Shown: piece by piece, positions 1 through 64,000 of the stretch
How positions within the stretch are numbered: position 1 is the first letter of the stretch
Layout of the letters: each line of letters opens with the position of its first letter
NCBI RefSeq assembly: GCF_037860835.1
Contig: NZ_JBBEOG010000011.1
Span: forward strand, 1 to 64,000
Reading direction: 5' to 3'
DNA: 64,000 bases
Source of the DNA: Aquipuribacter nitratireducens
GTDB taxonomy: Bacteria > Actinomycetota > Actinomycetes > Actinomycetales > JBBAYJ01
Notes under the pieces: generated by a model
Told to the model about the DNA's origin: nothing
Database searches by the model: none
Seen by the model: only the letters and a program-made list of their open reading frames with translations
Translations under genes and position numbers: made by a program

Positions 1-1473
1 CGGGCCCGCCGGCTCGCCGAGCAGACGGCGGGCGCGGCGCCGGTGGCCGCGGACCCGGGGGCGGCGGCCGCCGCGCCGGCAGCCGGGACGGGCGTCGGCA
101 CGACCCCGAGCCCCTCACCGAGCCCGACCCCGACCTCGACGCCGACCCCGACGCCGACCCCGACTCCCACCCCGACGCCGACGCTCCCGCGCGCGCCGGA
201 GGAGCACACCGGCCCGTGGTCCCCGCGCGCGGCGTGGGCGCGGCTGCGGGCGCGCCGTCCCGAGCGCACCGACCTCCTCGTGCTCGCCGGTCTCGTGCTC
301 GTCGTCCTCGTCGCGGTCGTGCTCGTCGCCGCGGCGCTCGACGGGACCGACGACTCCTCCGCAGCGGTCGAGCCGACGGCGGGTGCCCCCGCGCAGCAGA
401 CCCTCGCCCTCGGGCTCGCGGGTCCGGACGGCGGGGTCGAGGCCGCGGCCCTGCTCGGTGTCGACGCCGCGAGCGTCGCCGTGCTCCTCGTGCCCCCGGA
501 CCTCCAGCTCGTCGTGGCGGACGCCGGCCCGGCCCCGCTCGACGCCGCCGTCGGGCTCGGGGCGGACGCCGTCCGCCGCGGCCTCGAGGACACCCTCGGC
601 CTGCGCGTCGACGACGTCGCGCTCCTCACCCCCGCACAGCTCGCCGCGCTCGTCGACGGCGTCGGCGGCGTCGTCGTCGACGTCACCCGGGAGGTCGTGA
701 CCGACGAGGTCGCCGTCCCGGTCGGCGACGACCAGCGACTCGCGGGCTCCCAGGCCGTCGCCTACGCCACCGCCGACGTCGAGGGCGAGCCGCCCGAGGC
801 CGCCCTCGCCCGCTTCTCCGCCGTGCTCCTCGCCCTGCTCGAGGTCCTGCCGTCGGACCCGGAGGACGCCGCCTCGGTGCTCGCCGCCGCCGGTGTCGTC
901 GACGACGCGGCCGGGACGGGGTCCGCCGACGGCGCGTCGGCGCCCGCCGCCGCGGTCGACGAGGACGTCGCGCGCGTCCTCGCCGCGTCCGCGGGCCGCG
1001 CGGGCGGCGGTGCCGTCGAGGCCGTCGTGCTCCCGACGCGGGAGGTCACCGCCGGGGACGCCTCGGTCCGGAGCGTCGACCGCGACGCGCTCGCCGGCAC
1101 GCTCGGCGACCGGTTCGCCGGAGCCATGCTGCCCGTCGCCGCCGTCGGCGACGTGCAGGTCGAGGTCCGCAACGGCGTCGGGACGCCCGGCCTCGTCGGC
1201 GCGGCGCGCGACCGCCTCGTCGCCGCCGGGCTGCGCTACGTCGGCGGCACCAACGCCCAGTCCTTCGACCAGACGGACAGCCTCGTCCTCGTCGCCTCGC
1301 AGGATGCCGAGGACCAGGCGCAGGGCCGAGCCGTCGTCGATGCCCTCGGCCTCGACGCGGGTGCGTTGCAGATCAACCCGCAGGAGCTGGTCGACACCGA
1401 CGTCGTCGTCGTCCTCGGCGAAGACTTCGCGACCCTCGTCGACGGTGCCGGCGACGTCGAACCGTCGCCGTGA
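1..1473 (+). CDS. LCP-like / LytR_C domain membrane protein (5' end beyond window)
   Basis: The frame is open to the first base, so the true start may lie outside the window; the first internal start is GTG at 43. From that GTG the protein has 476 residues: a Pro/Thr-rich low-complexity stretch (about residues 22-48), a single membrane helix (about 78-98), a region resembling a degenerate LytR-CpsA-Psr domain (about 120-260; a block like DGVGGVVVDV and a later AVAYATADVEG block match the LCP pattern) and a C-terminal LytR_C domain (about 370-440; starts VQVEVRNGVG). It is probably a cell-envelope protein with its C-terminal part outside. The LCP catalytic arginines are not evident, so phosphotransferase activity is doubtful. 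It sits just upstream of rsfS, the place where actinobacteria often carry nadD followed by such a protein. Function is inferred from domains only. Confidence 0.7.
   Translation, partial: RARRLAEQTAGAAPVAADPGAAAAAPAAGTGVGTTPSPSPSPTPTSTPTPTPTPTPTPTPTLPRAPEEHTGPWSPRAAWARLRARRPERTDLLVLAGLVLVVLVAVVLVAAALDGTDDSSAAVEPTAGAPAQQTLALGLAGPDGGVEAAALLGVDAASVAVLLVPPDLQLVVADAGPAPLDAAVGLGADAVRRGLEDTLGLRVDDVALLTPAQLAALVDGVGGVVVDVTREVVTDEVAVPVGDDQRLAGSQAVAYATADVEGEPPEAALARFSAVLLALLEVLPSDPEDAASVLAAAGVVDDAAGTGSADGASAPAAAVDEDVARVLAASAGRAGGGAVEAVVLPTREVTAGDASVRSVDRDALAGTLGDRFAGAMLPVAAVGDVQVEVRNGVGTPGLVGAARDRLVAAGLRYVGGTNAQSFDQTDSLVLVASQDAEDQAQGRAVVDALGLDAGALQINPQELVDTDVVVVLGEDFATLVDGAGDVEPSP
103..186 (+). repeat. 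Pro-Thr codon repeat (CCGACC/CCGACG hexamers)
   Basis: A degenerate hexanucleotide tract of ccgacc, ccgacg and cccgac units encodes alternating Pro-Thr/Pro-Ser just before the membrane helix of the LytR_C protein. It is probably a flexible linker and a likely site of length variation. Confidence 0.7.
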
Positions 1474-1517
1474 CCCCGACGGCCGCCCGAACCCCCCCCA
1501 CCCCGCAGGAGCACCCC

Positions 1518-1931
1518 ATGACCGCCAGCGACCACGCCGTCGAGCTCGCGACGGCCGCGGCCGAGGCCGCCTCCGACAAGCTCGCCACCGACGTCGTCGC
1601 CCTCGACGTCAGCGGCCAGCTCGTCATCACCGACGTCTTCCTCGTCGCCTCCGCCCCCAACGACCGGCAGGTCCGCGCCATCGTCGACGCGGTCGAGGAA
1701 CGGCTGCGGGACCTCGGGGCCAAGCCCGTGCGCCGGGAGGGGGAGAAGGACGGGCGGTGGGTGCTGCTCGACTACGCCGACCTCGTCGTGCACGTGCAGC
1801 ACGCCGAGGAGCGCGAGTACTACGCCCTGGAGCGGCTGTGGAAGGACTGCCCCGTCGTGCCGCTGCCCGAGCACGCCCGCGGCCGGCGCGGCACCGACGC
1901 CTTCGACGACGAGAGCGGCCCGCTGGCGTGA
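1518..1931 (+). CDS. rsfS: Ribosome silencing factor RsfS
   Basis: 137-residue member of the RsfS/Iojap family. RsfS binds ribosomal protein L14 on the free 50S subunit and blocks joining to 30S during starvation. The start ATG follows an AGGAG-like site (GCAGGAGCACCCC). Family blocks are visible: a VTDVFLVASAPNDRQV-like segment (about residues 38-53), GRWVLLDYADLVVHV (about 83-97) and the closing YYALERLWKD (about 103-112). Length is normal. It is the second gene of a run and its stop overlaps the next start by GTGA. The nadD / rsfS / histidine phosphatase order is typical of actinobacteria. Confident. Confidence 0.95.
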   Translation: MTASDHAVELATAAAEAASDKLATDVVALDVSGQLVITDVFLVASAPNDRQVRAIVDAVEERLRDLGAKPVRREGEKDGRWVLLDYADLVVHVQHAEEREYYALERLWKDCPVVPLPEHARGRRGTDAFDDESGPLA

Positions 1932-2641
1932 GCGCCTCTCACGGCACGGTCGTAATCCTGTTGCGCCACGGCGAGAGCGAGTGGAACGTCACCGGCCGCT
2001 TCCAGGGCCAGCACGACACCGCCCTCAGCGAGCGCGGCCGGCAGCAGGCGCGTGACGCCGCGTCGGGCGTCGCCGCGGGCCTCGCCGGACGACGCGTCCG
2101 GCTCCTCACCAGCGACCTGACCCGGGCGGCGGACACCGCCGCCGCGATCGGGCGCGACCTCGGCGTCGACGCGGAACCGGACACGCGGCTCCGTGAGGTG
2201 GCCGCGGGAGAGTGGCAGGGCCTGCTGCAGCCGGAGATCCGGGCCCTCGACGGCGACGCGTACGACGCCTGGCGAGGGGGCGCCGACGTCCCGCTCGGCG
2301 GGGCGGAACGCCCCAGCGAGGCGGGCGCGCGGGTCGCGACGGCCCTGCTGGACCACGTCGGACGGCTCCGCGCAGCCGACGGCGGCGGGAGCGCGCCCGA
2401 CGTGCTGCTCGCCGTCGGGCACGGCGCCAGCGCCCGGGCCGGTGTCGCCCACCTGCTCCAGGTGCCCGCGCTGCGGGCCTCGCTCACCCCGCTGGCCAAC
2501 ACCGGCTGCGCGCTCCTCGAGCACGTCGACGGCGCCACCGACGGTCCGCCCCGGTGGCGGGTGCGGGCGTGGAACGTGCCCCCCGTGGCCCTCGGTGCCG
2601 TCCTCGCGCCGGGCGGGGCGGCGCCCGTCAGCGTCGTGTGA
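1928..2641 (+). CDS. Histidine phosphatase, GpgP-like
   Basis: 237-residue histidine-phosphatase (phosphoglycerate-mutase-like) protein starting at a GTG that overlaps the rsfS stop. The phosphohistidine motif LLRHGESEWN is near residues 11-20, with FQGQHD after it, an REVAAGEWQG segment near 87-96 and the second catalytic histidine in VGHGAS near 160. In Mycobacterium the gene directly after rsfS encodes glucosyl-3-phosphoglycerate phosphatase (GpgP), which makes glucosylglycerate. Position, length and motifs fit that role, but the superfamily is broad and the substrate is inferred, not shown. Confidence 0.8.
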   Translation: MSASHGTVVILLRHGESEWNVTGRFQGQHDTALSERGRQQARDAASGVAAGLAGRRVRLLTSDLTRAADTAAAIGRDLGVDAEPDTRLREVAAGEWQGLLQPEIRALDGDAYDAWRGGADVPLGGAERPSEAGARVATALLDHVGRLRAADGGGSAPDVLLAVGHGASARAGVAHLLQVPALRASLTPLANTGCALLEHVDGATDGPPRWRVRAWNVPPVALGAVLAPGGAAPVSVV

Positions 2642-2681
2642 GCGGCTGACCAGCCGTTTTCGTCGCGCGGGCGGGACGGTC

Positions 2682-2687
2682 TATGCT
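2682..2687 (+). promoter_or_regulatory. -10 box of tRNA-Ala
   Basis: TATGCT lies 11 nt before the first base of the tRNA, right for a sigma70-type -10. The -35 is poor (TTTTCG at 2657). Confidence 0.5.
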
Positions 2688-2698
2688 TTCGACCTCGC

Positions 2699-2771
2699 GG
2701 GGCTGTGGCGCAGCTGGTAGCGCACCTCCATGGCATGGAGGGGGTCAGGGGTTCGAGTCCCCTCAGCTCCA
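2699..2771 (+). tRNA. tRNA-Ala (anticodon GGC)
   Basis: Full cloverleaf in 73 nt. The 7-bp acceptor stem pairs GGGGCTG with CAGCTCC and holds the G3-U70 wobble pair that is the alanine identity mark. The anticodon stem is CCTCC/GGAGG around loop ATGGCAT, giving anticodon GGC for codon GCC. The T arm is AGGGG-TTCGAGT-CCCCT. The discriminator is A; CCA is not encoded (ACCC follows). Confidence 0.97.
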
Positions 2772-2873
2772 CCCGCACACCGTCACGGCGGTCGACCTCG
2801 GTCGGCCGCCGTCGTCGTCCCCGCGCTAACCTCGGCCGGGTCCACCCGCAGCCACGGCGCAGGAGGCCCGTCG

Positions 2874-5291
2874 ATGACGACGACCCGGGACGACGCACGC
2901 ACGGGGCGCGACGACGCTCCCCTCGTACCGCAGGCGGTCCCGGACCGGCTCGAGTCGCTCCTGCGTGCGGTCCGCGCCGAGCGGGACGGCGCCGACGAGC
3001 TCACCGCCGCACGGCGGCACGCGCGGCGCCTCGGCGGGCACTGGCACGGCGACCACGCGACCTTCGGGTTCTGGGTCCCCGAGCTCGTCCGCCGGGGCAT
3101 CGGCGCGGAGCGGGTCACGCTGGAGCTCGTCGACGTCCCCGACGTCGACCTCGCCGTCCCCGAGCAGACCGTCGCGGTCCGGGTCGCCCACGTCCCCGTC
3201 ACGCTCGACGGCGAGTACGCGTGGGCGGCCGTCGCCGGCGTCCTGCCCGGTCGGCGCGAGCGCCTCGGCTCGCTCTACCAGCTCGTGTACCGGGCGACCG
3301 GGCCCGACGGCCGCGAGCGCCGCCACACCGCGGCCGACCCCCTCGCGGCGTCGCTGCCGTTCGGTGGCCTCGGGCCCGCCGAGCTCTACGACGCCGACTC
3401 CCTGCACGCCGGGCGCGGCGACGCCGCGTACTACGCCGAGCTCGCCGCGTCGCTGGAGGACGGCAGGGTGCCGCCGCCGACGAACGTCCTCCAGCTCCAC
3501 GTGCCGTCCGCGACGAGCGGTGGCACCCTCGCCGACCTCGCCGAGCGGTTCCGCGCGCTCGGTGACGCGCTGCGCGCGGGGACGGACCCGGCGGACCTGC
3601 CCGCGCACCTGCAGCTGCTCGACGGCTACGACGCCCTCCAGCCGCTGCCCCTGGAACCGACGATCGAGTACGAGCTCGGGCCGCGCTTCGTCCACCGCGT
3701 CGACGACGGGCCCGAGGAGGCCGAGGAGCAGACGTGGCGGCTCGCCCGCCCCGACGTGACGAACTGGGGCTACGACATCCTCCTCCACGGCTCGGCGGCG
3801 ACGAACCCGCGCCTGCTGCGCACCGGCCGCCCGGACGAGCTCGTCGACCTCGCCGTCGCCCTCCACACCCTGCCGCGCCCGATGCGGCTCGTCCTCGACG
3901 TCGTGTACGGCCACACCGACAACCAGGCCCTCGGCGTGCTCGACCCCCGCTGGTTCCGCGGCCCGAACATGTACGGCCAGGACGTCAACCAGCAGCACCC
4001 CGTCGTGCGGGCGTGCGTGCTGGAGATGCAGCGGCGCAAGGTCGACCACGGTGCCGACGGCGTGCGCGTCGACGGGGCGCAGGACTTCACGACGTGGGAC
4101 GAGGTCCAGCGCGTCGTCGCCCACGACGACGACTTCCTCGAGCTCATGGCCGGGGTGCCGCAGCAGGTGTGCGGCGTCGACTACCTGCCGTGGTTCGTCT
4201 TCGAGGACGGCCGGCCGTGGCCGCGCGAGGACTGGCCGGTCGCCTCCACGTACCGGGCGGTCGTCGACCGGCAGCCGCACGCCTTCCAGTGGGGTCCCAT
4301 CACGTTCGCCCACAACACGCCGGCTCTGCAGGGCTTCTGGCAGGAGCGCTGGTGGCGGGTCGAGCAGATCCTCACCACCGGCAGCCACTGGGTGTCCGGG
4401 TGCGCGAACCACGACACCGTGCGGCGCGGCACGCAGATCCCGCTCGAGGCGGCGGTCAACACCGCCCTCGGTGACTCGATGCCCCGCATCCTCGCCGAGG
4501 CCTACGACAACCCCGCCGCGTGGCTGCTGACGTACGCCGCGTTCCCCGGCGTCCCCATGGACTTCCTCAACGCGACGGCCCGCGCGCCGTGGGGGTTCGT
4601 CCGCAACACCGACGACCGGTACGGGGTGAAGGTCGTCGCGGAGGAGGGCCTGTTCGCGTGGTGGCAGCTCGACGAGGAGCGCTGGCAGCGCCTCGACGCG
4701 TTCCCGCGGCTGCGGGCGCGGGGTGTGCGCGACCTCGAGTCGCTGCGTCGGGTGCTCGCCGCCCTCGCGATCTCGGTCGAGGCCGCGGGCGACGACCTCG
4801 TCGACGCCGCCGCCCGGATGACGCTGCTGCAGGAGCAGCTCGACGTGGACGTCTCCGGCGTCGGGGCGCTCAAGGCGTTCGCCCGCGACTACATGGACGA
4901 CGTCGAGGCGCTGTGCGACGTCGACGCGAGCCTGCCCGTCGCCGACCCCGTCCGGCTCGCCTTCGCCCGTCGGGTGCGAGGGCTGCGGCTGCGGCGGCCG
5001 TGGCTGCGCGACGACCTCACCGACGCCGACTCGTGGGGACGGGAGGAGTCCCAGGGCGCCCTCGTCGTGCACGTCCACCGACAGGGCCCGGACGGCGAGC
5101 GCGTGCTCCTCGTCGCGAACCTCGCGGGCACGGACGCGGAGGTCGTCCCGCTCGCGCCGGACCACGTCGGGCAGACCGGCACCGCCGGCTGGGAGGTCGC
5201 GCTCACCTCCCCGGGCCTCGTCGTCGCGGACGCCGCCCAGCCGGTGGTGCTCCGCGACGGCGCCGGTGTGGTCCTCACCCGGGCGGGCTGA
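2874..5291 (+). CDS. GH13-type glycosidase, probable glucosylglycerol hydrolase
   Basis: 805-residue alpha-amylase-superfamily protein. The start ATG is 8 nt after a strong AGGAGG. Retaining-GH13 signatures are visible: region I-like DVVYGHTDN, region II GVRVDGAQDF with the predicted nucleophile Asp near residue 400, and region IV ANHDT with Asp near 514. A possible acid/base Glu lies in FVFEDG near 444. The N-terminal 250 residues and C-terminal 90 residues look like beta-rich accessory domains. The long insertions and the TNWGYDIL / MYGQDVNQQHP style resemble the family annotated as glucosylglycerol hydrolase (GghA), which splits the osmolyte glucosylglycerol into glucose and glycerol. That assignment rests on recalled similarity and should be read as probable. 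Its 3' end overlaps the convergent DUF1990 gene by 17 bp. Confidence 0.7.
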   Translation: MTTTRDDARTGRDDAPLVPQAVPDRLESLLRAVRAERDGADELTAARRHARRLGGHWHGDHATFGFWVPELVRRGIGAERVTLELVDVPDVDLAVPEQTVAVRVAHVPVTLDGEYAWAAVAGVLPGRRERLGSLYQLVYRATGPDGRERRHTAADPLAASLPFGGLGPAELYDADSLHAGRGDAAYYAELAASLEDGRVPPPTNVLQLHVPSATSGGTLADLAERFRALGDALRAGTDPADLPAHLQLLDGYDALQPLPLEPTIEYELGPRFVHRVDDGPEEAEEQTWRLARPDVTNWGYDILLHGSAATNPRLLRTGRPDELVDLAVALHTLPRPMRLVLDVVYGHTDNQALGVLDPRWFRGPNMYGQDVNQQHPVVRACVLEMQRRKVDHGADGVRVDGAQDFTTWDEVQRVVAHDDDFLELMAGVPQQVCGVDYLPWFVFEDGRPWPREDWPVASTYRAVVDRQPHAFQWGPITFAHNTPALQGFWQERWWRVEQILTTGSHWVSGCANHDTVRRGTQIPLEAAVNTALGDSMPRILAEAYDNPAAWLLTYAAFPGVPMDFLNATARAPWGFVRNTDDRYGVKVVAEEGLFAWWQLDEERWQRLDAFPRLRARGVRDLESLRRVLAALAISVEAAGDDLVDAAARMTLLQEQLDVDVSGVGALKAFARDYMDDVEALCDVDASLPVADPVRLAFARRVRGLRLRRPWLRDDLTDADSWGREESQGALVVHVHRQGPDGERVLLVANLAGTDAEVVPLAPDHVGQTGTAGWEVALTSPGLVVADAAQPVVLRDGAGVVLTRAG

Positions 5292-5769
5292 CCCCGCCGC
5301 CGGCTCGGCCGCGGAGCGCCCGCAGGTAGCGGTCGGTCTGCCGGCGCTGCAGGAGCAGGGTCACCGGACCACCGGCGCGGGCGAGGGCGCTCGCCGGGCG
5401 TGACTCGGCGTGCACGACCGCGCGGACGGTGCCGTCCGGGCCGAGGCTCACCCGGAAGTGCTCGACGCCGTCCTCGGGGTGCCCGGGCAGCGTCTCGTAC
5501 GTGAAGCCGCGCTCCGTCGCCTCCGCGCACACCCCCACGACCCGGCAGGGTGCGACGACCCGCAGCGGCCCCAGCCGCAGGGTGAGGCGCACCGTGACGC
5601 CCGGCGCCGCCCGGGGCGCCGACGCGTCGACCGCCAGTCCGCTGTCGCGGTGGACCTGCCACGTCATGAGCCGCTGCGCGGCCCGCTCGAACGCGTCCGT
5701 GCCGTGCCCGACGAGGATGCCGCGCGTCAGCGTGCGGCGGGTCCGGTGCCGGGCCGTCGACGACGTCAC
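5275..5769 (-). CDS. DUF1990 family protein
   Basis: 164-residue protein of the DUF1990 family (also seen fused or next to UPF0548 genes). Typical blocks are the early GHGTDAFERAAQRLMTWQVH and a central ERGFTYETLPGHPEDGVEHF region. No catalytic motif is known for the family. The start chosen is the GTG at 5769, which places the domain start about 15 residues in; the Shine-Dalgarno is weak. It converges on the GH13 gene and the two stops overlap. Function unknown. Confidence 0.75.
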   Translation of the reverse strand: MTSSTARHRTRRTLTRGILVGHGTDAFERAAQRLMTWQVHRDSGLAVDASAPRAAPGVTVRLTLRLGPLRVVAPCRVVGVCAEATERGFTYETLPGHPEDGVEHFRVSLGPDGTVRAVVHAESRPASALARAGGPVTLLLQRRQTDRYLRALRGRAGGGVSPPG

Positions 5770-5826
5770 GGCACCAGCGTGAGGCAGCGGACGGGAAGCC
5801 GCGCGCGTACGCGGGCGGTGTCCCGC

Positions 5827-5832
5827 TATCGT
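5827..5832 (+). promoter_or_regulatory. -10 box for the leuS leader transcript
   Basis: TATCGT ends exactly 6 nt before the leader-peptide GTG, the spacing seen for leaderless starts elsewhere in this window. No convincing -35. Confidence 0.5.
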
Positions 5833-5838
5833 GGCGTC

Positions 5839-5877
5839 GTGCACCACCGCAGCCTCGTGCTTACCGGGCCGCGCTGA
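5839..5877 (+). CDS. Putative leuS leader peptide
   Basis: A 12-codon reading frame starting GTG and ending TGA, encoding [12 protein letters not shown]. Leu codons are CTC and CTT either side of a Val; CTT is rare in this GC-rich sequence. It is followed within 35 nt by a long stem and then a terminator hairpin, the arrangement of a transcription attenuator controlled by charged tRNA-Leu. The same design precedes leuA at 42743. Leader peptides for leucine genes are known in actinobacteria; this particular one is inferred. Confidence 0.5.
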
Positions 5878-5907
5878 GCAGACCGCCGGACGGCGGACCA
5901 GCGCGGC
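5868..5907 (+). promoter_or_regulatory. Leader stem (pause or anti-antiterminator) of leuS attenuator
   Basis: GCCGCGCT at 5868-5875 pairs perfectly with AGCGCGGC at 5900-5907 and encloses a small hairpin CCGCCG/CGGCGG (5883-5896). The 5' arm lies over the last codons and stop of the leader peptide, so a ribosome held at the Leu codons would open it. The competing antiterminator partner is not resolved by eye. Confidence 0.45.
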
Positions 5908-5908
5908 G

Positions 5909-5933
5909 GCCCCTCCACGTGCGAGGGGCTTTT
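5909..5933 (+). terminator. Attenuator terminator before leuS
   Basis: GCCCCTC (5909-5915) pairs with GAGGGGC (5923-5929) over a 7-nt loop and is followed by TTTT. It lies between the leader peptide and leuS, 66 nt before the chosen start, so it would end transcription before the gene. Confidence 0.65.
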
Positions 5934-5998
5934 CCATGCCCGGCCCGCACCCGCCCCGACCCGGCCCGGTGCGCACGACGCAGAGCAGGAGAACCGAC

Positions 5999-8533
<2,535 letters not shown>

Positions 8534-8561
8534 CCCGGACCCGACGCGTGGTGGGGTGACG

Positions 8562-9587
8562 GTGTCCCGGGTCGTGCCCCGCACGGCGGTCGTCACCGAC
8601 TCCACCGCGCGGCTCACCGGGCCCGGCGAGGACGGGCCCGGTGAGCCGGACGCGCCCGTCGGGGGACCGACGCTGCCGCTGGACCCGCGCGAGCTCGGCG
8701 CGCGCGTCGTCGAGCTCGACGTCCTCCTCGACGGCGAGCCGGCACCCGAGGGCGCGCTCGCGCTCGCGGACCTGCTCGCCGCCGTGTCGGGCGGGGCGCG
8801 GGCGACGACGAGCCGGCCCAGCCCCGCCGGCCTCGCGGCCGCCTACGCGGCGGCCGCCGCGGACGGTGCCTCGGCGGTCGTGTCCGTCCACCTGTCGGGG
8901 GCGCTGTCGGGGACGGTGGACGCGGCCCGGCTCGCGGCTCGGGACGCCGAGATCCCCGTCGAGGTCGTCGACACGCGGGCCGTCGGTGGGGCGCACCTGC
9001 TCGCAGTCGTCGCCGCGGCACGGCTCGCGCACACCGGCACCGACGTGCGCCGGGCCGCCGACGTCGCCCGTGCCGTGGCGGCGGGCTCCGCCACGTGGGT
9101 GTCACCGGCCGCGGCGCCGGCCGCGCCGGGCGGGGGTCGGCTCGGCGCGCTCACCGGGCGCCTCGACCGGGCGGGCCGGGCGCTCCTGGAGGTGCAGGAC
9201 GGCGAGCCGCGCCCGGTCGAGCGCCTCCGCACGTCGGGGCGGGTCGTCGAGCGGCTCGCAGGGCTCGCCGTCGAGCACGTCGAGTCACTGCGGGCGGTCG
9301 CGGGCGACGGCCGGGCCGGGCTCACGGACCGGCTCCTCGCCGTGCCCGCGAGCGCGCTCGACGTCGTCGCGGGAGCCGGGCTGTCGCTGCGCCACGCGGC
9401 GGTCGTCGTCCAGCACAGCGGCGCGGCCGACCTCGCCGGCGCGGTCGCGGACCGGGTCCGCGAGCGGGCCCCCGGGGTGCTCGTCGTCGTCGCCGCGCTC
9501 GGCCCCGTCCTCGCGACCCACGTCGGGCCCGGCGCGGTCGGGGTGTCGGCGGGACCCCTGACGGGTCGTCCCCACAACCGCCGCTGA
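8562..9587 (+). CDS. DegV family fatty-acid-binding protein
   Basis: 341-residue DegV protein. The family binds a fatty acid between two lobes and, where studied, presents it to fatty-acid kinase. The family opening VVTDSTA is at residues 9-15; TTSRPSP (about 85-91) and HLSGALSGT (about 110-118) are the usual ligand-binding segments. GTG at 8562 follows a GTGGGG run; GTG at 8556 is an alternative. It lies 28 nt after leuS, in front of comEA, as in other actinobacteria. A stretch around residues 185-200 is Ala/Pro-rich and looks locally degenerate. Confidence 0.85.
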   Translation: MSRVVPRTAVVTDSTARLTGPGEDGPGEPDAPVGGPTLPLDPRELGARVVELDVLLDGEPAPEGALALADLLAAVSGGARATTSRPSPAGLAAAYAAAAADGASAVVSVHLSGALSGTVDAARLAARDAEIPVEVVDTRAVGGAHLLAVVAAARLAHTGTDVRRAADVARAVAAGSATWVSPAAAPAAPGGGRLGALTGRLDRAGRALLEVQDGEPRPVERLRTSGRVVERLAGLAVEHVESLRAVAGDGRAGLTDRLLAVPASALDVVAGAGLSLRHAAVVVQHSGAADLAGAVADRVRERAPGVLVVVAALGPVLATHVGPGAVGVSAGPLTGRPHNRR

Positions 9588-9643
9588 CGCCGATCCGTCC
9601 ACAGGAGCCCGCCGGGCGGCGCGGGTGCGCGGCGCCGCGTCCC

Positions 9644-9649
9644 TAGCGT
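9644..9649 (+). promoter_or_regulatory. -10 box, probable leaderless start of comEA
   Basis: TAGCGT ends 7 nt before the comEA ATG. No Shine-Dalgarno precedes that ATG, consistent with a leaderless mRNA. Confidence 0.5.
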
Positions 9650-9656
9650 CACTGCC

Positions 9657-10559
9657 ATGACGAGGGGGCAGGACGAGGACGAGGACCCGTTCGGGCGGCT
9701 CGCCCGGCGGCTCGGTGAGCGCGGCCTCACCGCCGGGCCCTCACCCGGCGGTGGGCGTCACACCGCGACGGCGGCGTCCGACGAGCCGTCGCCTGCCCCG
9801 GCCCCGTACGCGGGCGTCGACGCGGTCGCCCCGAGACCTCGCCCGTCGTGGCGGGTCACCGGTCTCCCGCGCGGCGTCGTCGTCGCCGTCGTCGCCCTCG
9901 TGGTGGTGGTCGTCGTCCTCCTGGCCGGTCTCGTCGGGGACCGGGGCGGTGTGGTGTCCGCGGCGGCGCCGGGGAGCCCGTCGGAGGCCGGTGCCGCCGC
10001 GGTCAGCGGCGTCCCGGCGGTCACCCCGGCGGTGGGCGCGCCCTCCGGACCCGCGCCCGCCGAGGTGCCCGGCGCTCCCGCGGCTCCCGACCCGCCCGCG
10101 GTCGCGGCGGACGCGGAGGTGCTCGTCCACGTCGACGGGGCCGTCGCGGAGCCCGGCGTCGTGCGGCTGCGCACCGGGGACCGCGTGGCCGATGCCGTGG
10201 AGGCGGCCGGCGGCGTCGTCGCCGGGGCCGACACCCGGCTCGTCAACCTCGCGCGTCCGGTCGTCGACGGTGAGCTCGTGGTCGTCCCCACGGAGGGGGA
10301 GCAGCCCGTCGCGGTGCCCGGTCCGGGCGCGGTGACGGACCCGACGGCACGCACCTCGGGCCCGCCCGGGGTGCTTGACCTCAACGCGGCCGACGTCGCG
10401 GCACTCGACGCGCTCCCGGGCATCGGTCCGGTCCTCGCCGAGCGGGTCGTCGCCCACCGGGAGGAGGTGGGTCCCTTCGGCTCCGTCGACGAGCTCGCCG
10501 ACGTCAGCGGCATCGGGCCGAGCGTGCTCGAGCAGGTCCGGGACCTCGTGACCGTGTGA
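9657..10559 (+). CDS. comEA: ComEA-type DNA-binding competence protein
   Basis: 300-residue membrane-anchored protein: a cytoplasmic N-terminus, one helix (about 67-90), a Pro/Ala linker, a SLBB (soluble ligand-binding beta-grasp) domain (about 155-215, starts VLVHVDGAVAEPG) and a C-terminal double helix-hairpin-helix (about 238-300) with LNAADVAALDALPGIG and SGIGPSVLEQ. The hairpins bind double-stranded DNA outside the membrane for uptake. Longer than the Gram-negative form, as usual in actinobacteria. The next gene is comEC. Confidence 0.92.
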   Translation: MTRGQDEDEDPFGRLARRLGERGLTAGPSPGGGRHTATAASDEPSPAPAPYAGVDAVAPRPRPSWRVTGLPRGVVVAVVALVVVVVVLLAGLVGDRGGVVSAAAPGSPSEAGAAAVSGVPAVTPAVGAPSGPAPAEVPGAPAAPDPPAVAADAEVLVHVDGAVAEPGVVRLRTGDRVADAVEAAGGVVAGADTRLVNLARPVVDGELVVVPTEGEQPVAVPGPGAVTDPTARTSGPPGVLDLNAADVAALDALPGIGPVLAERVVAHREEVGPFGSVDELADVSGIGPSVLEQVRDLVTV

Positions 10560-10599
10560 GCGGGTCGTGAGCAGCCCGTGAGCAGGTCGTGAGCAGCGC
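10556..10599 (+). repeat. Four 11-bp tandem GTGAGC units at the comEA/comEC junction
   Basis: GTGAGC recurs at 10556, 10567, 10578 and 10589, an exact 11-bp period. The first overlaps the comEA stop and the last is the comEC start. Each of the first three opens a 4-codon frame (GTG AGC NNN NNG TGA) whose TGA overlaps the next GTG. Confidence 0.85.
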
Positions 10600-13105
10600 G
10601 CCGGTGCCCACCGACGTGCGGCTCGTCCCGCCGGCCCTCGCGGCGTGGGCGGCCGCGTGGTGGGCCACCGCAAGCCCGGCGGGGTCCGCGCGCGCCGCTT
10701 CCCTCGCCCTCGCCGGGACGGCGCTCCTCGTCGTCGCCCTCACCGTGGTCGCGCCCGTGCGCCGCGCCCGCACGGCCGGGCTGCTCGTGGCACCCGTCCT
10801 CGCGGTCGCGGCGCTGCTGTGCGGTCTCGTCCACCCCGAGCAGGCCGCCCGCACCGCGGCACCCGTGCTCGCCCTCACCGACGGCAGGGCGCACCAGGTC
10901 GTGCTGCGGGTGGCGGGTGACCCGGTGCCGGTCGACGGCCCGGAGTGGGCGCCTCCACAGGTGCGGGTCCGCGCCGTCCTCACCGCCCCTGCCGGCGCCG
11001 TCCCGGGCGTGCCGGTGTCCGTCACGGGCGACGCGGCAGCGTGGTCGGCGGTGCGGTGGGGGAGCACGGTGCGCGCGACCGTGCGGGCCGACCCCGCCCC
11101 CGCAGGGGCACCGGTCGCGCTGTGGGTGACCGCGACGGACGGCCCGACCGTGCTCGCCGTCCCGGCGTGGGCGTGGCGGGCCGCGGAACGGGTCCGCGGC
11201 GGGCTCGCCACCGCCTCCGGCGCGGACGGCGTGCGGGACGGCCCGAGCCTCCTGCCAGGTCTCGTGGTGGGCGACACCAGCCAGCAGGCGGAGGGCCTCG
11301 TCGACGACATGCGGACCGCCGGCCTGAGCCACCTCACCGCCGTGTCGGGCTCGAACATCACGATCGTGTGCGGCGGGACGCTGCTGCTGTGCGTCCTCCT
11401 GGGGGCAGGCAGGCGCAGCGCGGCGGCCGCGGCGGCGCTCGCGCTCGTCGCGCTCGTGGTGGTCGCGCGCCCCGAGCCGAGCGTCCTGCGGGCCGCGGCC
11501 ATGGGCGCCGTCGGGCTCCTCGGCGTCGTCGTCGGTCGACGCGGCGGTGGGCTCGCCGCCCTCGCGGTCGCGGTCCTCGTCGTCGTCGCGGCCGACCCCT
11601 GGCTGGCACGGGCGCCGGGGTTCCGCCTCAGCGTCGTCGCGACGGGCGCGCTCGTCGTCGGCGCCGGCCCCCTCGCCCGCCTGCTCGGCCGCACCGTGCC
11701 CCGCTCGGTGGCGTACGCGCTCGCCGTCCCTGCGGTCGCGCAGGTCGCCGTCACCCCGGTCCTGCTCGGCCTCGAACCGGTCGTGGCGACGTACGCCCTG
11801 CCCGCCAACGCCCTCGCCGCCCCCGCCGTGGCCCCCGCGACCGTCCTCGGCCTGCTCGCGGCCGTGCTGTCCCTCGTCCACCCGGCGGCGGCCGCCGTCG
11901 TCGCCGCGCCGGCCGCCTGGTGCGCGGGCTGGGTGGCGGGCGTGGCGCGCGTCGTCGCGGGGCTGCCCGGCGCGAGCCTGCCGTGGCCCGCGGGCGGGCC
12001 CGGGATCGCCGCCGGTGCGCTCGCCGCCACCGCGCTGCTCGCCCTCGCGGTGCTCGTGCTGCGACGCCTCCCCGACCGTCGCCCACCACGTGAGGGGTGG
12101 GCCCCCTGGCCGTGGGTCGGCGGGTCCCGTGCGCCCGCGCCCCCCACCCGCGACGGTCGCGTCCTCGGCGGCCCCGGCGGCGTTGGTGCCCGTCCCCTGC
12201 TCTGCTCGCTCGCGGCCGTGGCGGCCCTCGTCGCCGTGCTGCTCCCGGGCGCCCGCGGGTGGCCGGGGCCGGACTGGCCGGTCGTGGTGTGCGACGTCGG
12301 GCAGGGCGACGCGCTGCTCGTGCGCAGCGGACCGGGGGCGGCCGTCCTCGTCGACACGGGACCGGACGACTCGGTGACCGGCTGCCTGCGGCGGGCGGGC
12401 GTGCGGCGGCTCGACCTGCTCGTCCTCACCCACCTGCACGCCGACCACGTCGGTGGCCTCACGGCCCTCACCGGGAGCGGCACCCGGGTCGCTCGGGCGT
12501 GGGCACCGGCCACCGGGCAGCCGGCCGCCGCCGCGGCGGCCCTCGCCGACTGGGCGGCCCACCACGGCGTCCCCCTCGAGCACCCGGTCGCCGGTCGCGT
12601 CTCGGGAGCCGGCGCCGTCACCGTCGAGGTGCTCGCCCCGCGCCCGGGGGCCCCGCGCGCGGCGGGGGACTCCCAGGACGTCAACGACGCGGGCACCGTC
12701 GTGCGCCTGCACGGCCCCGACGGGCTGCGGGTCCTCGCCGTCGGCGACCTCGGCGCCGACGCCCAGCGCCGCCTCCTCGCCGCCGTGGGGCCCGAGTCGC
12801 TCGCGAGCGACGTCACGACCGTCGCCCACCACGGCTCCGCCGACCAGCTGCCCGCGCTCTACCGCGCCGCGGGCGCCGCCCTGGCCGTCGCCTCCGCCGG
12901 CCGCGACAACCCGTACGGCCACCCCGCGCCCCGCGGCCTGGCGGCGGTCCGGGACGCCGGCACCACCGTCCTCGACACCGCCGGCTCGGGCGACGTCGCC
13001 GTGCGCCTGCGCCGCGGCCCGGGGGAGGGGGTGGACGCCCGCACCCGGCGACGCCTCGCGCGCGGGCGGTGCCCCGACGGGCGTCCGGGGGGCGTGCCAG
13101 CATGA
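10589..13105 (+). CDS. comEC: ComEC/Rec2 DNA-uptake channel
   Basis: 838-residue polytopic membrane protein. Two or three N-terminal helices lead into an OB-like segment, the Competence domain of many helices (about 215-500; SGLSHLTAVSGSN-type signature near 248) and a C-terminal metallo-beta-lactamase domain with VCDVGQGDALLV and THLHADHVGG (metal histidines near 615-620). It forms the channel for single-stranded DNA entry and may degrade the other strand. Start GTG at 10589 is the last of four tandem GTGAGC units. Its stop overlaps holA by ATGA. Full length. Confidence 0.93.
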   Translation: MSSAPVPTDVRLVPPALAAWAAAWWATASPAGSARAASLALAGTALLVVALTVVAPVRRARTAGLLVAPVLAVAALLCGLVHPEQAARTAAPVLALTDGRAHQVVLRVAGDPVPVDGPEWAPPQVRVRAVLTAPAGAVPGVPVSVTGDAAAWSAVRWGSTVRATVRADPAPAGAPVALWVTATDGPTVLAVPAWAWRAAERVRGGLATASGADGVRDGPSLLPGLVVGDTSQQAEGLVDDMRTAGLSHLTAVSGSNITIVCGGTLLLCVLLGAGRRSAAAAAALALVALVVVARPEPSVLRAAAMGAVGLLGVVVGRRGGGLAALAVAVLVVVAADPWLARAPGFRLSVVATGALVVGAGPLARLLGRTVPRSVAYALAVPAVAQVAVTPVLLGLEPVVATYALPANALAAPAVAPATVLGLLAAVLSLVHPAAAAVVAAPAAWCAGWVAGVARVVAGLPGASLPWPAGGPGIAAGALAATALLALAVLVLRRLPDRRPPREGWAPWPWVGGSRAPAPPTRDGRVLGGPGGVGARPLLCSLAAVAALVAVLLPGARGWPGPDWPVVVCDVGQGDALLVRSGPGAAVLVDTGPDDSVTGCLRRAGVRRLDLLVLTHLHADHVGGLTALTGSGTRVARAWAPATGQPAAAAAALADWAAHHGVPLEHPVAGRVSGAGAVTVEVLAPRPGAPRAAGDSQDVNDAGTVVRLHGPDGLRVLAVGDLGADAQRRLLAAVGPESLASDVTTVAHHGSADQLPALYRAAGAALAVASAGRDNPYGHPAPRGLAAVRDAGTTVLDTAGSGDVAVRLRRGPGEGVDARTRRRLARGRCPDGRPGGVPA

Positions 13106-14175
13106 GGCGCGTGCCCCCCGCCCGACGCGCCCGCGGCCGCGCCCCCGCCCCGACGGGCCCCGGCCCGTTCGACGTCGAGCCGGCGCCCGTCGTCGTGCTC
13201 GCCGGCAGCGAGCAGGCCCTCGCCGACGCCGCGTGGCGGCGGCTGCTCGGGCTCGTCCGGGAGGCCCACCCGGACGTCGAGCGGCACGAGATCACCCCGC
13301 AGTCGTGGGCGCCGGGCGCGGTCGACGCGGCCGCGGCGCCGTCGCTGTTCGGTGGGCACCGCCTCGTCGTCCTCCACGGGCTCGAGCAGGCCGCCGGGCC
13401 CTACACCGACGAGGTGACCGCCGTCGCGACCGCGCTCGCCTCGACGCCCGACCCCGACCTCGTCCTCGTCGCCCGGCACGCCGGCGGCAACGGCGGCAAG
13501 GCGGTCCTCGCCGCGCTCGACGCCGTCCCCGGTGCCGTGCGCGTCACGTGCGCGCCCGTGCCGGGGGAGCGGGACCGGGCCGCGCTCGTCGTCGCGCGGC
13601 TGCGGGCCGCCGGGCGCCGCGCGGACCCCGACGCCGTCGACCTGCTCGTGGAGTCCGTCGGCGGGGACCTCGCCGAGCTCCTCGCCGTCACCGGGCAGCT
13701 CGCGGAGACCGTGCCGACGGGCGCGGTCGACGTCGACGCCGTCCGGGCCCTCGTCGGCGGCCGGCGGGAGGCCCGCGGCTTCGACATCGCCGACGCGTGC
13801 GTCGCCGGCCGCGCCGGTCAGGCCCTCAGCCTCCTGCGCCACGCGCTCGCCCAGCGGGTGGAGCCGGTGCTGGTCGTCGGCGCCCTCGCCTCCAAGCTGC
13901 GGGCGATGGCCCGGGTCGCCGGCGCGGGTCGCGGACCGGCGGCGGCGCTGGCCCGTGACCTGCAGATGGCGCCGTGGCAGGTGGACCGTGCCCGCCGCGA
14001 CCTCGCCGGCTGGTCACCGGAGGGGCTGCGCGCGGCGCTCGTCGCCGTCGCCGACGCCGATGCCGCCGTCAAGGGCGAGGTCCCGGGGGTCGCCGCGGCC
14101 TACGCGCTGGAGCGCGCCGTCGTCGCCGTCACCGACGCACGGGAGCGGCCCACCGACCGGACCCGGGTGTCCTGA
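13102..14175 (+). CDS. holA: DNA polymerase III delta subunit
   Basis: 357-residue HolA, the clamp-loader subunit that opens the beta clamp. Family features: PSLFGGHRLVVLHG near residues 76-89, LLVESVGGDLAEL near 180 and the C-terminal helical bundle (about 240-345). The first 20 residues are Arg/Pro-rich extra sequence. It overlaps comEC by 4 nt and converges with rpsT across a shared terminator. The comEC-holA-rpsT order is standard in actinobacteria. Confidence 0.93.
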   Translation: MRRVPPARRARGRAPAPTGPGPFDVEPAPVVVLAGSEQALADAAWRRLLGLVREAHPDVERHEITPQSWAPGAVDAAAAPSLFGGHRLVVLHGLEQAAGPYTDEVTAVATALASTPDPDLVLVARHAGGNGGKAVLAALDAVPGAVRVTCAPVPGERDRAALVVARLRAAGRRADPDAVDLLVESVGGDLAELLAVTGQLAETVPTGAVDVDAVRALVGGRREARGFDIADACVAGRAGQALSLLRHALAQRVEPVLVVGALASKLRAMARVAGAGRGPAAALARDLQMAPWQVDRARRDLAGWSPEGLRAALVAVADADAAVKGEVPGVAAAYALERAVVAVTDARERPTDRTRVS

Positions 14176-14226
14176 CCCGCGCACACCGCGAGCGGCCGGC
14201 GCAGGTGCGCGCGGAGGGGACAGCAG

Positions 14227-14253
14227 AGCCCCCGCACCGTGGGTGCGGGGGCT
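14227..14253. terminator. Bidirectional terminator between holA and rpsT
   Basis: AGCCCCCGCACC pairs perfectly with GGTGCGGGGGCT over a 3-nt loop: a 12-bp stem placed 52 nt after holA and 23 nt after rpsT. There is no long T run, as is usual at this GC content. Confidence 0.8.
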
Positions 14254-14275
14254 CCGTCGTGCCGGGGCGCTGCCG

Positions 14276-14536
14276 TCAGAGCGAGGCGAAGCGCGTGGCG
14301 AGGGCCGACTTGCGGTTGGCGGCCTGGTTCTTGTGGATGACGCCCTTCGAGGCGGCCTTGTCGAGGCCGCGGGTGGCGCGGCGCAGCGCGGTCTCCGTCG
14401 CGGCCTTGTCGCCGGAGTCGGCGGCCTCGCGGAACTGGCGCACGAGGGTGCGGAGCTCCGACTTGACCGCCTTGTTGCGCATGCGCGCCCGCTCGTTCTG
14501 GCGGTTGCGCTTGATCTGGGACTTGATGTTCGCCAC
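14276..14536 (-). CDS. rpsT: 30S ribosomal protein S20
   Basis: 86-residue basic S20 that binds 16S rRNA in the 30S body. The start is the GTG giving [11 protein letters not shown], the usual S20 opening; helices rich in Arg/Lys/Ala follow and it ends [12 protein letters not shown]-like. No cysteine. Single gene with its own promoter. Confidence 0.97.
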
Positions 14537-14650
14537 GCGTGCTCTCTCCGTGCTGCTCGGGTTCGTCGGGGCGCGCCGAGAGGCGCCGCCCGGGTCGGTG
14601 CGATCGGGCCAGGTGTCTGGGCAGGATGCACCGCCCACGACCAACCGCCG

Positions 14651-14656
14651 AGGATA
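14651..14656 (-). promoter_or_regulatory. -10 box of rpsT
   Basis: On the minus strand TATCCT, with a TTACCA-like -35 19 nt upstream. It gives a leader of about 110 nt before rpsT. The region 14537-14650 holds this untranslated leader and no other gene. Confidence 0.4.
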
Positions 14657-14697
14657 GGCCACGGGAGGGGCTCGGTGGTAATCCGACCGCCCGCTAC

Positions 14698-14703
14698 TAG
14701 GGT
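14698..14703 (+). promoter_or_regulatory. -10 box, probable leaderless start of the ATP-grasp gene
   Basis: TAGGGT ends 6 nt before the ATG at 14710 and no Shine-Dalgarno is present. Confidence 0.5.
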
Positions 14704-14709
14704 CGGCGC

Positions 14710-16386
14710 ATGCACGAGGCCAGTCCCGGAGCCGTCCTGCCCGGCGCCGTACCCGTGCCGCCCGACGTGTTCACCGGCTACTCCGCCAAACCGACGGCGG
14801 GGCCCGCGTGGGACGAGGTCCTCGGGCCCGGCGGCGTCCGCCCGACGGCGGCTGTCGTCCACGAGGCGCTGCGGCGGATGAGCGTCGACGACCTGCGTGC
14901 CCGCTCCGACGCCCTCGCCGCCACCTTCCTCGACCGAGGGGTGACGTTCGACTACGCGGGGGAGGAGCGGCCGTTCCCCATCGACGTCGTGCCGCGCGTC
15001 CTCGCCGCGCACGAGTGGGCGCAGGTCGAGCGCGGCGTGCGCCAGCGGGTGCAGGTCCTCGAGAAGTTCCTCGCCGACGTCTACGGCCCGATGCGAGCCC
15101 TCGCCGACGGCGTCGTGCCCCGCTCCGTCGTGACGACGAGCTCCCACTTCCACCGCGAGGCGTTCGGCATCGAGCCCGCCAACGGGGTGCGCGTCCACGT
15201 CAGCGGCATCGACCTCGTCCGCGACGAGCAGGGCCGCTTCCGGGTCCTCGAGGACAACGTCCGCGTCCCGAGCGGCGTCTCGTACGTGCTGGAGAACCGC
15301 CGCGCCATGACCCAGGTCCTGCCGGACCTCTTCACCTCCACGCGGGTCCGGCCCGTCAGCGACTACCCCGAGCGGCTCCTCGCGGCGCTGCAGGCGGCCG
15401 CGCCGTCCGGCGTCGACGACCCCACCGTCGTCGTCCTCACCCCCGGCGTCTACAACAGCGCGTACTTCGAGCACGCCCTCCTCGCCCGCTCGATGGGGGT
15501 CGAGCTCGTCGAGGGCCGCGACCTCGTGTGCTCCGGCAACCGGGTCCGCATGCTCACCACCGAGGGGGAGCGGCGCGTCGACGTGATCTACCGCCGCGTC
15601 GACGACGAGTACCTCGACCCCGTCCAGTTCCGCAGCGGCTCCATGCTCGGCTGCGCGGGTCTGCTGAACGCCGCCCGCGCCGGCACCGTCACCATCGCCA
15701 ACGCCGTCGGGAACGGCGTCGCCGACGACAAGCTCCTCTACACCTACCTGCCCGACCTCACCCGCTACTACCTCGGCGAGGACCCCGTCCTCGACAACGT
15801 CGACACGTGGCGCTGCGAGGAGCCGGACCACCTCGAGGAGGTCCTCGACCGCCTCGACGAGCTCGTCGTCAAGCCCGTCGACGGCTCCGGCGGCAAGGGC
15901 ATCGTCATCGGTCCGCAGGCCTCCGCCACCCAGCTCGACGCCCTGCGCGAGCGGCTGCGCGCCGACCCGCGCGGGTGGATCGCGCAGCCCGTCGTCGCCC
16001 TGTCGACCGTCCCCACCCTCGTCGGCGACGAGCTCGCGCCCCGTCACGTCGACCTGCGGCCGTTCGCCGTCAACGACGGCGACGACGTGTGGGTCCTGCC
16101 CGGCGGGCTCACCCGCGTCGCGCTCGGGGAGGCGACGCTCGTCGTCAACTCCAGCCAGGGCGGCGGGTCGAAGGACACGTGGGTCGTGTCCGACCGGCTC
16201 GACCGCGCCGGCGACAGCGGTCGCGACGGGTCCGACGGGCCGTCGGAGGTCCCCGAGCGGGGCACGACAGAGCTCGAGCTCGTCCGCTCCGTCCCGCCGG
16301 ACGCGGGCCCGGGCTCCGACGACCGCGCCCGCCAGCAGGAGCAGCAGCAGCAGACCCGGCAGCAGGGGAGGACCACGACGTGCTGA
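14710..16386 (+). CDS. Circularly permuted ATP-grasp protein (CP_ATPgrasp)
   Basis: 558-residue member of the DUF404/DUF407 circularly permuted ATP-grasp family. Typical blocks: [20 protein letters not shown] (about residues 179-198), a catalytic-looking [14 protein letters not shown] segment near 387-400 and [23 protein letters not shown] near 450-472. The last 50 residues are low-complexity Gln-rich linker. Such proteins occur with alpha-E and transglutaminase-like proteins in a conserved set thought to make or modify a small peptide; the chemistry is not established. Overlaps the next gene by 7 nt. Confidence 0.9.
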
Positions 16387-17312
16387 GCCGCATCGCGGAG
16401 TCCCTGTTCTGGATCGGCCGCTACGTCGAGCGGGCCGACGACACCGCCCGCATCGTCGACGTGCAGGTCCAGCGCATCCTCGAGGACCCGTGGCTCGACG
16501 AGGCCGAGGCGTGCGCCTCCCTGCTCGCGGTCATGGGCGCCCGCGACCTCGACGGGCCCGTCGACCGTCGCCGCCTCCTCGACGTCCTCGCCTACGACCC
16601 CACCGGACCCGGCTCGATCGCGGGCGCGCTCGCCGCGGCCCGCGAGAACGCCCGCCGCGCCCGCGAGGTCGTCTCCAGCGAGATGTGGGAGGCCCTCAAC
16701 ACCACGTACTACGCGATCCCCACCCGGGTGCGGGCCGCGAGCGCCCACCGCTTCGCCGGCTGGGTGCGCGAGCGCGCGGCCGTCGTCACCGGTATCGCGG
16801 ACACCACGATGAGCCGCGACGCGGGCTACCAGTTCCTCGTCCTGGGACGCAGCCTCGAACGGGCCGACATGACGGCGCGGCTGCTCGCGACGACGGTCCT
16901 CGAGGGCGGCCCGTCGTGGCAGACGGTGCTCCACGGCTGCGGGGCGTACGAGGCGTTCCTGCGGACCTACCGCGGCGGGCGGCAGGGCGGTCGCTCCGAC
17001 GCGCAGGCGGCGGAGTTCCTCCTGCTCGACCGGCTGTTCCCCCGCTCGGTCGTCAACGCCCTCGCGACCGCCGAGCGGTGCCTGGAGGACCTCGACCCGG
17101 ACGCCGGCCGGGTCGGGTACGCCGACGACGCCCGCCGCACCCTGGCGTGGACGCGCGGGCAGCTGGAGTTCCGCTCGCCCGACGAGCTGCTCGGCGACCT
17201 GGCCGAGGAGATGCAGCGCGTCCAGCAGGCCGCCTCACGGGTTTCCGACGCCGTGAGCCGCCGCTACTTCCCCATGAGCGCCGGCGTGGCGTTCACCGCG
17301 GAGGCGATCTGA
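16380..17312 (+). CDS. Alpha-E domain protein (DUF403)
   Basis: 310-residue all-helical alpha-E protein. It opens [22 protein letters not shown]-like, the family signature, and keeps the partner motif LGRSLERADMTARLL near residues 157-171. It is nearly always encoded next to the circularly permuted ATP-grasp protein. GTG start inside the previous gene. No known active site; the partners suggest a shared peptide-forming function. Confidence 0.9.
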   Translation: MLSRIAESLFWIGRYVERADDTARIVDVQVQRILEDPWLDEAEACASLLAVMGARDLDGPVDRRRLLDVLAYDPTGPGSIAGALAAARENARRAREVVSSEMWEALNTTYYAIPTRVRAASAHRFAGWVRERAAVVTGIADTTMSRDAGYQFLVLGRSLERADMTARLLATTVLEGGPSWQTVLHGCGAYEAFLRTYRGGRQGGRSDAQAAEFLLLDRLFPRSVVNALATAERCLEDLDPDAGRVGYADDARRTLAWTRGQLEFRSPDELLGDLAEEMQRVQQAASRVSDAVSRRYFPMSAGVAFTAEAI

Positions 17313-17313
17313 C

Positions 17314-18216
17314 GTGACGAGCCCAGCGAGCACCCACGCCCACGGCGCGCGGCCCGCGCCGGGGGTGAGCCGGCTGCGCGTCGTCCACACGACGTCCATC
17401 GAGTACGACGCGCCCGTGCGCGCCTCGTACAACGAGGTGCGGATGACCCCCGCCACCCTGCCGGGCCAGCACGTCCTCGAGGCCCGGGTGGAGGTGTCCC
17501 CGCGCGCGGCCGCGTCCCGCTACACCGACTACTGGGGCACGCACGTCGTGGCGTTCGACACGCAGGTGCCGCACACGCGCCTCGACGTCGTCGCGACGAA
17601 CCTCGTCGAGGTCGAGGTGCCGCCCGGGCGGCCCGGCGACACGACGGCGCACGTCGGCTGGGACGACCTCGCCGACCGCGCCCTGCAGGACGAGCTCGTC
17701 GAGTGGCTCGCGCCCCGGACCGCGACCCGGCCCGGTCCGGACCTGCTCGCGCAGAGCAGGGAGGTCGCCGGCGACCTCCCGCCCCACGAGGCGGCGCTCG
17801 CAGTCTGCTCGTGGCTCGGGGGGCACCTGCAGTACGTGCCGGGCGTCACCGGCGTCCACACCTCCGCGGAGGAGGCGTGGGCCGAGGGGCGCGGGGTCTG
17901 CCAGGACTTCGTCCACGTCGGGCTCGGGGCGCTGCGGGCGCTCGGCGTGCCCGCGCGGTACGTGTCCGGCTACCTGCACCCGGACCCGTCGGCGCCCCTC
18001 GGCCAGGCGGTCGTGGGGCAGAGCCACGCCTGGCTGGAGTGGTGGGCCGGCGCCTGGACCCCGTTCGACCCGACGAACGGGCGCCCCGCCGGGCTCGACC
18101 ACGTCGTCGTCGCGACGGGTCGTGACTACGGCGACGTCGCCCCGCTGCGGGGGATCGTCTCCGGTGGCGGCGGGTCCCGGCTCGACGTCAGCGTCGAGAT
18201 CACGCGCCTGCGCTGA
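17314..18216 (+). CDS. Transglutaminase-like cysteine protease family protein
   Basis: 300-residue protein with an N-terminal bacterial transglutaminase-like domain (about residues 20-95) and a transglutaminase core. The catalytic triad is visible: Cys in [10 protein letters not shown] (near 194), His in SHAWLEWW (near 236) and Asp in PFDPTNG (near 251). It starts one base after the alpha-E stop, completing the three-gene set. It may cut or amidate a peptide made by the partners; that is inference from gene context. Confidence 0.9.
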
Positions 18217-18313
18217 GCCCCGACGCCGGTCGCGCGCCGAGCGCCGCGGCAAGCCGTGGGAAACTGCAGGGGTCCCCGACGTCCGTCCACGACGCCACGA
18301 GCAGGTAGGTCGA

Positions 18314-20176
18314 GTGCCCCCCATCCCCGCGAGCCCGCTGCCGGTGGCGGCCACCCCGCCGTCGCAGCTGCGCAACTTCTGCATCATCGCCCACATCGAC
18401 CACGGCAAGTCGACGCTGGCCGACCGCATGCTGCAGCTGACCGGGGTCGTGGAGGCACGGCAGGCCCGCGCCCAGTACCTCGACCGGATGGACATCGAGC
18501 GCGAGCGCGGCATCACGATCAAGAGCCAGGCCGTCCGCATGCCGTGGGACGTCGCCGGCGAGGCGTTCGCCCTCAACATGATCGACACGCCGGGGCACGT
18601 CGACTTCTCCTACGAGGTGTCCCGCTCGCTCGCGGCGTGCGAGGGCGCGGTCCTCCTCGTCGACGCCGCCCAGGGCATCGAGGCGCAGACCCTCGCCAAC
18701 CTCTACATGGCGATGGAGAACGACCTCGAGATCGTCCCCGTGCTCAACAAGATCGACCTGCCGGCCGCCCTGCCGGAGAAGTACGCGGAGGAGATCGGCG
18801 GCCTGGTCGGCGTCGACCCCGACCAGGTCCTGCGCGTCTCCGGCAAGACCGGCGAGGGCGTCGAGGCGCTGCTCGACCGCATCGTCGAGGTGGTCCCCGC
18901 GCCGCAGGGCGACGCCGACGCCCCCGCCCGCGCGATGATCTTCGACTCGGTGTACGACACGTACCGCGGGGTCGTGACGTACGTCCGCGTCGTCGACGGG
19001 CGGCTGTCGCCGCGCGAGCGGATCCAGATGATGTCGACCCGTGCGCAGCACGACCTCCTCGAGATCGGCGTCATCTCCCCCGAGCCGCTGCCGAGCGACG
19101 GCCTCGGGGTCGGCGAGGTCGGCTACCTCATCACCGGGGTGAAGAACGTCCGCCAGTCGAAGGTCGGCGACACCGTGACGAGCGCCGTCCACGGCGCCAC
19201 GCAGGCCCTCGGCGGCTACGAGGACCCCAAGCCCATGGTGTTCTCCGGCCTCTACCCCATCGACGGCGGCGACTACCCCGACCTGCGCGACGCCCTCGAC
19301 AAGCTGAAGCTCAACGACGCCGCCCTCGTCTACGAGCCGGAGACCTCCGCGGCGCTCGGCTTCGGCTTCCGCATCGGCTTCCTCGGCCTGCTCCACCTCG
19401 AGATCATCGCCGAGCGGCTGCGGCGCGAGTTCGACCTCGACCTCATCTCCACCGCGCCGAACGTCGTGTACCGCGTGCGGATGGAGGACGGCTCCGAGCA
19501 GGTCGTCATGAACCCGAGCGAGTTCCCGGCCGGCAAGATCGCGGAGATCGTCGAGCCCGTCATCAAGGCGACGATCATCGCCCCGAGCGAGTACATCGGC
19601 ACGATCATGGAGCTGTGCCAGTCGCGGCGGGGCACCCTGCTCGGCATGGACTACCTGTCCGAGGACCGCGTCGAGATGCGCTACACGCTGCCGCTCGCGG
19701 AGATCGTCTTCGACTTCTTCGACGCGCTCAAGTCGCGCACGCGGGGCTACGCCTCGCTCGACTACGACCTCGCCGGCGAGCAGAGCGCCGACCTCGTCAA
19801 GGTCGACGTGCTCCTGCAGGGCGAGGTCGTCGACGCCTTCAGCTCGATCGTCCACCGCGACAAGGCGTACGCCTACGGCGTCAAGATGACGGAGCGGCTC
19901 AAGGAGCTCATCCCGCGCCAGCAGTTCGAGGTGCCGATCCAGGCGGCCATCGGCTCCCGCGTCATCGCCCGCGAGACGATCCGCGCCATCCGCAAGGACG
20001 TGCTCGCGAAGTGCTACGGCGGCGACATCAGCCGCAAGCGCAAGCTGCTGGAGAAGCAGAAGGAGGGCAAGAAGCGCATGAAGATGGTCGGGCGCGTCGA
20101 GGTGCCGCAGGAGGCGTTCATCGCGGCGCTGTCCTCCGAGGTCGGCGACAAGGCGAAGGCCGAGGCCAAGCGGTGA
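18314..20176 (+). CDS. lepA: Elongation factor 4 (LepA)
   Basis: 620-residue translational GTPase that binds ribosomes and affects translocation or assembly. The P-loop AHIDHGKS is at residues 26-33, RGITIKSQ is the switch I block, DTPGHVDF is G3, NKIDLP is G4, and the LepA-specific C-terminal domain ends with the [17 protein letters not shown] segment. GTG at 18314 is chosen to fit the family N-terminus. The stop overlaps the next gene by GTGA. Confidence 0.97.
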
Positions 20177-20886
20177 CCGTGCCGGCACCGTGCGGGCCGG
20201 TGGAGCCGACCCGCGCCGGCGAGCAGCGCGCACGGGTCCTCGCCGTGTGCCTCGCCCCCGCGGCCACCCCGGACGGGCGCGGTGGGCTCAGCGGCATCGA
20301 CAAGCGGCCGGTCGACGTCGTGCGGGTCACCGTCGACGGCGTCGTCGGCGACCGCGTGCTCGACGGGCGCCACCACGGCGGGCGGCACAAGGCCGTCTAC
20401 GCCTACGCCGCCGAGGACGCGCTCCGGTGGTCCGCCGAGCTGGGCCGGGAGGTGGCGCCGGGCTGGTTCGGGGAGAACCTCCGCCTGGCCGGCGTCGACC
20501 TCGTCGGCGCGGTCATCGGGGAGCGCTGGCGCGTCGGGGACGCGGTCGAGGTGGAGGTCAGCATGCCCCGCACCCCGTGCGCCACCTTCCAGCACCACGT
20601 CGGCGAGCCGCACTGGGTGCGGCGCTTCACCGAGGCGGGCCGGGTCGGGGTCTACCTGCGTGTCCTGGTGCCCGGCGAGGTGCGGCCCGGGGACCCCGTC
20701 GAGGTGCTGCACCGGCCCAGCCACGGCGTGAGCGCCGGGCGGTGGTTCACCGAGCAGCGCCCGGACGACGCCCGTGCGCTCCTCGACGCGGAACGGACCG
20801 GGCTGGAGCTCGCCCCCGACCTCGTCGCGTACGTCGAGCGCTCCCTGCGGCACGAGGCGCAGCGCGCCGCCGCACCCCCCCTCTGA
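20173..20886 (+). CDS. MOSC domain protein (YiiM-like)
   Basis: 237-residue MOSC protein with a C-terminal 3-alpha extension, as in YiiM, which helps detoxify N-hydroxylated bases using molybdenum cofactor. Visible: [18 protein letters not shown]-type block (about residues 57-74), GWFGENL (about 97-103) and the conserved MOSC Cys in RTPCATFQ (near 136). GTG overlaps the lepA stop. Unlike most neighbours it is not part of the usual lepA-hemW core. Confidence 0.88.
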
Positions 20887-20887
20887 C

Positions 20888-22120
20888 GTGCCGGGTCCCG
20901 CGCCCCAGGGCGAGCCGGCACCGCCCGACGGCAGCCTGCCGTCGCAGGTCCGCGACGGCGCCGGCACCCGACGGCTCGGGGTGTACGTCCACGTGCCGTT
21001 CTGCCGGGTGCGCTGCGGCTACTGCGACTTCACGACGTACACCGCGGAGGAGCTGGGTCCGCAGGCGGGGGCCACGCGCGCGGGGTACCCGGTCGGGGTC
21101 CGCGCCGAGCTCGACCTGGCCCGGCGCGTGCTCGACGCCGCCGGGCTGCCGCCGCGACCCGTGAGCACCGTGTTCCTCGGCGGCGGCACCCCGACGCTCC
21201 TGCCGGCCCGGGACCTCGCCGGGATGCTCGACGACGTCCGTGACCGGTTCGGTCTCGCCGACGACGCGGAGGTGACGACCGAGGCGAACCCGGACTCCGT
21301 CGACGCCGCCTGCCTGGACGCCCTCGCCGCGGCGGGGTTCACCCGGGTGTCGTTCGGCGTGCAGTCGTTCGTCCCGCACGTCCTCGCGGCGCTCGACCGC
21401 ACCCACGACCCCGACCGGGTGCCGGGCGTCGTCGCGGCCGCGAAGGCGGCGGGGCTGCACGTGAGCATCGACCTCATCTACGGCGCGCCGGGGGAGACCG
21501 CCGACGACTGGGCCCGCACCCTGGAGGCCGCGGTCGCGCTGGAACCGGACCACGTGTCGGCCTACGCCCTCGTCGTCGAGCCGGGCACGCGCCTGGCGGT
21601 GCAGGTGCGCCGCGGTGAGGTCGCCCCGCCCGACGACGACGTCCTCGCCGACCGGTACGAGGCCGCCGACTCCGCCCTCACCCGGGCCGGGCTCGGCTGG
21701 TACGAGGTGAGCAACTGGGCGCGGACACCCGCGCACGCGTGCCGGCACAACCTCGGCTACTGGCGCGGCGACGACTGGTGGGGCGTCGGGCCCGGCGCCC
21801 ACAGCCACGTCGGCGGGGTCCGCTGGTGGAACACCCGGCACCCTGCCGCCTGGGCCGGCGCCCTCGAGGCCGGTCGCAGCCCCGCGCAGGCGCGGGAGGT
21901 CCTCGACCCGGGCGAGCGGCACACGGAGGACGTGCTCCTGCGGAGCCGGCTCGTGGAGGGCCTGCCCGTGGACCGCCTGGCCGACACCGCCCGGCAGGAG
22001 CTCGCGCGCCTGGTCGGCGACGGCCTCCTCGACGACGCAGCCGCCCGCGCCGGCCGGGTGGTCCCGACCCTGCGCGGGCGGCTGCTGTCGGACGTCGTGG
22101 CGCGCGCCCTCACGGGCTGA
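20888..22120 (+). CDS. hemW: Radical SAM protein HemW
   Basis: 410-residue HemW, the heme chaperone once annotated as coproporphyrinogen-III oxidase-like. The radical-SAM cluster motif CX3CX2C uses Cys39, Cys43 and Cys46 (PFCRVRCGYCDF); GGGTPTLL and EANPDS motifs follow. The C-terminal HemN extension is present (about 300-400). The extra upstream Cys of true HemN oxidases is absent, which favours HemW. GTG start 1 nt after the MOSC stop. The lepA-hemW-hrcA order is conserved in actinobacteria. Confidence 0.92.
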   Translation: MPGPAPQGEPAPPDGSLPSQVRDGAGTRRLGVYVHVPFCRVRCGYCDFTTYTAEELGPQAGATRAGYPVGVRAELDLARRVLDAAGLPPRPVSTVFLGGGTPTLLPARDLAGMLDDVRDRFGLADDAEVTTEANPDSVDAACLDALAAAGFTRVSFGVQSFVPHVLAALDRTHDPDRVPGVVAAAKAAGLHVSIDLIYGAPGETADDWARTLEAAVALEPDHVSAYALVVEPGTRLAVQVRRGEVAPPDDDVLADRYEAADSALTRAGLGWYEVSNWARTPAHACRHNLGYWRGDDWWGVGPGAHSHVGGVRWWNTRHPAAWAGALEAGRSPAQAREVLDPGERHTEDVLLRSRLVEGLPVDRLADTARQELARLVGDGLLDDAAARAGRVVPTLRGRLLSDVVARALTG

Positions 22121-22132
22121 CGCGCCACCGCC

Positions 22133-22675
22133 TCACTTCACGAGGCGGAGGTTGAAGGGGTAGCGGTAGTCCTCGTGCCGGGACGCCGCGAGTGCGGCGA
22201 GGATGCCGAACACGAGCCGCAGCACGAAGCTGAGGGCCGGCAGGAAGAAGAGGATCCCGAAGGTCACCGTCACGAGGACGTACGCGACGACCTCGATGAT
22301 CGTGACGGTGATGCCCCAGTTGAGGGCCTCGCGGCCCTGGTCGCGCAGGTAGGGGGAACGGTCCTTGAAGACGAGGTACGCGACCAGGCCGGGGATGAAG
22401 AACCCGATGATCACGAGGCCGTGCGCGAGGGCGGCCCACGTCCGCTCGTCCGAGTGCGTCATCTGCGCCTGCTGGCCGTACTGCTGCTGGCCCGGCGGGG
22501 GACCGTACTGCGGCTGGCCGGACGGGCCCGGGGGCGGGCCGGGCGGCGGGCCGTACGGGCCGGACTGCGGGCCCGGCTGCTGACCCGGCTGCTGGCCGGG
22601 CGGGGGGCCGTAGGGGCCGGGCCGCTGGCCGTCGCCGGGTCGGCCGGGGTCGGCCGGCTGGTTCGGGTCGCTCAT
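22133..22675 (-). CDS. DUF4870 membrane protein with Pro/Gln-rich N-terminus
   Basis: 180-residue protein. Residues 1-70 are a Gly/Pro/Gln low-complexity region; from about residue 73 comes a DUF4870 domain (DERTWAALAHGL, a KDRSPYLRDQGREALNWG block) with three or four membrane helices. The family is common beside hemW in actinobacteria. Function unknown. Tandem paralogue of the next minus-strand gene. Confidence 0.85.
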   Translation of the reverse strand: MSDPNQPADPGRPGDGQRPGPYGPPPGQQPGQQPGPQSGPYGPPPGPPPGPSGQPQYGPPPGQQQYGQQAQMTHSDERTWAALAHGLVIIGFFIPGLVAYLVFKDRSPYLRDQGREALNWGITVTIIEVVAYVLVTVTFGILFFLPALSFVLRLVFGILAALAASRHEDYRYPFNLRLVK

Positions 22676-22769
22676 CGGTGGTCCTCCATGATCGCGGGGT
22701 GCTGCAGACGGTAGTCCTCGAGGCAGGAGGACGGGACCGGCTCGCCGATACGGGCGCGGGTCACGTCGC

Positions 22770-23222
22770 TCACCGGGCCAGCCGCAGCGTCAGCGGGTAC
22801 CGGTACCACTCGCCGCGGGAGGCGGCGACGGCCGCGACCACGGTGAGGACGACCGCGAGGACGAGCACCGCGACGAGGGCGAGCACGAGAGCCGGTGCGA
22901 GCACGCCGAACGTCACGAGCGTCGCGACGCCGCCGACGACACCGACGCCGAGCAGCCACAGCATCACCGTCACCTGGAAGTTGAGGGCCTCCGCGGTGTG
23001 GTGGCGCACGAACGGCCCGCGGTCCTTGAGCACGAGCCACAGCACGAGCGGCCCGAGGAACGGCAGCCCGACGACCGAGCCGGCCAGCCACGACAGGTGG
23101 CCGAGGGTCGACCACGTCGTCTCGTCGGAGGGGGTCATGGGGGCGGGGCCGCGGCCGCCCGGGTAGCCGCCCGCCGCGGGCGCGGGGGCAGCGGGGAGGG
23201 GTGCGGCGGGTGTCTCTGTCAT
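22770..23222 (-). CDS. DUF4870 membrane protein
   Basis: 150-residue paralogue of the adjacent gene: short Pro/Ala-rich N-terminus, then DETTWSTLGHLSWL and KDRGPFVRHHTAEALNFQ, and four predicted helices. The start ATG at 23222 is preferred over an upstream in-frame start. It is first of the minus-strand pair, 94 nt before its paralogue. Confidence 0.85.
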   Translation of the reverse strand: MTETPAAPLPAAPAPAAGGYPGGRGPAPMTPSDETTWSTLGHLSWLAGSVVGLPFLGPLVLWLVLKDRGPFVRHHTAEALNFQVTVMLWLLGVGVVGGVATLVTFGVLAPALVLALVAVLVLAVVLTVVAAVAASRGEWYRYPLTLRLAR

Positions 23223-23326
23223 GACGACGACGCTAGGAGCCACCGACGCGCGGGTCTGTGGGGCTGCCTGCAGAATCGGGCCTCGTGCGGCCCGGACGGC
23301 GGGCCACCGGAGGACAGGAGCAGGCA

Positions 23327-24235
23327 GTGGTCGTCGCGGTCACGGGTGGCAGCGGGAAGCTCGGCCGGGCGGTGGTCGCGGACCTCGTCGCGCACGGGGA
23401 GGACGTCGTCGTCCTCGACCGGGTGGTCCCGGCCCTGCCGACCGCGGGACCGGGCAGCGCGGTCGCGGTGCGGACCGACCTCACCGACTACGGCCAGGTC
23501 CTCGGTGCCCTCGCGGGCGTCGACGAGCGCCACGACGGGGTCGACGCCGTCGTCCACCTCGCGGCGGTGCCGGCGCCCGGCCTCGTCCCGAACGCCGCGC
23601 TCTTCACCAACAACGTGCCGAGCACCTTCCACGTGTTCGAGGCGGCGCGCACCCTCGGCGTCCGCCGGGTCGTGTGGGCGAGCAGCGAGACCGTCCTCGG
23701 GCTGCCGTTCGACACCCCGCCGCCGTACGCGCCCGTCGACGAGGCGTACGCGCCGCGCCCGGAGAGCACGTACAGCCTCGGCAAGGTGCTGGAGGAGGAG
23801 CTCGCCCGCCAGCACGCCCGCTGGCGGTCGGACGCGACGTTCGTCGGGCTCCGCTTCTCCAACGTCATGGACGTGGCGGACTACGCCGGCTTCGAGGCCT
23901 GGCAGGACGACCCGAGCGTCCGCCGCTGGAACCTGTGGGGCTACATCGACGCGCGCGACGGTGCGCAGGCGACCCGGCGCGCCCTCACCGCCGACGTCGA
24001 CGGGGCTGCTGTCGCCATCGTCGCGAACGCCGACACGGTCATGCGGCGGTCCTCGGCCGAGCTGATGGCGGCGGAGTTCCCGGGCGTCGAGGTCCGCGGT
24101 GACCTCGGCGAGCACGAGACGCTGCTGTCGATCGGCACGGCCCGACGCCTGCTGGGCTACGACCCGCAGCACTCGTGGCGCGACCACGTCGGTGCAGGGG
24201 CGGAGGAGGACGTCCCCGCAGCCGGCCACTCCTGA
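23327..24235 (+). CDS. NAD(P)-dependent epimerase/dehydratase (extended SDR)
   Basis: 302-residue Rossmann protein. The nucleotide loop TGGSGKLG is at residues 6-13, the catalytic Tyr-x3-Lys is YSLGK near 148-152, and WASSET holds the catalytic Ser near 125. GTG at 23327 follows GGAGGACAGGAG. Resembles UDP-glucose-4-epimerase-like sugar-nucleotide enzymes; the substrate cannot be told from sequence. Confidence 0.88.
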
Positions 24236-24267
24236 GCGCCGGTCCCCGCACGGCGCCGGGGTTACGA

Positions 24268-24294
24268 TTGGCACTCGCCCGCCGACAGTGCCAA
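24268..24294 (+). promoter_or_regulatory. CIRCE-like HrcA operator
   Basis: TTGGCACTC, a 9-nt spacer, then CAGTGCCAA. It matches the CIRCE arms (TTAGCACTC-N9-GAGTGCTAA) with the right spacing and lies 45 nt before hrcA, so HrcA would repress its own operon and heat would release it. Confidence 0.85.
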
Positions 24295-24339
24295 GCGCTG
24301 CCACGCGCAGTGCCACACCACGACCAGGGAGGTGTCTCC

Positions 24340-25383
24340 GTGGCCGACGACCGCCGTCTGGAGGTCCTCCGCGCCATCGTCGAGGACTTCGTCACGACCC
24401 GGGAGCCCGTCGGCTCCAAGGCCCTCGTCGAACGGCACCGCCTCGGGGTGAGCCCCGCGACCATCCGCAACGACATGGCGGTGCTCGAGGAGCAGGGCTA
24501 CATCGCCCAGCCGCACACGAGCGCCGGACGGGTGCCGACCGACAAGGGCTACCGCCTCTTCGTCGACCGGCTGTCCGAGGTCAGGCCCATGAGCCCGCCC
24601 GAGCGGCGCGCCATCCAGGTCTTCCTCGAGGGCGCGGTCGGGCTCGACGACGTCGTGGACCGGACCGTCCGGCTCCTCAGCCAGATCACCCGGCAGACCG
24701 CCGTCGTGCAGTACCCGTCGGTGTCGCTCGCGACGGTCCGGCACGTCGACCTCGTCCCGTTGCCGCCGGACCGGGTCCTCATCGTCCTCATCCTCTCGAG
24801 CGGTCGCGTCGAGCAGCGGCTCGTCGACCTCCCCCCGGCGGCCGGGACGGGTGCTCCCGGTGAGCCCACGGGCCTCGAGGAGCTGCGGGGCCGCGTCAAC
24901 GCCGCGGTCGTCGGGCTCCGGCTCGCAGCCGCGGCCGTCGCCGTCCGGGACGTCCCCGACACCCTCTCCCAGGCGCCCGGGGCGGTGCGCGACACCGGTC
25001 GCGCCGTCGCCGAGGCCCTCGCGCAGGCGCTGGTGGAGGAGCGCGAGGAGCGCATCGTCGTCGCCGGCACGAGCCACCTCGTCCGGCGCGGCACGGAGTT
25101 CCCCGGCGAGCTGTCCGCCGTGCTCGAGGCGCTGGAGGAGCAGGTGGTGCTCCTGCGCCTGCTCCACGACATGGCCGAGGAGCAGGCCGACGTCGCCGTC
25201 CGCATCGGCCGGGAGACCGCGCACGAGAGCCTCGCCCAGACGGCCGTCGTCAGCAGCGGCTACGGCAGCGGGGCGGTCGTGGCTCGACTCGGCGTGCTCG
25301 GTCCTACCCGCATGGACTACCCCACGACAATCGCCGCGGTGCGTGCGGTGGCCCGCTACGCCTCGCGCGCGCTCGACCAGTGA
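24340..25383 (+). CDS. hrcA: Heat-inducible transcription repressor HrcA
   Basis: 347-residue repressor with an N-terminal winged helix ([30 protein letters not shown] region, about residues 40-70) and the HrcA GAF-like domain. GTG follows GGGAGGTG. It binds the CIRCE site just upstream and is followed by dnaJ as in other actinobacteria. Confidence 0.96.
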
Positions 25384-25423
25384 GCGCGCGCCGCGGTACC
25401 CGATCGACCGACGAAGGGCTCAC

Positions 25424-26542
25424 GTGAGCGACCACTACCAGACCCTCGGGGTGTCGAGGGACGCCTCCGCGGACGAGATCAAGAAGGCGTACCGCCGTCT
25501 CGCGCGCGAGCTGCACCCGGATGTCAACCCCGGGCCCGGCGCCGAGGACCGCTTCAAGGAGGTCTCCCGCGCCTACGAGGTGCTGAGCAGCCCCGAGAAG
25601 CGCGCCGCCTACGACGCCGGCGGTGACACACCGTTCGGCGGCCAGGGCGCGGGCTTCGGGTTCTCCGACATCTTCGAGACGTTCTTCGGCGGGGCCGGCG
25701 CCGCGGCGCAGCGCGGCCCCGCGAGCCGCACGCAGCGCGGCCAGGACGCTCTCGTCCGCCTCGAGATCGACCTCGAGGAGGCCGTCTTCGGCGGGACGCG
25801 GGAGATCCGCGTCGAGTCCGCCGACGTCTGCACGCGCTGTCAGGGCACGTGCTGCGAGCCCGGCACCAGCCCGGAGAGCTGCGACGTGTGCGGCGGCCGC
25901 GGGCAGGTGCAGCGGGTCGCGCGCTCGTTCCTGGGCCAGGTCATGACCACCAGCCCGTGCCCGCGTTGCGGTGGCTACGGCACCGTGCTGCCCGCCCCGT
26001 GCCACGAGTGCTCCGGCGAGGGCCGCGTCCGCACCCGCAAGACCCTCACCATCAAGGTCCCGCCGGGCGTCGACACCGGCACCCGCATCCAGCTCGCCGG
26101 CCAGGGCGAGGTCGGCACGGGCGGCGGACCGGCCGGCGACCTGTACGTCGAGGTGCAGGAGCGGCGCCACCCGCGCCTGCGTCGCGAGGGCGACGATCTC
26201 CACACCGTCCTCGAGGTGCCGATGACGGCGGCCGCGCTCGGCGCGACGATGGCGGTGCCGACCCTCGACGGGGACCGGCACGTCGAGCTGCCCGCCGGCA
26301 CCCAGCACGGTGAGACGTTCACCCTCGACGGCCTCGGTGCCACGCACCTGCGCCGGCCCGGCCGCGGTGACCTCCACGTCCACGTCGACGTCCAGGTGCC
26401 GACGCGGCTCGACGACGAGCAGCGCGACCTGCTGCGCCGTCTCGCCGAGCTGCGTGGGGAGGAGCGGCCGTCGGGTCGCACGACGAACGGCGCCCCCCAG
26501 GGCCTGTTCGGGCGCCTGCGGGACCGACTCGTCAACGGCTGA
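25424..26542 (+). CDS. dnaJ: Chaperone DnaJ
   Basis: 372-residue type I J-protein: J domain with HPD at residues 31-33, a short Gly/Phe region (about 67-95), a zinc-finger region with CxxCxG-type repeats (CTRCQG, CDVCGG, CPRCGG, CHECSG) and two C-terminal substrate domains. It stimulates DnaK. It has no grpE/dnaK neighbours, so it is the dnaJ2-type copy linked to hrcA. GTG start 40 nt after hrcA. Confidence 0.96.
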   Translation: MSDHYQTLGVSRDASADEIKKAYRRLARELHPDVNPGPGAEDRFKEVSRAYEVLSSPEKRAAYDAGGDTPFGGQGAGFGFSDIFETFFGGAGAAAQRGPASRTQRGQDALVRLEIDLEEAVFGGTREIRVESADVCTRCQGTCCEPGTSPESCDVCGGRGQVQRVARSFLGQVMTTSPCPRCGGYGTVLPAPCHECSGEGRVRTRKTLTIKVPPGVDTGTRIQLAGQGEVGTGGGPAGDLYVEVQERRHPRLRREGDDLHTVLEVPMTAAALGATMAVPTLDGDRHVELPAGTQHGETFTLDGLGATHLRRPGRGDLHVHVDVQVPTRLDDEQRDLLRRLAELRGEERPSGRTTNGAPQGLFGRLRDRLVNG

Positions 26543-26554
26543 GCGGACGCCGTC

Positions 26555-27598
26555 GTGCGTGCCGTCGTCGTGGAGTCCTTCGGTGTGCAGCCGGTCGTCC
26601 GGGACGTCGACGCCCCGGCGCCCCCGCCCGGTGGGGTCGTCGTCGCCGTCGAGGCGACGGGGCTGTGCCGCAGCGACTGGCACGCGTGGGCGGGCCACGA
26701 CCCGGACGTCGTCCTGCCGCACGTCCCCGGGCACGAGCTGGCCGGCACGGTCGCGGCCGTCGGCGACGGCGTCGACGGTGTCGCGGTGGGGGACCGGGTC
26801 ACCGCGCCGTTCGTCCTCGCGTGCGGGTCGTGCGCGCCGTGCCGGGCGGGGGAGCAGCAGGTGTGCGCCCGGCAGGAGCAGCCCGGCTTCACGTACTGGG
26901 GCTCCTTCGCCGAGCGGGTCGCCGTGCCCCGCGCAGCGGTCAACCTCGTGCGGCTGCCCGACGACGTGAGCACCGACGCGGCCGCGCTGCTCGGCTGCCG
27001 GTACGCGACGGCGTTCCGGACCCTCGTCCACGTCGCCCGGCTGCAGGCGGGGGAGACCCTCGCCGTCCACGGCTGCGGCGGGGTCGGGCTCGCTGCGGTG
27101 CAGGTCGCCGTCGCCGGCGGCGCGCGGGTCGTCGCCGTCGACCCCTCGCCCGCCGCCCGCGACCTCGCGCGCTCCCTCGGGGCGGAGCGCACCGTCGACC
27201 CCACGGGCCTCGCGTGGACCGAGGTGGCGAGCGCGGTCCGCGACAGCGCCGGCGGGCCGGTCGACGTCTCCGTCGACGCCCTCGGCAGCGAGGCGACGTG
27301 CGCGGCGTCCCTCGCGGGACTGCGCCCGCGCGGCCGGCACGTCCAGGTCGGGCTGCTCCCGGCGGTGCTCGGCGACCCGGCCGTCCCGCTGCGCCTCGTA
27401 GTCGGCGGCGAGCTGCAGCTGCTCGGCAGCCACGGCATGCCCGCCCACGCCTACCCCGGGCTGCTCGCCCTGGTGGCCGCCGGGCGCCTCGACCCGGAAC
27501 GCGCGGTGACGCGGACGGTCGACCTCGACGGCGCCGCGGCGGCGCTCGCAGCGATGGGCGACGCGCCCGGGTCGGGCGTGACGCTCGTGCGGCCCTGA
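26555..27598 (+). CDS. Zinc-dependent alcohol dehydrogenase
   Basis: 347-residue medium-chain dehydrogenase. Catalytic-zinc ligands Cys in GLCRSDWH (near 38), His-Glu in PGHELAG (near 60); structural zinc cysteines in CGSCAPCRAGEQQVC (near 90-104); NAD loop GCGGVGLAAVQ near 173. Closest in style to alanine/propanol-type ADHs. GTG start 12 nt after dnaJ. At this spot many relatives carry rsmE, which is missing here. The stop codon sits in the loop of a strong hairpin. Confidence 0.88.
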   Translation: MRAVVVESFGVQPVVRDVDAPAPPPGGVVVAVEATGLCRSDWHAWAGHDPDVVLPHVPGHELAGTVAAVGDGVDGVAVGDRVTAPFVLACGSCAPCRAGEQQVCARQEQPGFTYWGSFAERVAVPRAAVNLVRLPDDVSTDAAALLGCRYATAFRTLVHVARLQAGETLAVHGCGGVGLAAVQVAVAGGARVVAVDPSPAARDLARSLGAERTVDPTGLAWTEVASAVRDSAGGPVDVSVDALGSEATCAASLAGLRPRGRHVQVGLLPAVLGDPAVPLRLVVGGELQLLGSHGMPAHAYPGLLALVAAGRLDPERAVTRTVDLDGAAAALAAMGDAPGSGVTLVRP

Positions 27599-27614
27599 GC
27601 GGGCCGCACGAGCG
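27582..27614. terminator. Terminator hairpin over the ADH stop codon
   Basis: A perfect 14-bp stem (27582-27595 with 27601-27614) whose 5-nt loop TGAGC contains the ADH stop. It lies between convergent genes and can serve both strands. Confidence 0.75.
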
Positions 27615-27625
27615 GCCTCAGCGCC

Positions 27626-28669
27626 TCACACGACCTCGACGGTCGTCGTGTCCTCCCACACCACCGGCACGCCCTCGTCCGGTCCGGCGGCGCTCCCCTC
27701 GAACACCCGGATCGTGTAGGTCCCGGGCTCGAGGTCGAGGTCGAAGGAGAACGGGCCGTACTCGCCGTTGGCGCCCGCCATCGTGAAGCCGCTGTCGACG
27801 ACGGCGTCACCGCCGACGAGCACCTCCCACTGGACGTTCGCCTCGAACGCCGTCGCGGTGCCCGACACGGTGAGCGTGCCGGCCGGCACGCGCTGGCCGT
27901 CGTAGGGGTCGAGGACCCAGCCGCCGGCGAGGTCGTCGGTGGCGGGCTCGAGCGGCTCATCGAGGACGAGCGCGCCCCACACCTCAGCGCCCGGCTCACC
28001 GTCGACGAGGACGGCGACCGGTGCCTCGCCACCGTTCGACACCACTGTCCGCACGAGCGCGGCGACGGCGAGCCGGGCGACGTCGGTCCCGAGGGACCCG
28101 TCGAACGCCTCCGCGGGCACGTCGACCGTCGTGCCGTCCGGCTCGAGGGTCACGCCGAGGACCGCGTCGCCGGGGCCGGGAGTGCCGGCCGCCCACGGGT
28201 TCGCGTGGTCGGAGTCGAGCGCCGGCGTCGACAGCAGGTCGTCGAGCGCCGCGCGGACCTGCGCGGTGGTGGCCTCGGGGGTGTCGCCGGCGGGCACGTC
28301 CGCGAAGGCGCGTTCGGGGACGAGCACGAACCGGACCCCGTCGAGGGACTCCTGCTCCCGCTGGTGCCACACGACGAGCGGCGTGCCCTCGCCCGCACCG
28401 GTCGTCGCCGTCGGCTCCTCGCTGGGCGTCGGCGTCGCCGACCCGCTGCCGGTCGGCTCGGTGCTCGGCTCCGGCGAGGGGGTCGGCTCGGCGCTCGGGG
28501 CCGCGGTCGGGGTCGCCGACGGCTCGGGCTCGACGACGCCGCCCGGCTCGCCGCCGCGGCCGACGAGCAGCCAGACGACGAGGACGACGACGAAGACGGC
28601 CACGGCCACGGCGGCGATGACGCCGACGGGGCGTCGGCGGAGGGCGGTGTCGGCGGGCCTCGTGCTCAT
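27626..28669 (-). CDS. Membrane-anchored GerMN/Gmad2 domain protein
   Basis: 347-residue protein: membrane helix near residues 17-38, a Pro/Thr/Ser/Glu-rich linker (about 45-95), a GerMN-like domain (about 100-245; VVSNGGEAPVAVLVDG core) and a C-terminal immunoglobulin-like Gmad2 domain (about 250-345; starts GGWVLDPYDGQRVPAG). These domains occur in actinobacterial surface lipoproteins and in spore germination GerM; the role is unknown. It is the distal paralogue behind the sigma-factor operon, 33 nt after the other copy. Confidence 0.75.
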   Translation of the reverse strand: MSTRPADTALRRRPVGVIAAVAVAVFVVVLVVWLLVGRGGEPGGVVEPEPSATPTAAPSAEPTPSPEPSTEPTGSGSATPTPSEEPTATTGAGEGTPLVVWHQREQESLDGVRFVLVPERAFADVPAGDTPEATTAQVRAALDDLLSTPALDSDHANPWAAGTPGPGDAVLGVTLEPDGTTVDVPAEAFDGSLGTDVARLAVAALVRTVVSNGGEAPVAVLVDGEPGAEVWGALVLDEPLEPATDDLAGGWVLDPYDGQRVPAGTLTVSGTATAFEANVQWEVLVGGDAVVDSGFTMAGANGEYGPFSFDLDLEPGTYTIRVFEGSAAGPDEGVPVVWEDTTTVEVV

Positions 28670-28702
28670 GGTGTCGATCCTCCTCGCTCGTGCCGTCGGC
28701 GC

Positions 28703-29890
28703 TCAGCCGACGACGGTGATGTCGGTCGTGCTCTCCCACAGGACCGGCGCACCCTCGTCCCCGGACATCGACTCCGTGAACACGCGCACCGTGTACTCGC
28801 CGGGACCCAGGTCGGTCGTGAAGGAGAACGGGCCGTACTCCCCGTTGGCGCCGGCCTGGGTGAACCCGCTGTCGACGACGGCGCCGGTGCCCTCGCGCAC
28901 CTGCCACGACACCGTCCCCTCGAACGCCGTGGCGGTCCCGGACACGCGGACGGTGCCGGCCGGCAGCCGCTGCCCCTGCCAGGGGTCGAGCACCCAGCCA
29001 CCGGCGAGCAGGCCGGTCTCCGGGGCCACCGGCGCGTCGAGCAGGACGGCGCCCCACAGCTCGGCGGGGCCGCCGTCGACGAGCACCGTGACGGGCGCCG
29101 TCCCGCCGTTGGAGACGACGGTCCGCACGAGCTCCTGGACGGCGGTCGCGGTCCCGAACGAGCCGAGGGGTGCCCCGGTCGCGGCCCGCGGCACGTCGAC
29201 CGTCGTGCCGTCCTCCCCGAGGGAGACGCCGATCTCGCCCGAGCCGTCCCACGGTGCGGCCACGCCGTCGTCCTCCCACCACCAGCCGGACACGTGGTCC
29301 GGGTCGGCGGGAGGGCCGCTCAGGAGCGCGCGGAGGGCGGCAGCGACCCTCGCCTCGGTGCTGCCGTCGCCGGTGTCGACCGTGCGGCGCTCGGGCACGA
29401 CCCGCAGCTCGGCTCCGGACGCCTCCGGGCGGGAGACCCAGACGAGCACCTGCTGCGGGTCGGACGGTGCGGGACCGGTCGGGTCCGCCGTGGGTGCGAC
29501 GTCGTCCGTCGTGGAGACGGCCGTGGGGCCCGCGGCGGTCGGCGCGGTCGACGGCCGCGAGACGGACGTCGTCGGGGCCGGTGTGGTCGGGGCCGACGAG
29601 GTGGCGACCGGTCCGGTCGTCGTCTGCGACGGGCTGGCCGCGACGACGGGGTCGTCCGCCGTCGGCACCTGCACGGCGACGGCCGTGGCGGCGACGAGGA
29701 CCCCGACGGCCGCTGCGATCCCGACGGCCGCGGGCCAGCGGCGCGCCGGGGCCGCGGCCAGGAGGTCCGCGACGCGCGGCGGTGCGCCGGCGTCGACCGC
29801 GTCGGCACGCTCGGCGAGGTGACGGCGCAGGGCCGCCTCCGTCGCGTCGTCGGGCCGGCCGTGGCCCCGGCGCTCGTCGCGCTCACGCAT
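28703..29890 (-). CDS. GerMN/Gmad2 domain protein, sigma-operon partner
   Basis: 395-residue paralogue of the downstream gene. It has an extra cytoplasmic N-terminus (about 1-55, charged, EAALRRHLAERADAVDAG) before the helix (about 55-75), then a Thr/Pro linker, the GerMN-like region (VVSNGGTAPVTVLVDG) and Gmad2 (GGWVLDPWQGQRLPAG). The start overlaps the sigma-factor stop by 8 nt, so the two are translated together. The cytoplasmic segment could act on the sigma factor as an anti-sigma; that is inference, and no zinc-finger anti-sigma motif is present. Confidence 0.75.
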   Translation of the reverse strand: MRERDERRGHGRPDDATEAALRRHLAERADAVDAGAPPRVADLLAAAPARRWPAAVGIAAAVGVLVAATAVAVQVPTADDPVVAASPSQTTTGPVATSSAPTTPAPTTSVSRPSTAPTAAGPTAVSTTDDVAPTADPTGPAPSDPQQVLVWVSRPEASGAELRVVPERRTVDTGDGSTEARVAAALRALLSGPPADPDHVSGWWWEDDGVAAPWDGSGEIGVSLGEDGTTVDVPRAATGAPLGSFGTATAVQELVRTVVSNGGTAPVTVLVDGGPAELWGAVLLDAPVAPETGLLAGGWVLDPWQGQRLPAGTVRVSGTATAFEGTVSWQVREGTGAVVDSGFTQAGANGEYGPFSFTTDLGPGEYTVRVFTESMSGDEGAPVLWESTTDITVVG

Positions 29891-30461
29891 CGTGCTCCTC
29901 CTCCAGGGCCGCGCGGACGGCGGCGAGGCCGCGCGAGGCGTGGGTCTTCACCGCGCCCCGCGAGACGTGCAGCGTGCGGGCGATGTCGGCCTCGCTCAGG
30001 TCGAGCCAGTAGCGCAGGACGAGGACCTCCCGCTGCCGGTCGGGCAGGCGCCGCAGCACGCGGGCGAGGCGGTCGTGCTCCGCTCCGGCGGCGGCGTGGT
30101 CGTCGGGGGAGGGCAGCGCGGCCAGCGCGTCCTCGTCGTCGCGCACCACCCCCAGGTGGCGGCGCTCGACGGCGCGGTGGCGGTGGACGTCGCGGCAGCC
30201 GTTGACGACGCTGCGGCGCAGGTAGCCGCCGCCACGCTCCTGCGCGGCGAGCCGCCACCACGCCCGGTGCAGGCCGAGCAGGGCGTCCTGGACGACCTCC
30301 TCGGCGCGTCGTGCGTCGCCGTCGAGCAGGAGCGTCGCGAGGCGCACCATCGGGGCCCACTCCCGGTCGACGAGGACCTGGAACGCGTCCTCCTCCGCGG
30401 TCGGCGCGAGCCGGTCGCGGGCGCGCGCGGACCGCAGGGGGTCGGGCGTGCCCTGGACCAT
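29883..30461 (-). CDS. SigE-family ECF RNA polymerase sigma factor
   Basis: 192-residue sigma factor with region 2 (about 25-90; LLDGDARRAEEVVQDALLGLHRAWWRL) and region 4 (about 130-180; RQREVLVLRYWLDLSEADIARTLHVSRGAVKTH helix-turn-helix). Type is the actinobacterial SigE-like family. ATG at 30461 has GAGGGGA 3-7 nt upstream; a GTG 36 nt earlier is in frame and also has a purine-rich site. First gene of an operon with two Gmad2 proteins, which suggests envelope-stress control. Confidence 0.9.
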   Translation of the reverse strand: MVQGTPDPLRSARARDRLAPTAEEDAFQVLVDREWAPMVRLATLLLDGDARRAEEVVQDALLGLHRAWWRLAAQERGGGYLRRSVVNGCRDVHRHRAVERRHLGVVRDDEDALAALPSPDDHAAAGAEHDRLARVLRRLPDRQREVLVLRYWLDLSEADIARTLHVSRGAVKTHASRGLAAVRAALEEEHDA

Positions 30462-30563
30462 CGGTCCCCTCGGCTCGGCGACGGCGGGTGCGCTCACACT
30501 CCTCCCACGGCGCACCCGCCCTGCGGGTTGACACGCCGCGGGTGACGAAACGGTCCCGGTCGC

Positions 30564-30569
30564 TACGGT
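30564..30569 (+). promoter_or_regulatory. -10 box, probable leaderless start of the HIT gene
   Basis: TACGGT ends 6 nt before ATG 30576; no Shine-Dalgarno. Confidence 0.5.
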
Positions 30570-30575
30570 CGGTCC

Positions 30576-30953
30576 ATGACGGACGACACGAGCGGCGGCA
30601 CGAGCGAGGGCGCGGGCGACCGGGACTGCATCTTCTGCCGGATCGCGGCGGGGGACGTGCCGGCCGACGTCGTCCACTCCGACGACGACGTCGTCGCCTT
30701 CCGGGACACCGCGCCGAAGGCCGATGTCCACGTGCTCGTGGTGCCGCGGGCGCACGTCCGCGACGTCACCGACCTCGTCGACGACCCCGCCCTGCTGGCG
30801 GCGGTCGTCCGCACCGCCGGGGAGGTGGCGCAGGACTTCGCCGACGGCGACTTCAGGCTCGTGTTCAACACCGGCCCGGGCGCGGGTCAGACCGTCTTCC
30901 ACGCGCACGCCCACGTGCTCGCCGGTGGCGGCGCGGCGGCCACCGGGCTCTGA
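30576..30953 (+). CDS. HIT family nucleotide-binding hydrolase
   Basis: 125-residue histidine-triad protein. CIFCRIAAGDVPADVV opens the domain (about residue 14) and HAHAHVL (about 109-115) is the His-x-His-x-His triad that hydrolyses nucleoside phosphoramidates or dinucleotides. The HIT gene before phoH is a standard actinobacterial pairing. Confidence 0.94.
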   Translation: MTDDTSGGTSEGAGDRDCIFCRIAAGDVPADVVHSDDDVVAFRDTAPKADVHVLVVPRAHVRDVTDLVDDPALLAAVVRTAGEVAQDFADGDFRLVFNTGPGAGQTVFHAHAHVLAGGGAAATGL

Positions 30954-30978
30954 GCGAGGCGCGACCGCCCCGCGGGGC

Positions 30979-30984
30979 TACCCT
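30979..30984 (+). promoter_or_regulatory. -10 box before phoH
   Basis: TACCCT with an expected start near 30991, giving a leader of about 30 nt that carries an AGGAAGGA ribosome site before ATG 31023. Confidence 0.4.
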
Positions 30985-31022
30985 GGAGCATCCCCGACAG
31001 GAAGGACCAGGGCCCCCCGCCC

Positions 31023-33206
31023 ATGGCAGACACCACCGGCGCGCGCGCCGAGGACCTCACCCCCGACCAGCCCGCCGACGGCCCGACGAGCGCGGGCCCC
31101 TCCGCCCGCGGCGGCGTCACCCGCACGTACGTCGTCCCGCACGGCACGGAGACCGTCGCCCTGCTGGGAGCCCACGACGAGCACCTGCGCACCCTCGAGC
31201 GGGGCCTGCCCCGCGTCGACGTCCTCGCCCGCGGCAACGAGGTCACCGTCACCGGTCCCGCCGTCGACGTCGCCCTCGCGCTGCGGCTGCTCGAGGAGAT
31301 GGGCGCGGTCCTCGCCGGCGGCCAGCAGCTGACCGCCGACGCCGTCGAGCGATCCCTGTCGATCCTCCGGGACAGCGACTCCGGCATCCGCCCCGCGCAG
31401 GTGCTGACCGCCAACATCCTGTCGAACCGCGGGCGGACCATCCGGCCCAAGACGCTCAACCAGAAGCGCTACGTCGACGCCATCGACACCAACACGGTCG
31501 TGTTCGGCATCGGTCCCGCGGGCACCGGCAAGACGTACCTCGCGATGGCGAAGGCCGTGCAGGCGCTGCAGGCGAAGCTCGTCAACCGGATCATCCTCAC
31601 CCGCCCCGCCGTCGAGGCGGGCGAGCGGCTCGGCTTCCTGCCCGGCACGCTCACGGACAAGATCGACCCGTACCTGCGCCCGTTGTACGACGCGCTGCAC
31701 GACATGGTCGACCCGGACTCGATCCCGCGGCTCATCACCGCCGGCACCATCGAGGTCGCGCCCTTGGCGTACATGCGTGGCCGGGCCCAGCCCACCGACG
31801 CGAAGGTCATGACTCCGACCGGCTACCAGCAGATCGGGCGGCTGCGCGTCGGGGACCTCGTCGTCGGCTCCGACGGCCACCCCACGCCCGTGCTCGGCGT
31901 CTACCCGCAGGGTGAGCGACCCGTCTACCGCGTCACGACGCAGGACGGCGCGTCCACCCTGGCGTGCGGGGAGCACCTGTGGCACGTGCGGACGCACTCC
32001 GACAAGCGGCGCGGGAAGCACCGCGTGGTCCGCACCGACGAGATGATCGGCCGGTTGCGTGCCGCGCGCGCCCACCGTTTCGAGCTGCCGGTCGTCGCGC
32101 CGGTCCAGATGGAGGAGCGGGAGGTGCCGCTCGACCCGTACGCTCTCGGGCTCCTGCTCGGCGACGGCTGCCTCACGACCGCGACGACCCCGAGCTTCAG
32201 CACCGCCGACCCCGAGCTCGCCGAGGCACTCGACGCAGCCCTCCCCGGCATCACGGTCACCCGCAAGAAGGGCGGTCGCGCCTACGACTACACCCTGCGG
32301 CGCACCGACGGCACCCGTGGCGGTCTGCGGACGGTGAACCCCGTGACAGAGGTCCTGCGCGACGTCGGCCTCGCCGGGACCCGGTCCGCCACGAAGTTCG
32401 TCCCCGTCGCGTACCTCACGAACAGCGTCGACGTCCGGCTCGCGCTCCTCCAGGGTCTGCTCGACACCGACGGTGGGCCGGTGCGCCAGCGTGGGCGGAC
32501 GTGCCGGGTCCAGTACGCGACGACGTCGGACCGGCTGCGGGACGACGTCATCCACCTCGTCCGCTCGCTTGGTGGTGTGGCCTACGCGCGGACGCGCCGC
32601 GCCGCCGGTCGGCGCCCCGGGCTCGCCGGCGGGCGGCCCGTCGGGTACCGACACGACGCGCACGTCCTCGACATCCGGCTCCCCGCCGGCCTCCAGCCCT
32701 TCCGGCTGACCCGCAAGCGGGACGCGTACGACGCCGACACCGGTGGCCGGCCGATGCGCTTCGTCCACTCCATCGAGCCCGCCGGCGTCCGCGACACCGT
32801 GTGCATCCAGGTGGCGGCGCCCGACTCGCTGTACGTGACCGACGACCACGTCGTCACGCACAACACCCTCAACGACTCCTTCATCATCCTCGACGAGGCG
32901 CAGAACACCTCGCCGGAGCAGATGAAGATGTTCCTCACCCGCCTCGGGTTCGGCTCGAAGATGGTCGTGACCGGCGACATCACGCAGGTCGACCTGCCGA
33001 GCGGGACGTCCTCGGGGCTCCGCGTCGTCCGCGACATCCTCACCGGCGTCGAGGACATCCACTTCAGCTACCTCGAGAAGACGGACGTCGTCCGCCACCG
33101 CCTCATCGGCGACATCGTCGCCGCCTACGACCGCTTCGACGACGCGCAGCAGGGTGGCGGGGCACCCCGCCACGACCGGCGCGAGCAACGGCGGAGACGC
33201 CCGTGA
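31023..33206 (+). CDS. phoH: PhoH-like ATPase interrupted by an intein
   Basis: 727-residue precursor. The PhoH parts are residues 1-254 and 615-727 (367 residues joined, normal for PhoH). Walker A is GPAGTGKT at 164-171; Walker [10 protein letters not shown] follows at 620-628. Between MRGR (254) and TLNDSF (615), which are contiguous in intein-free PhoH proteins, lies a 360-residue in-frame insertion with intein motifs. Without splicing Walker A and B would be separated and the ATPase inactive. PhoH proteins are RNA-linked ATPases/helicases usually encoded with YbeY; here its stop overlaps ybeY by GTGA. Identity and insertion are both clear. Confidence 0.95.
31785..32864 (+). mobile_element. 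PhoH intein with LAGLIDADG endonuclease, class 3 signature
   Basis: 360 residues, in frame inside phoH (precursor residues 255-614). First residue Ala, so no Cys1/Ser1 nucleophile. Block B reads TLACGEHLW, giving His318 and Trp320. Block F reads DTVCIQV, giving Cys594. The end is VVTHN then Thr+1: Thr612, His613, Asn614, Thr615. Trp, Cys and Thr at these places are the WCT set that marks class 3 inteins, where the block-F Cys starts splicing. Two LAGLIDADG-like helices, [12 protein letters not shown] (about 373-384) and [13 protein letters not shown] (about 473-485), show an apparently complete homing endonuclease. Base composition matches the host, so it is not a recent arrival or is well adapted. 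Confidence 0.93.
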
Positions 33207-33688
33207 TCGACGTCCTCAACGAGTCCGGGACCACCGTGCCCGGGCTGGAGGAGCACGAGCTCGGGGAGTGCGTCCGCTTCGTCCTCGACGCCATGCACGT
33301 CCACCCGCAGGCGGAGGTCACGGTCGCCCTCGTCGACGAGGCCGCCATCGCGGCGCTCCACGAACGGTGGATGGACCTGCCCGGGCCCACCGACGTCATG
33401 AGCTTCCCCATGGACGAGCTGCGCCCGGGCCGGGAGGATGCCCCGTCCGGTCCCGGCCAGGTCGGCGACGTCGTCCTCTGCCCGCAGGTCGCGGCCCGGC
33501 AGGCCGAGACGGCCGGGCACCCCGTCGCGGAGGAGGTCCTCCTCCTCACCGTCCACGGCACGCTGCACCTGCTCGGCTACGACCACGCCGAGCCCGACGA
33601 GGAGCGCGAGATGTTCGACCTGCAGCGCCGCCTGCTGCTGGCGTTCCTCGCCCGGCCGGGGCGGACGGGCGGGGGTGCGTCCGCGTGA
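33203..33688 (+). CDS. ybeY: Endoribonuclease YbeY
   Basis: 161-residue YbeY, a zinc endoribonuclease for 16S rRNA 3' end processing and ribosome quality control. The metal motif [11 protein letters not shown] (H-x3-H-x5-H) is near residues 118-128, and [11 protein letters not shown] is the other family block. GTG overlaps the phoH stop. The phoH-ybeY pair is nearly universal. Confidence 0.96.
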
Positions 33689-35124
33689 GCGCGGCCCTCG
33701 CCGACACCGTCACCATGCTCGCCGTCGGGGTCGGGCTCGTCCTGCTCGCCGCCTACGCGAGCGCCGTCGAGTCCTCCTTCGCCCGGGTGACGCGCGGGCG
33801 CGCCACCGACCTGCGTCAGGCGGGCCGTCGCGGCGCCGACCGGCTCGAGCGGCTGCTGCAGGACACCCCGGCGGCGGTCAACACCGCAACCTTCGTCCGG
33901 GTCGGCCTGGAGACGGCGGCGGTCGCCGCGTTCGTCGTCGCGCTCACGCGGCTCGTGCCCGACTGGGCCGCGGTCGTGCTCGGGGGCACCGTCGTGGCCG
34001 CCGTCATCTTCGCCCTCGTCGGCGCCGCCGGCCGCACGGTCGGTCAGCAGCACCCGGACGGTGTCGCCCTCTCCGGCGCGGGTCTCGTCTCCCGCACCCA
34101 GCTCGTCGCGGGTCCGGTCGTGCGCGGTCTCGTGGCGCTCGCCAACGGCGTCGTGCCCGGCAAGGGTCTCGCGTCCGGGCCGTTCGCCACCGAGGCGGAG
34201 CTCCTCGAGTTCGTCGAGCGGGCCGAGGCGGACGCCGTCATCGAGCCCGGCGAGAGCCTCATGCTCCAGCGCGTCGTCCACCTCGGCGACACGGTCGCCC
34301 GCGAGGTGATGGTGCCCCGGCCCGACATGGTGACGCTGGACGCGGGCACCGACCTCCCGACGGCGCTCGGGCTCCACCTGCGGTCCGGCTTCAGCCGGGT
34401 GCCGGTCGTCGGGCGCACGTCCGACGACGTCGTCGGCGTCTCCTACGTCAAGGACGTCGCCGCCCGGCTCCACGAGAACCCGCCGTCCCCGGACGGGCCG
34501 ACGGTCGTCGCCGACGACGTCATGCGCGCCGCTGTGTTCGTGCCGGAGAGCAAGCCCGCCGACGACCTCCTCCGCGAGATGCAGGCGGGCAGCGTCCACC
34601 TCGCCGTCGTCATCGACGAGTACGGCGGCGTCGCCGGTCTCGTGACGATCGAGGACCTGCTCGAGGAGATCGTCGGGCAGATCTCCGACGAGTACGACGA
34701 CGAGGAACCGGAGACGGAGGTCCTCGGCGAGGACCGGTGGCGCCTCAGCGCGCGCACCCACCTCATGGCGCTGTCGGAGATCACCGACCGCGACGTCGAG
34801 GACGACGACGTCGACACGGTCGCGGGGCTCCTCACCAAGCACCTCGGTCGGGTGCCCATCCGCGGCAGCAGCGTCGAGGTCGACGGACTGCGGATCACCG
34901 CCGACCGGCGGGGACGGCGCAACCGTCTCCTCACCGTCGTCGTCGACCGCCTGCCCGAGCCGGAGCCGGAGGAGGAGCGGGAGGAGCGCCGCGAGCGCGC
35001 CCGCGAGGAGCGGGAGGAACGCCGCGACCGCGCCCGCGAGGACAGGGACGAGCGCCGGGACGAGCGCCAGTCCGTCCGTGCGTCGGCCGGCTCGGGCGAG
35101 GACGAGCGGAGCGGGGACCGGTGA
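33685..35124 (+). CDS. CNNM/CorC (hemolysin C) family transporter
   Basis: 479-residue protein: an N-terminal DUF21/CNNM membrane domain with about four helices (about 1-140), a CBS pair (about 205-330; [36 protein letters not shown]) and a CorC_HlyC domain (about 345-425). The family moves or regulates Mg2+ or Co2+. The last 55 residues are a Glu/Arg repeat ([14 protein letters not shown] type), probably a charged helix. GTGA overlaps on both sides. Confidence 0.92.
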
Positions 35125-35429
35125 GCGGACCCGGCCCGGAGGACGCCAAGCTGCTCGTCCTCGCGCGGTCCGCCGCCGCGCGCGCGGGCGGCGCCGGCGC
35201 GGCCGTCCGGGACGACATCGGCCGCACGTACCTCGCCGGCGCCGTCGACGTCCCCGGTCTCCGGCTCACCGCCCTGCAGGCCGCCGCCGCGCAGGCCGTC
35301 GGGAGCGGCGTCCACCGCCTCGAGGCCGTCGCGATCGTCGACGCCGGCGCCACCGCGCGTGCCGCGCTCTCCCCGGCCGAGGAGGAGCTCCTCGAGCACC
35401 TCGGCGGACCGGCCGTGGTGCGCCCGTGA
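35121..35429 (+). CDS. Cytidine-deaminase-like protein without catalytic motifs
   Basis: 102-residue protein between the CNNM gene and era, the place of Rv2365c in Mycobacterium. The first half resembles a cytidine-deaminase fold (AKLLVLARSAAARAGGAGAAVRDDIGRTYLAGAV), but the HAE and PCxxC zinc motifs are absent, so deaminase activity is unlikely. Often annotated cytidine deaminase by position. Role unknown. Confidence 0.7.
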   Translation: MSGPGPEDAKLLVLARSAAARAGGAGAAVRDDIGRTYLAGAVDVPGLRLTALQAAAAQAVGSGVHRLEAVAIVDAGATARAALSPAEEELLEHLGGPAVVRP

Positions 35430-36385
35430 GCGCCCCGCCCGCCGACGGCTACCGCTCGGGGTTCGCCTGCCTCGTCGGACGGCCGAACGTCGGCAAGTCG
35501 ACCCTGCTCAACGCCCTCGTGGGGGAGAAGGTCGCCATCACGAGCGCGAAGCCCCAGACGACGCGCCGGGCGATCCGCGGGGTCCTGCGGCGCGAGCTGC
35601 CCGACGGCACCCCCGCCGAGCTCGTGCTCGTCGACACCCCGGGCGTGCACCGTCCGCGCACCCTGCTCGGCGAGCGGCTCAACGACCTCGTGCGCGACAG
35701 CCTCGCCGAGGTCGACGTCGTCGCGCTGTGCCTGCCCGCCGACGGGGCGGTCGGGCCCGGTGACCGGCGCCTCGCCGAGCAGGTCGCGGACGCCGTGGGC
35801 GGGCGGTCGCGACCGCGGGTCGTCGTCGCCGTCACCCGCACCGACCTCGGTCGCGGCGACGACGTCCCCGAGCGGCTCCTGCAGGCCCAGCGCCTCGCGG
35901 CGGAGGTGGGGCTCGACGTCGCCGACTTCGTCCCCACGTCCGGCACGCGTGGCGACGGGGTCAGCGCCCTCGCCGACGTCCTCGTCGGGCACCTGCCCGA
36001 GGGCCCGCCGCTGTTCCCCGAGGACCAGGTGCACGACGTCCCCGTCGACGTGCTCGTCGCCGAGCTCGTCCGCGAGGCCGCGCTCGACGGCGTCCGGGAC
36101 GAGCTCCCGCACTCCCTCGCCGTCGTCACCGAGGAGATCGTGCCTCGCGAGGACCGCGACCCCGACCGGCCGCTCACCGACGTCCTCGTCCACGTCTTCG
36201 TCGAGCGGGACTCGCAGAAGGCGATCGTCATCGGGCGGGGCGGCTCCCGGCTCAAGGAGGTCGGGACGCGCGCGCGGCGCGGCATCGAGGGCGTCCTCGG
36301 CACCCGCGTCCACCTCGACCTGCGGGTGAAGGTCGCGAAGGACTGGCAGCGCGACCCCAAGCAGCTGCGTCGGCTCGGCTTCTGA
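35426..36385 (+). CDS. era: GTPase Era
   Basis: 319-residue Era, a 16S rRNA/30S assembly GTPase. G1 GRPNVGKS at residues 18-25, G3 DTPGVH near 71-76, and G4 is TRTD near 142 instead of the usual NKxD. The C-terminal KH domain holds QKAIVIGRGGSRLKEVGTRAR (about 265-285). Last gene of the GTGA-linked phoH-ybeY-CNNM-CDA-era chain. Confidence 0.96.
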   Translation: MSAPPADGYRSGFACLVGRPNVGKSTLLNALVGEKVAITSAKPQTTRRAIRGVLRRELPDGTPAELVLVDTPGVHRPRTLLGERLNDLVRDSLAEVDVVALCLPADGAVGPGDRRLAEQVADAVGGRSRPRVVVAVTRTDLGRGDDVPERLLQAQRLAAEVGLDVADFVPTSGTRGDGVSALADVLVGHLPEGPPLFPEDQVHDVPVDVLVAELVREAALDGVRDELPHSLAVVTEEIVPREDRDPDRPLTDVLVHVFVERDSQKAIVIGRGGSRLKEVGTRARRGIEGVLGTRVHLDLRVKVAKDWQRDPKQLRRLGF

Positions 36386-36438
36386 GCCGGCCCGCTCCGC
36401 GGGGGAATCCGTCGCCGCGGACGGGGCACAGGGTCGGC

Positions 36439-37614
36439 ATGAAGGCACTCACGTGGCACGGCACCCGCGACGTCCGCGTCGACGACGTCCCCGACCCGAC
36501 GATCCAGGACCCGACGGACGCCGTCGTCCGGATCACGAGCACCGGCCTGTGCGGCTCCGACCTCCACCTCTACGAGGTGCTCGGGCCGTTCCTCGAGCCG
36601 GGTGACGTGCTCGGTCACGAGCCGATGGGCATCGTGGAGGAGGTGGGCCCCGGCGTCACGGACCTGCGGCCGGGCCAGCGGGTCGTCGTCCCCTTCAACG
36701 TCTCGTGCGGCTCGTGCCACATGTGCGGGTCCGGACTGCACTCCCAGTGCGAGACGACGCAGAACCGGGCGGACGGCACGGGCGCGTCGCTGTTCGGCTA
36801 CACGACGCTGTACGGGCAGGTCCCCGGTGGGCAGGCGGAGTACCTGCGGGTGCCGTTCGCGGACTCCCTACCCGTGGTCGTGCCCGACGGCCCGCCGGAC
36901 GACCGCTTCGTCTACCTCTCCGACGTCCTCCCGACGGCGTGGCAGGGCGTGGAGTACTCCGGCGTGCAGCCGGGGGAGAGCCTCGTCGTGCTCGGGCTCG
37001 GTCCGATCGGCGACATGGCGTGCCGCGTCGCGCTGCACCGCGGCGTCGGGACCGTCATCGGCATCGACCCGGTGCCCGAGCGCGTCGAGCGCGCCCGGCA
37101 GCGGGGCATCACGGCGCTGCTGCTCGACGACGACGTCGTCGAGACGGTGCAGGACCTCACCGACGGGCGCGGGCCGCACGCCGTCCTCGACGCCGTCGGG
37201 CTCGAGGCCCACGGCTCGCCCGGAGCCAAGGCGGCGCACACCGCCACCCGGCTCCTGCCCGACGCGCTGGCCTCGAAGTTCATGCGGAAGGCGGGTGTCG
37301 ACCGCCTCCACGCCCTCCACCTCGCCATCGAGCTCGTCCGGCGCGGCGGCACGATCTCCCTCAGCGGCGTCTACGCCGGGGCCGCCGACCCGCTGCCGAT
37401 GTTCACGCTCTTCGACAAGCAGGTCTCGATGCGGATGGGCCAGGCCAACGTGCACCGCTGGGTCCCGGACATCCTGCCTCTGCTGACCGACGACGACCCG
37501 CTGGGTGTCGACGACTTCGCGACCCACCGGCTGCCGCTGAGCCACGCGCCGGACGCCTACCGCGACTTCCAGGAGAAGAAGGACGGGACGGTGAAGGTGC
37601 TGTTCCGCCCCTGA
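36439..37614 (+). CDS. Zinc alcohol dehydrogenase, formaldehyde-dehydrogenase-like
   Basis: 391-residue medium-chain dehydrogenase. Catalytic ligands Cys in GLCGSDLHLY (near 37) and His-Glu in LGHEPMG (near 59-60); structural zinc cysteines in CGSCHMCGSGLHSQC (near 91-105); cofactor loop GLGPIGDMA near 186. The long insert around 110-150 and the FMRKAGVDRL block match the glutathione-independent formaldehyde dehydrogenase group. Substrate unproven. Next to stress-type genes. Confidence 0.87.
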   Translation: MKALTWHGTRDVRVDDVPDPTIQDPTDAVVRITSTGLCGSDLHLYEVLGPFLEPGDVLGHEPMGIVEEVGPGVTDLRPGQRVVVPFNVSCGSCHMCGSGLHSQCETTQNRADGTGASLFGYTTLYGQVPGGQAEYLRVPFADSLPVVVPDGPPDDRFVYLSDVLPTAWQGVEYSGVQPGESLVVLGLGPIGDMACRVALHRGVGTVIGIDPVPERVERARQRGITALLLDDDVVETVQDLTDGRGPHAVLDAVGLEAHGSPGAKAAHTATRLLPDALASKFMRKAGVDRLHALHLAIELVRRGGTISLSGVYAGAADPLPMFTLFDKQVSMRMGQANVHRWVPDILPLLTDDDPLGVDDFATHRLPLSHAPDAYRDFQEKKDGTVKVLFRP

Positions 37615-37659
37615 GGCCTCGGCAGGTGTGGACCGGCGTCGACGGGGTACCCGCGCGGC

Positions 37660-37911
37660 ATGACTTCCGCGCCCGAGCCGGACCGCACCGACGTCGACAC
37701 GCGCAGCGAGGTCGCGCAGGCCCTCGGCAAGGAGGTGTGGCCGGCGGACCGGGACACGCTCCGCCAGCTCGCCGTCGACAACGCCGCCTCCGACCGGGTC
37801 CTGCGGATCCTCGACTCGCTGCCGGCGGGGCGCACCTTCGACAACGTCCAGGAGGTCGCCGTCGTCGCCGGGATCGCGTCCGCGCACCCCGAGGGACCGG
37901 GAGCGGACTGA
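37660..37911 (+). CDS. DUF2795 protein
   Basis: 83-residue protein with a DUF2795 core (VLRILDSLPAGRTFDNVQEV, about residues 47-66). Small actinobacterial stress-type protein of unknown role. A TACCCG box sits 6 nt before the ATG. Its TGA overlaps the next ATG. Confidence 0.85.
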   Translation: MTSAPEPDRTDVDTRSEVAQALGKEVWPADRDTLRQLAVDNAASDRVLRILDSLPAGRTFDNVQEVAVVAGIASAHPEGPGAD

Positions 37912-38402
37912 TGACCGACGGGACGCCGTGGCCGCGTCGACCCCGGGCGGCGGCGGCCCTCGAGCGGCCGGCGTCGCTGGGCGCCTGGCCGGACGTCGTC
38001 CGTTTCGTCGCGCGCGCCCCGTGGTCGCTGCACGTGGTGCGCGGGCGGCCGCGCCCCGCCCGCGGTGGCGGCGTCCACGATGCGGAGTCGGGGTGCGTCC
38101 TCCCGGGTCTGCCCGTGCTGACCGTCACCCCGGCCCCGTGGTGGACCGGCGCCGTGGCCGACTGGGTGGCCCGGCAGCTCGTCGCCCACCTCGAGGACCG
38201 GCGCGGTGGGTCCGACGTCGTGCTCCTCACCGGCCGCGAGGTCGGCAGGGGTTGGGACGGTGAGCTCCTCCTCGGAGACGTCGCGCGAGCCGCCGTGGTC
38301 GCGGAAGCCGCGGTCGCCGCCGCCCAGCGGCACCACCGTGAGGTGTCGTGCGGGGCGTGGCCGGTCAGCCAGGGCGACGTCGACTGGATCGTGCTGCCCT
38401 GA
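37911..38402 (+). CDS. DUF6098 family protein
   Basis: 163-residue protein that resembles the actinobacterial DUF6098 family: VLPGLPVLTVTPAPWW, a WVARQLVAHLED helix and VVLLTGREVGRGWDGE. No known function; coupled to the DUF2795 gene by an ATGA-type overlap. The family name is from memory of its pattern. Confidence 0.6.
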   Translation: MTDGTPWPRRPRAAAALERPASLGAWPDVVRFVARAPWSLHVVRGRPRPARGGGVHDAESGCVLPGLPVLTVTPAPWWTGAVADWVARQLVAHLEDRRGGSDVVLLTGREVGRGWDGELLLGDVARAAVVAEAAVAAAQRHHREVSCGAWPVSQGDVDWIVLP

Positions 38403-38414
38403 GCGACCGTTCCG

Positions 38415-38711
38415 TCAGGCTGCGGGACGGCTGCCGGGTCCCGGTAGCGACCCCGGGGGGAGGAGCTTGTGCGTCCCGTCGCACCAGGGCGCCCGTGACG
38501 TCCGGCCGCACCGGCACACGGCCACCGTACGGCGCGTCGTCGGCACCTCGGTGCCGTCGTCCGTGACGACCGAGTCGGCGCCGCTGACGAGCAGGGGCCC
38601 GTCGGGGCAGACGCGCACGCGGACGCGTGGCCCCCGACCGACGTCGTCGCCCTCCGCGAGCTCGGTGTCCGGGGCAGGGGCGTCGTAGGACGTGCGCGCA
38701 GGGGTGCTCAC
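38415..38711 (-). CDS. CDGSH iron-sulfur domain protein
   Basis: 98-residue protein with the CDGSH signature CRCGRTSRAPWCDGTHK (about residues 66-82), three Cys and one His that hold a redox-active 2Fe-2S cluster. An N-terminal extension of about 20 residues is acidic. Lies next to a heme-oxygenase-like gene on the other strand, a frequent pairing. Confidence 0.9.
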   Translation of the reverse strand: MSTPARTSYDAPAPDTELAEGDDVGRGPRVRVRVCPDGPLLVSGADSVVTDDGTEVPTTRRTVAVCRCGRTSRAPWCDGTHKLLPPGSLPGPGSRPAA

Positions 38712-38794
38712 CGTGCAGTGCTACCCGCGTCCGACCGCTTCACACCCCGTCGTGACCTGGGTTTCGCGTGCGCGCCCCGGGGCACCGCCCTCTC

Positions 38795-39847
38795 ATGGAC
38801 CTCACCCCCCGCGGGCCGCTGACGGCGGCGCTCCTGCCGGCCCTGGACGCGCCCCTGCACCCGATCCCCGACCTCCCCGTGGTCGCCGCGGCGGCGGTGC
38901 AGAGGGCGACCGCGGCACCCGGCACCGCCGCCCACGACACCGCCCTCGACACCGTCGTCGACGAGGACGTCCAGCTCGCCCTCTACCTGCTCTACGAGCT
39001 GCACTACGGACTCGACGGCGCGGACCCCCGCTGGGAGTGGGCTCCGGACCTGCTGGCTGCCCGGGCGGTGCTCGAGACGGCCTTCGAGGCGGACCTGCGG
39101 CGGCGGTGGGCGGTGCCCGTGCCCGACGAGCCCGTCGCCTCGACCTTGTTCGACATGACCGCGGACGCCGCCCGTCCCGGCAGGGGCAGCCTCGCCGCCC
39201 ACGTCGCCCGGTACGCCACGTACGAGCAGGTGCAGGAGCTGCTCGTCCTGCGCTCCGTCTACCAGCTCAAGGAGGCCGACCCCCACACGTGGGGGATCCC
39301 GCGCCTGCGCGGCCGCGCGAAGGCCGCGCTCGTCGACATCCAGTCGGACGAGTACGGCGGCGGCGACGCCGAGCGCATGCACGCCGTCCTCTTCGCGACC
39401 ACGATGCGCAGCCTCGGCCTCGACGACACTCGCAACGCCTACCTCGAGGCCGTGCCGGCGGGTGTCCTCGCCGGGGTCAACGCGATCTCCCTGTTCGGCC
39501 TCCACGGGCGCCTCGTCGCGGCGCTGTGCGGCCACCTCGCGGCCTTCGAGATGACGTCGTCGCTGCCCGCCCGCCGCTGGGTGACGGGCCTCCGCCGCCT
39601 CGGCGTCCCGGAGGAGGGCGTGGTGTTCTACGACGAGCACGTCGAGGCCGACGCCGTGCACGAGCAGGTCGCGGCCCACGACCTCTGCGGCAGCCTGGTC
39701 GAGGAGGACCCGCGGGCGCACGCGGACGTGCTGTTCGGGGCCGCGGTCTGCCTCGGCGCCGACGACCTGGTCGGCTCCGCGGTCCGCGGTGCGTGGAGCG
39801 AGGGACGCAGTCCCCTGCGCACGCGCCTCGCACCGGCGACCGCGTAG
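38795..39847 (+). CDS. Iron-containing redox enzyme (heme-oxygenase-like fold)
   Basis: 350-residue helical protein of the iron-containing redox enzyme family (heme-oxygenase-like di-iron oxidases). Metal-ligand-type motifs: LYELHYG near 67-73, QSDEYGGGDAERMHA near 182-196 and EDPRAHADVLFG near 297-308. The reaction is not known for most members. ATG at 38795 chosen; a GTG 27 nt upstream is in frame. Diverges from the CDGSH gene. Confidence 0.8.
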   Translation: MDLTPRGPLTAALLPALDAPLHPIPDLPVVAAAAVQRATAAPGTAAHDTALDTVVDEDVQLALYLLYELHYGLDGADPRWEWAPDLLAARAVLETAFEADLRRRWAVPVPDEPVASTLFDMTADAARPGRGSLAAHVARYATYEQVQELLVLRSVYQLKEADPHTWGIPRLRGRAKAALVDIQSDEYGGGDAERMHAVLFATTMRSLGLDDTRNAYLEAVPAGVLAGVNAISLFGLHGRLVAALCGHLAAFEMTSSLPARRWVTGLRRLGVPEEGVVFYDEHVEADAVHEQVAAHDLCGSLVEEDPRAHADVLFGAAVCLGADDLVGSAVRGAWSEGRSPLRTRLAPATA

Positions 39848-39878
39848 GCAGCGCCCCGGTGTGGTGTCCGACATGTCC

Positions 39879-39904
39879 GGATTGGATCCCCCCAGTGAGG
39901 GTAG
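39879..39904 (+). promoter_or_regulatory. Possible stress-sigma (SigB/SigH-type) promoter
   Basis: GGATT, 15 nt, GGGTAG: close to the SigB-type pattern GnTT-N14-16-GGGTAT, 50 nt before the three-gene stress operon. An imperfect palindrome TCCGACATGTCCGGA overlaps it upstream. Tentative. Confidence 0.35.
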
Positions 39905-39954
39905 TTCTCCGCTCGACCGCATCACCACGCACCGGATGACCAGGAGGTAGTTCC

Positions 39955-40707
39955 GTGAACCAGTCGGTGCAGGACACAGCACGCAGTACCGCGGAGACCG
40001 CGAAGGACAGGGCCCGTGAGGTCGGCTCGAAGGCGGGAGACACCGCCCGCGAGCAGGCGGACCAGCGGAGCAGCCAGGCCGGGGAGCAGGTCCAGGACGG
40101 CGCCGACGCGCTGCACCAGGCCGGGGACACCCTGCGCGAGCGCGGTGACGACACCGTCGCCCAGATCGTCGACAAGGTCGCCGGGTACAGCGAGCAGCTC
40201 GCCCGCTACCTGCGCGACGCCGACGGCGACCGCATCCTCGGCGACGCCGAGGCATTCGCCCGGCGTCAGCCGTGGGCCGTCGCGGCCGGAGGGGTGGTCG
40301 CGGGCTTCGCCGCGTCCAGGATGGTCCGCACCGCGGCCGAGCGTCGCTCGAGCGCCCGGTCGGGTGCGTCCTCGACGTACGGCTACGGGTCGGGCGCGGG
40401 CTACGCCGGACCGTCGGCGTACGGCACGACCACCCGGACGACGACCCACCGCGACGAGATCGACCTGACGCGAGGCTCGGGCGCCGCCGGGACGGGGTAC
40501 GCGGCAGGAACCGGGTACACGACGGGAGCGTCGTTCGGCGCCGGCTCCGTCGCGCCCGGACCGCCTGACCACGACGCGCCGTCACGCGAGACGGGACCGT
40601 CGAGCACGCCCGGCGTGCCGGACACCGACCCGTCCCCGCTCGGCGACCCGTCGCCCGGGACCCCGTCGACCGACCCGAAGCCGGAGCACGACCGTGGCGT
40701 TCTCTGA
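39955..40707 (+). CDS. LEA-like/DUF883-type coiled-coil membrane-associated protein
   Basis: 250-residue protein. Residues 1-75 form an Ala/Lys/Glu/Gln-rich amphipathic repeat like late-embryogenesis proteins; a hydrophobic patch (about 100-120; PWAVAAGGVVAGFAASRMV) resembles the DUF883/DUF3618 anchor; residues 120-250 are Gly/Ser/Tyr/Pro-rich and unstructured. AGGAGG ribosome site at 39942-39947 before GTG. First of three overlapping genes. Function unknown, stress protection likely by context. Confidence 0.7.
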   Translation: MNQSVQDTARSTAETAKDRAREVGSKAGDTAREQADQRSSQAGEQVQDGADALHQAGDTLRERGDDTVAQIVDKVAGYSEQLARYLRDADGDRILGDAEAFARRQPWAVAAGGVVAGFAASRMVRTAAERRSSARSGASSTYGYGSGAGYAGPSAYGTTTRTTTHRDEIDLTRGSGAAGTGYAAGTGYTTGASFGAGSVAPGPPDHDAPSRETGPSSTPGVPDTDPSPLGDPSPGTPSTDPKPEHDRGVL

Positions 40708-41173
40708 CCACTCCGGCAGCCACTCGACGGCGTCCGCCGGCGGGCCGGTCGGGGCCAGCGGGCACACCCGCGAGGACCTGCGGCACGAGTCGTTCGGCGA
40801 GCTCCTCAGTGGGCTCGCGAGCGACATGTCGGTCCTCGTCAAGCAGGAGATCCAGCTCGCCAAGGTCGAGACCACGGCGAAGGCGAAGGAAGCGGGCAAG
40901 GGCGCGGGCATGCTCGCCGGGGCCGCGGTCGCCGGCCTGCTGCTGCTGATGGCCCTGACGACGCTGCTCGTCGTCGCCCTCGACTACGTCATGCCCCTGT
41001 GGGTCGCCGTTCTCGTCGCCGTCGTCCTGTGGGCGGTGGTGGCGGCGGCGCTCGGCCTCGCCGGCAAGAAGCAGCTCCAGGAGGCGACACCCCCCGTTCC
41101 GGAACAAACCGTCGAGACAGTGAAGGAGGACGTGCAGTGGGCGAAGAACCCGACGCGATCCGCGCGGACATAG
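40694..41173 (+). CDS. Actinobacterial holin-X / DUF1469 membrane protein
   Basis: 159-residue protein with a DUF1469 (actinobacterial holin-X-like, phage-holin superfamily III) domain: LASDMSVLVKQEIQLAKVE then two membrane helices (about 75-100 and 103-125). The family is chromosomal and stress-linked, not proof of a prophage. Overlaps the previous gene by 14 nt and the next by 37 nt. Confidence 0.85.
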   Translation: MAFSDHSGSHSTASAGGPVGASGHTREDLRHESFGELLSGLASDMSVLVKQEIQLAKVETTAKAKEAGKGAGMLAGAAVAGLLLLMALTTLLVVALDYVMPLWVAVLVAVVLWAVVAAALGLAGKKQLQEATPPVPEQTVETVKEDVQWAKNPTRSART

Positions 41174-41652
41174 AGGAGACCCGGGCCCGCATGGGGGAAC
41201 GGGCCGACGCGCTCGCCTGGAAGAGCGACGTCCCGGCGCGCAGCCGGGAGAAGGTCCACGACGTCACCGACCGCATCAAGGAGAAGGTGAGCGAGATGAC
41301 CCACACCGCCAGCAGCACCATGTCCGACGCACGGGGTGCCGCGGGGGAGCGGGCCCACTCGGCCGGAGACCGGGCGCACGAAGCCCGCGAGCGCGTCGGC
41401 GACGGCGCGCACCGGGCGAAGGGCATGGCGGAGTCCAACCCCATCGGCCTCGCGCTCGGTGCCGTCGCGGCCGGCTTCATCGCCGGTCTGCTCGTCCCCG
41501 TGAGCCGCTTCGAGCACGAGCACCTCGGACAGGCGGCGGACACCCTCCGCGAGAAGGCCTCCGACATGGGGCAGGAGGTCACGGACAGGGCGCGCAACGC
41601 CGCCCACGCGGCCGAGGACGCGGCCAAGGAGGAGATGTCGTCGAGCAGCTGA
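41137..41652 (+). CDS. DUF3618 protein
   Basis: 171-residue protein opening MGEEPDAIRADIEETRARMGERADAL-like, the DUF3618 signature, then a long Ala/Arg/Glu amphipathic region, a membrane anchor (NPIGLALGAVAAGFIAGLL, about 107-125) and another helix. GTG follows AAGGAGG well inside the previous gene. The holin-X / DUF3618 pair is common in actinobacteria. Confidence 0.87.
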   Translation: MGEEPDAIRADIEETRARMGERADALAWKSDVPARSREKVHDVTDRIKEKVSEMTHTASSTMSDARGAAGERAHSAGDRAHEARERVGDGAHRAKGMAESNPIGLALGAVAAGFIAGLLVPVSRFEHEHLGQAADTLREKASDMGQEVTDRARNAAHAAEDAAKEEMSSSS

Positions 41653-41662
41653 CGTGCTCACG

Positions 41663-41704
41663 CGACGACGGCCGCCGACCCGCGAGGGTCGGCGGCCGTC
41701 GTCG
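41663..41704. terminator. Strong bidirectional terminator
   Basis: A perfect 19-bp stem (41663-41681 with 41686-41704) closed by a GCGA tetraloop, between the DUF3618 gene and the convergent DUF4383 gene. Confidence 0.9.
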
Positions 41705-41727
41705 TCCGTGGGTGGGAGAGGTGGCGG

Positions 41728-42171
41728 TCAGCGGCTCACGTCGCGGTCGCGGTGACGGGGCCACAGGGCCGTGGCGAGCCCGGCGAGCACCGAGAAGCCG
41801 TGGAGCCAGTTGTCCGCGACGTTGATGTTGAGGATGTTGCCGGTGTCCTGTCCTGCGACGAAGAAGCCGTAGACGAGCGTCGCGCCGTAGCCGACGACGA
41901 GCAGCCAGCCGTAGAGCCGCGCCCGGCTGTCGCTGCTCGCGAGGGCGACGCCGGCGGCCCCGATGACGAGGTGGACGACGTTGTGGAACGGGTTGATCGC
42001 GAAGCCGAGGAGGGTCTGGTCCGGGTCGTGCTCGAACCACCCCGTGAAGCCGGTCACGAAGAACCCGAGTAGGCCGATGAGCAGGTAGACCACGCCGATG
42101 ACGAGAGCGAGGACCTGGGGGACGGTGCGCGACCTGCGCGCGGTGGACGGGCGGGAGTCGGAAGTCGACAT
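41728..42171 (-). CDS. DUF4383 membrane protein
   Basis: 147-residue four-helix membrane protein of the DUF4383 family: VLALVIGVVYLLIGLLGFF, NPFHNVVHLVIG and ADNWLHGFSVLAGLA blocks. Common next to actinobacterial stress genes; function unknown. Confidence 0.87.
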   Translation of the reverse strand: MSTSDSRPSTARRSRTVPQVLALVIGVVYLLIGLLGFFVTGFTGWFEHDPDQTLLGFAINPFHNVVHLVIGAAGVALASSDSRARLYGWLLVVGYGATLVYGFFVAGQDTGNILNINVADNWLHGFSVLAGLATALWPRHRDRDVSR

Positions 42172-42210
42172 GGCCCGCGTGTACCCGCACGTCGGCGTGC
42201 GATGTGGGTG

Positions 42211-44766
<2,556 letters not shown>

Positions 44767-44785
44767 CACGGGGCAGACTGGCCCC

Positions 44786-45517
44786 GTGGGTCTGTACCGG
44801 GACAGCGGCGTCGTGCTGCGCAGTCACCTGCTCGGTGAGGCCGACAAGATCGTCACGCTGCTCACGAGGGAGAACGGCGTCGTGCGCGCGGTGGCGAAGG
44901 GGGTGCGCCGCACCCGCTCGCGCTTCGGTGCGCGGCTCGAACCGATGTCGCACATCGACCTGCAGCTGCACACCGGCCGCTCGCTCGACGTCGTCACGCA
45001 GGCCGAGACCCTCCACGCGTTCGCGACCGACGTCGGCGGCGACTACGCCCGCTACACCGCCGGCACCGCCGTCCTCGAGACCGCGATGCGGCTGCTGCCC
45101 GTCGAGCGGGAGCCGTCCCCGCAGCTCTACCAGCTGCTCGTCGGGGGTCTCCACGCCCTCACCGTCACCCGCCGCGACCCCGGCCTCGTCCTCGACGCGT
45201 TCGGGCTCCGGGCGCTCGCCGTCGCGGGGTACGGGCCCGGCTTCGAGGCGTGCACCCGCTGCGGCGCGCCCGGACCGCACACGGCCGTCGCGCTCGACGC
45301 CGGCGGCGCCGTCTGCCCCCAGTGCCGCCCGCCCGGCGCGGCCCATGTGCCCCCGGAGACCATGCACCTGCTCGGGGTGCTCCTGAGCGGTGACTGGGCG
45401 GCCGCGGAGGCGAGCGAGCCGTGGGCGCGCCGGCGTGCCAGCGGTGTCGTGGGGGCCCTCCTGCAGTGGCACCTCGAGGCCGGGGTCCGCAGCCTGCGTC
45501 TGGTGGAGCGGACGTGA
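44786..45517 (+). CDS. recO: DNA repair protein RecO
   Basis: 243-residue RecO of the RecFOR pathway, loading RecA onto SSB-coated DNA. N-terminal OB fold ([23 protein letters not shown]), helical middle, and a zinc site CTRC...CPQC (near 153-180). The stop overlaps uppS by GTGA. leuA-recO-uppS is a common actinobacterial order. Confidence 0.95.
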
Positions 45518-46299
45518 GCGCACCCGTCGCGCCGCCTCCGCACCCCAGCGGCGCGCGGCCGCCCGTGATCCCGCCCACGCTGGTCCCGCGGCACGTCGCT
45601 GTCGTCATGGACGGCAACGGACGCTGGGCCAACGCCCGCGGCCTGCCCCGCACCCGGGGCCACGAGGCAGGGGAGGCGGCCCTCCTCGACGTCGTCGCCG
45701 GGGCCATCGAGCTCGGTGTCGGGCACGTGTCGGCGTACGCCTTCAGCACGGAGAACTGGAAGCGGGCCCCGGAGGAGGTGGCGTTCCTCATGGGCTTCAA
45801 CCGGGACGTCATCCGGCGCCGCCGCGACCAGATGCACGCCTGGGGGGTGCGCGTGCGCTGGGCAGGGCGGCGACCGCGGCTGTGGCGCAGCGTCGTCGAC
45901 GAGCTGCAGCGGGCCGAGGAGCTCACCGCAGCGAACAGCGTCTGCACGCTCACCATGTGCGTGAACTACGGCGGGCGGGCCGAGATCGCCGACGCCGCCG
46001 CCGCGCTGGCCGTGGAGGCACGTGCGGGCCGGCTCGACCCCGCGAAGGTCGACGAGTCGACGTTCGCCGCGTTCCTCGACGAGCCGGACATGCCGGACGT
46101 CGACCTCTTCTGGCGGCCGTCCGGGGAGCAGCGCACGAGCAACTTCCTGCTGTGGCAGTCCGCGTACGCCGAGCTCGTCTTCACCGACGAGCTGTGGCCC
46201 GACGTCGACCGGCGCAGCCTGTGGCGGGCGTGCGAGACCTACGCCCGCCGCGACCGTCGTTGGGGCGGCGCCGTGGACGCCGTGAGCGGAACCACCTGA
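45514..46299 (+). CDS. uppS: Polyprenyl diphosphate synthase (isoprenyl transferase)
   Basis: 261-residue cis-prenyltransferase that makes the polyprenyl carrier for cell-wall synthesis. VMDGNGRWA (Asp near 31) starts the catalytic site, [13 protein letters not shown] follows, and [20 protein letters not shown] is the substrate-binding block near 203-222. Decaprenyl- or undecaprenyl-chain length cannot be told. Confidence 0.95.
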
Positions 46300-46378
46300 G
46301 GCGGGTGAACGGCGTGTTCCTCAGCGGTCGTCCTGATCGAGCGTCCCGCGAGACGTCTGCGAGAGTAGGCACCGGGCG

Positions 46379-47230
46379 TCACCGCGCGTGCGACACCGGC
46401 CACTGCACCTCGGTGAGCAGGTCCTCGGGCAGCGTCGTGGCGGGGTCGTTGAGGTAGACCTCACGGGGCGGCCCGGCCGGTCGGTGGCCGTTCTCGCGCA
46501 TCCACCCCTCGAGCGAGTGGTACGCAGGGGCGATCTCCGCGTACGGCCCACGGTGCAGGGTCCGGGCGACCGGGCCGCCCGCTGTGGTCCGCCACCGGAC
46601 GGCACCCTCGTCGGCCGGCGCAGGTGGTGCGGTCGCCGGCGGGACGGGCACGCAGACCTCGATGTCGCCCGCGCTCGTCTCGTCGATGACGTCGTGGTAC
46701 ACGACGAAGGGGGCGCCTGCCGGCTGAGCGCCGCTCGACGCGACGGCACCGGCGACGACCCGGAAGGCCTCGCCGAGCGCGGCGCCGATGCCCGCGAGGT
46801 CGGTGCGGCACCTGAGGGCGGCGACGGGCTGACCCGGCACCTCCTGGACTGTGATCTCGTAGGGCATCACGCCCTCCTTCCGGTCGATGAGGCGGGCGAG
46901 GAACCGGAGCATGCGCTCCTGGTCCGCCAGGCGCTGCTGCAGCCGTTCCCGGTGCCGCTCCAGGTGCTTGGACACGAGGTCCACGTCGTCGCACGCGAGC
47001 AGCTCCGCGATCTCGTCCAGCGGCACCTCCAAGGCCCTCAGGACGCGGATGGCCTCGGCGCGGTTGGCCTGCGCAGCGTGGTAGTACCTGTACCCGCTCA
47101 GGGGGTCGACCGCTGCCGGTGGCAGCAGACCGAGCTCGTCGTACAGCCGCAGAGCCTTCACCGACAGCCGGGACATGGCGGAGAAGCGCCCGATGGGCAC
47201 CAGGCCTGCCTGGTCCTTCGTCATGGCCAC
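46379..47230 (-). CDS. MerR-family regulator with GyrI-like ligand domain
   Basis: 283-residue BmrR-type regulator: MerR helix-turn-helix (about 11-80; GRFSAMSRLSVKALRLYDELGLL), a coiled-coil linker (about 85-115) and a GyrI-like small-molecule domain (about 125-280; VARTLHRGPYAEIAPAYHSL). Such proteins bind drugs or lipophilic cations and activate efflux or their own gene. The promoter directly upstream has the 19-bp-spacer MerR layout, which points to self-activation. Start taken as GTG 47230; ATG 47224 is possible. Confidence 0.88.
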   Translation of the reverse strand: MAMTKDQAGLVPIGRFSAMSRLSVKALRLYDELGLLPPAAVDPLSGYRYYHAAQANRAEAIRVLRALEVPLDEIAELLACDDVDLVSKHLERHRERLQQRLADQERMLRFLARLIDRKEGVMPYEITVQEVPGQPVAALRCRTDLAGIGAALGEAFRVVAGAVASSGAQPAGAPFVVYHDVIDETSAGDIEVCVPVPPATAPPAPADEGAVRWRTTAGGPVARTLHRGPYAEIAPAYHSLEGWMRENGHRPAGPPREVYLNDPATTLPEDLLTEVQWPVSHAR

Positions 47231-47231
47231 G

Positions 47232-47262
47232 ACTCTGCTCCCTCCCCCAGGGGGAGGGTCAA
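47232..47262 (-). promoter_or_regulatory. MerR-type promoter with 19-bp dyad spacer
   Basis: On the minus strand TTGACC, exactly 19 bp, then CAGAGT. The spacer carries a perfect 9-1-9 dyad (47240-47258, CCCTCCCCC and its complement), the place where a MerR dimer twists the DNA. The start codon lies a few nt after the -10. Confidence 0.75.
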
Positions 47263-47302
47263 CGGCAGGCCGTAGCCGCGGAGAACCGCGCCCGTCGGAG
47301 GC

Positions 47303-47473
47303 TCACTCCCGCCGCAGCAGCCCGCGCTCGACCGCCCGGGCGAGCCGCCGCGGGACCCGGACCGTGCGACCGTCCGGGTCCCGCACGTGCACCAGGTCGG
47401 GCGCCTCGGCCCTCCACGTCGACCGCCGGTGACGGGTGTTGCCGCGTGACATCCTGCGCGTGGGCACTGCCAC
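47303..47473 (-). CDS. rpmF: Ribosomal protein L32, zinc-independent paralogue
   Basis: 56-residue L32: [17 protein letters not shown] opening as in L32, but the C-terminal zinc ribbon (CxxC...CxxC) is gone and replaced by an Arg-rich tail with no cysteine. Zur-controlled cysteine-free L32 copies are known in Streptomyces. Third gene after L31B and L36; GTG start. Confidence 0.85.
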
Positions 47474-47483
47474 GGGATCCTCC

Positions 47484-47606
47484 TCAGCCCTGCCGCGCCT
47501 TCCAGCGCGGGTTCTTCCGGTTGATGACGTAGACGCGTCCACGGCGCCGCACGACCTGCGACCCGGGCTTGTCCTTGAGCGACCGCAACGACGCACGGAC
47601 CTTCAC
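47484..47606 (-). CDS. rpmJ: Ribosomal protein L36, cysteine-free paralogue
   Basis: 40-residue L36 ([20 protein letters not shown]... RWKARQG). The normal zinc cysteines and histidine are absent ([20 protein letters not shown]), so it is the zinc-independent form. GTG overlaps the L31 stop by 4 nt and it lies 10 nt before L32. Confidence 0.92.
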
Positions 47607-47863
47607 GAGGACCTGCCGTAGCGACGACGGAACTTCTCGACCCGCCCCGCCGTGTCGAGGACCCGGCCCTGGCCGGTCCAGAACGGGTGGCTCGCCGTGG
47701 AGATGTCGACGTCGACGACGGGGTAGGTGCGGCCGTCCTCCCACACGACGGTCCGGTCGGCGGGGATGCTGCCGACCAGCGTCGACCGGGTGAGGAACGC
47801 GGTGCCGCCTGCGCGGTCGCGGAACACGACAGGTCCGTAGGCGGGGTGGATCCCGGTCTTCAT
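47603..47863 (-). CDS. rpmE2: Ribosomal protein L31 type B
   Basis: 86-residue type B L31 ([16 protein letters not shown], then [24 protein letters not shown]). It lacks the CxxC pairs of type A L31. Its start overlaps the end of the COG0523 gene, so all four minus-strand genes read as one operon. Confidence 0.95.
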
Positions 47864-49014
47864 GCGACCTCCTGGGCGTGGGCGAAGACGTCGGCGAAGG
47901 GGTCCTCCGCGACGGGGGAGTCGAGGGCACCCGACGCCAGCTCGGCGTCGGTGACGAGACAGGTGTCGAGGACCGCGGCGACGTCGGGCACGACGCCGAC
48001 GCCGGTGAAGGCGACCTCCTGGTAGCGGTCGCCGAAGGCGGGGTCCCAGTCCAGCTCGGCGCGCGCCCGCCGCTGGGGGTCGACGTGCTCCCACGAGCAG
48101 GGCCCGCCGCCGTCGATCCACGAGCCGATGTGACCGAGGCACAACCGCGGGCCGGTCGCCTCCCAGCCGACGAGGGCGTCGGGACGACCGGCGAGCCACA
48201 CCGTCCCGCGGCTGCGGAGCGCGTCCGCCACGAGGGTCTCCAGCGCGTCGTGGAGCCGTACCGGGTGCAGGGGGCGGCGCGCGCGCCAGACGACGGTCCA
48301 CGCGTCGCCGTCACGACGCAGGTCCGCACCCGCCGGGACCAGGCTGGGGTCGGCGCGGTCGAGGGCGCGGTCGAGGTCGAACGTCGCGGGTGTCACCGGG
48401 TCGGACGCTCCGACGACGCGCGCGGTGGGGTTGAGCAGGCGGGCGAGGCCGCGCTCGCCGGGGCCGGCGTCGAGGAGCACGACGACGTCGGCGGTCTCGA
48501 CCTGCCGGGCCACGAGCTCGCCGAGGAGGCGGTCGTCGGCGTCGGCGGCCGTGCGGCCGACCTCGGGGAGGGTGAGGCCGTCCGCGAGCGCGGGCACGAG
48601 GTCCGGCCCGCGCACCACGCAGACCACGCGGTCGACGTGGCAGCTCTGTGACGCCGTCCGGCCCGACTCCGCGAGGACCAGACCGTGGAACGCCTCGAGG
48701 ACGCCCGCCGGCTCCACCACGTCGGGCAGCAGCAGCACGACGTGGTCGACGTCACCGGAGGTCGCGAGGTCGACGAGGCTCGGCAGCATGTCCTCCCGGA
48801 CGGTGCACGACACGCACCCGTGCGCCAGCTCGACGACCGTCGCGTCGTAGCGGCCGTCGCCGCGTTCCGTGCTGCGGGCGACGACGCCGAGGTCGACCTG
48901 GTCGAGGTCGTGCTCGAGGAGGACGGCCGTGGGCGCGTCGCCGCGCAGGCGGCGGGCGACGAGGCGGGCGGGCTCGCGGTCGGGGCCGCAGACGATGGTG
49001 ACCGGTGTGCTCAC
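47860..49014 (-). CDS. COG0523/CobW-like protein, Mrf type, degenerate P-loop
   Basis: 384-residue COG0523-family protein. The metal motif GCVSC (near residues 65-69, followed by TVREDM) is kept, and a CobW C-terminal domain (about 265-360) follows. The Walker A loop is lost: residues 8-16 read VCGPDREPA instead of GxxGxGKT. Zinc-starvation operons of mycobacteria contain such a protein, Mrf, that recruits a ribosome hibernation factor, and I recall its relatives lacking a canonical P-loop too. First gene of the minus-strand ribosomal operon, directly beside a Zur-like box. Mrf identity is inference. Confidence 0.8.
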
Positions 49015-49029
49015 GATGCGGTACCTTAT

Positions 49030-49044
49030 CGATAACCGTTGTCA
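49030..49044. promoter_or_regulatory. Zur box between divergent zinc-starvation operons
   Basis: Minus strand TGACAACGGTTATCG fits the actinobacterial Zur pattern TGANAANNRTTNTCA at all positions but the last. It lies 15 nt before the COG0523 start and 20 nt before rpmB, so one site can silence both. Confidence 0.75.
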
Positions 49045-49064
49045 TTACTAATGCGAGGAGCACC

Positions 49065-49301
49065 ATGTCCCGCGTCTGCCAGGTGACCGGCGCCGAGCCC
49101 GGCTTCGGTCACGCGATCTCGCACTCCCACGTCCGCTCGAAGCGCCGGTTCGACGTCAACGTCCAGCGCAAGCGCTACTGGCTGCCGAGCGAGAGCCGCG
49201 TCGTACGGCTGACCGTCTCCGCACGCGGGATCAGGACGATCGACCGCATCGGCATCGAGGCGGCCGTGGCGCGGGTGCGCGCGCGGGGCGGGGTGGTCTG
49301 A
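49065..49301 (+). CDS. rpmB: Ribosomal protein L28, zinc-independent paralogue
   Basis: 78-residue L28 ([22 protein letters not shown] opening). Only one cysteine remains, so the CxxC zinc sites of the standard form are missing. ATG follows GAGGAGCACC. First gene of the plus-strand operon L28-L33-S14 next to the Zur box. Confidence 0.95.
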
Positions 49302-49469
49302 GTGGCCCGCAGCCAGGACCTCCGCCCTGTCATCAGGCTCCGGTCGACCGCAGGAACGGGCTACACGTACGTCACGCGGAAGAACCGGCGCAACGACCCC
49401 GACCGGCTCGTGCTGCGCACGTTCGACCCCGTGGTCCGACGCCACGTCGACTTCCGGGAGGAGCGCTGA
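49302..49469 (+). CDS. rpmG: Ribosomal protein L33, cysteine-free paralogue
   Basis: 55-residue L33: [23 protein letters not shown]... with [14 protein letters not shown]. None of the four zinc cysteines is present. GTG begins right after the L28 stop; its TGA overlaps the S14 ATG. Confidence 0.95.
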
Positions 49470-49774
49470 TGGCGACAACGGCCAAGATCGCGAAGGACCG
49501 GCAGCGGCGGGTCGTCGTCGAGCGGTGGGCCGAGCGGCGGGCCGTGCTCAAGCGGGAGATCTCCGCCCCCGGCACGGTCCCCGAACGGCGGGAGCAGGCG
49601 GTGCGCGAGCTCGCACGGCTGCCCCGTGACGGCAGCCGCACGCGGCTGCGCAACCGTGACGTCGTGGACGGACGACCTCGGGCCGTCCTGCGGACGTTCG
49701 GCCTCTCGCGCATCCGGCTGCGCGAGATGGCTCACGCCGGCGAGCTGCCCGGCGTGACGAAGGCGTCCTGGTAG
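49469..49774 (+). CDS. rpsN: Ribosomal protein S14, long zinc-free form
   Basis: 101-residue S14 of the long type ([54 protein letters not shown] end). The short zinc form has CxxC pairs; here there is no cysteine. Unlike mycobacteria and Streptomyces no rpsR (S18) follows in this operon. Confidence 0.95.
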
Positions 49775-49789
49775 GAGCCGGGAGACGGG

Positions 49790-50224
49790 TCAGCGTGCGG
49801 CGCCGGAGCCCTCGCCGGCGCAGGCGCCGCACGTCCCCGTGATCTCCACGGTGTGCGTCGCGGCGACGAAGCCGTGCTCCGCGGCGGTGCGCGCGGCCCA
49901 CCGCTCGACCGCGCTCGACTCCACCTCCACGGTCCGACCGCAGACCCGGCAGACGAGGTGGTGGTGGTGGCCGGTGCTGCACAGCCGGTAGAGCGTCTCC
50001 CCGTCCTCGCTGCGGCGGACGTCCACGCGCTCGTCGTCGCTCAGCTGCTGCAGCGAGCGGTAGACCGTCGCGAGGCCGACGCGCTCCCCGGCGTCGCGCA
50101 GGGCGGCGTGGAGGGTCTGGGCGCTGACGAACTCGTCGGTGCCCTCGAGCGCCGACACGACCGCCGCACGCTGCCGCGTGTGACGACGGACCGGTGCGGC
50201 CGGCGGGGCCGGGGAGGGACTCAC
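49790..50224 (-). CDS. zur: Zinc uptake regulator Zur (Fur family)
   Basis: 144-residue Fur-type repressor: winged helix (about 15-80, VGLATVYRSLQQL), dimer/metal domain with HHHHLVCRVCGRTVEV (about 91-106) and a C-terminal CGAC pair that completes the structural zinc site. Overlaps smtB by GTGA. The smtB-zur pair between uppS and glyS matches Mycobacterium (Rv2358-Rv2359), which supports zinc rather than iron as the metal. Confidence 0.92.
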   Translation of the reverse strand: MSPSPAPPAAPVRRHTRQRAAVVSALEGTDEFVSAQTLHAALRDAGERVGLATVYRSLQQLSDDERVDVRRSEDGETLYRLCSTGHHHHLVCRVCGRTVEVESSAVERWAARTAAEHGFVAATHTVEITGTCGACAGEGSGAAR

Positions 50225-50628
50225 GGGGAGCAGACTCGCACGGCGTCCTCGTGCTCCTCGACGGGCTCGTCGACGCCGTCCGCCGTCTCCCCGGAGTGCT
50301 GACGCGCGTCCGCGACGATGTGGGCGACGTGGTCGTCGGTGAGGACGTACGCCACCTCCCGGCCGCGTCGCGTCCGGTGGACGAGGTCGGCGTCGCGCAG
50401 GATCCGCAGGTGCTGCGACACGAGCGGCTGGGGGAGACCGAGCGCGTCGACGAGCTCGTGGACGCACATCTCGCGGTCGGTGAGGAGCGTGACGAGCGCG
50501 ACACGCACCGGCGAGCTCAGGGCGCGGAAGAGCTCGCTCACCGACTCGTACCGCTCGAGGACGCCGCGGTGGCCGAGGGGTGCGTCCGTCTCGTCACGTG
50601 CCGCGGGGGTGGTTCCGCCCTGGGTCAT
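50221..50628 (-). CDS. smtB: ArsR/SmtB-family zinc-sensing repressor
   Basis: 135-residue winged-helix repressor (CVHELVDALGLPQPLVSQHLRIL recognition region, about 55-77). The alpha-5 metal site of SmtB is complete with exact spacing: Asp98, His100, His111 and Glu114. Zinc binding there would release DNA. It lies between znuB and zur in the same operon. Confidence 0.9.
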   Translation of the reverse strand: MTQGGTTPAARDETDAPLGHRGVLERYESVSELFRALSSPVRVALVTLLTDREMCVHELVDALGLPQPLVSQHLRILRDADLVHRTRRGREVAYVLTDDHVAHIVADARQHSGETADGVDEPVEEHEDAVRVCSP

Positions 50629-50636
50629 GCTCGCCC

Positions 50637-51647
50637 CTAGTGCTCGTCGTAGCCGACGCCGTGGTGGGTGAGGCGCGGCGCGTGCCGGTGCCCGTCGTGG
50701 AGGTAGTCGACGTGGTCGCGGTGCGGCACCGCCTCGTGCTCGCAGCCGGGCCCACCGTGGACGTGGTCGTCGTGGTGGACGTGGTCCTCGTGGCCGGCGC
50801 CGTCGCGGGCGTGCCGCGCCCGGTGCACGCGCGCCCGGACCGCACCGGCCCCCACCGTGGCGAGCGCCGTCACGACGAAGCCCGCGACGGCGAGCAGCAC
50901 GATCGTGCCCCCGGACGGGGTGTTGGCGTAGAACGACACCACCGTCCCGGCCACCGCGGCGACGAGCCCGGTCGCGACCGCGACCACGACGGTCTGCGCG
51001 AAGCTGCGGGCCAGGAGCTGGGCGAGCGCGACCGGCACGACCATGAGGGCGCTGATGAGCAGGAGCCCGACGACGCGCATGCTCAGCACGACCGTCGCCG
51101 CCACGAGGACGGCGAGCACGATGTTGACCGCGAGCACGGGCAGCCCCGAGGCCCGGGCGAACTCCTCGTCGTCGCTGACGGCGTAGAGCGTCCGGCCGAG
51201 GACGAGGACCGTCACGGCCACCACCGCGGCGAGGCCGGCGAACAGCGCGAGGTCGGCCGTGGTCGTCGTCGTGATGGAGCCGAAGAGGTAGGCCACGAGG
51301 TTCGCGGCGCTGCCGTCGGGGGACAGGCTCACGAGGACGACCCCGGCGGCGATACCCGCGTAGAACAGCATCGCGAGGGCGAGGTCGCCGCTCGTGCGGC
51401 CCGTCGCGCGGACCAGCTCGAGCGCGACGGCCGCGAGCGCCGCGGCGACCAGCGCGACCCACGTCGGCGACCCGCCGGTGAGCAGCGCCACCGCGACGCC
51501 TGCGAGAGCGACGTGGCCGATGCCGTCGCCGATGAGGCTGAGACGCCGCTGCACGACGAAGACCCCGACGGCGGGGGCGACGGTCCCGACGAGCGCGGCG
51601 GCGACGAGCGCGCGGCGCATGAAGTCGTAGTCGAGGAGGCTCAGCAC
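50637..51647 (-). CDS. znuB: Zinc ABC transporter permease ZnuB
   Basis: 336-residue ABC-3 family permease with about eight helices (residues 1-265). RRLSLIGDGIGHVALAGVAV is the typical ABC-3 block. The last 60 residues are His/Asp-rich (HVHHDDHVHG, DGHRH), an unusual cytoplasmic metal-binding tail. GTG start 1 nt after znuC. Confidence 0.93.
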   Translation of the reverse strand: MLSLLDYDFMRRALVAAALVGTVAPAVGVFVVQRRLSLIGDGIGHVALAGVAVALLTGGSPTWVALVAAALAAVALELVRATGRTSGDLALAMLFYAGIAAGVVLVSLSPDGSAANLVAYLFGSITTTTTADLALFAGLAAVVAVTVLVLGRTLYAVSDDEEFARASGLPVLAVNIVLAVLVAATVVLSMRVVGLLLISALMVVPVALAQLLARSFAQTVVVAVATGLVAAVAGTVVSFYANTPSGGTIVLLAVAGFVVTALATVGAGAVRARVHRARHARDGAGHEDHVHHDDHVHGGPGCEHEAVPHRDHVDYLHDGHRHAPRLTHHGVGYDEH

Positions 51648-51648
51648 G

Positions 51649-52407
51649 TCATGCCCCCGTCCTCGCCCCGAGGCGGACGTCCTCGACGACGCGGCCCTCG
51701 ACGAGGGTCACCGCGCGGTCCGGCACGTCGCGGAGCTCCGCGAGGTCGTGGGTGACCACGAGGAGGGCCCGGCCGCTCGCCTTGACCCTCGCGAGGGTGG
51801 CGACGAGCTGCTCGGTGCTCGCGCGGTCCACGCCTGCCGTCGGCTCGTCGAGGACCAGCAGGCAGGGGTCGGACACGAGCGCCCGGGCGATGAGGACCCG
51901 GCGCTGCTGGCCGCCGGACATGCGGGAGACCCGCTCGTGGGTGTGGTCGGCGAGCCCCACCTCGTCGAGCGCGGCGAGGACCCGTTCCCGGTCGCCCCGG
52001 CGCGGCGGGCGCCAGAAACCACGGGAGGCGAGCAGCCCCGACCCCACGACCTCGGCCGCGGTGCTCGGCACCGCTCCGGACACGCTGTGCCGTTGCGGCA
52101 CGTAGCCGACGAGGCGGGCCGCGGCGGAGGCGCCGTGCTCGACGTGCTCCCCGAGGACGTCGACGTGACCCGCGAGGACGTCGGCGAGCCCGAGGATGCC
52201 GCGGACCAGCGTCGACTTCCCCGACCCGTTGGCGCCGAGGAGGGCGACGGCCTCGCCGTCGGTCACCTCGAGGTCGGCGTCCCGGACGACGGGTCGACGG
52301 TCGTACCCGACGGTCGCGTGCCGTACCGAGAGCGCGGGTGGTGCGCCGCCGTCCCGGCCGGCCGCGCCCGCGGCGGGCCGGGGCCGCGAGGTGGTCGTCA
52401 GCCGCAC
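51649..52407 (-). CDS. znuC: Zinc ABC transporter ATPase ZnuC
   Basis: 252-residue ABC ATPase: Walker A GANGSGKST (about 56-64), signature MSGGQQRR (about 160-167), Walker B LLVLDEP (about 182-188) and the H-loop VTHDLAEL. It starts 10 nt inside znuA. Confidence 0.94.
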   Translation of the reverse strand: MRLTTTSRPRPAAGAAGRDGGAPPALSVRHATVGYDRRPVVRDADLEVTDGEAVALLGANGSGKSTLVRGILGLADVLAGHVDVLGEHVEHGASAAARLVGYVPQRHSVSGAVPSTAAEVVGSGLLASRGFWRPPRRGDRERVLAALDEVGLADHTHERVSRMSGGQQRRVLIARALVSDPCLLVLDEPTAGVDRASTEQLVATLARVKASGRALLVVTHDLAELRDVPDRAVTLVEGRVVEDVRLGARTGA

Positions 52408-53480
52408 GCCTGACCCGAGCGCACGGCCTCGATGTTCGCCTCCATGACGCCAACGTAGTCCTGCGCCGCGGACTCGTCGGTGAGTCCCTCGACCGGGTCG
52501 AGGACGCTCGTGGCGACGCCGGCCTCCGCTGCGACGGTGTCCGCGACGGCGGACGAGACGAGGGTCTCGGTGTAGACGGTCGTGACGCCGTTGTCCTCGA
52601 CGAAGTCGGCGATCTCGCCGAGGGCGCGGGCGTCCGGCTCCTGGTCGGGGGTCAGGCCGTTGATCGAGCGGACCTCGAAGCCGTACCGGTCGGCGAAGTA
52701 GCCGAAGGCGTCGTGCGCGGTGACGAGGACGTCGACCTCGCACGACTGCAGCGCCGCCTGCGCCTGCTCGTCGAGGGCGGTCAGCTCCTCCTCGAGGACG
52801 GCGAGGTTCGCCTCGTACGTCTCCGCGCCCTCGGGGTCGAGGGTCGACAGCTCGGCTGCGACCAGCCCGGCCGCGTCGAGCATGTGGGTCGGGTCGGTCC
52901 AGAAGTGGGGGTCGGTGTCGCCGTGGCCGTGGCCGTGCTCGTCCTCGTCGGAGTGCGGCTCGTCGGAGTGCTCGTCGGAGTGCTCGTCGTCGGCGTGGTC
53001 CTCGTCGCCGTGGTCGTGCGGTCCCGCGTCCTCCCCGTAGGGCCGGTCGGCGACGGGCGCGAGGTCGAGGACCGTCACGTCGGACGCGCCCACGGCGTCG
53101 TCGACCGCGGGCTGGAAGCCGTCGAGCAGCACGAGGAGGTCGGCCTCCTGCAGCCCGGCGAGGGCCTGGGGGCTCAGCTCGAGGTCGTGCGCCTCGGCCC
53201 CGGGGGGCGTGAGCCCGGTGACGTCGACGCGCTCGCCGCCGACCTGCTCCACGAGGTACTGCAGGGGGTAGAACGCGGCCGTCACCGCCAGGCCCGCGTC
53301 GGCGGCGTCCTGGCTGTCGGTCGAGGCGGTCGCCTCGGCCGCCTCCTCCGCGGCCACGGCGTCGTCGACGTCGAGCGGAGCAGCGGCCTGGTCGCCGTCG
53401 CCCGTGCCGCCGCAGGCGGCGAGGACGAGGACGGACGCGGCGAGGCCGCCGAGGGCGGGGGACCAGCGGGGCACGAGCAT
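52398..53480 (-). CDS. znuA: Zinc-binding lipoprotein ZnuA
   Basis: 360-residue solute-binding lipoprotein. Signal peptide and lipobox LAAC (Cys near residue 24), ligand histidines in GAEAHDLELS, and a long His/Asp/Glu loop (HDHGDEDHADDEHSDEHSDE type, near 155-190) typical of zinc rather than manganese carriers. ATG at 53480 chosen; reading upstream would run through the operator. First gene of znuA-znuC-znuB-smtB-zur. Confidence 0.94.
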   Translation of the reverse strand: MLVPRWSPALGGLAASVLVLAACGGTGDGDQAAAPLDVDDAVAAEEAAEATASTDSQDAADAGLAVTAAFYPLQYLVEQVGGERVDVTGLTPPGAEAHDLELSPQALAGLQEADLLVLLDGFQPAVDDAVGASDVTVLDLAPVADRPYGEDAGPHDHGDEDHADDEHSDEHSDEPHSDEDEHGHGHGDTDPHFWTDPTHMLDAAGLVAAELSTLDPEGAETYEANLAVLEEELTALDEQAQAALQSCEVDVLVTAHDAFGYFADRYGFEVRSINGLTPDQEPDARALGEIADFVEDNGVTTVYTETLVSSAVADTVAAEAGVATSVLDPVEGLTDESAAQDYVGVMEANIEAVRSGQACG

Positions 53481-53484
53481 GGCC

Positions 53485-53506
53485 ACGATTGTGAGAATCG
53501 TTCGAC
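53485..53506. promoter_or_regulatory. Candidate Zur/SmtB operator before znuA
   Basis: ACGATT-N5-AATCGT palindrome (53485-53501) overlaps a half-conserved Zur pattern TGAGAATCGTTCGAC (53492-53506). It sits just upstream of znuA. Which regulator binds is unknown. Confidence 0.45.
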
Positions 53507-53568
53507 GTAAGGACAACTGCGCACCTGCGCATGGCAGCCGGGGACCCAGCGGTCCGGACGGGGCCGCG

Positions 53569-53574
53569 TAGCGT
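53569..53574 (+). promoter_or_regulatory. -10 box, probable leaderless start of the monooxygenase gene
   Basis: TAGCGT ends 7 nt before GTG 53582 and helps choose that start over an ATG at 53531. Confidence 0.5.
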
Positions 53575-53581
53575 CAGGCGC

Positions 53582-53947
53582 GTGCTCGCCGTCACCCGAT
53601 ACCGCGTCCCGGACGCGGACGCCCAGCAGTTCCTCGACCGCGCCCGGACGGCCCTCGCGGCGCTCGCCGCCCGACCCGGGCACGTCCACGGTGTCGTCGG
53701 CCGCTCGACCGACGACCCGGGGTTGTGGACGCTCACGACGTTCTGGGACTCCGTGGGGGCCTACCGCCGCGCCCTCAGCGCCTACGAGGTCAAGCTGTAC
53801 GCCCACCCGCTCATGTACCTCGCGGTCGACGAGCCGACGGCGTTCGAGCCGCTCGTGGAGTCCGACGGGAGCGGGGCGCTGGCGGAGCGGGGCAGCGACC
53901 GCGCTCCCGACGCGGACACCATCGGTCTCGACGACGAGAAGGCGTGA
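53582..53947 (+). CDS. Antibiotic-biosynthesis-monooxygenase-like (dimeric alpha-beta barrel) protein
   Basis: 121-residue ABM-fold protein: VTRYRVPDADAQQFLDRAR, LTTFWDSVGAYRRALSAY and a disordered acidic tail (about 95-121). The fold covers monooxygenases and heme-degrading enzymes, and the reaction is unknown. Sits between znuA and glyS, diverging from znuA. Confidence 0.8.
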   Translation: MLAVTRYRVPDADAQQFLDRARTALAALAARPGHVHGVVGRSTDDPGLWTLTTFWDSVGAYRRALSAYEVKLYAHPLMYLAVDEPTAFEPLVESDGSGALAERGSDRAPDADTIGLDDEKA

Positions 53948-53972
53948 GGCGCGCCGCCGGGCCGAGGGTCCG

Positions 53973-55280
53973 TCAGAGGTACTGACCCACGGGGAGCTCT
54001 GCCTCCACCGGCCGCTCGGTGCGCGGTGGGACGGCGACGACGGCCTGCTGGCCGGGGACGTCGATGAAGTGCGCACCGGTGGTCGGGCACCGGAGCAGGG
54101 TGAGACCACCCCTCGCGCCGCCACCGGTGGCCGCGAGCCGGACGAGGTGGTCGGCGAGCTGCTCCCGTGCCGCGGCGCCTCGCACGCCGAGCAGGCCGTA
54201 GCACCGGCACACCCGGCGTCGAAGGGCCTGCTCCCTCTGCTCGGCCCTTCGGGCGAGCAGTCGGGCCAGGCGCCGACGTCCCCCCACCAGTGCGACCGGG
54301 AGAAGGAGGGACGGCACGAGCAGAGCCGTCGCGACGACCACCGGGTCCTGGGTGTGACCGAGGAGGGCCGCGCCTCCCATGAGGCCGGCCAGGAACCCGG
54401 CCACCCCCAGGAGGGCGTCGATGGCGGGGAAGCGCGTGTGCGCGGCACGACCGGCGCGGTGCGCCCGGACCAGCTCCTCGGTCCGGGGGTCCCGACCCAC
54501 GGGTCGCAGGAAGCGGTGGTAGAAAGAGAAGATCCCCGCTGCGGCCAGCCCACCCACGACGCCGCCGAAGCCGACGAGGACGGCGAAGAGGACCGCTCCG
54601 GCGACGAGCTCGAGCCGCTCCCGCCGGTTCCGGGCCGGGACCACGCGAGAGGCCAGCGCCCGCCACACTCGTCGTTGCTCGGTGGTCGACGACAGGCGGG
54701 CTCCCGCGATCGCGAGCTGGACCGCTGCACCGGTCTCTCCGGCAGCGAGCAGCAGGTCGACCGCGCGTGCCCCGGCCCCTTGGTAGCCGAGCGCCTCGCA
54801 GTGACGGCAGGTGTCGACGGCCTCCGCGAGCATGCCGATCGCCGCCTTGCCGGCCGCGACGCCTGCCAGCAGCTCCACGTCGAGGGGGAAGGCGCGCGCG
54901 ACCGAGTCCGCGGCGGCGCCGGCGACGTCGGCCCGGCCGGCGCCCAGCGCCGCGCGGAGGACGAGCCGGTCGACGGCGGGCGAAGGGTGGAGCTCCTGTG
55001 CCCGCGCGAGGACGGCGGGCAGTGCGGCCGCCTCGCCTCGTGCTGCGGCGAGAACCAGGTCGAGCCACTCGAGTACCTCGCGGTCGACCTCACCCGACGA
55101 CTCGCGGAGCCTCGCCACGGCGACTGCGGCCACGTCGAGCGAGCCGCCCGCGAGGGCCAGCAGTGCGCGGTCGAGGAGCGCGGCGGCCGAGTCCTCCCGC
55201 TCAAGCGTCAGTGCCTCGTCCACGCACCCCGCGTCGACGAGCCTGCGCGCCCAGACGGCCGCGTCCCCGTCGTGCTCCAT
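53973..55280 (-). CDS. Unrecognised protein: helical-repeat N-terminus plus membrane helices
   Basis: 435-residue protein I do not recognise. Residues 1-200 are Ala/Leu-rich helices of about 35-residue spacing, like TPR or SEL-type repeats (VDREVLEWLDLVLAAARGEAAALPAV). Residues 215-250 and 285-335 hold three or four membrane helices (LELVAGAVLFAVLVGFGG; VAGFLAGLMGGAALLG). The last 70 residues have a CRCYG pair and a beta-like end (CPTTGAHFIDVPGQQAVVAV). ATG at 55280 follows GGGGAGG. Convergent with the ABM gene. Confidence 0.75.
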   Translation of the reverse strand: MEHDGDAAVWARRLVDAGCVDEALTLEREDSAAALLDRALLALAGGSLDVAAVAVARLRESSGEVDREVLEWLDLVLAAARGEAAALPAVLARAQELHPSPAVDRLVLRAALGAGRADVAGAAADSVARAFPLDVELLAGVAAGKAAIGMLAEAVDTCRHCEALGYQGAGARAVDLLLAAGETGAAVQLAIAGARLSSTTEQRRVWRALASRVVPARNRRERLELVAGAVLFAVLVGFGGVVGGLAAAGIFSFYHRFLRPVGRDPRTEELVRAHRAGRAAHTRFPAIDALLGVAGFLAGLMGGAALLGHTQDPVVVATALLVPSLLLPVALVGGRRRLARLLARRAEQREQALRRRVCRCYGLLGVRGAAAREQLADHLVRLAATGGGARGGLTLLRCPTTGAHFIDVPGQQAVVAVPPRTERPVEAELPVGQYL

Positions 55281-55387
55281 GGTCCTCCCCACCTGACGAC
55301 GTTCGGCTCCTGCCCGTCGCCCCTTGAGGGGGCAGGCGTGCCACAGTCCGCTGTCCGGCCCGTCGGCGGGCTCGTCCGCGCACCCCC

Positions 55388-55393
55388 TAGCCT
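55388..55393 (+). promoter_or_regulatory. -10 box before glyS
   Basis: TAGCCT about 41 nt before the glyS ATG; the leader carries a weak GGAGAA ribosome site. Confidence 0.35.
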
Positions 55394-55434
55394 TGCCGGT
55401 GCTCGCCGACACCCCAGCCGGACGGAGAACCGAC

Positions 55435-56826
55435 ATGGCAGCCAGGCCCACCAGCCGCATCGACGACGTCGTCAGCCTCAGCAAGCGCCGCGGGTTCGTG
55501 TACCCGAGCGGCGAGATCTACGGCGGCACGCGCTCCGCGTGGGACTACGGCCCCCTGGGTGTCGAGCTGAAGGAGAACGTCAAGCGCCAGTGGTGGCGCT
55601 CCATGGTGACCAGCCGCGAGGACGTCGTCGGCCTCGACTCCTCCGTCATCCTGCCGCGGCAGGTGTGGGTCGCCTCCGGCCACGTGGGCGCCTTCACCGA
55701 CCCCCTCACCGAGTGCCTGTCGTGCCACCGCCGCTACCGCGCCGACCAGCTGCTCGAGGAGTTCGAGGAGAAGAAGGGGCGGGCGCCGGAGAACGGCCTC
55801 GCCGACATCGCGTGCGCCAACTGCGGCACCCGCGGGCAGTGGACCGAGCCGCGCGACTTCAACGGCCTGCTGCGCACCTTCCTCGGCCCGGTGGAGGACG
55901 AGTCCGGCCTGCACTACCTGCGCCCGGAGACCGCGCAGGGCATCTTCGTCAACTTCGCCAACGTCATGGGCTCGGCCCGGAAGAAGCCGCCGTTCGGCAT
56001 CGGCCAGATCGGCAAGTCGTTCCGCAACGAGATCACGCCAGGGAACTTCATCTTCCGCACCCGCGAGTTCGAGCAGATGGAGATGGAGTTCTTCGTCCAG
56101 CCCGGCAGCGACGAGGAGTGGCACCAGTACTGGATCGACCACCGCACCGACTGGTACGTCGACCTCGGCATCGACCGCGACAACCTCCGTCACTACGAGC
56201 ACCCGAAGGAGAAGCTGTCGCACTACTCGAAGCGCACCGTCGACATCGAGTACCGCTTCCGCTTCGCCGGCAGCGAGTGGGGCGAGCTCGAGGGTGTCGC
56301 CAACCGCACCGACTTCGACCTCACGACGCACTCGCAGCACTCCGGGCAGGACCTGTCGTACTTCGACCAGACGACGAACGAGCGGTGGGTGCCGTACGTC
56401 ATCGAGCCCGCGGCGGGCGTCGGCCGCCCCATGATGGCGTTCCTCCTCGAGGCCTACACCGAGGACGAGGCCCCCAACGCGAAGGGTGGGGTCGACACTC
56501 GCGTCGTGCTGAGGCTCGACCGCCGTCTCGCACCCGTCAAGGTCGCCGTCCTGCCGCTGTCGCGGAACGCCGACCTGTCCCCGAAGGCGAAGGACCTCGC
56601 CGCGGCCCTGCGGAAGCACTGGAACGTCGAGTTCGACGACGCCGGCGCCATCGGGCGCCGCTACCGCCGCCAGGACGAGATCGGCACCCCGTTCTGCGTG
56701 ACCGTCGACTTCGACACCCTCGACGACCAGGCCGTCACCGTCCGCGAGCGCGACACCATGAGCCAGGAGCGGATCGGCCTCGACGCCCTCGAGGGCTGGC
56801 TGGCGGCACGGCTCGTCGGCTGCTGA
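55435..56826 (+). CDS. glyS: Glycyl-tRNA synthetase (dimeric type)
   Basis: 463-residue class II synthetase of the archaeal/eukaryal-like alpha2 type. Motif 1-2 region with [17 protein letters not shown] and [33 protein letters not shown], motif 3 [17 protein letters not shown], then an anticodon-binding domain (about 355-460). CLSC and CANC pairs near 98 and 122 suggest a zinc site. The place beside smtB-zur matches other actinobacteria. Confidence 0.97.
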
Positions 56827-56890
56827 GCCCTCAGGAGAACCTCCTCACGGACCTGTCACAGGCTTCTCACCCGCCCTGTCGACGCTGACC

Positions 56891-56913
56891 GGGTGCGCCA
56901 CGGTGGCGCACCC
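56891..56913. repeat. Perfect 10-bp inverted repeat after glyS
   Basis: GGGTGCGCCA, 3-nt loop, TGGCGCACCC. It may end the glyS transcript or form a hairpin in the 5' leader of the secreted-protein gene, which starts 18 nt later. Confidence 0.6.
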
Positions 56914-56931
56914 GGCCGGAAGGGTCCCGTC

Positions 56932-57435
56932 ATGAAGCGCCTCCTCGCAGCAGCAGCCACCGCCTCGCTCGCGGCCGCCGCGTTCCTCGCCGCCCCCGCG
57001 CCCGCCGTCGCCGCCGACCGCACGTGCCGCGGCACCCTCGGCGCGGTGGCGGTCGACGACCTCGTCGTCCCCGCGGGTCGCTCGTGCGTCCTCGACGGCA
57101 CCCGCGTCCGCGGCAACATCACGATCGAGCGGAACGCGAGCCTGCGGGCGAGCGGGATCCGCGTCGACGGCAACATCCAGGGCCAGCGGTTCATGCGCGG
57201 GAACGTCGTCCGCAGCATCGTGTGGGGCAACATCCAGCTCGAGCAGGGCGGCGCGGCCTGGCTGCAGTCCAACCGGGTCGACGGCGACATCCAGCTCTTC
57301 AGCAACCGCAACCCCACGTACGTCGGGAAGAACCGGATCGGCGGGAACCTGCAGTGCACGACCAACAGCTACCTGCCGCTCGGCGGGCTCAACGTCGTCG
57401 GCGGCAACAAGGAGGACCAGTGCCGGCGGCTGTGA
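56932..57435 (+). CDS. Secreted protein with short beta repeats
   Basis: 167-residue exported protein: Sec signal peptide ending PAVAADR (cleavage near residue 28), then repeated units of about 20 residues around GNITIE, GNIQGQ, GNIQLE, GDIQLF and GNLQC, like a small right-handed beta helix. Cysteines in DRTC, RSC, LQC and DQC (four) may form two disulfides. No known family recognised; similar short proteins exist in actinobacteria. Function unknown. Confidence 0.75.
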   Translation: MKRLLAAAATASLAAAAFLAAPAPAVAADRTCRGTLGAVAVDDLVVPAGRSCVLDGTRVRGNITIERNASLRASGIRVDGNIQGQRFMRGNVVRSIVWGNIQLEQGGAAWLQSNRVDGDIQLFSNRNPTYVGKNRIGGNLQCTTNSYLPLGGLNVVGGNKEDQCRRL

Positions 57436-57466
57436 GGTCCTGAGCGGACGGGGTCGGGGCGACGGC

Positions 57467-58417
57467 TCAGCCGCTGCTCCGGAGCCGGAGGACGGGCACC
57501 CCTCCGGGGAGCCGCGGCAGCGCGTCGAGCCCGGGGTCCACGACGACCAGGCCGACGTCCGCCCAGCCGTCCTCCTCCCCGAGCTGGTGCGGCCTGAGGA
57601 ACCGGAACTCGGGGTCGCCGGCGGCCGCCGCCTCCCGCGCGACCTGCGCGAGGTCGGCGTCCGTCGGTGGTCGCGCGATCGACGGCGACACCGCGCTGCC
57701 CGTCACCACCGCGACGGCAGGTGGGCGCGGCGAGACGGGCGGGAGGGGGTCACCGGGACTCACCCACACGGTGCGTCCCGGGGTCACCAGCCCGGCGAGC
57801 ACACCGAGCGTCGGCAGCGGGTCCGGGTCGCCGACGACCGTCTGCGACCGACCGAGCCCCAGCTCGGCGAGGACCTCGTCCCAGCCGTCCGGGAGCGCGT
57901 CCACACCCACGAGGTCGAGGGCCGCCTGAAGAGGAAGGGCGTCGGGCCCGCCGCGACGGAGCGGCCAGCGCGGGAACGACGCCCGCGGCCAGACGTACGG
58001 CAGGTCGTCGGGGACGTCGGGGAACCAGCGCCGGTAGTGCTCGGGGTCCTTGCGGACGAGGGCCGAGCGGTGCGACTGGTGGACGGCGTCCAGCCCCAGC
58101 CACGGCGGGACCTGTCCGTCCGCGACCAGCCGCTCGCGGTCGGGCTCGACGCCGTCGGTGAACGCGAGCACCGCCTCCTTCACGGCGTCGGCGCGCCCGC
58201 GCGCCACCCACTCGTCGCACACGGCGGCGGAGTAGGCGACCAGAGCAGGGACGAAGCCCCGCCACATCCGGACCGCCGGGTGGTTGCGCCAGCCGTAGTC
58301 GACGTACGTGAGGGCGCGGAGCACCTGCAGGCACTCGACCCGCTGCTTACCCAGGCGGCGGTCGTCGAGGACGGCCGCGCTGGCGCGGTCGTCGGGGTAG
58401 GGCAGGAAGGTCTGCAC
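57467..58417 (-). CDS. MSMEG_6728-type protein (pyrimidine-dimer glycosylase-like)
   Basis: 316-residue protein whose first 160 residues match the actinobacterial MSMEG_6728 pattern, related to pyrimidine-dimer DNA glycosylases: VQTFLPYPDDRASAAVLDDRRLGKQRVE..., NHPAVRMWRGFVPALVAY. The glycosylase-like start and RLGKQR helix suggest DNA repair, but activity is unproven. The C-terminal half (about 190-316) is extra and not recognised. GTG at 58417 chosen because the domain starts there. Confidence 0.75.
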   Translation of the reverse strand: MQTFLPYPDDRASAAVLDDRRLGKQRVECLQVLRALTYVDYGWRNHPAVRMWRGFVPALVAYSAAVCDEWVARGRADAVKEAVLAFTDGVEPDRERLVADGQVPPWLGLDAVHQSHRSALVRKDPEHYRRWFPDVPDDLPYVWPRASFPRWPLRRGGPDALPLQAALDLVGVDALPDGWDEVLAELGLGRSQTVVGDPDPLPTLGVLAGLVTPGRTVWVSPGDPLPPVSPRPPAVAVVTGSAVSPSIARPPTDADLAQVAREAAAAGDPEFRFLRPHQLGEEDGWADVGLVVVDPGLDALPRLPGGVPVLRLRSSG

Positions 58418-58467
58418 GCGGCAGCAGTACCCGACGCGACGCCGGTGACGCCTGGCCTCCCGGCCCG

Positions 58468-59367
58468 TCAGCGTGGAGCGGGCAGCCCTGCGTCCACGCC
58501 GGTCAGCTCGTCGGACACCTGCCAGAGCCGGCGGGCGGTGGCCCGGTCGAGGGCCGCCGGCGGCACCGTCGCAGGCGCCACCCGACGACCCCGGACCTCG
58601 CCCGGCCCCTTCGGCCCCCAGTACTCGCCCCCGACGACCCCGTCCGCGGTCGCGGCGTGCACCTGCGGGCGTGCCGCCTGCTCGGGCGAGGCCATGAACG
58701 CCTTCGCCAGCCGGGTCACCGGGCCGGGCAGGGACATCGTCGACATGAGGTTCGTCCCGCTGACGCCGGGGTGCGCCGCCAGGCTCGTCGTCGCTGCGGC
58801 GGCCGCGCGCAACCGCCGCTCGAGCTCGAAGGCGAACAGGAGGTTCGCGAGCTTGCTCGCCCCGTACGACGCCTGCTGGTCGTAGGGCCGACGCTGCCAC
58901 TGCAGGTCGTCGAGGTCGATCCGGCCGCCGCGGGCGGCCAGGCTCGACACCGTCACCACGCGGGAGCCGGGCACGTCGCGCAGCAGCGGCAGCAGCAGCG
59001 CGGTCAGCGCGTGGTGACCGAGGTGGTTGGTGCCGAGCTGCAGCTCGAAGCCGTCGATGGTCTCGCGCCGCTGCGGCGGCATCATGACGCCCGCGTTGTT
59101 GAGGAGGACGTCGAGGCGGTCGACGCGGTCCTGCACCGTCTCCGCGCACCGACGGACGGACCCGAGGTCGGCGAGGTCGAGGTCGACGAGCTCCGCCCGC
59201 GCCGAGGGGACCGCCTCGCGGACCTTCGCGAGGGCGGTCTCGCCCTTCTCCCGTGAGCGTGCCGTCATGAGCACGCGCGCGCCCTCCTCGGCGAGGGCCA
59301 CCGACGAGGCGAGCCCCAGTCCGTCGCTCGCACCGGTCACCAGGACGGTCCGTCCGCGCAGGTCCAT
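58468..59367 (-). CDS. Short-chain dehydrogenase (retinol-dehydrogenase-like)
   Basis: 299-residue SDR. NAD(P) loop TGASDGLG at residues 10-17, NNAGVM near 87-92, catalytic Ser in VTVSSLAA (near 138) and YGASK (near 164-168). The long C-terminus and DDLQWQRRPYD block resemble the retinol-dehydrogenase/WW-oxidoreductase-like group. Substrate unknown. Confidence 0.9.
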   Translation of the reverse strand: MDLRGRTVLVTGASDGLGLASSVALAEEGARVLMTARSREKGETALAKVREAVPSARAELVDLDLADLGSVRRCAETVQDRVDRLDVLLNNAGVMMPPQRRETIDGFELQLGTNHLGHHALTALLLPLLRDVPGSRVVTVSSLAARGGRIDLDDLQWQRRPYDQQASYGASKLANLLFAFELERRLRAAAAATTSLAAHPGVSGTNLMSTMSLPGPVTRLAKAFMASPEQAARPQVHAATADGVVGGEYWGPKGPGEVRGRRVAPATVPPAALDRATARRLWQVSDELTGVDAGLPAPR

Positions 59368-59421
59368 GGCGCCAGCCTCACACGCCCGCCGGGGCCCGGC
59401 CCGTCGAGCGGGCGCCCCCAC

Positions 59422-59427
59422 TAGGGT
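59422..59427 (+). promoter_or_regulatory. -10 box, probable leaderless start of SDR gene
   Basis: TAGGGT ends 8 nt before GTG 59436. Confidence 0.45.
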
Positions 59428-59435
59428 GACCGGCC

Positions 59436-60203
59436 GTGAGGATCACCGACAGCGTCGTCATGGTCTCCGGGGCCGCCTCCGGCCTCGGTCGTGCCACCGC
59501 CCACCGCTTCGCCGCCGACGGCGCCACCGTCGTGCTCGTCGACCTGCCCGGGGAACGGCTCGACGCCGCCGCCGCCGAGCTGCAGGAGGCGGGCCGCGTC
59601 GTCGCGGCCCCCGCCGACGTCACCGACGAGGACCAGCTCGCGGCCGCCGTCGACACCGCCACCGGTGCGGGCACGCTCCGGGTCGCGGTCGCGTGCGCCG
59701 GCATCGCGCCGCCCACCAAGATCTACGGCAAGCGCGGTGTGGCGCCCCTCGACGGGTTCCGGACGGTGATCGCGGTCAACCTCGTCGGCACGTTCAACCT
59801 GTTCCGCCTCGCCGCGCAGGCGATGGCCGGCAACGACGACCTCGACGGGGACCGCGGGGTCCTCATCGGGACCGCGAGCGTCGCCGCCTTCGACGGGCAG
59901 GTCGGCCAGGCGGCCTACTCCGCCTCGAAGGGCGGCGTCGCGGCGATGACCCTGCCGGTGGCGCGGGACCTCGCCGAGCACCACATCCGGGTCATGACGA
60001 TCGCCCCGGGGATCATGGACACGCCGATGATGGCGGGCCTGCCGGAGAACGCCCGGGTGTCGCTGGCCCAGCAGATCCCCCACCCGGCGCGGCTCGGGCG
60101 CCCCGAGGAGTACGCGATGCTCGCGGCGCACATCGTGGCGAATCCGCTGCTCAACGGGGAGACGATCCGCCTCGACGGGGCGATCCGCATGGCCCCGCGC
60201 TGA
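59436..60203 (+). CDS. SDR, 3-hydroxyacyl-CoA dehydrogenase type II-like
   Basis: 255-residue SDR: GAASGLGRATA loop at residues 12-22, CAGIAPP near 88, catalytic YSASK near 166-170, and a PGIMDTPMMAGLPE block near 195-208. These last features and length match the HSD10-like 3-hydroxyacyl-CoA dehydrogenases. Substrate by similarity only. Starts 68 nt after the divergent SDR gene. Confidence 0.88.
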   Translation: MRITDSVVMVSGAASGLGRATAHRFAADGATVVLVDLPGERLDAAAAELQEAGRVVAAPADVTDEDQLAAAVDTATGAGTLRVAVACAGIAPPTKIYGKRGVAPLDGFRTVIAVNLVGTFNLFRLAAQAMAGNDDLDGDRGVLIGTASVAAFDGQVGQAAYSASKGGVAAMTLPVARDLAEHHIRVMTIAPGIMDTPMMAGLPENARVSLAQQIPHPARLGRPEEYAMLAAHIVANPLLNGETIRLDGAIRMAPR

Positions 60204-60225
60204 GGGGGCACCGGTCCGGGGCACC

Positions 60226-60231
60226 TACCCT
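60226..60231 (+). promoter_or_regulatory. -10 box, probable leaderless start of dus
   Basis: TACCCT ends 6 nt before GTG 60238. Confidence 0.5.
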
Positions 60232-60237
60232 GGTGCG

Positions 60238-61425
60238 GTGACCCTCACGACGCTCGACGCGCCCGTCGGCGCGCCGACCCGGCCGCTGCGCCTCGGCGAC
60301 CGGGTGCTCGGGGCGCCCGTCGTGCTCGCTCCCATGGCCGGTATCACGAACGCCGCCTTCCGGCGGCTGTGCCGCGAGCTCGGCGGCGGCGCGGGGCTCT
60401 ACGTGTCGGAGATGGTGACGAGCCGCGCGCTGGTCGAGCGCACGCCGGAGTCGCTGCGTCTCACCGAGCACCACCCGGACGAGCCGGTCAAGAGCGTCCA
60501 GCTGTACGCCACCGACCCCGGCACGGCCGCGCGGGCCGTCGAGGTCCTCCTCGAGCTCGACCGCGCCGAGCACGTCGACCTCAACTTCGGCTGCCCCGTC
60601 CCGAAGGTCACCCGCCGCGGCGGGGGAGCGGCGCTGCCGTGGAAGGCCGACCTGTTCCGCGCCGTCGTCCGCGCCGTCGTCCGCGCCGCGGAGCCCGCCG
60701 GGGTCCCGGTGACGGTGAAGATGCGCAAGGGCATCGACGAGGACCACCTCACGTACCTCGACGCGGGCCGCGCCGCCGTCGACGAGGGCGCCGCGTGGGT
60801 CGCCCTCCACGGGCGCACCGCCGCACAGCTGTACGCCCCGCACGCCGACTGGGACGCGATCGCCCGCCTGCGCGACGCCCTGCCCGCCGAGGTGCCCGTC
60901 CTGGGTAACGGCGACGTGTTCTCCGCCGAGGACGCCGTCACCATGGTCGAGCGCACCGGCTGCGACGGCGTGGTCGTCGGGCGAGGGTGCCTCGGGCGGC
61001 CGTGGCTGTTCGCCGACATCGCCGCAGCACTCGCCGGCAGCGACGCGCGCACCCGCCCCGACCTGCGGACGGTCGTGGCCGCCTTCCGCCGCCACGCCGA
61101 GCTGCTCGCCGAGAACATGGCGGACGAGGCACGGGCGTGCCGCGACATCCGCAAGCACGTCTCGTGGTACCTCAAGGGGTACCCGGTCGGGCACGAGCTG
61201 CGGGTGCGCCTCGCCCTCGTCGACTCCCTCGCCGACATCGACGCCGTCACCGCCGAGATGCCGCTCGACGCCGCCTACCCCGGCGAGGCCGCCGAGGGGC
61301 AGCGAGGGCGCGCCGGCAGCCCGCGCCCCGTGTCGCTGCCCGACGGGTGGCTGCGCAGCCGCGACCTCGACCCCGCCACCGCCGCGCAGGTCGCCGCGGC
61401 CGAGGCGTCCGTGTCCGGCGGATGA
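60238..61425 (+). CDS. dusB: tRNA-dihydrouridine synthase (DusB-like)
   Basis: 395-residue FMN enzyme that reduces uridines in tRNA. LAPMAGITNAAFR near residues 31-43, catalytic Cys in LNFGCPVPKV (near 120), KMRKGID (near 161) and GNGDVFSAED (near 222). GTG start after a -10-like box. The stop overlaps the next gene by ATGA. The C-terminal 60 residues extend the family core. Confidence 0.94.
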   Translation: MTLTTLDAPVGAPTRPLRLGDRVLGAPVVLAPMAGITNAAFRRLCRELGGGAGLYVSEMVTSRALVERTPESLRLTEHHPDEPVKSVQLYATDPGTAARAVEVLLELDRAEHVDLNFGCPVPKVTRRGGGAALPWKADLFRAVVRAVVRAAEPAGVPVTVKMRKGIDEDHLTYLDAGRAAVDEGAAWVALHGRTAAQLYAPHADWDAIARLRDALPAEVPVLGNGDVFSAEDAVTMVERTGCDGVVVGRGCLGRPWLFADIAAALAGSDARTRPDLRTVVAAFRRHAELLAENMADEARACRDIRKHVSWYLKGYPVGHELRVRLALVDSLADIDAVTAEMPLDAAYPGEAAEGQRGRAGSPRPVSLPDGWLRSRDLDPATAAQVAAAEASVSGG

Positions 61426-62030
61426 GGCGCCTGCTCGCGGCCGTCGTCGTCCTCCTGCTCGCCGTCCCCGTCGCCGTCGCGCTGCGCGTCGTCCAGGTGG
61501 CGCGCTGGGACGACGCCCCGGGCGCCGACGCCCTCGTCGTCCTCGGTGCCGCCCAGCTCGACGGCGAGCCCGGCGCCGTGCTCGAGGCGCGCCTGCAGCA
61601 CGCCCTCGACCTCTACGAGGCCGGGGTCGCGCCCGTCGTCGTCACCACGGGCTCCAACCAGGAGGGGGACCGCTTCACGGAGGCGGGCAGCGGCGAGGAG
61701 TGGCTCGTCGAGCGCGGCGTCCCCGCCGACGCGGTCGTCGCGGTCCCCGAGGGCCGCAACACGTACGACAGCCTCCTCCCGGTCGCCCAGCTGGCCCGCG
61801 AGCGCGGCTGGGAGCGGCTGGTCGCGGTGAGCGACCCGTGGCACCTGTACCGGGTGCGGGTGATGGCGGACACCGTCGACCTGCCCCTGGTCGGCACCAG
61901 CCCCGTGCAGGACGGGCCGAGCACCGCCTCGGCGGGACGTGCCGTCAGCTACGTCGGGCGGGAGACCGCCGGGGTGCTCGTCCACCAGGGGGCCGTCGCC
62001 CTCGACAAGGTGCGGGGCCTCGCGGCGTGA
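61422..62030 (+). CDS. YdcF-like DUF218 protein
   Basis: 202-residue DUF218 protein: N-terminal membrane helix (about 3-22), then the fold with DALVVLGAAQLDGEP, VVTTGSN and EGRNTYDSLLPV, and a SDPWHLYR block. Related proteins (YdcF, SanA) act in envelope barrier function. Between dus and dgt, with 4-nt overlaps on both sides. Confidence 0.88.
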   Translation: MRRLLAAVVVLLLAVPVAVALRVVQVARWDDAPGADALVVLGAAQLDGEPGAVLEARLQHALDLYEAGVAPVVVTTGSNQEGDRFTEAGSGEEWLVERGVPADAVVAVPEGRNTYDSLLPVAQLARERGWERLVAVSDPWHLYRVRVMADTVDLPLVGTSPVQDGPSTASAGRAVSYVGRETAGVLVHQGAVALDKVRGLAA

Positions 62031-63304
62031 GCGCGCCCGTCCGTGAGCCCGTGTCGACACCGGGCTACGACTCGCCGGACCGGGCGCGCTGGGTCGACGA
62101 GCCGCCGAAGCGCTCGAGGCGGACGGCGTTCGCCCGCGACCGGGCCCGGCTGCTGCACTCCTCCGCGCTGCGCCGGCTCGCGGCGAAGACGCAGGTCGTG
62201 GGCCCGGACAGCGACGACTTCGTCCGCAACCGGCTCACGCACAGCCTCGAGGTCGCGCAGGTCGGGCGCGAGCTCGGCGGCGGGCTCGGCTGCGACCCCG
62301 ACGTCGTCGAGACCGCGTGCCTCGCGCACGACCTCGGTCACCCGCCGTTCGGTCACAACGGGGAGGCGCTGCTCGACGAGGTCGCGGCCGCGGCCGGCGG
62401 GTTCGAGGGCAACGCGCAGACCCTGCGGGTGCTGACCCGGCTCGAGCCGAAGGTCGTCCGGCCCGACGGGCGCAGCGTCGGGCTCAACCTCACCCGCGCG
62501 AGCCTCGACGCGGCGACGAAGTACCCGTGGCGGCGAGGTGAGGGCCCGAGGAGGTCCGCCCCCCGCAAGTTCGGGGTGTACGCGGACGACGCGGACGTCT
62601 TCGCGTGGCTGCGCGACGGCGCCCCCGCCGGGCGGAAGAGCCTCGAGGCGCAGGTCATGGACCTCGCCGACGACATCGCCTACAGCGTCCACGACGTCGA
62701 GGACGCCGTCGTCGCGGGCCGGCTCGACCTCGCCGTCCTGCACGACCCCGCCGAGCGCGCAGCCGTGGCCGGGACGGCGCTGCGCTGGTACGGCGGCGGG
62801 GAGGGCGACGCCCTCGACGAGCCGGCGGTCGTCGCCGCCCTGGAGCGGCTGCAGCACCTGCCGGAGTGGGTCGCGGGGCCCGTCTCCTCCCGCCCGGCGC
62901 TCGCCGCGCTCAAGACGATGACGAGCGCGCTCGTCGGCCGCTTCGTCGGGGCCGCCGACGCCGCCACCCGCGCCGTCCACGGTCCCGGGCCGCTCACCCG
63001 GTACGGCGCCGACCTCGTGGTGCCGGAGGGCACCCGCGCCGAGGTCGTCGCCCTCAAGGCCGTGGCGGCGCACTACGTCATGCAGGCCGACGACCGTGCG
63101 CCCGTGTACGAGCGTCAGCGGGAGCTGCTCTCCGGCCTCGTCGCCGCGCTCGTCGCCGACCCGTCGCACCTGCAGCCGGCGTACCTGGCGGACCTCGCCG
63201 AGGCCGCGGACGACGCCGCCGCCCTGCGCGTCGTCGTCGACCAGGTCGCCGCGCTCACCGACACGAGCGCCGTCGCCTGGCACGCGGCCCTCGTCGGCGG
63301 CTGA
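62027..63304 (+). CDS. dgt: Deoxyguanosinetriphosphate triphosphohydrolase-like protein
   Basis: 425-residue HD-domain dNTPase. RLTHSLEV (His near 71), ACLAHDLGHPPFGHNGE with the HD pair near 102-103, and MDLADDIAYSVHDVED with the last metal Asp near 218. Cuts dNTPs to nucleoside and triphosphate. GTG overlaps the ydcF-like stop. Confidence 0.93.
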   Translation: MSAPVREPVSTPGYDSPDRARWVDEPPKRSRRTAFARDRARLLHSSALRRLAAKTQVVGPDSDDFVRNRLTHSLEVAQVGRELGGGLGCDPDVVETACLAHDLGHPPFGHNGEALLDEVAAAAGGFEGNAQTLRVLTRLEPKVVRPDGRSVGLNLTRASLDAATKYPWRRGEGPRRSAPRKFGVYADDADVFAWLRDGAPAGRKSLEAQVMDLADDIAYSVHDVEDAVVAGRLDLAVLHDPAERAAVAGTALRWYGGGEGDALDEPAVVAALERLQHLPEWVAGPVSSRPALAALKTMTSALVGRFVGAADAATRAVHGPGPLTRYGADLVVPEGTRAEVVALKAVAAHYVMQADDRAPVYERQRELLSGLVAALVADPSHLQPAYLADLAEAADDAAALRVVVDQVAALTDTSAVAWHAALVGG

Positions 63305-63374
63305 GGCCGCGCGCGCGACGGGACGCCGACCAGGTCCGGGTGCGGGCGCGCGTGCCGCGTGTTGTGCTCCCGGC

Positions 63375-64000
63375 ATGAGCGCACAGCGTCACGTCATCGT
63401 CGGGGCCGGGCTGGCCGGTGCCGGGGCGGCCGCCGCGATCCGCGAGGCCGACCCGGACGCGAGCATCACGGTCCTGGGGGAGGAGGCCCACGAGCCCTAC
63501 GAGCGGCCGGGCCTCAGCAAGGACTACCTGCAGGGGGAGTCCGACGCCGACTCCCTGCTCGTCCACGACCGCGGCTGGTACGACGAGCACGACGTCACGC
63601 TGCGGACCGGGGCGCACGTCGACAGCATCGACCGCTCCGCCGGGGAGGTCGTCCTCGCCGACGGCGAGCGGCTCGGCTACGACCGGCTCCTGCTCGCCAC
63701 GGGGTCCGCTCCCCGCCGGCTGCCCGTCGACGGGATCGACCTCGACGGCGTCCTCACGTTCCGCACCCGCGAGGACTCCGACGCCGTCAAGGCCGCGATC
63801 GCCTCCGGCGACCCGCTCGTCGTGGTCGGTGCCGGCTGGATCGGGCTCGAGGTCGCGAGCGCCGCCCGCGCCGCCGGGGTCGACGTCACCGTCGTGCACG
63901 ACGGGAGCGTCCCGCTCGGGCACGTCGTCGGGGACGTCGTCGGGCAGCGCTTCGCCGAGCTCGCCCGCTCCGCCGGCGTGCGGCTCGTCGACGGCACCCA
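63375..64000 (+). CDS. FAD-dependent oxidoreductase, ferredoxin-reductase type (partial)
   Basis: Open from ATG 63375 to the window end (208 full codons). FAD loop VIVGAGLAGAGAA at residues 8-20, PYERPGLSKDYL (about 43-54), LLATGSAPRR and a second dinucleotide loop VVVGAGWIGLEVASAA (about 152-167). This matches the rubredoxin/ferredoxin reductase flavoproteins that feed Rieske or P450 systems. The C-terminus is outside the window, so the partner is unknown. Confidence 0.9.
   Translation, partial: MSAQRHVIVGAGLAGAGAAAAIREADPDASITVLGEEAHEPYERPGLSKDYLQGESDADSLLVHDRGWYDEHDVTLRTGAHVDSIDRSAGEVVLADGERLGYDRLLLATGSAPRRLPVDGIDLDGVLTFRTREDSDAVKAAIASGDPLVVVGAGWIGLEVASAARAAGVDVTVVHDGSVPLGHVVGDVVGQRFAELARSAGVRLVDGT

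Follow-up and report, generated by a model that had tools for sequence, protein, structure and literature searches.

How is the leucyl-tRNA synthetase gene leuS controlled in Aquipuribacter nitratireducens? The window analysed here, a stretch of 64,000 nucleotides from the 3.8 Mb genome of this species, contains a leader upstream of leuS that the initial annotation had described as a leucine-responsive attenuator. That description comprised a TATCGT box, a spacing of exactly 6 nt, a GTG leader of 12 codons with CTC and CTT, a stem over the leader end, a 7-bp GC hairpin with TTTT, and then leuS. All of these elements are present in the sequence, except that the leader-end stem measures 9 bp and not 8. 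The LeuS identity is supported by TIGR00396 (940 bits against an NCBIfam cut-off of 548.4). Over a 120-aa LeuS stretch, the best named isolate among the 80 matches listed is Kineococcus indalonis, with 83% identity. The locus is organized as follows.

5827–5832, + strand: candidate −10 box TATCGT (of the form TAnnnT), 6 nt upstream of the leader start.
5839–5877, + strand: leader open reading frame with a GTG start, 12 codons and a stop, presumably leaderless, supported by its sequence, the leaders of sister species and a scan for the whole layout.
5854–5862, + strand: control codons CTC GTG CTT (Leu-Val-Leu).
5868–5876, + strand: 5' arm of the P1 hairpin, GCCGCGCTG, beginning 5 nt past the last Leu codon.
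5883–5896, + strand: inner hairpin CCGCC-GGAC-GGCGG within the P1 loop, conserved in near relatives only.
5899–5907, + strand: 3' arm of the P1 hairpin, CAGCGCGGC, forming a 9-bp stem with GCCGCGCTG and supported by covariation.
5909–5933, + strand: intrinsic terminator of 7 bp, GCCCCTC (5909–5915) with GAGGGGC (5923–5929), followed by TTTT (5930–5933).
5987–5991, + strand: leuS Shine-Dalgarno sequence AGGAG, identified by eye.
5999–8533, + strand: leuS, leucyl-tRNA synthetase (TIGR00396), GTG start.

The leader reads GTG CAC CAC CGC AGC CTC GTG CTT ACC GGG CCG CGC TGA. A Leu-containing leader frame is thus found directly upstream of leuS with a terminator downstream of it. P1 and the terminator are separated by 0–1 nt, the gap being 0 if the G5908–U5930 pair is counted.

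The fold energy of the window segment is unexceptional (z −1.29; 25 of 200 shuffles fold as well), and its minimum-energy fold holds both P1 and the terminator. A generic promoter and terminator scan returned nothing within 5300–6300, because the U-tract is limited to TTTT and the scan rule accepted no −35 consensus. Since the fold z-score and the generic scans are unsupportive by themselves, the case rests on comparison. A T-box riboswitch, with its specifier loop and T-box sequence, had been considered and dismissed by the initial annotation, and we concur: Rfam gives no T-box match in the window or, at E values up to 10, in 5700–6100. The latter interval matched only TCV_Pr and CRISPR-DR29 (E 4.8 and 5.1), both unrelated and far below the gathering score. 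Over the whole window only a tRNA reaches the gathering score; the sole tRNA gene found is a tRNA-Ala(GGC) at 2699–2773.

We defined the complete layout as TAnnnT, 5–7 nt, a short Leu-containing frame, a helix 4–6 nt past the last Leu codon, a terminator-like helix within 0–3 nt, and T residues. This layout, which was derived from relatives with the leuS locus of the window among them, matches once on both strands of the 64-kb window, at the leuS site, and in none of 20 shuffles (3-base blocks).

For the comparison, 150 leuS upstream regions were collected, comprising 70 loci from the order and 80 from the genome_contigs collection. The order sample had a LeuS match at E 1e-30 in 238 of 396 genomes, from which the 70 loci were taken. 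Counting the window, 36 of the 150 regions carry the full layout upstream of leuS, or 34 of 147 once duplicates are removed, by a definition made after many of these loci had been viewed; neither the 150 reverse complements nor 150 shuffled sequences gave a single case. The alignment of upstream regions that the initial annotation had proposed as a check speaks for its reading, with leader peptide, CTT and hairpins all conserved. Two sister species of the same genus carry the leaders MRRRRLLTGPR and MPTSDLLLPGPR and share both stems, P1 and terminator, with the window. More broadly, of 246 genomes examined in the class, 107 contain the pattern CTNNTTACCGRGCCGCGCTGA with at most 2 mismatches; the reversed pattern matches in 25 of the 246, and part of the 107 is therefore chance. 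A looser pattern had LeuS beside the match in 11 of 30 loci. In the Streptomyces-like genomes (family f37) the motif is mostly CTGCTTAGCGAGCCGCGCTGA, which codes for LLSEPR, the end of the S. lividans leuL2 peptide MRAVRLLLSEPR; the link of this family to S. lividans is made through the peptide as printed in PMC8079986.

A covariance model, run with filters that lose weak matches, found the module in 28 of 396 genomes from the phylum, each time at a single site. LeuS lies beside the site in 9 of the 15 loci inspected among these 28, including four in family f90 and one in f71, both outside the class. The six others comprise four ilv-like leaders, one leuA leader and a likely chance match (L267). 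Model R1 matches once in the genome of the window (71.4 bits) and once in each of 11 Streptomyces-like genomes (70.5–79.5 bits); these matches are partly by construction, since the model was built on 40 members including the window and some Streptomyces-like sequences. No leuS leader module was seen in the loci examined from families f10 and f19. Loci of family f15 (L023–L027, L029, L034) have one or two Leu codons (e.g. MSSRRLPSRR) and a poorer U-tract (e.g. TCTTCC), with P1 and the GC hairpin conserved; these leaders are possibly a decaying or altered version of the leuS module. A further f15 locus, L022, is the same as the Kineococcus indalonis contig L088.

The anatomy of the module was counted in 62 distinct parsed members. 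The parse demanded TAnnnT at 5–7 nt and at least 3 T, and weak-tailed loci fall outside it; 9 further leaders did not pass. The counts retain five weak leaders of family f6 (L067, L071, L204, L205, L209). One member, L201, was parsed in the wrong leader frame (a 'TTA' artefact) and is included in counts of 62 and absent from counts of 61. Helix limits were set by hand in L026 and L201; for the arm-pair table, 13 members had an outer pair removed. A LeuS match lies directly downstream on the same strand in 57 of the 62, and the other five have a flank of only 267–335 nt, though they were retrieved beside a LeuS match. The spacing from TAnnnT to the start is 6 nt in 48 members, 7 in 13 and 5 in one; because the parse required 5–7 nt, information lies solely in the preference for 6.

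CTT serves as the last Leu codon in 49 of 62 leaders, and the commonest control run, CTG CTC CTT, is found in 18 of 61 members. CTT is rare downstream, accounting for 17 of 1,470 Leu codons in the coding starts of 44 loci (taken as the longest frame near the terminator rather than a checked leuS frame) and for one of 249 Leu codons in four genes of the window. Such a fixed and rare codon may mean that what is sensed is a single leucine tRNA isoacceptor. The distance from the last Leu codon to the start of P1 is 5 nt in 44 of 62 members and 4 nt in 12, and the gap from P1 to the terminator, measured on minimum-energy-fold pairs, is 0 nt in 44, 1 in 13, 2 in 4 and 3 in one. This geometry is kept despite changes of frame: most f6 leaders stop with TAG just before P1, and some f14 leaders are one codon longer. 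The U-tract is poor, with only 3 T in 7, in 4 of 62 members, one sister species among them.

Two features lie beyond the U-tract. In 27 of 62 members a TG[TC]C[CAT]GG motif lies 5–9 nt past the parsed terminator (0–2 of 61–62 in control windows; shuffled mean 0.93, maximum 4), and its version in the window is TGCCCGG at 5937–5943. A second reading frame starting at a conserved ATG or GTG was also considered and rejected, as stops often interrupt it and its frame with leuS is not kept in relatives; its in-frame relation to leuS in the window is taken as accidental.

Both stems are supported by covariation, in alignments that were selected by hand for diversity and omit 19 of 59 (A1) and 25 of 59 (A2) available sequences. 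In an alignment of 34 sequences, 96.4% of P1 and terminator cells are paired, the terminator stem reaching 99.5%, and 10 pairs with 29 cells are changed on both sides. None of 500 shuffles had a double-change count as high, and slid controls are 45–52% paired. An alignment of 40 closer members has P1 94.8% paired with 16 such double-change cells; its count of further pair types is no higher than in shuffles (371 of 500 as high). Conservation and covariation contradict the reading of the locus as a chance combination without function, for which the unexceptional fold energy of the window segment would speak and which we find hardly credible.

The same data bear on whether the intrinsic terminator is the target at all. 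The leader could act on Rho or on translation, with the Leu codons pairing with the leuS Shine-Dalgarno sequence in the way that the leuA LEU element is proposed to pair its Leu run (PMC1262725), and the weak U-tracts of some relatives would fit such a role. The 99.5% pairing of the terminator stem in the 34 sequences argues against it, as does the window run CTCGTGCTT, which breaks the CTCCTT-AAGGAG match, and we consider this explanation very improbable.

Textbook attenuators have an antiterminator that pairs with the terminator 5' arm. The leuS locus resembles the trp type in that its conserved frame and Leu codons point to a translated leader with control codons, and in that an intrinsic terminator precedes the structural gene, although its short U-tract was rejected by the generic scan. 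No antiterminator pairing with the terminator 5' arm was found, whether sought in minimum-energy folds, in truncated transcripts or by extension of the P1 register. The layout of ribosome-mediated attenuation claimed by the initial annotation therefore holds for the leader, Leu codons, upstream stem and terminator, all conserved, and not for a conventional sequestering antiterminator.

We measured this by the occupancy of the terminator 5' arm in transcripts cut before the terminator 3' arm, with a ribosome placed on the first control codon and taken to mask 13 nt, counted from the first base of that codon; the footprint of a stalled ribosome is given as about 12 nt beyond the translated codon (PMC4833913). 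With the stall on the first Leu codon, the median occupancy in the leuS family is 0.10 (below 0.2 in 44 of 61 members, at least 0.5 in one, and 0.14 in the window). It is 0.29 with the stall on the last Leu codon and 0.22 without a ribosome. The E. coli leaders, which have a leader peptide, control codons and an intrinsic terminator in common with leuS, differ in that their antiterminators sequester this arm: with the stall at the first control codon, occupancy is 1.0 for thrL, 0.85 for leuL, 0.83 for trpL and 0.81 for hisL. Later stalls lower these values (thrL 0.61 at the last Thr, hisL 0.7, and leuL 0.08 at a Leu outside the run). Putative trp leaders of Streptomyces-like genomes gave 0.98–1.0 in 7 of 7 folded loci, which were picked by eye, via an antiterminator-forming motif, among 12 pattern loci of which the others were not leaders. 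Streptomyces-like ilv leaders gave 0.03–0.06 in 9 of 9.

Contiguous extension of P1 into the terminator yields an overlap of 0 nt in 61 of 62 members and 1 nt in one. With the terminator arm low in occupancy and no contiguous overlap, P1 and the terminator can coexist as base-paired structures; P1, if it is an antiterminator, must therefore act by position. A conventional, mutually exclusive attenuator would instead need the GGGCC at the leader end to pair into the GGCCCC of the terminator 5' arm, either with a bulge of 2 nt or after a shift of register; for C. glutamicum ilvBNC a similar overlap of 3 nt at the hairpin boundary has been proposed. The window does permit two further G-C pairs over a 2-nt bulge, such an extension of two pairs (bulge of 1–2 nt) is possible in 18 of 62 members including the window, and occupancy reaches at least 0.5 in 8 of 61 members with the stall on the last Leu codon and in 6 of 61 without a ribosome. 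Even the bulged extension is nevertheless missing in 44 of 62, several families have GAG or TA before P1, and the three medians stand well apart from the E. coli thr, leu, trp and his values. We thus regard mutually exclusive pairing as unlikely.

The regulatory reading of the leuS leader is most likely right, judging from sequence comparison: the predicted leader, its Leu codons, P1 at a fixed distance and the terminator are conserved in this order, and both stems covary. We consider it probable that the locus attenuates transcription of leuS, with the translation of a leaderless leader peptide serving to sense charged tRNA-Leu. With Leu-tRNA charged, the ribosome would reach the stop codon and cover the P1 5' arm; P1 would be blocked, and the terminator would halt transcription upstream of leuS. 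With charged Leu-tRNA in short supply, the ribosome would stall in the Leu run, P1 would form first, and transcription would proceed into leuS. How P1 would prevent termination is the less certain step. We infer antitermination by abutment, in which P1 would act by directly adjoining the terminator (0–1 nt) without pairing to its bases, on the premise that of two helices with no linker between them only one can be completed where the RNA leaves the polymerase.

Several observations count against the attenuator reading: the lack of mutually exclusive pairing, the unexceptional fold energy, some poor U-tracts, and the presence of both hairpins in the minimum-energy fold. In the S. coelicolor ilvB leader, moreover, mutations of the control codons are described as being without effect on regulation (PMC1262725). 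Against abutment in particular, contiguous hairpins have been proposed to support termination (PMC8355165). The latter proposal would suit a different role for P1, as a pause or helper hairpin that holds the polymerase for the ribosome or forms a cluster strengthening termination, with read-through arising when a ribosome stalled on CTT masks the P1 base. In 56 of 62 members P1 does start 4–5 nt past the last Leu codon, within the stalled-ribosome footprint (PMC4833913). A ribosome at the stop codon should also mask P1, however, so that the two states would hardly differ, and we give this explanation little credence.

Under the attenuator reading, the leuS leader of the window joins a known kind of element. 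Classical attenuators upstream of leuS were predicted for S. avermitilis and S. coelicolor in 2005, their hairpins being termed antiterminator and terminator (PMC1262725). In S. lividans TK24, leuL2 is reported as a leaderless transcript encoding the 12-aa peptide MRAVRLLLSEPR, followed by a hairpin and a U-run (PMC8079986). The remark of the initial annotation that leader-peptide control of leuS is less often described is thus only partly right. The window shares with these Streptomyces elements the same gene, a leaderless peptide of 12 codons, a Leu run, a PR-stop ending, and a hairpin with a U-run; it differs in reading Leu-Val-Leu and in starting with GTG. The Streptomyces-like genomes align with the window module, which on this evidence appears homologous to the Streptomyces examples. 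What is new is the breadth across the class, the conserved rare CTT codon and the architecture of abutment without overlap. Our literature search, thin on subscription papers, found no paper describing a leuS module across the class or an attenuator with zero overlap.

The C. glutamicum ilvBNC attenuator is close in design. The bases of its antiterminator and terminator adjoin and have a GCC trinucleotide in common, an arrangement called a new 'fast' type; its leader peptide begins one nt behind the transcript start, and its CUU and GUA control codons are conserved (PMC11857589). The leuS family resembles it in the leader peptide, the CUU control codon and the adjacent hairpins. In ilvBNC, unlike the leuS family, the hairpins compete for the shared GCC and a third hairpin, H1, is present; no shared boundary trinucleotide is found in the leuS family, where the contiguous overlap of the adjacent hairpins is 0 nt in 61 of 62 members and 1 nt in one.

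An ilvL-like leader with branched-chain codons and the same layout was found, with a search pattern taken from the ilvL of PMC8079986, in 9 of 9 Streptomyces-like genomes searched and in 9 of 14 in all; ilvB downstream was confirmed for L292. These ilvB leaders resemble leuS in CTT, the 5-nt distance, P1 and the abutting terminator, and differ in their Ile-Leu-Val-Leu control codons and P1 sequence. The ilv leaders of L292–L300 read CTC GTA CTT, a run that contains both codons, CUU and GUA, emphasized for the C. glutamicum ilvBNC attenuator; their P1 abuts the terminator. The putative trp leaders of 7 of these genomes carry a classical sequestering antiterminator.

Related arrangements were also seen outside the class in the same phylum. 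Three f60 loci (L262, L264, L266) read CTC GTA CTT ATT ACC TAG and a fourth (L265) GTA CTT CTT ATT ACC TAG, each with an abutting P1-terminator pair. In L264–L266 the leader stands before a frame of 91–121 aa; the two tested (L264, L265) had no Pfam or NCBIfam match. In L263 (f68), a CTG CTT CTC ACG TAG leader whose P1 abuts a terminator-like hairpin lies upstream of leuA (NF002086, 755.8 bits).

The leuA LEU element and the T-box share with the leuS leader a leucine- or tRNA-linked control of amino acid genes, the LEU element being a pseudoknot with its base stem on the Shine-Dalgarno sequence (PMC1262725), and a model of S. venezuelae trpE attenuation is mentioned as having required RNA triplexes (PMC4833913).

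Predicted leader-peptide control of leuS is thus conserved over much of a bacterial class, beyond Streptomyces. Attenuators of this type are suggested to escape the textbook rule of competition between antiterminator and terminator for shared bases, a rule that the trp leaders of the same Streptomyces-like genomes do obey, which raises the question of whether a hairpin that merely adjoins a terminator can stop termination. Tentatively, the leuS leaders, the Streptomyces-like ilvB leaders and some leuA leaders of Actinomycetota might represent a second design class, in which the antiterminator, fixed 4–5 nt behind a conserved CUU, would never pair with the terminator and would act only by abutment at the RNA exit of the polymerase.
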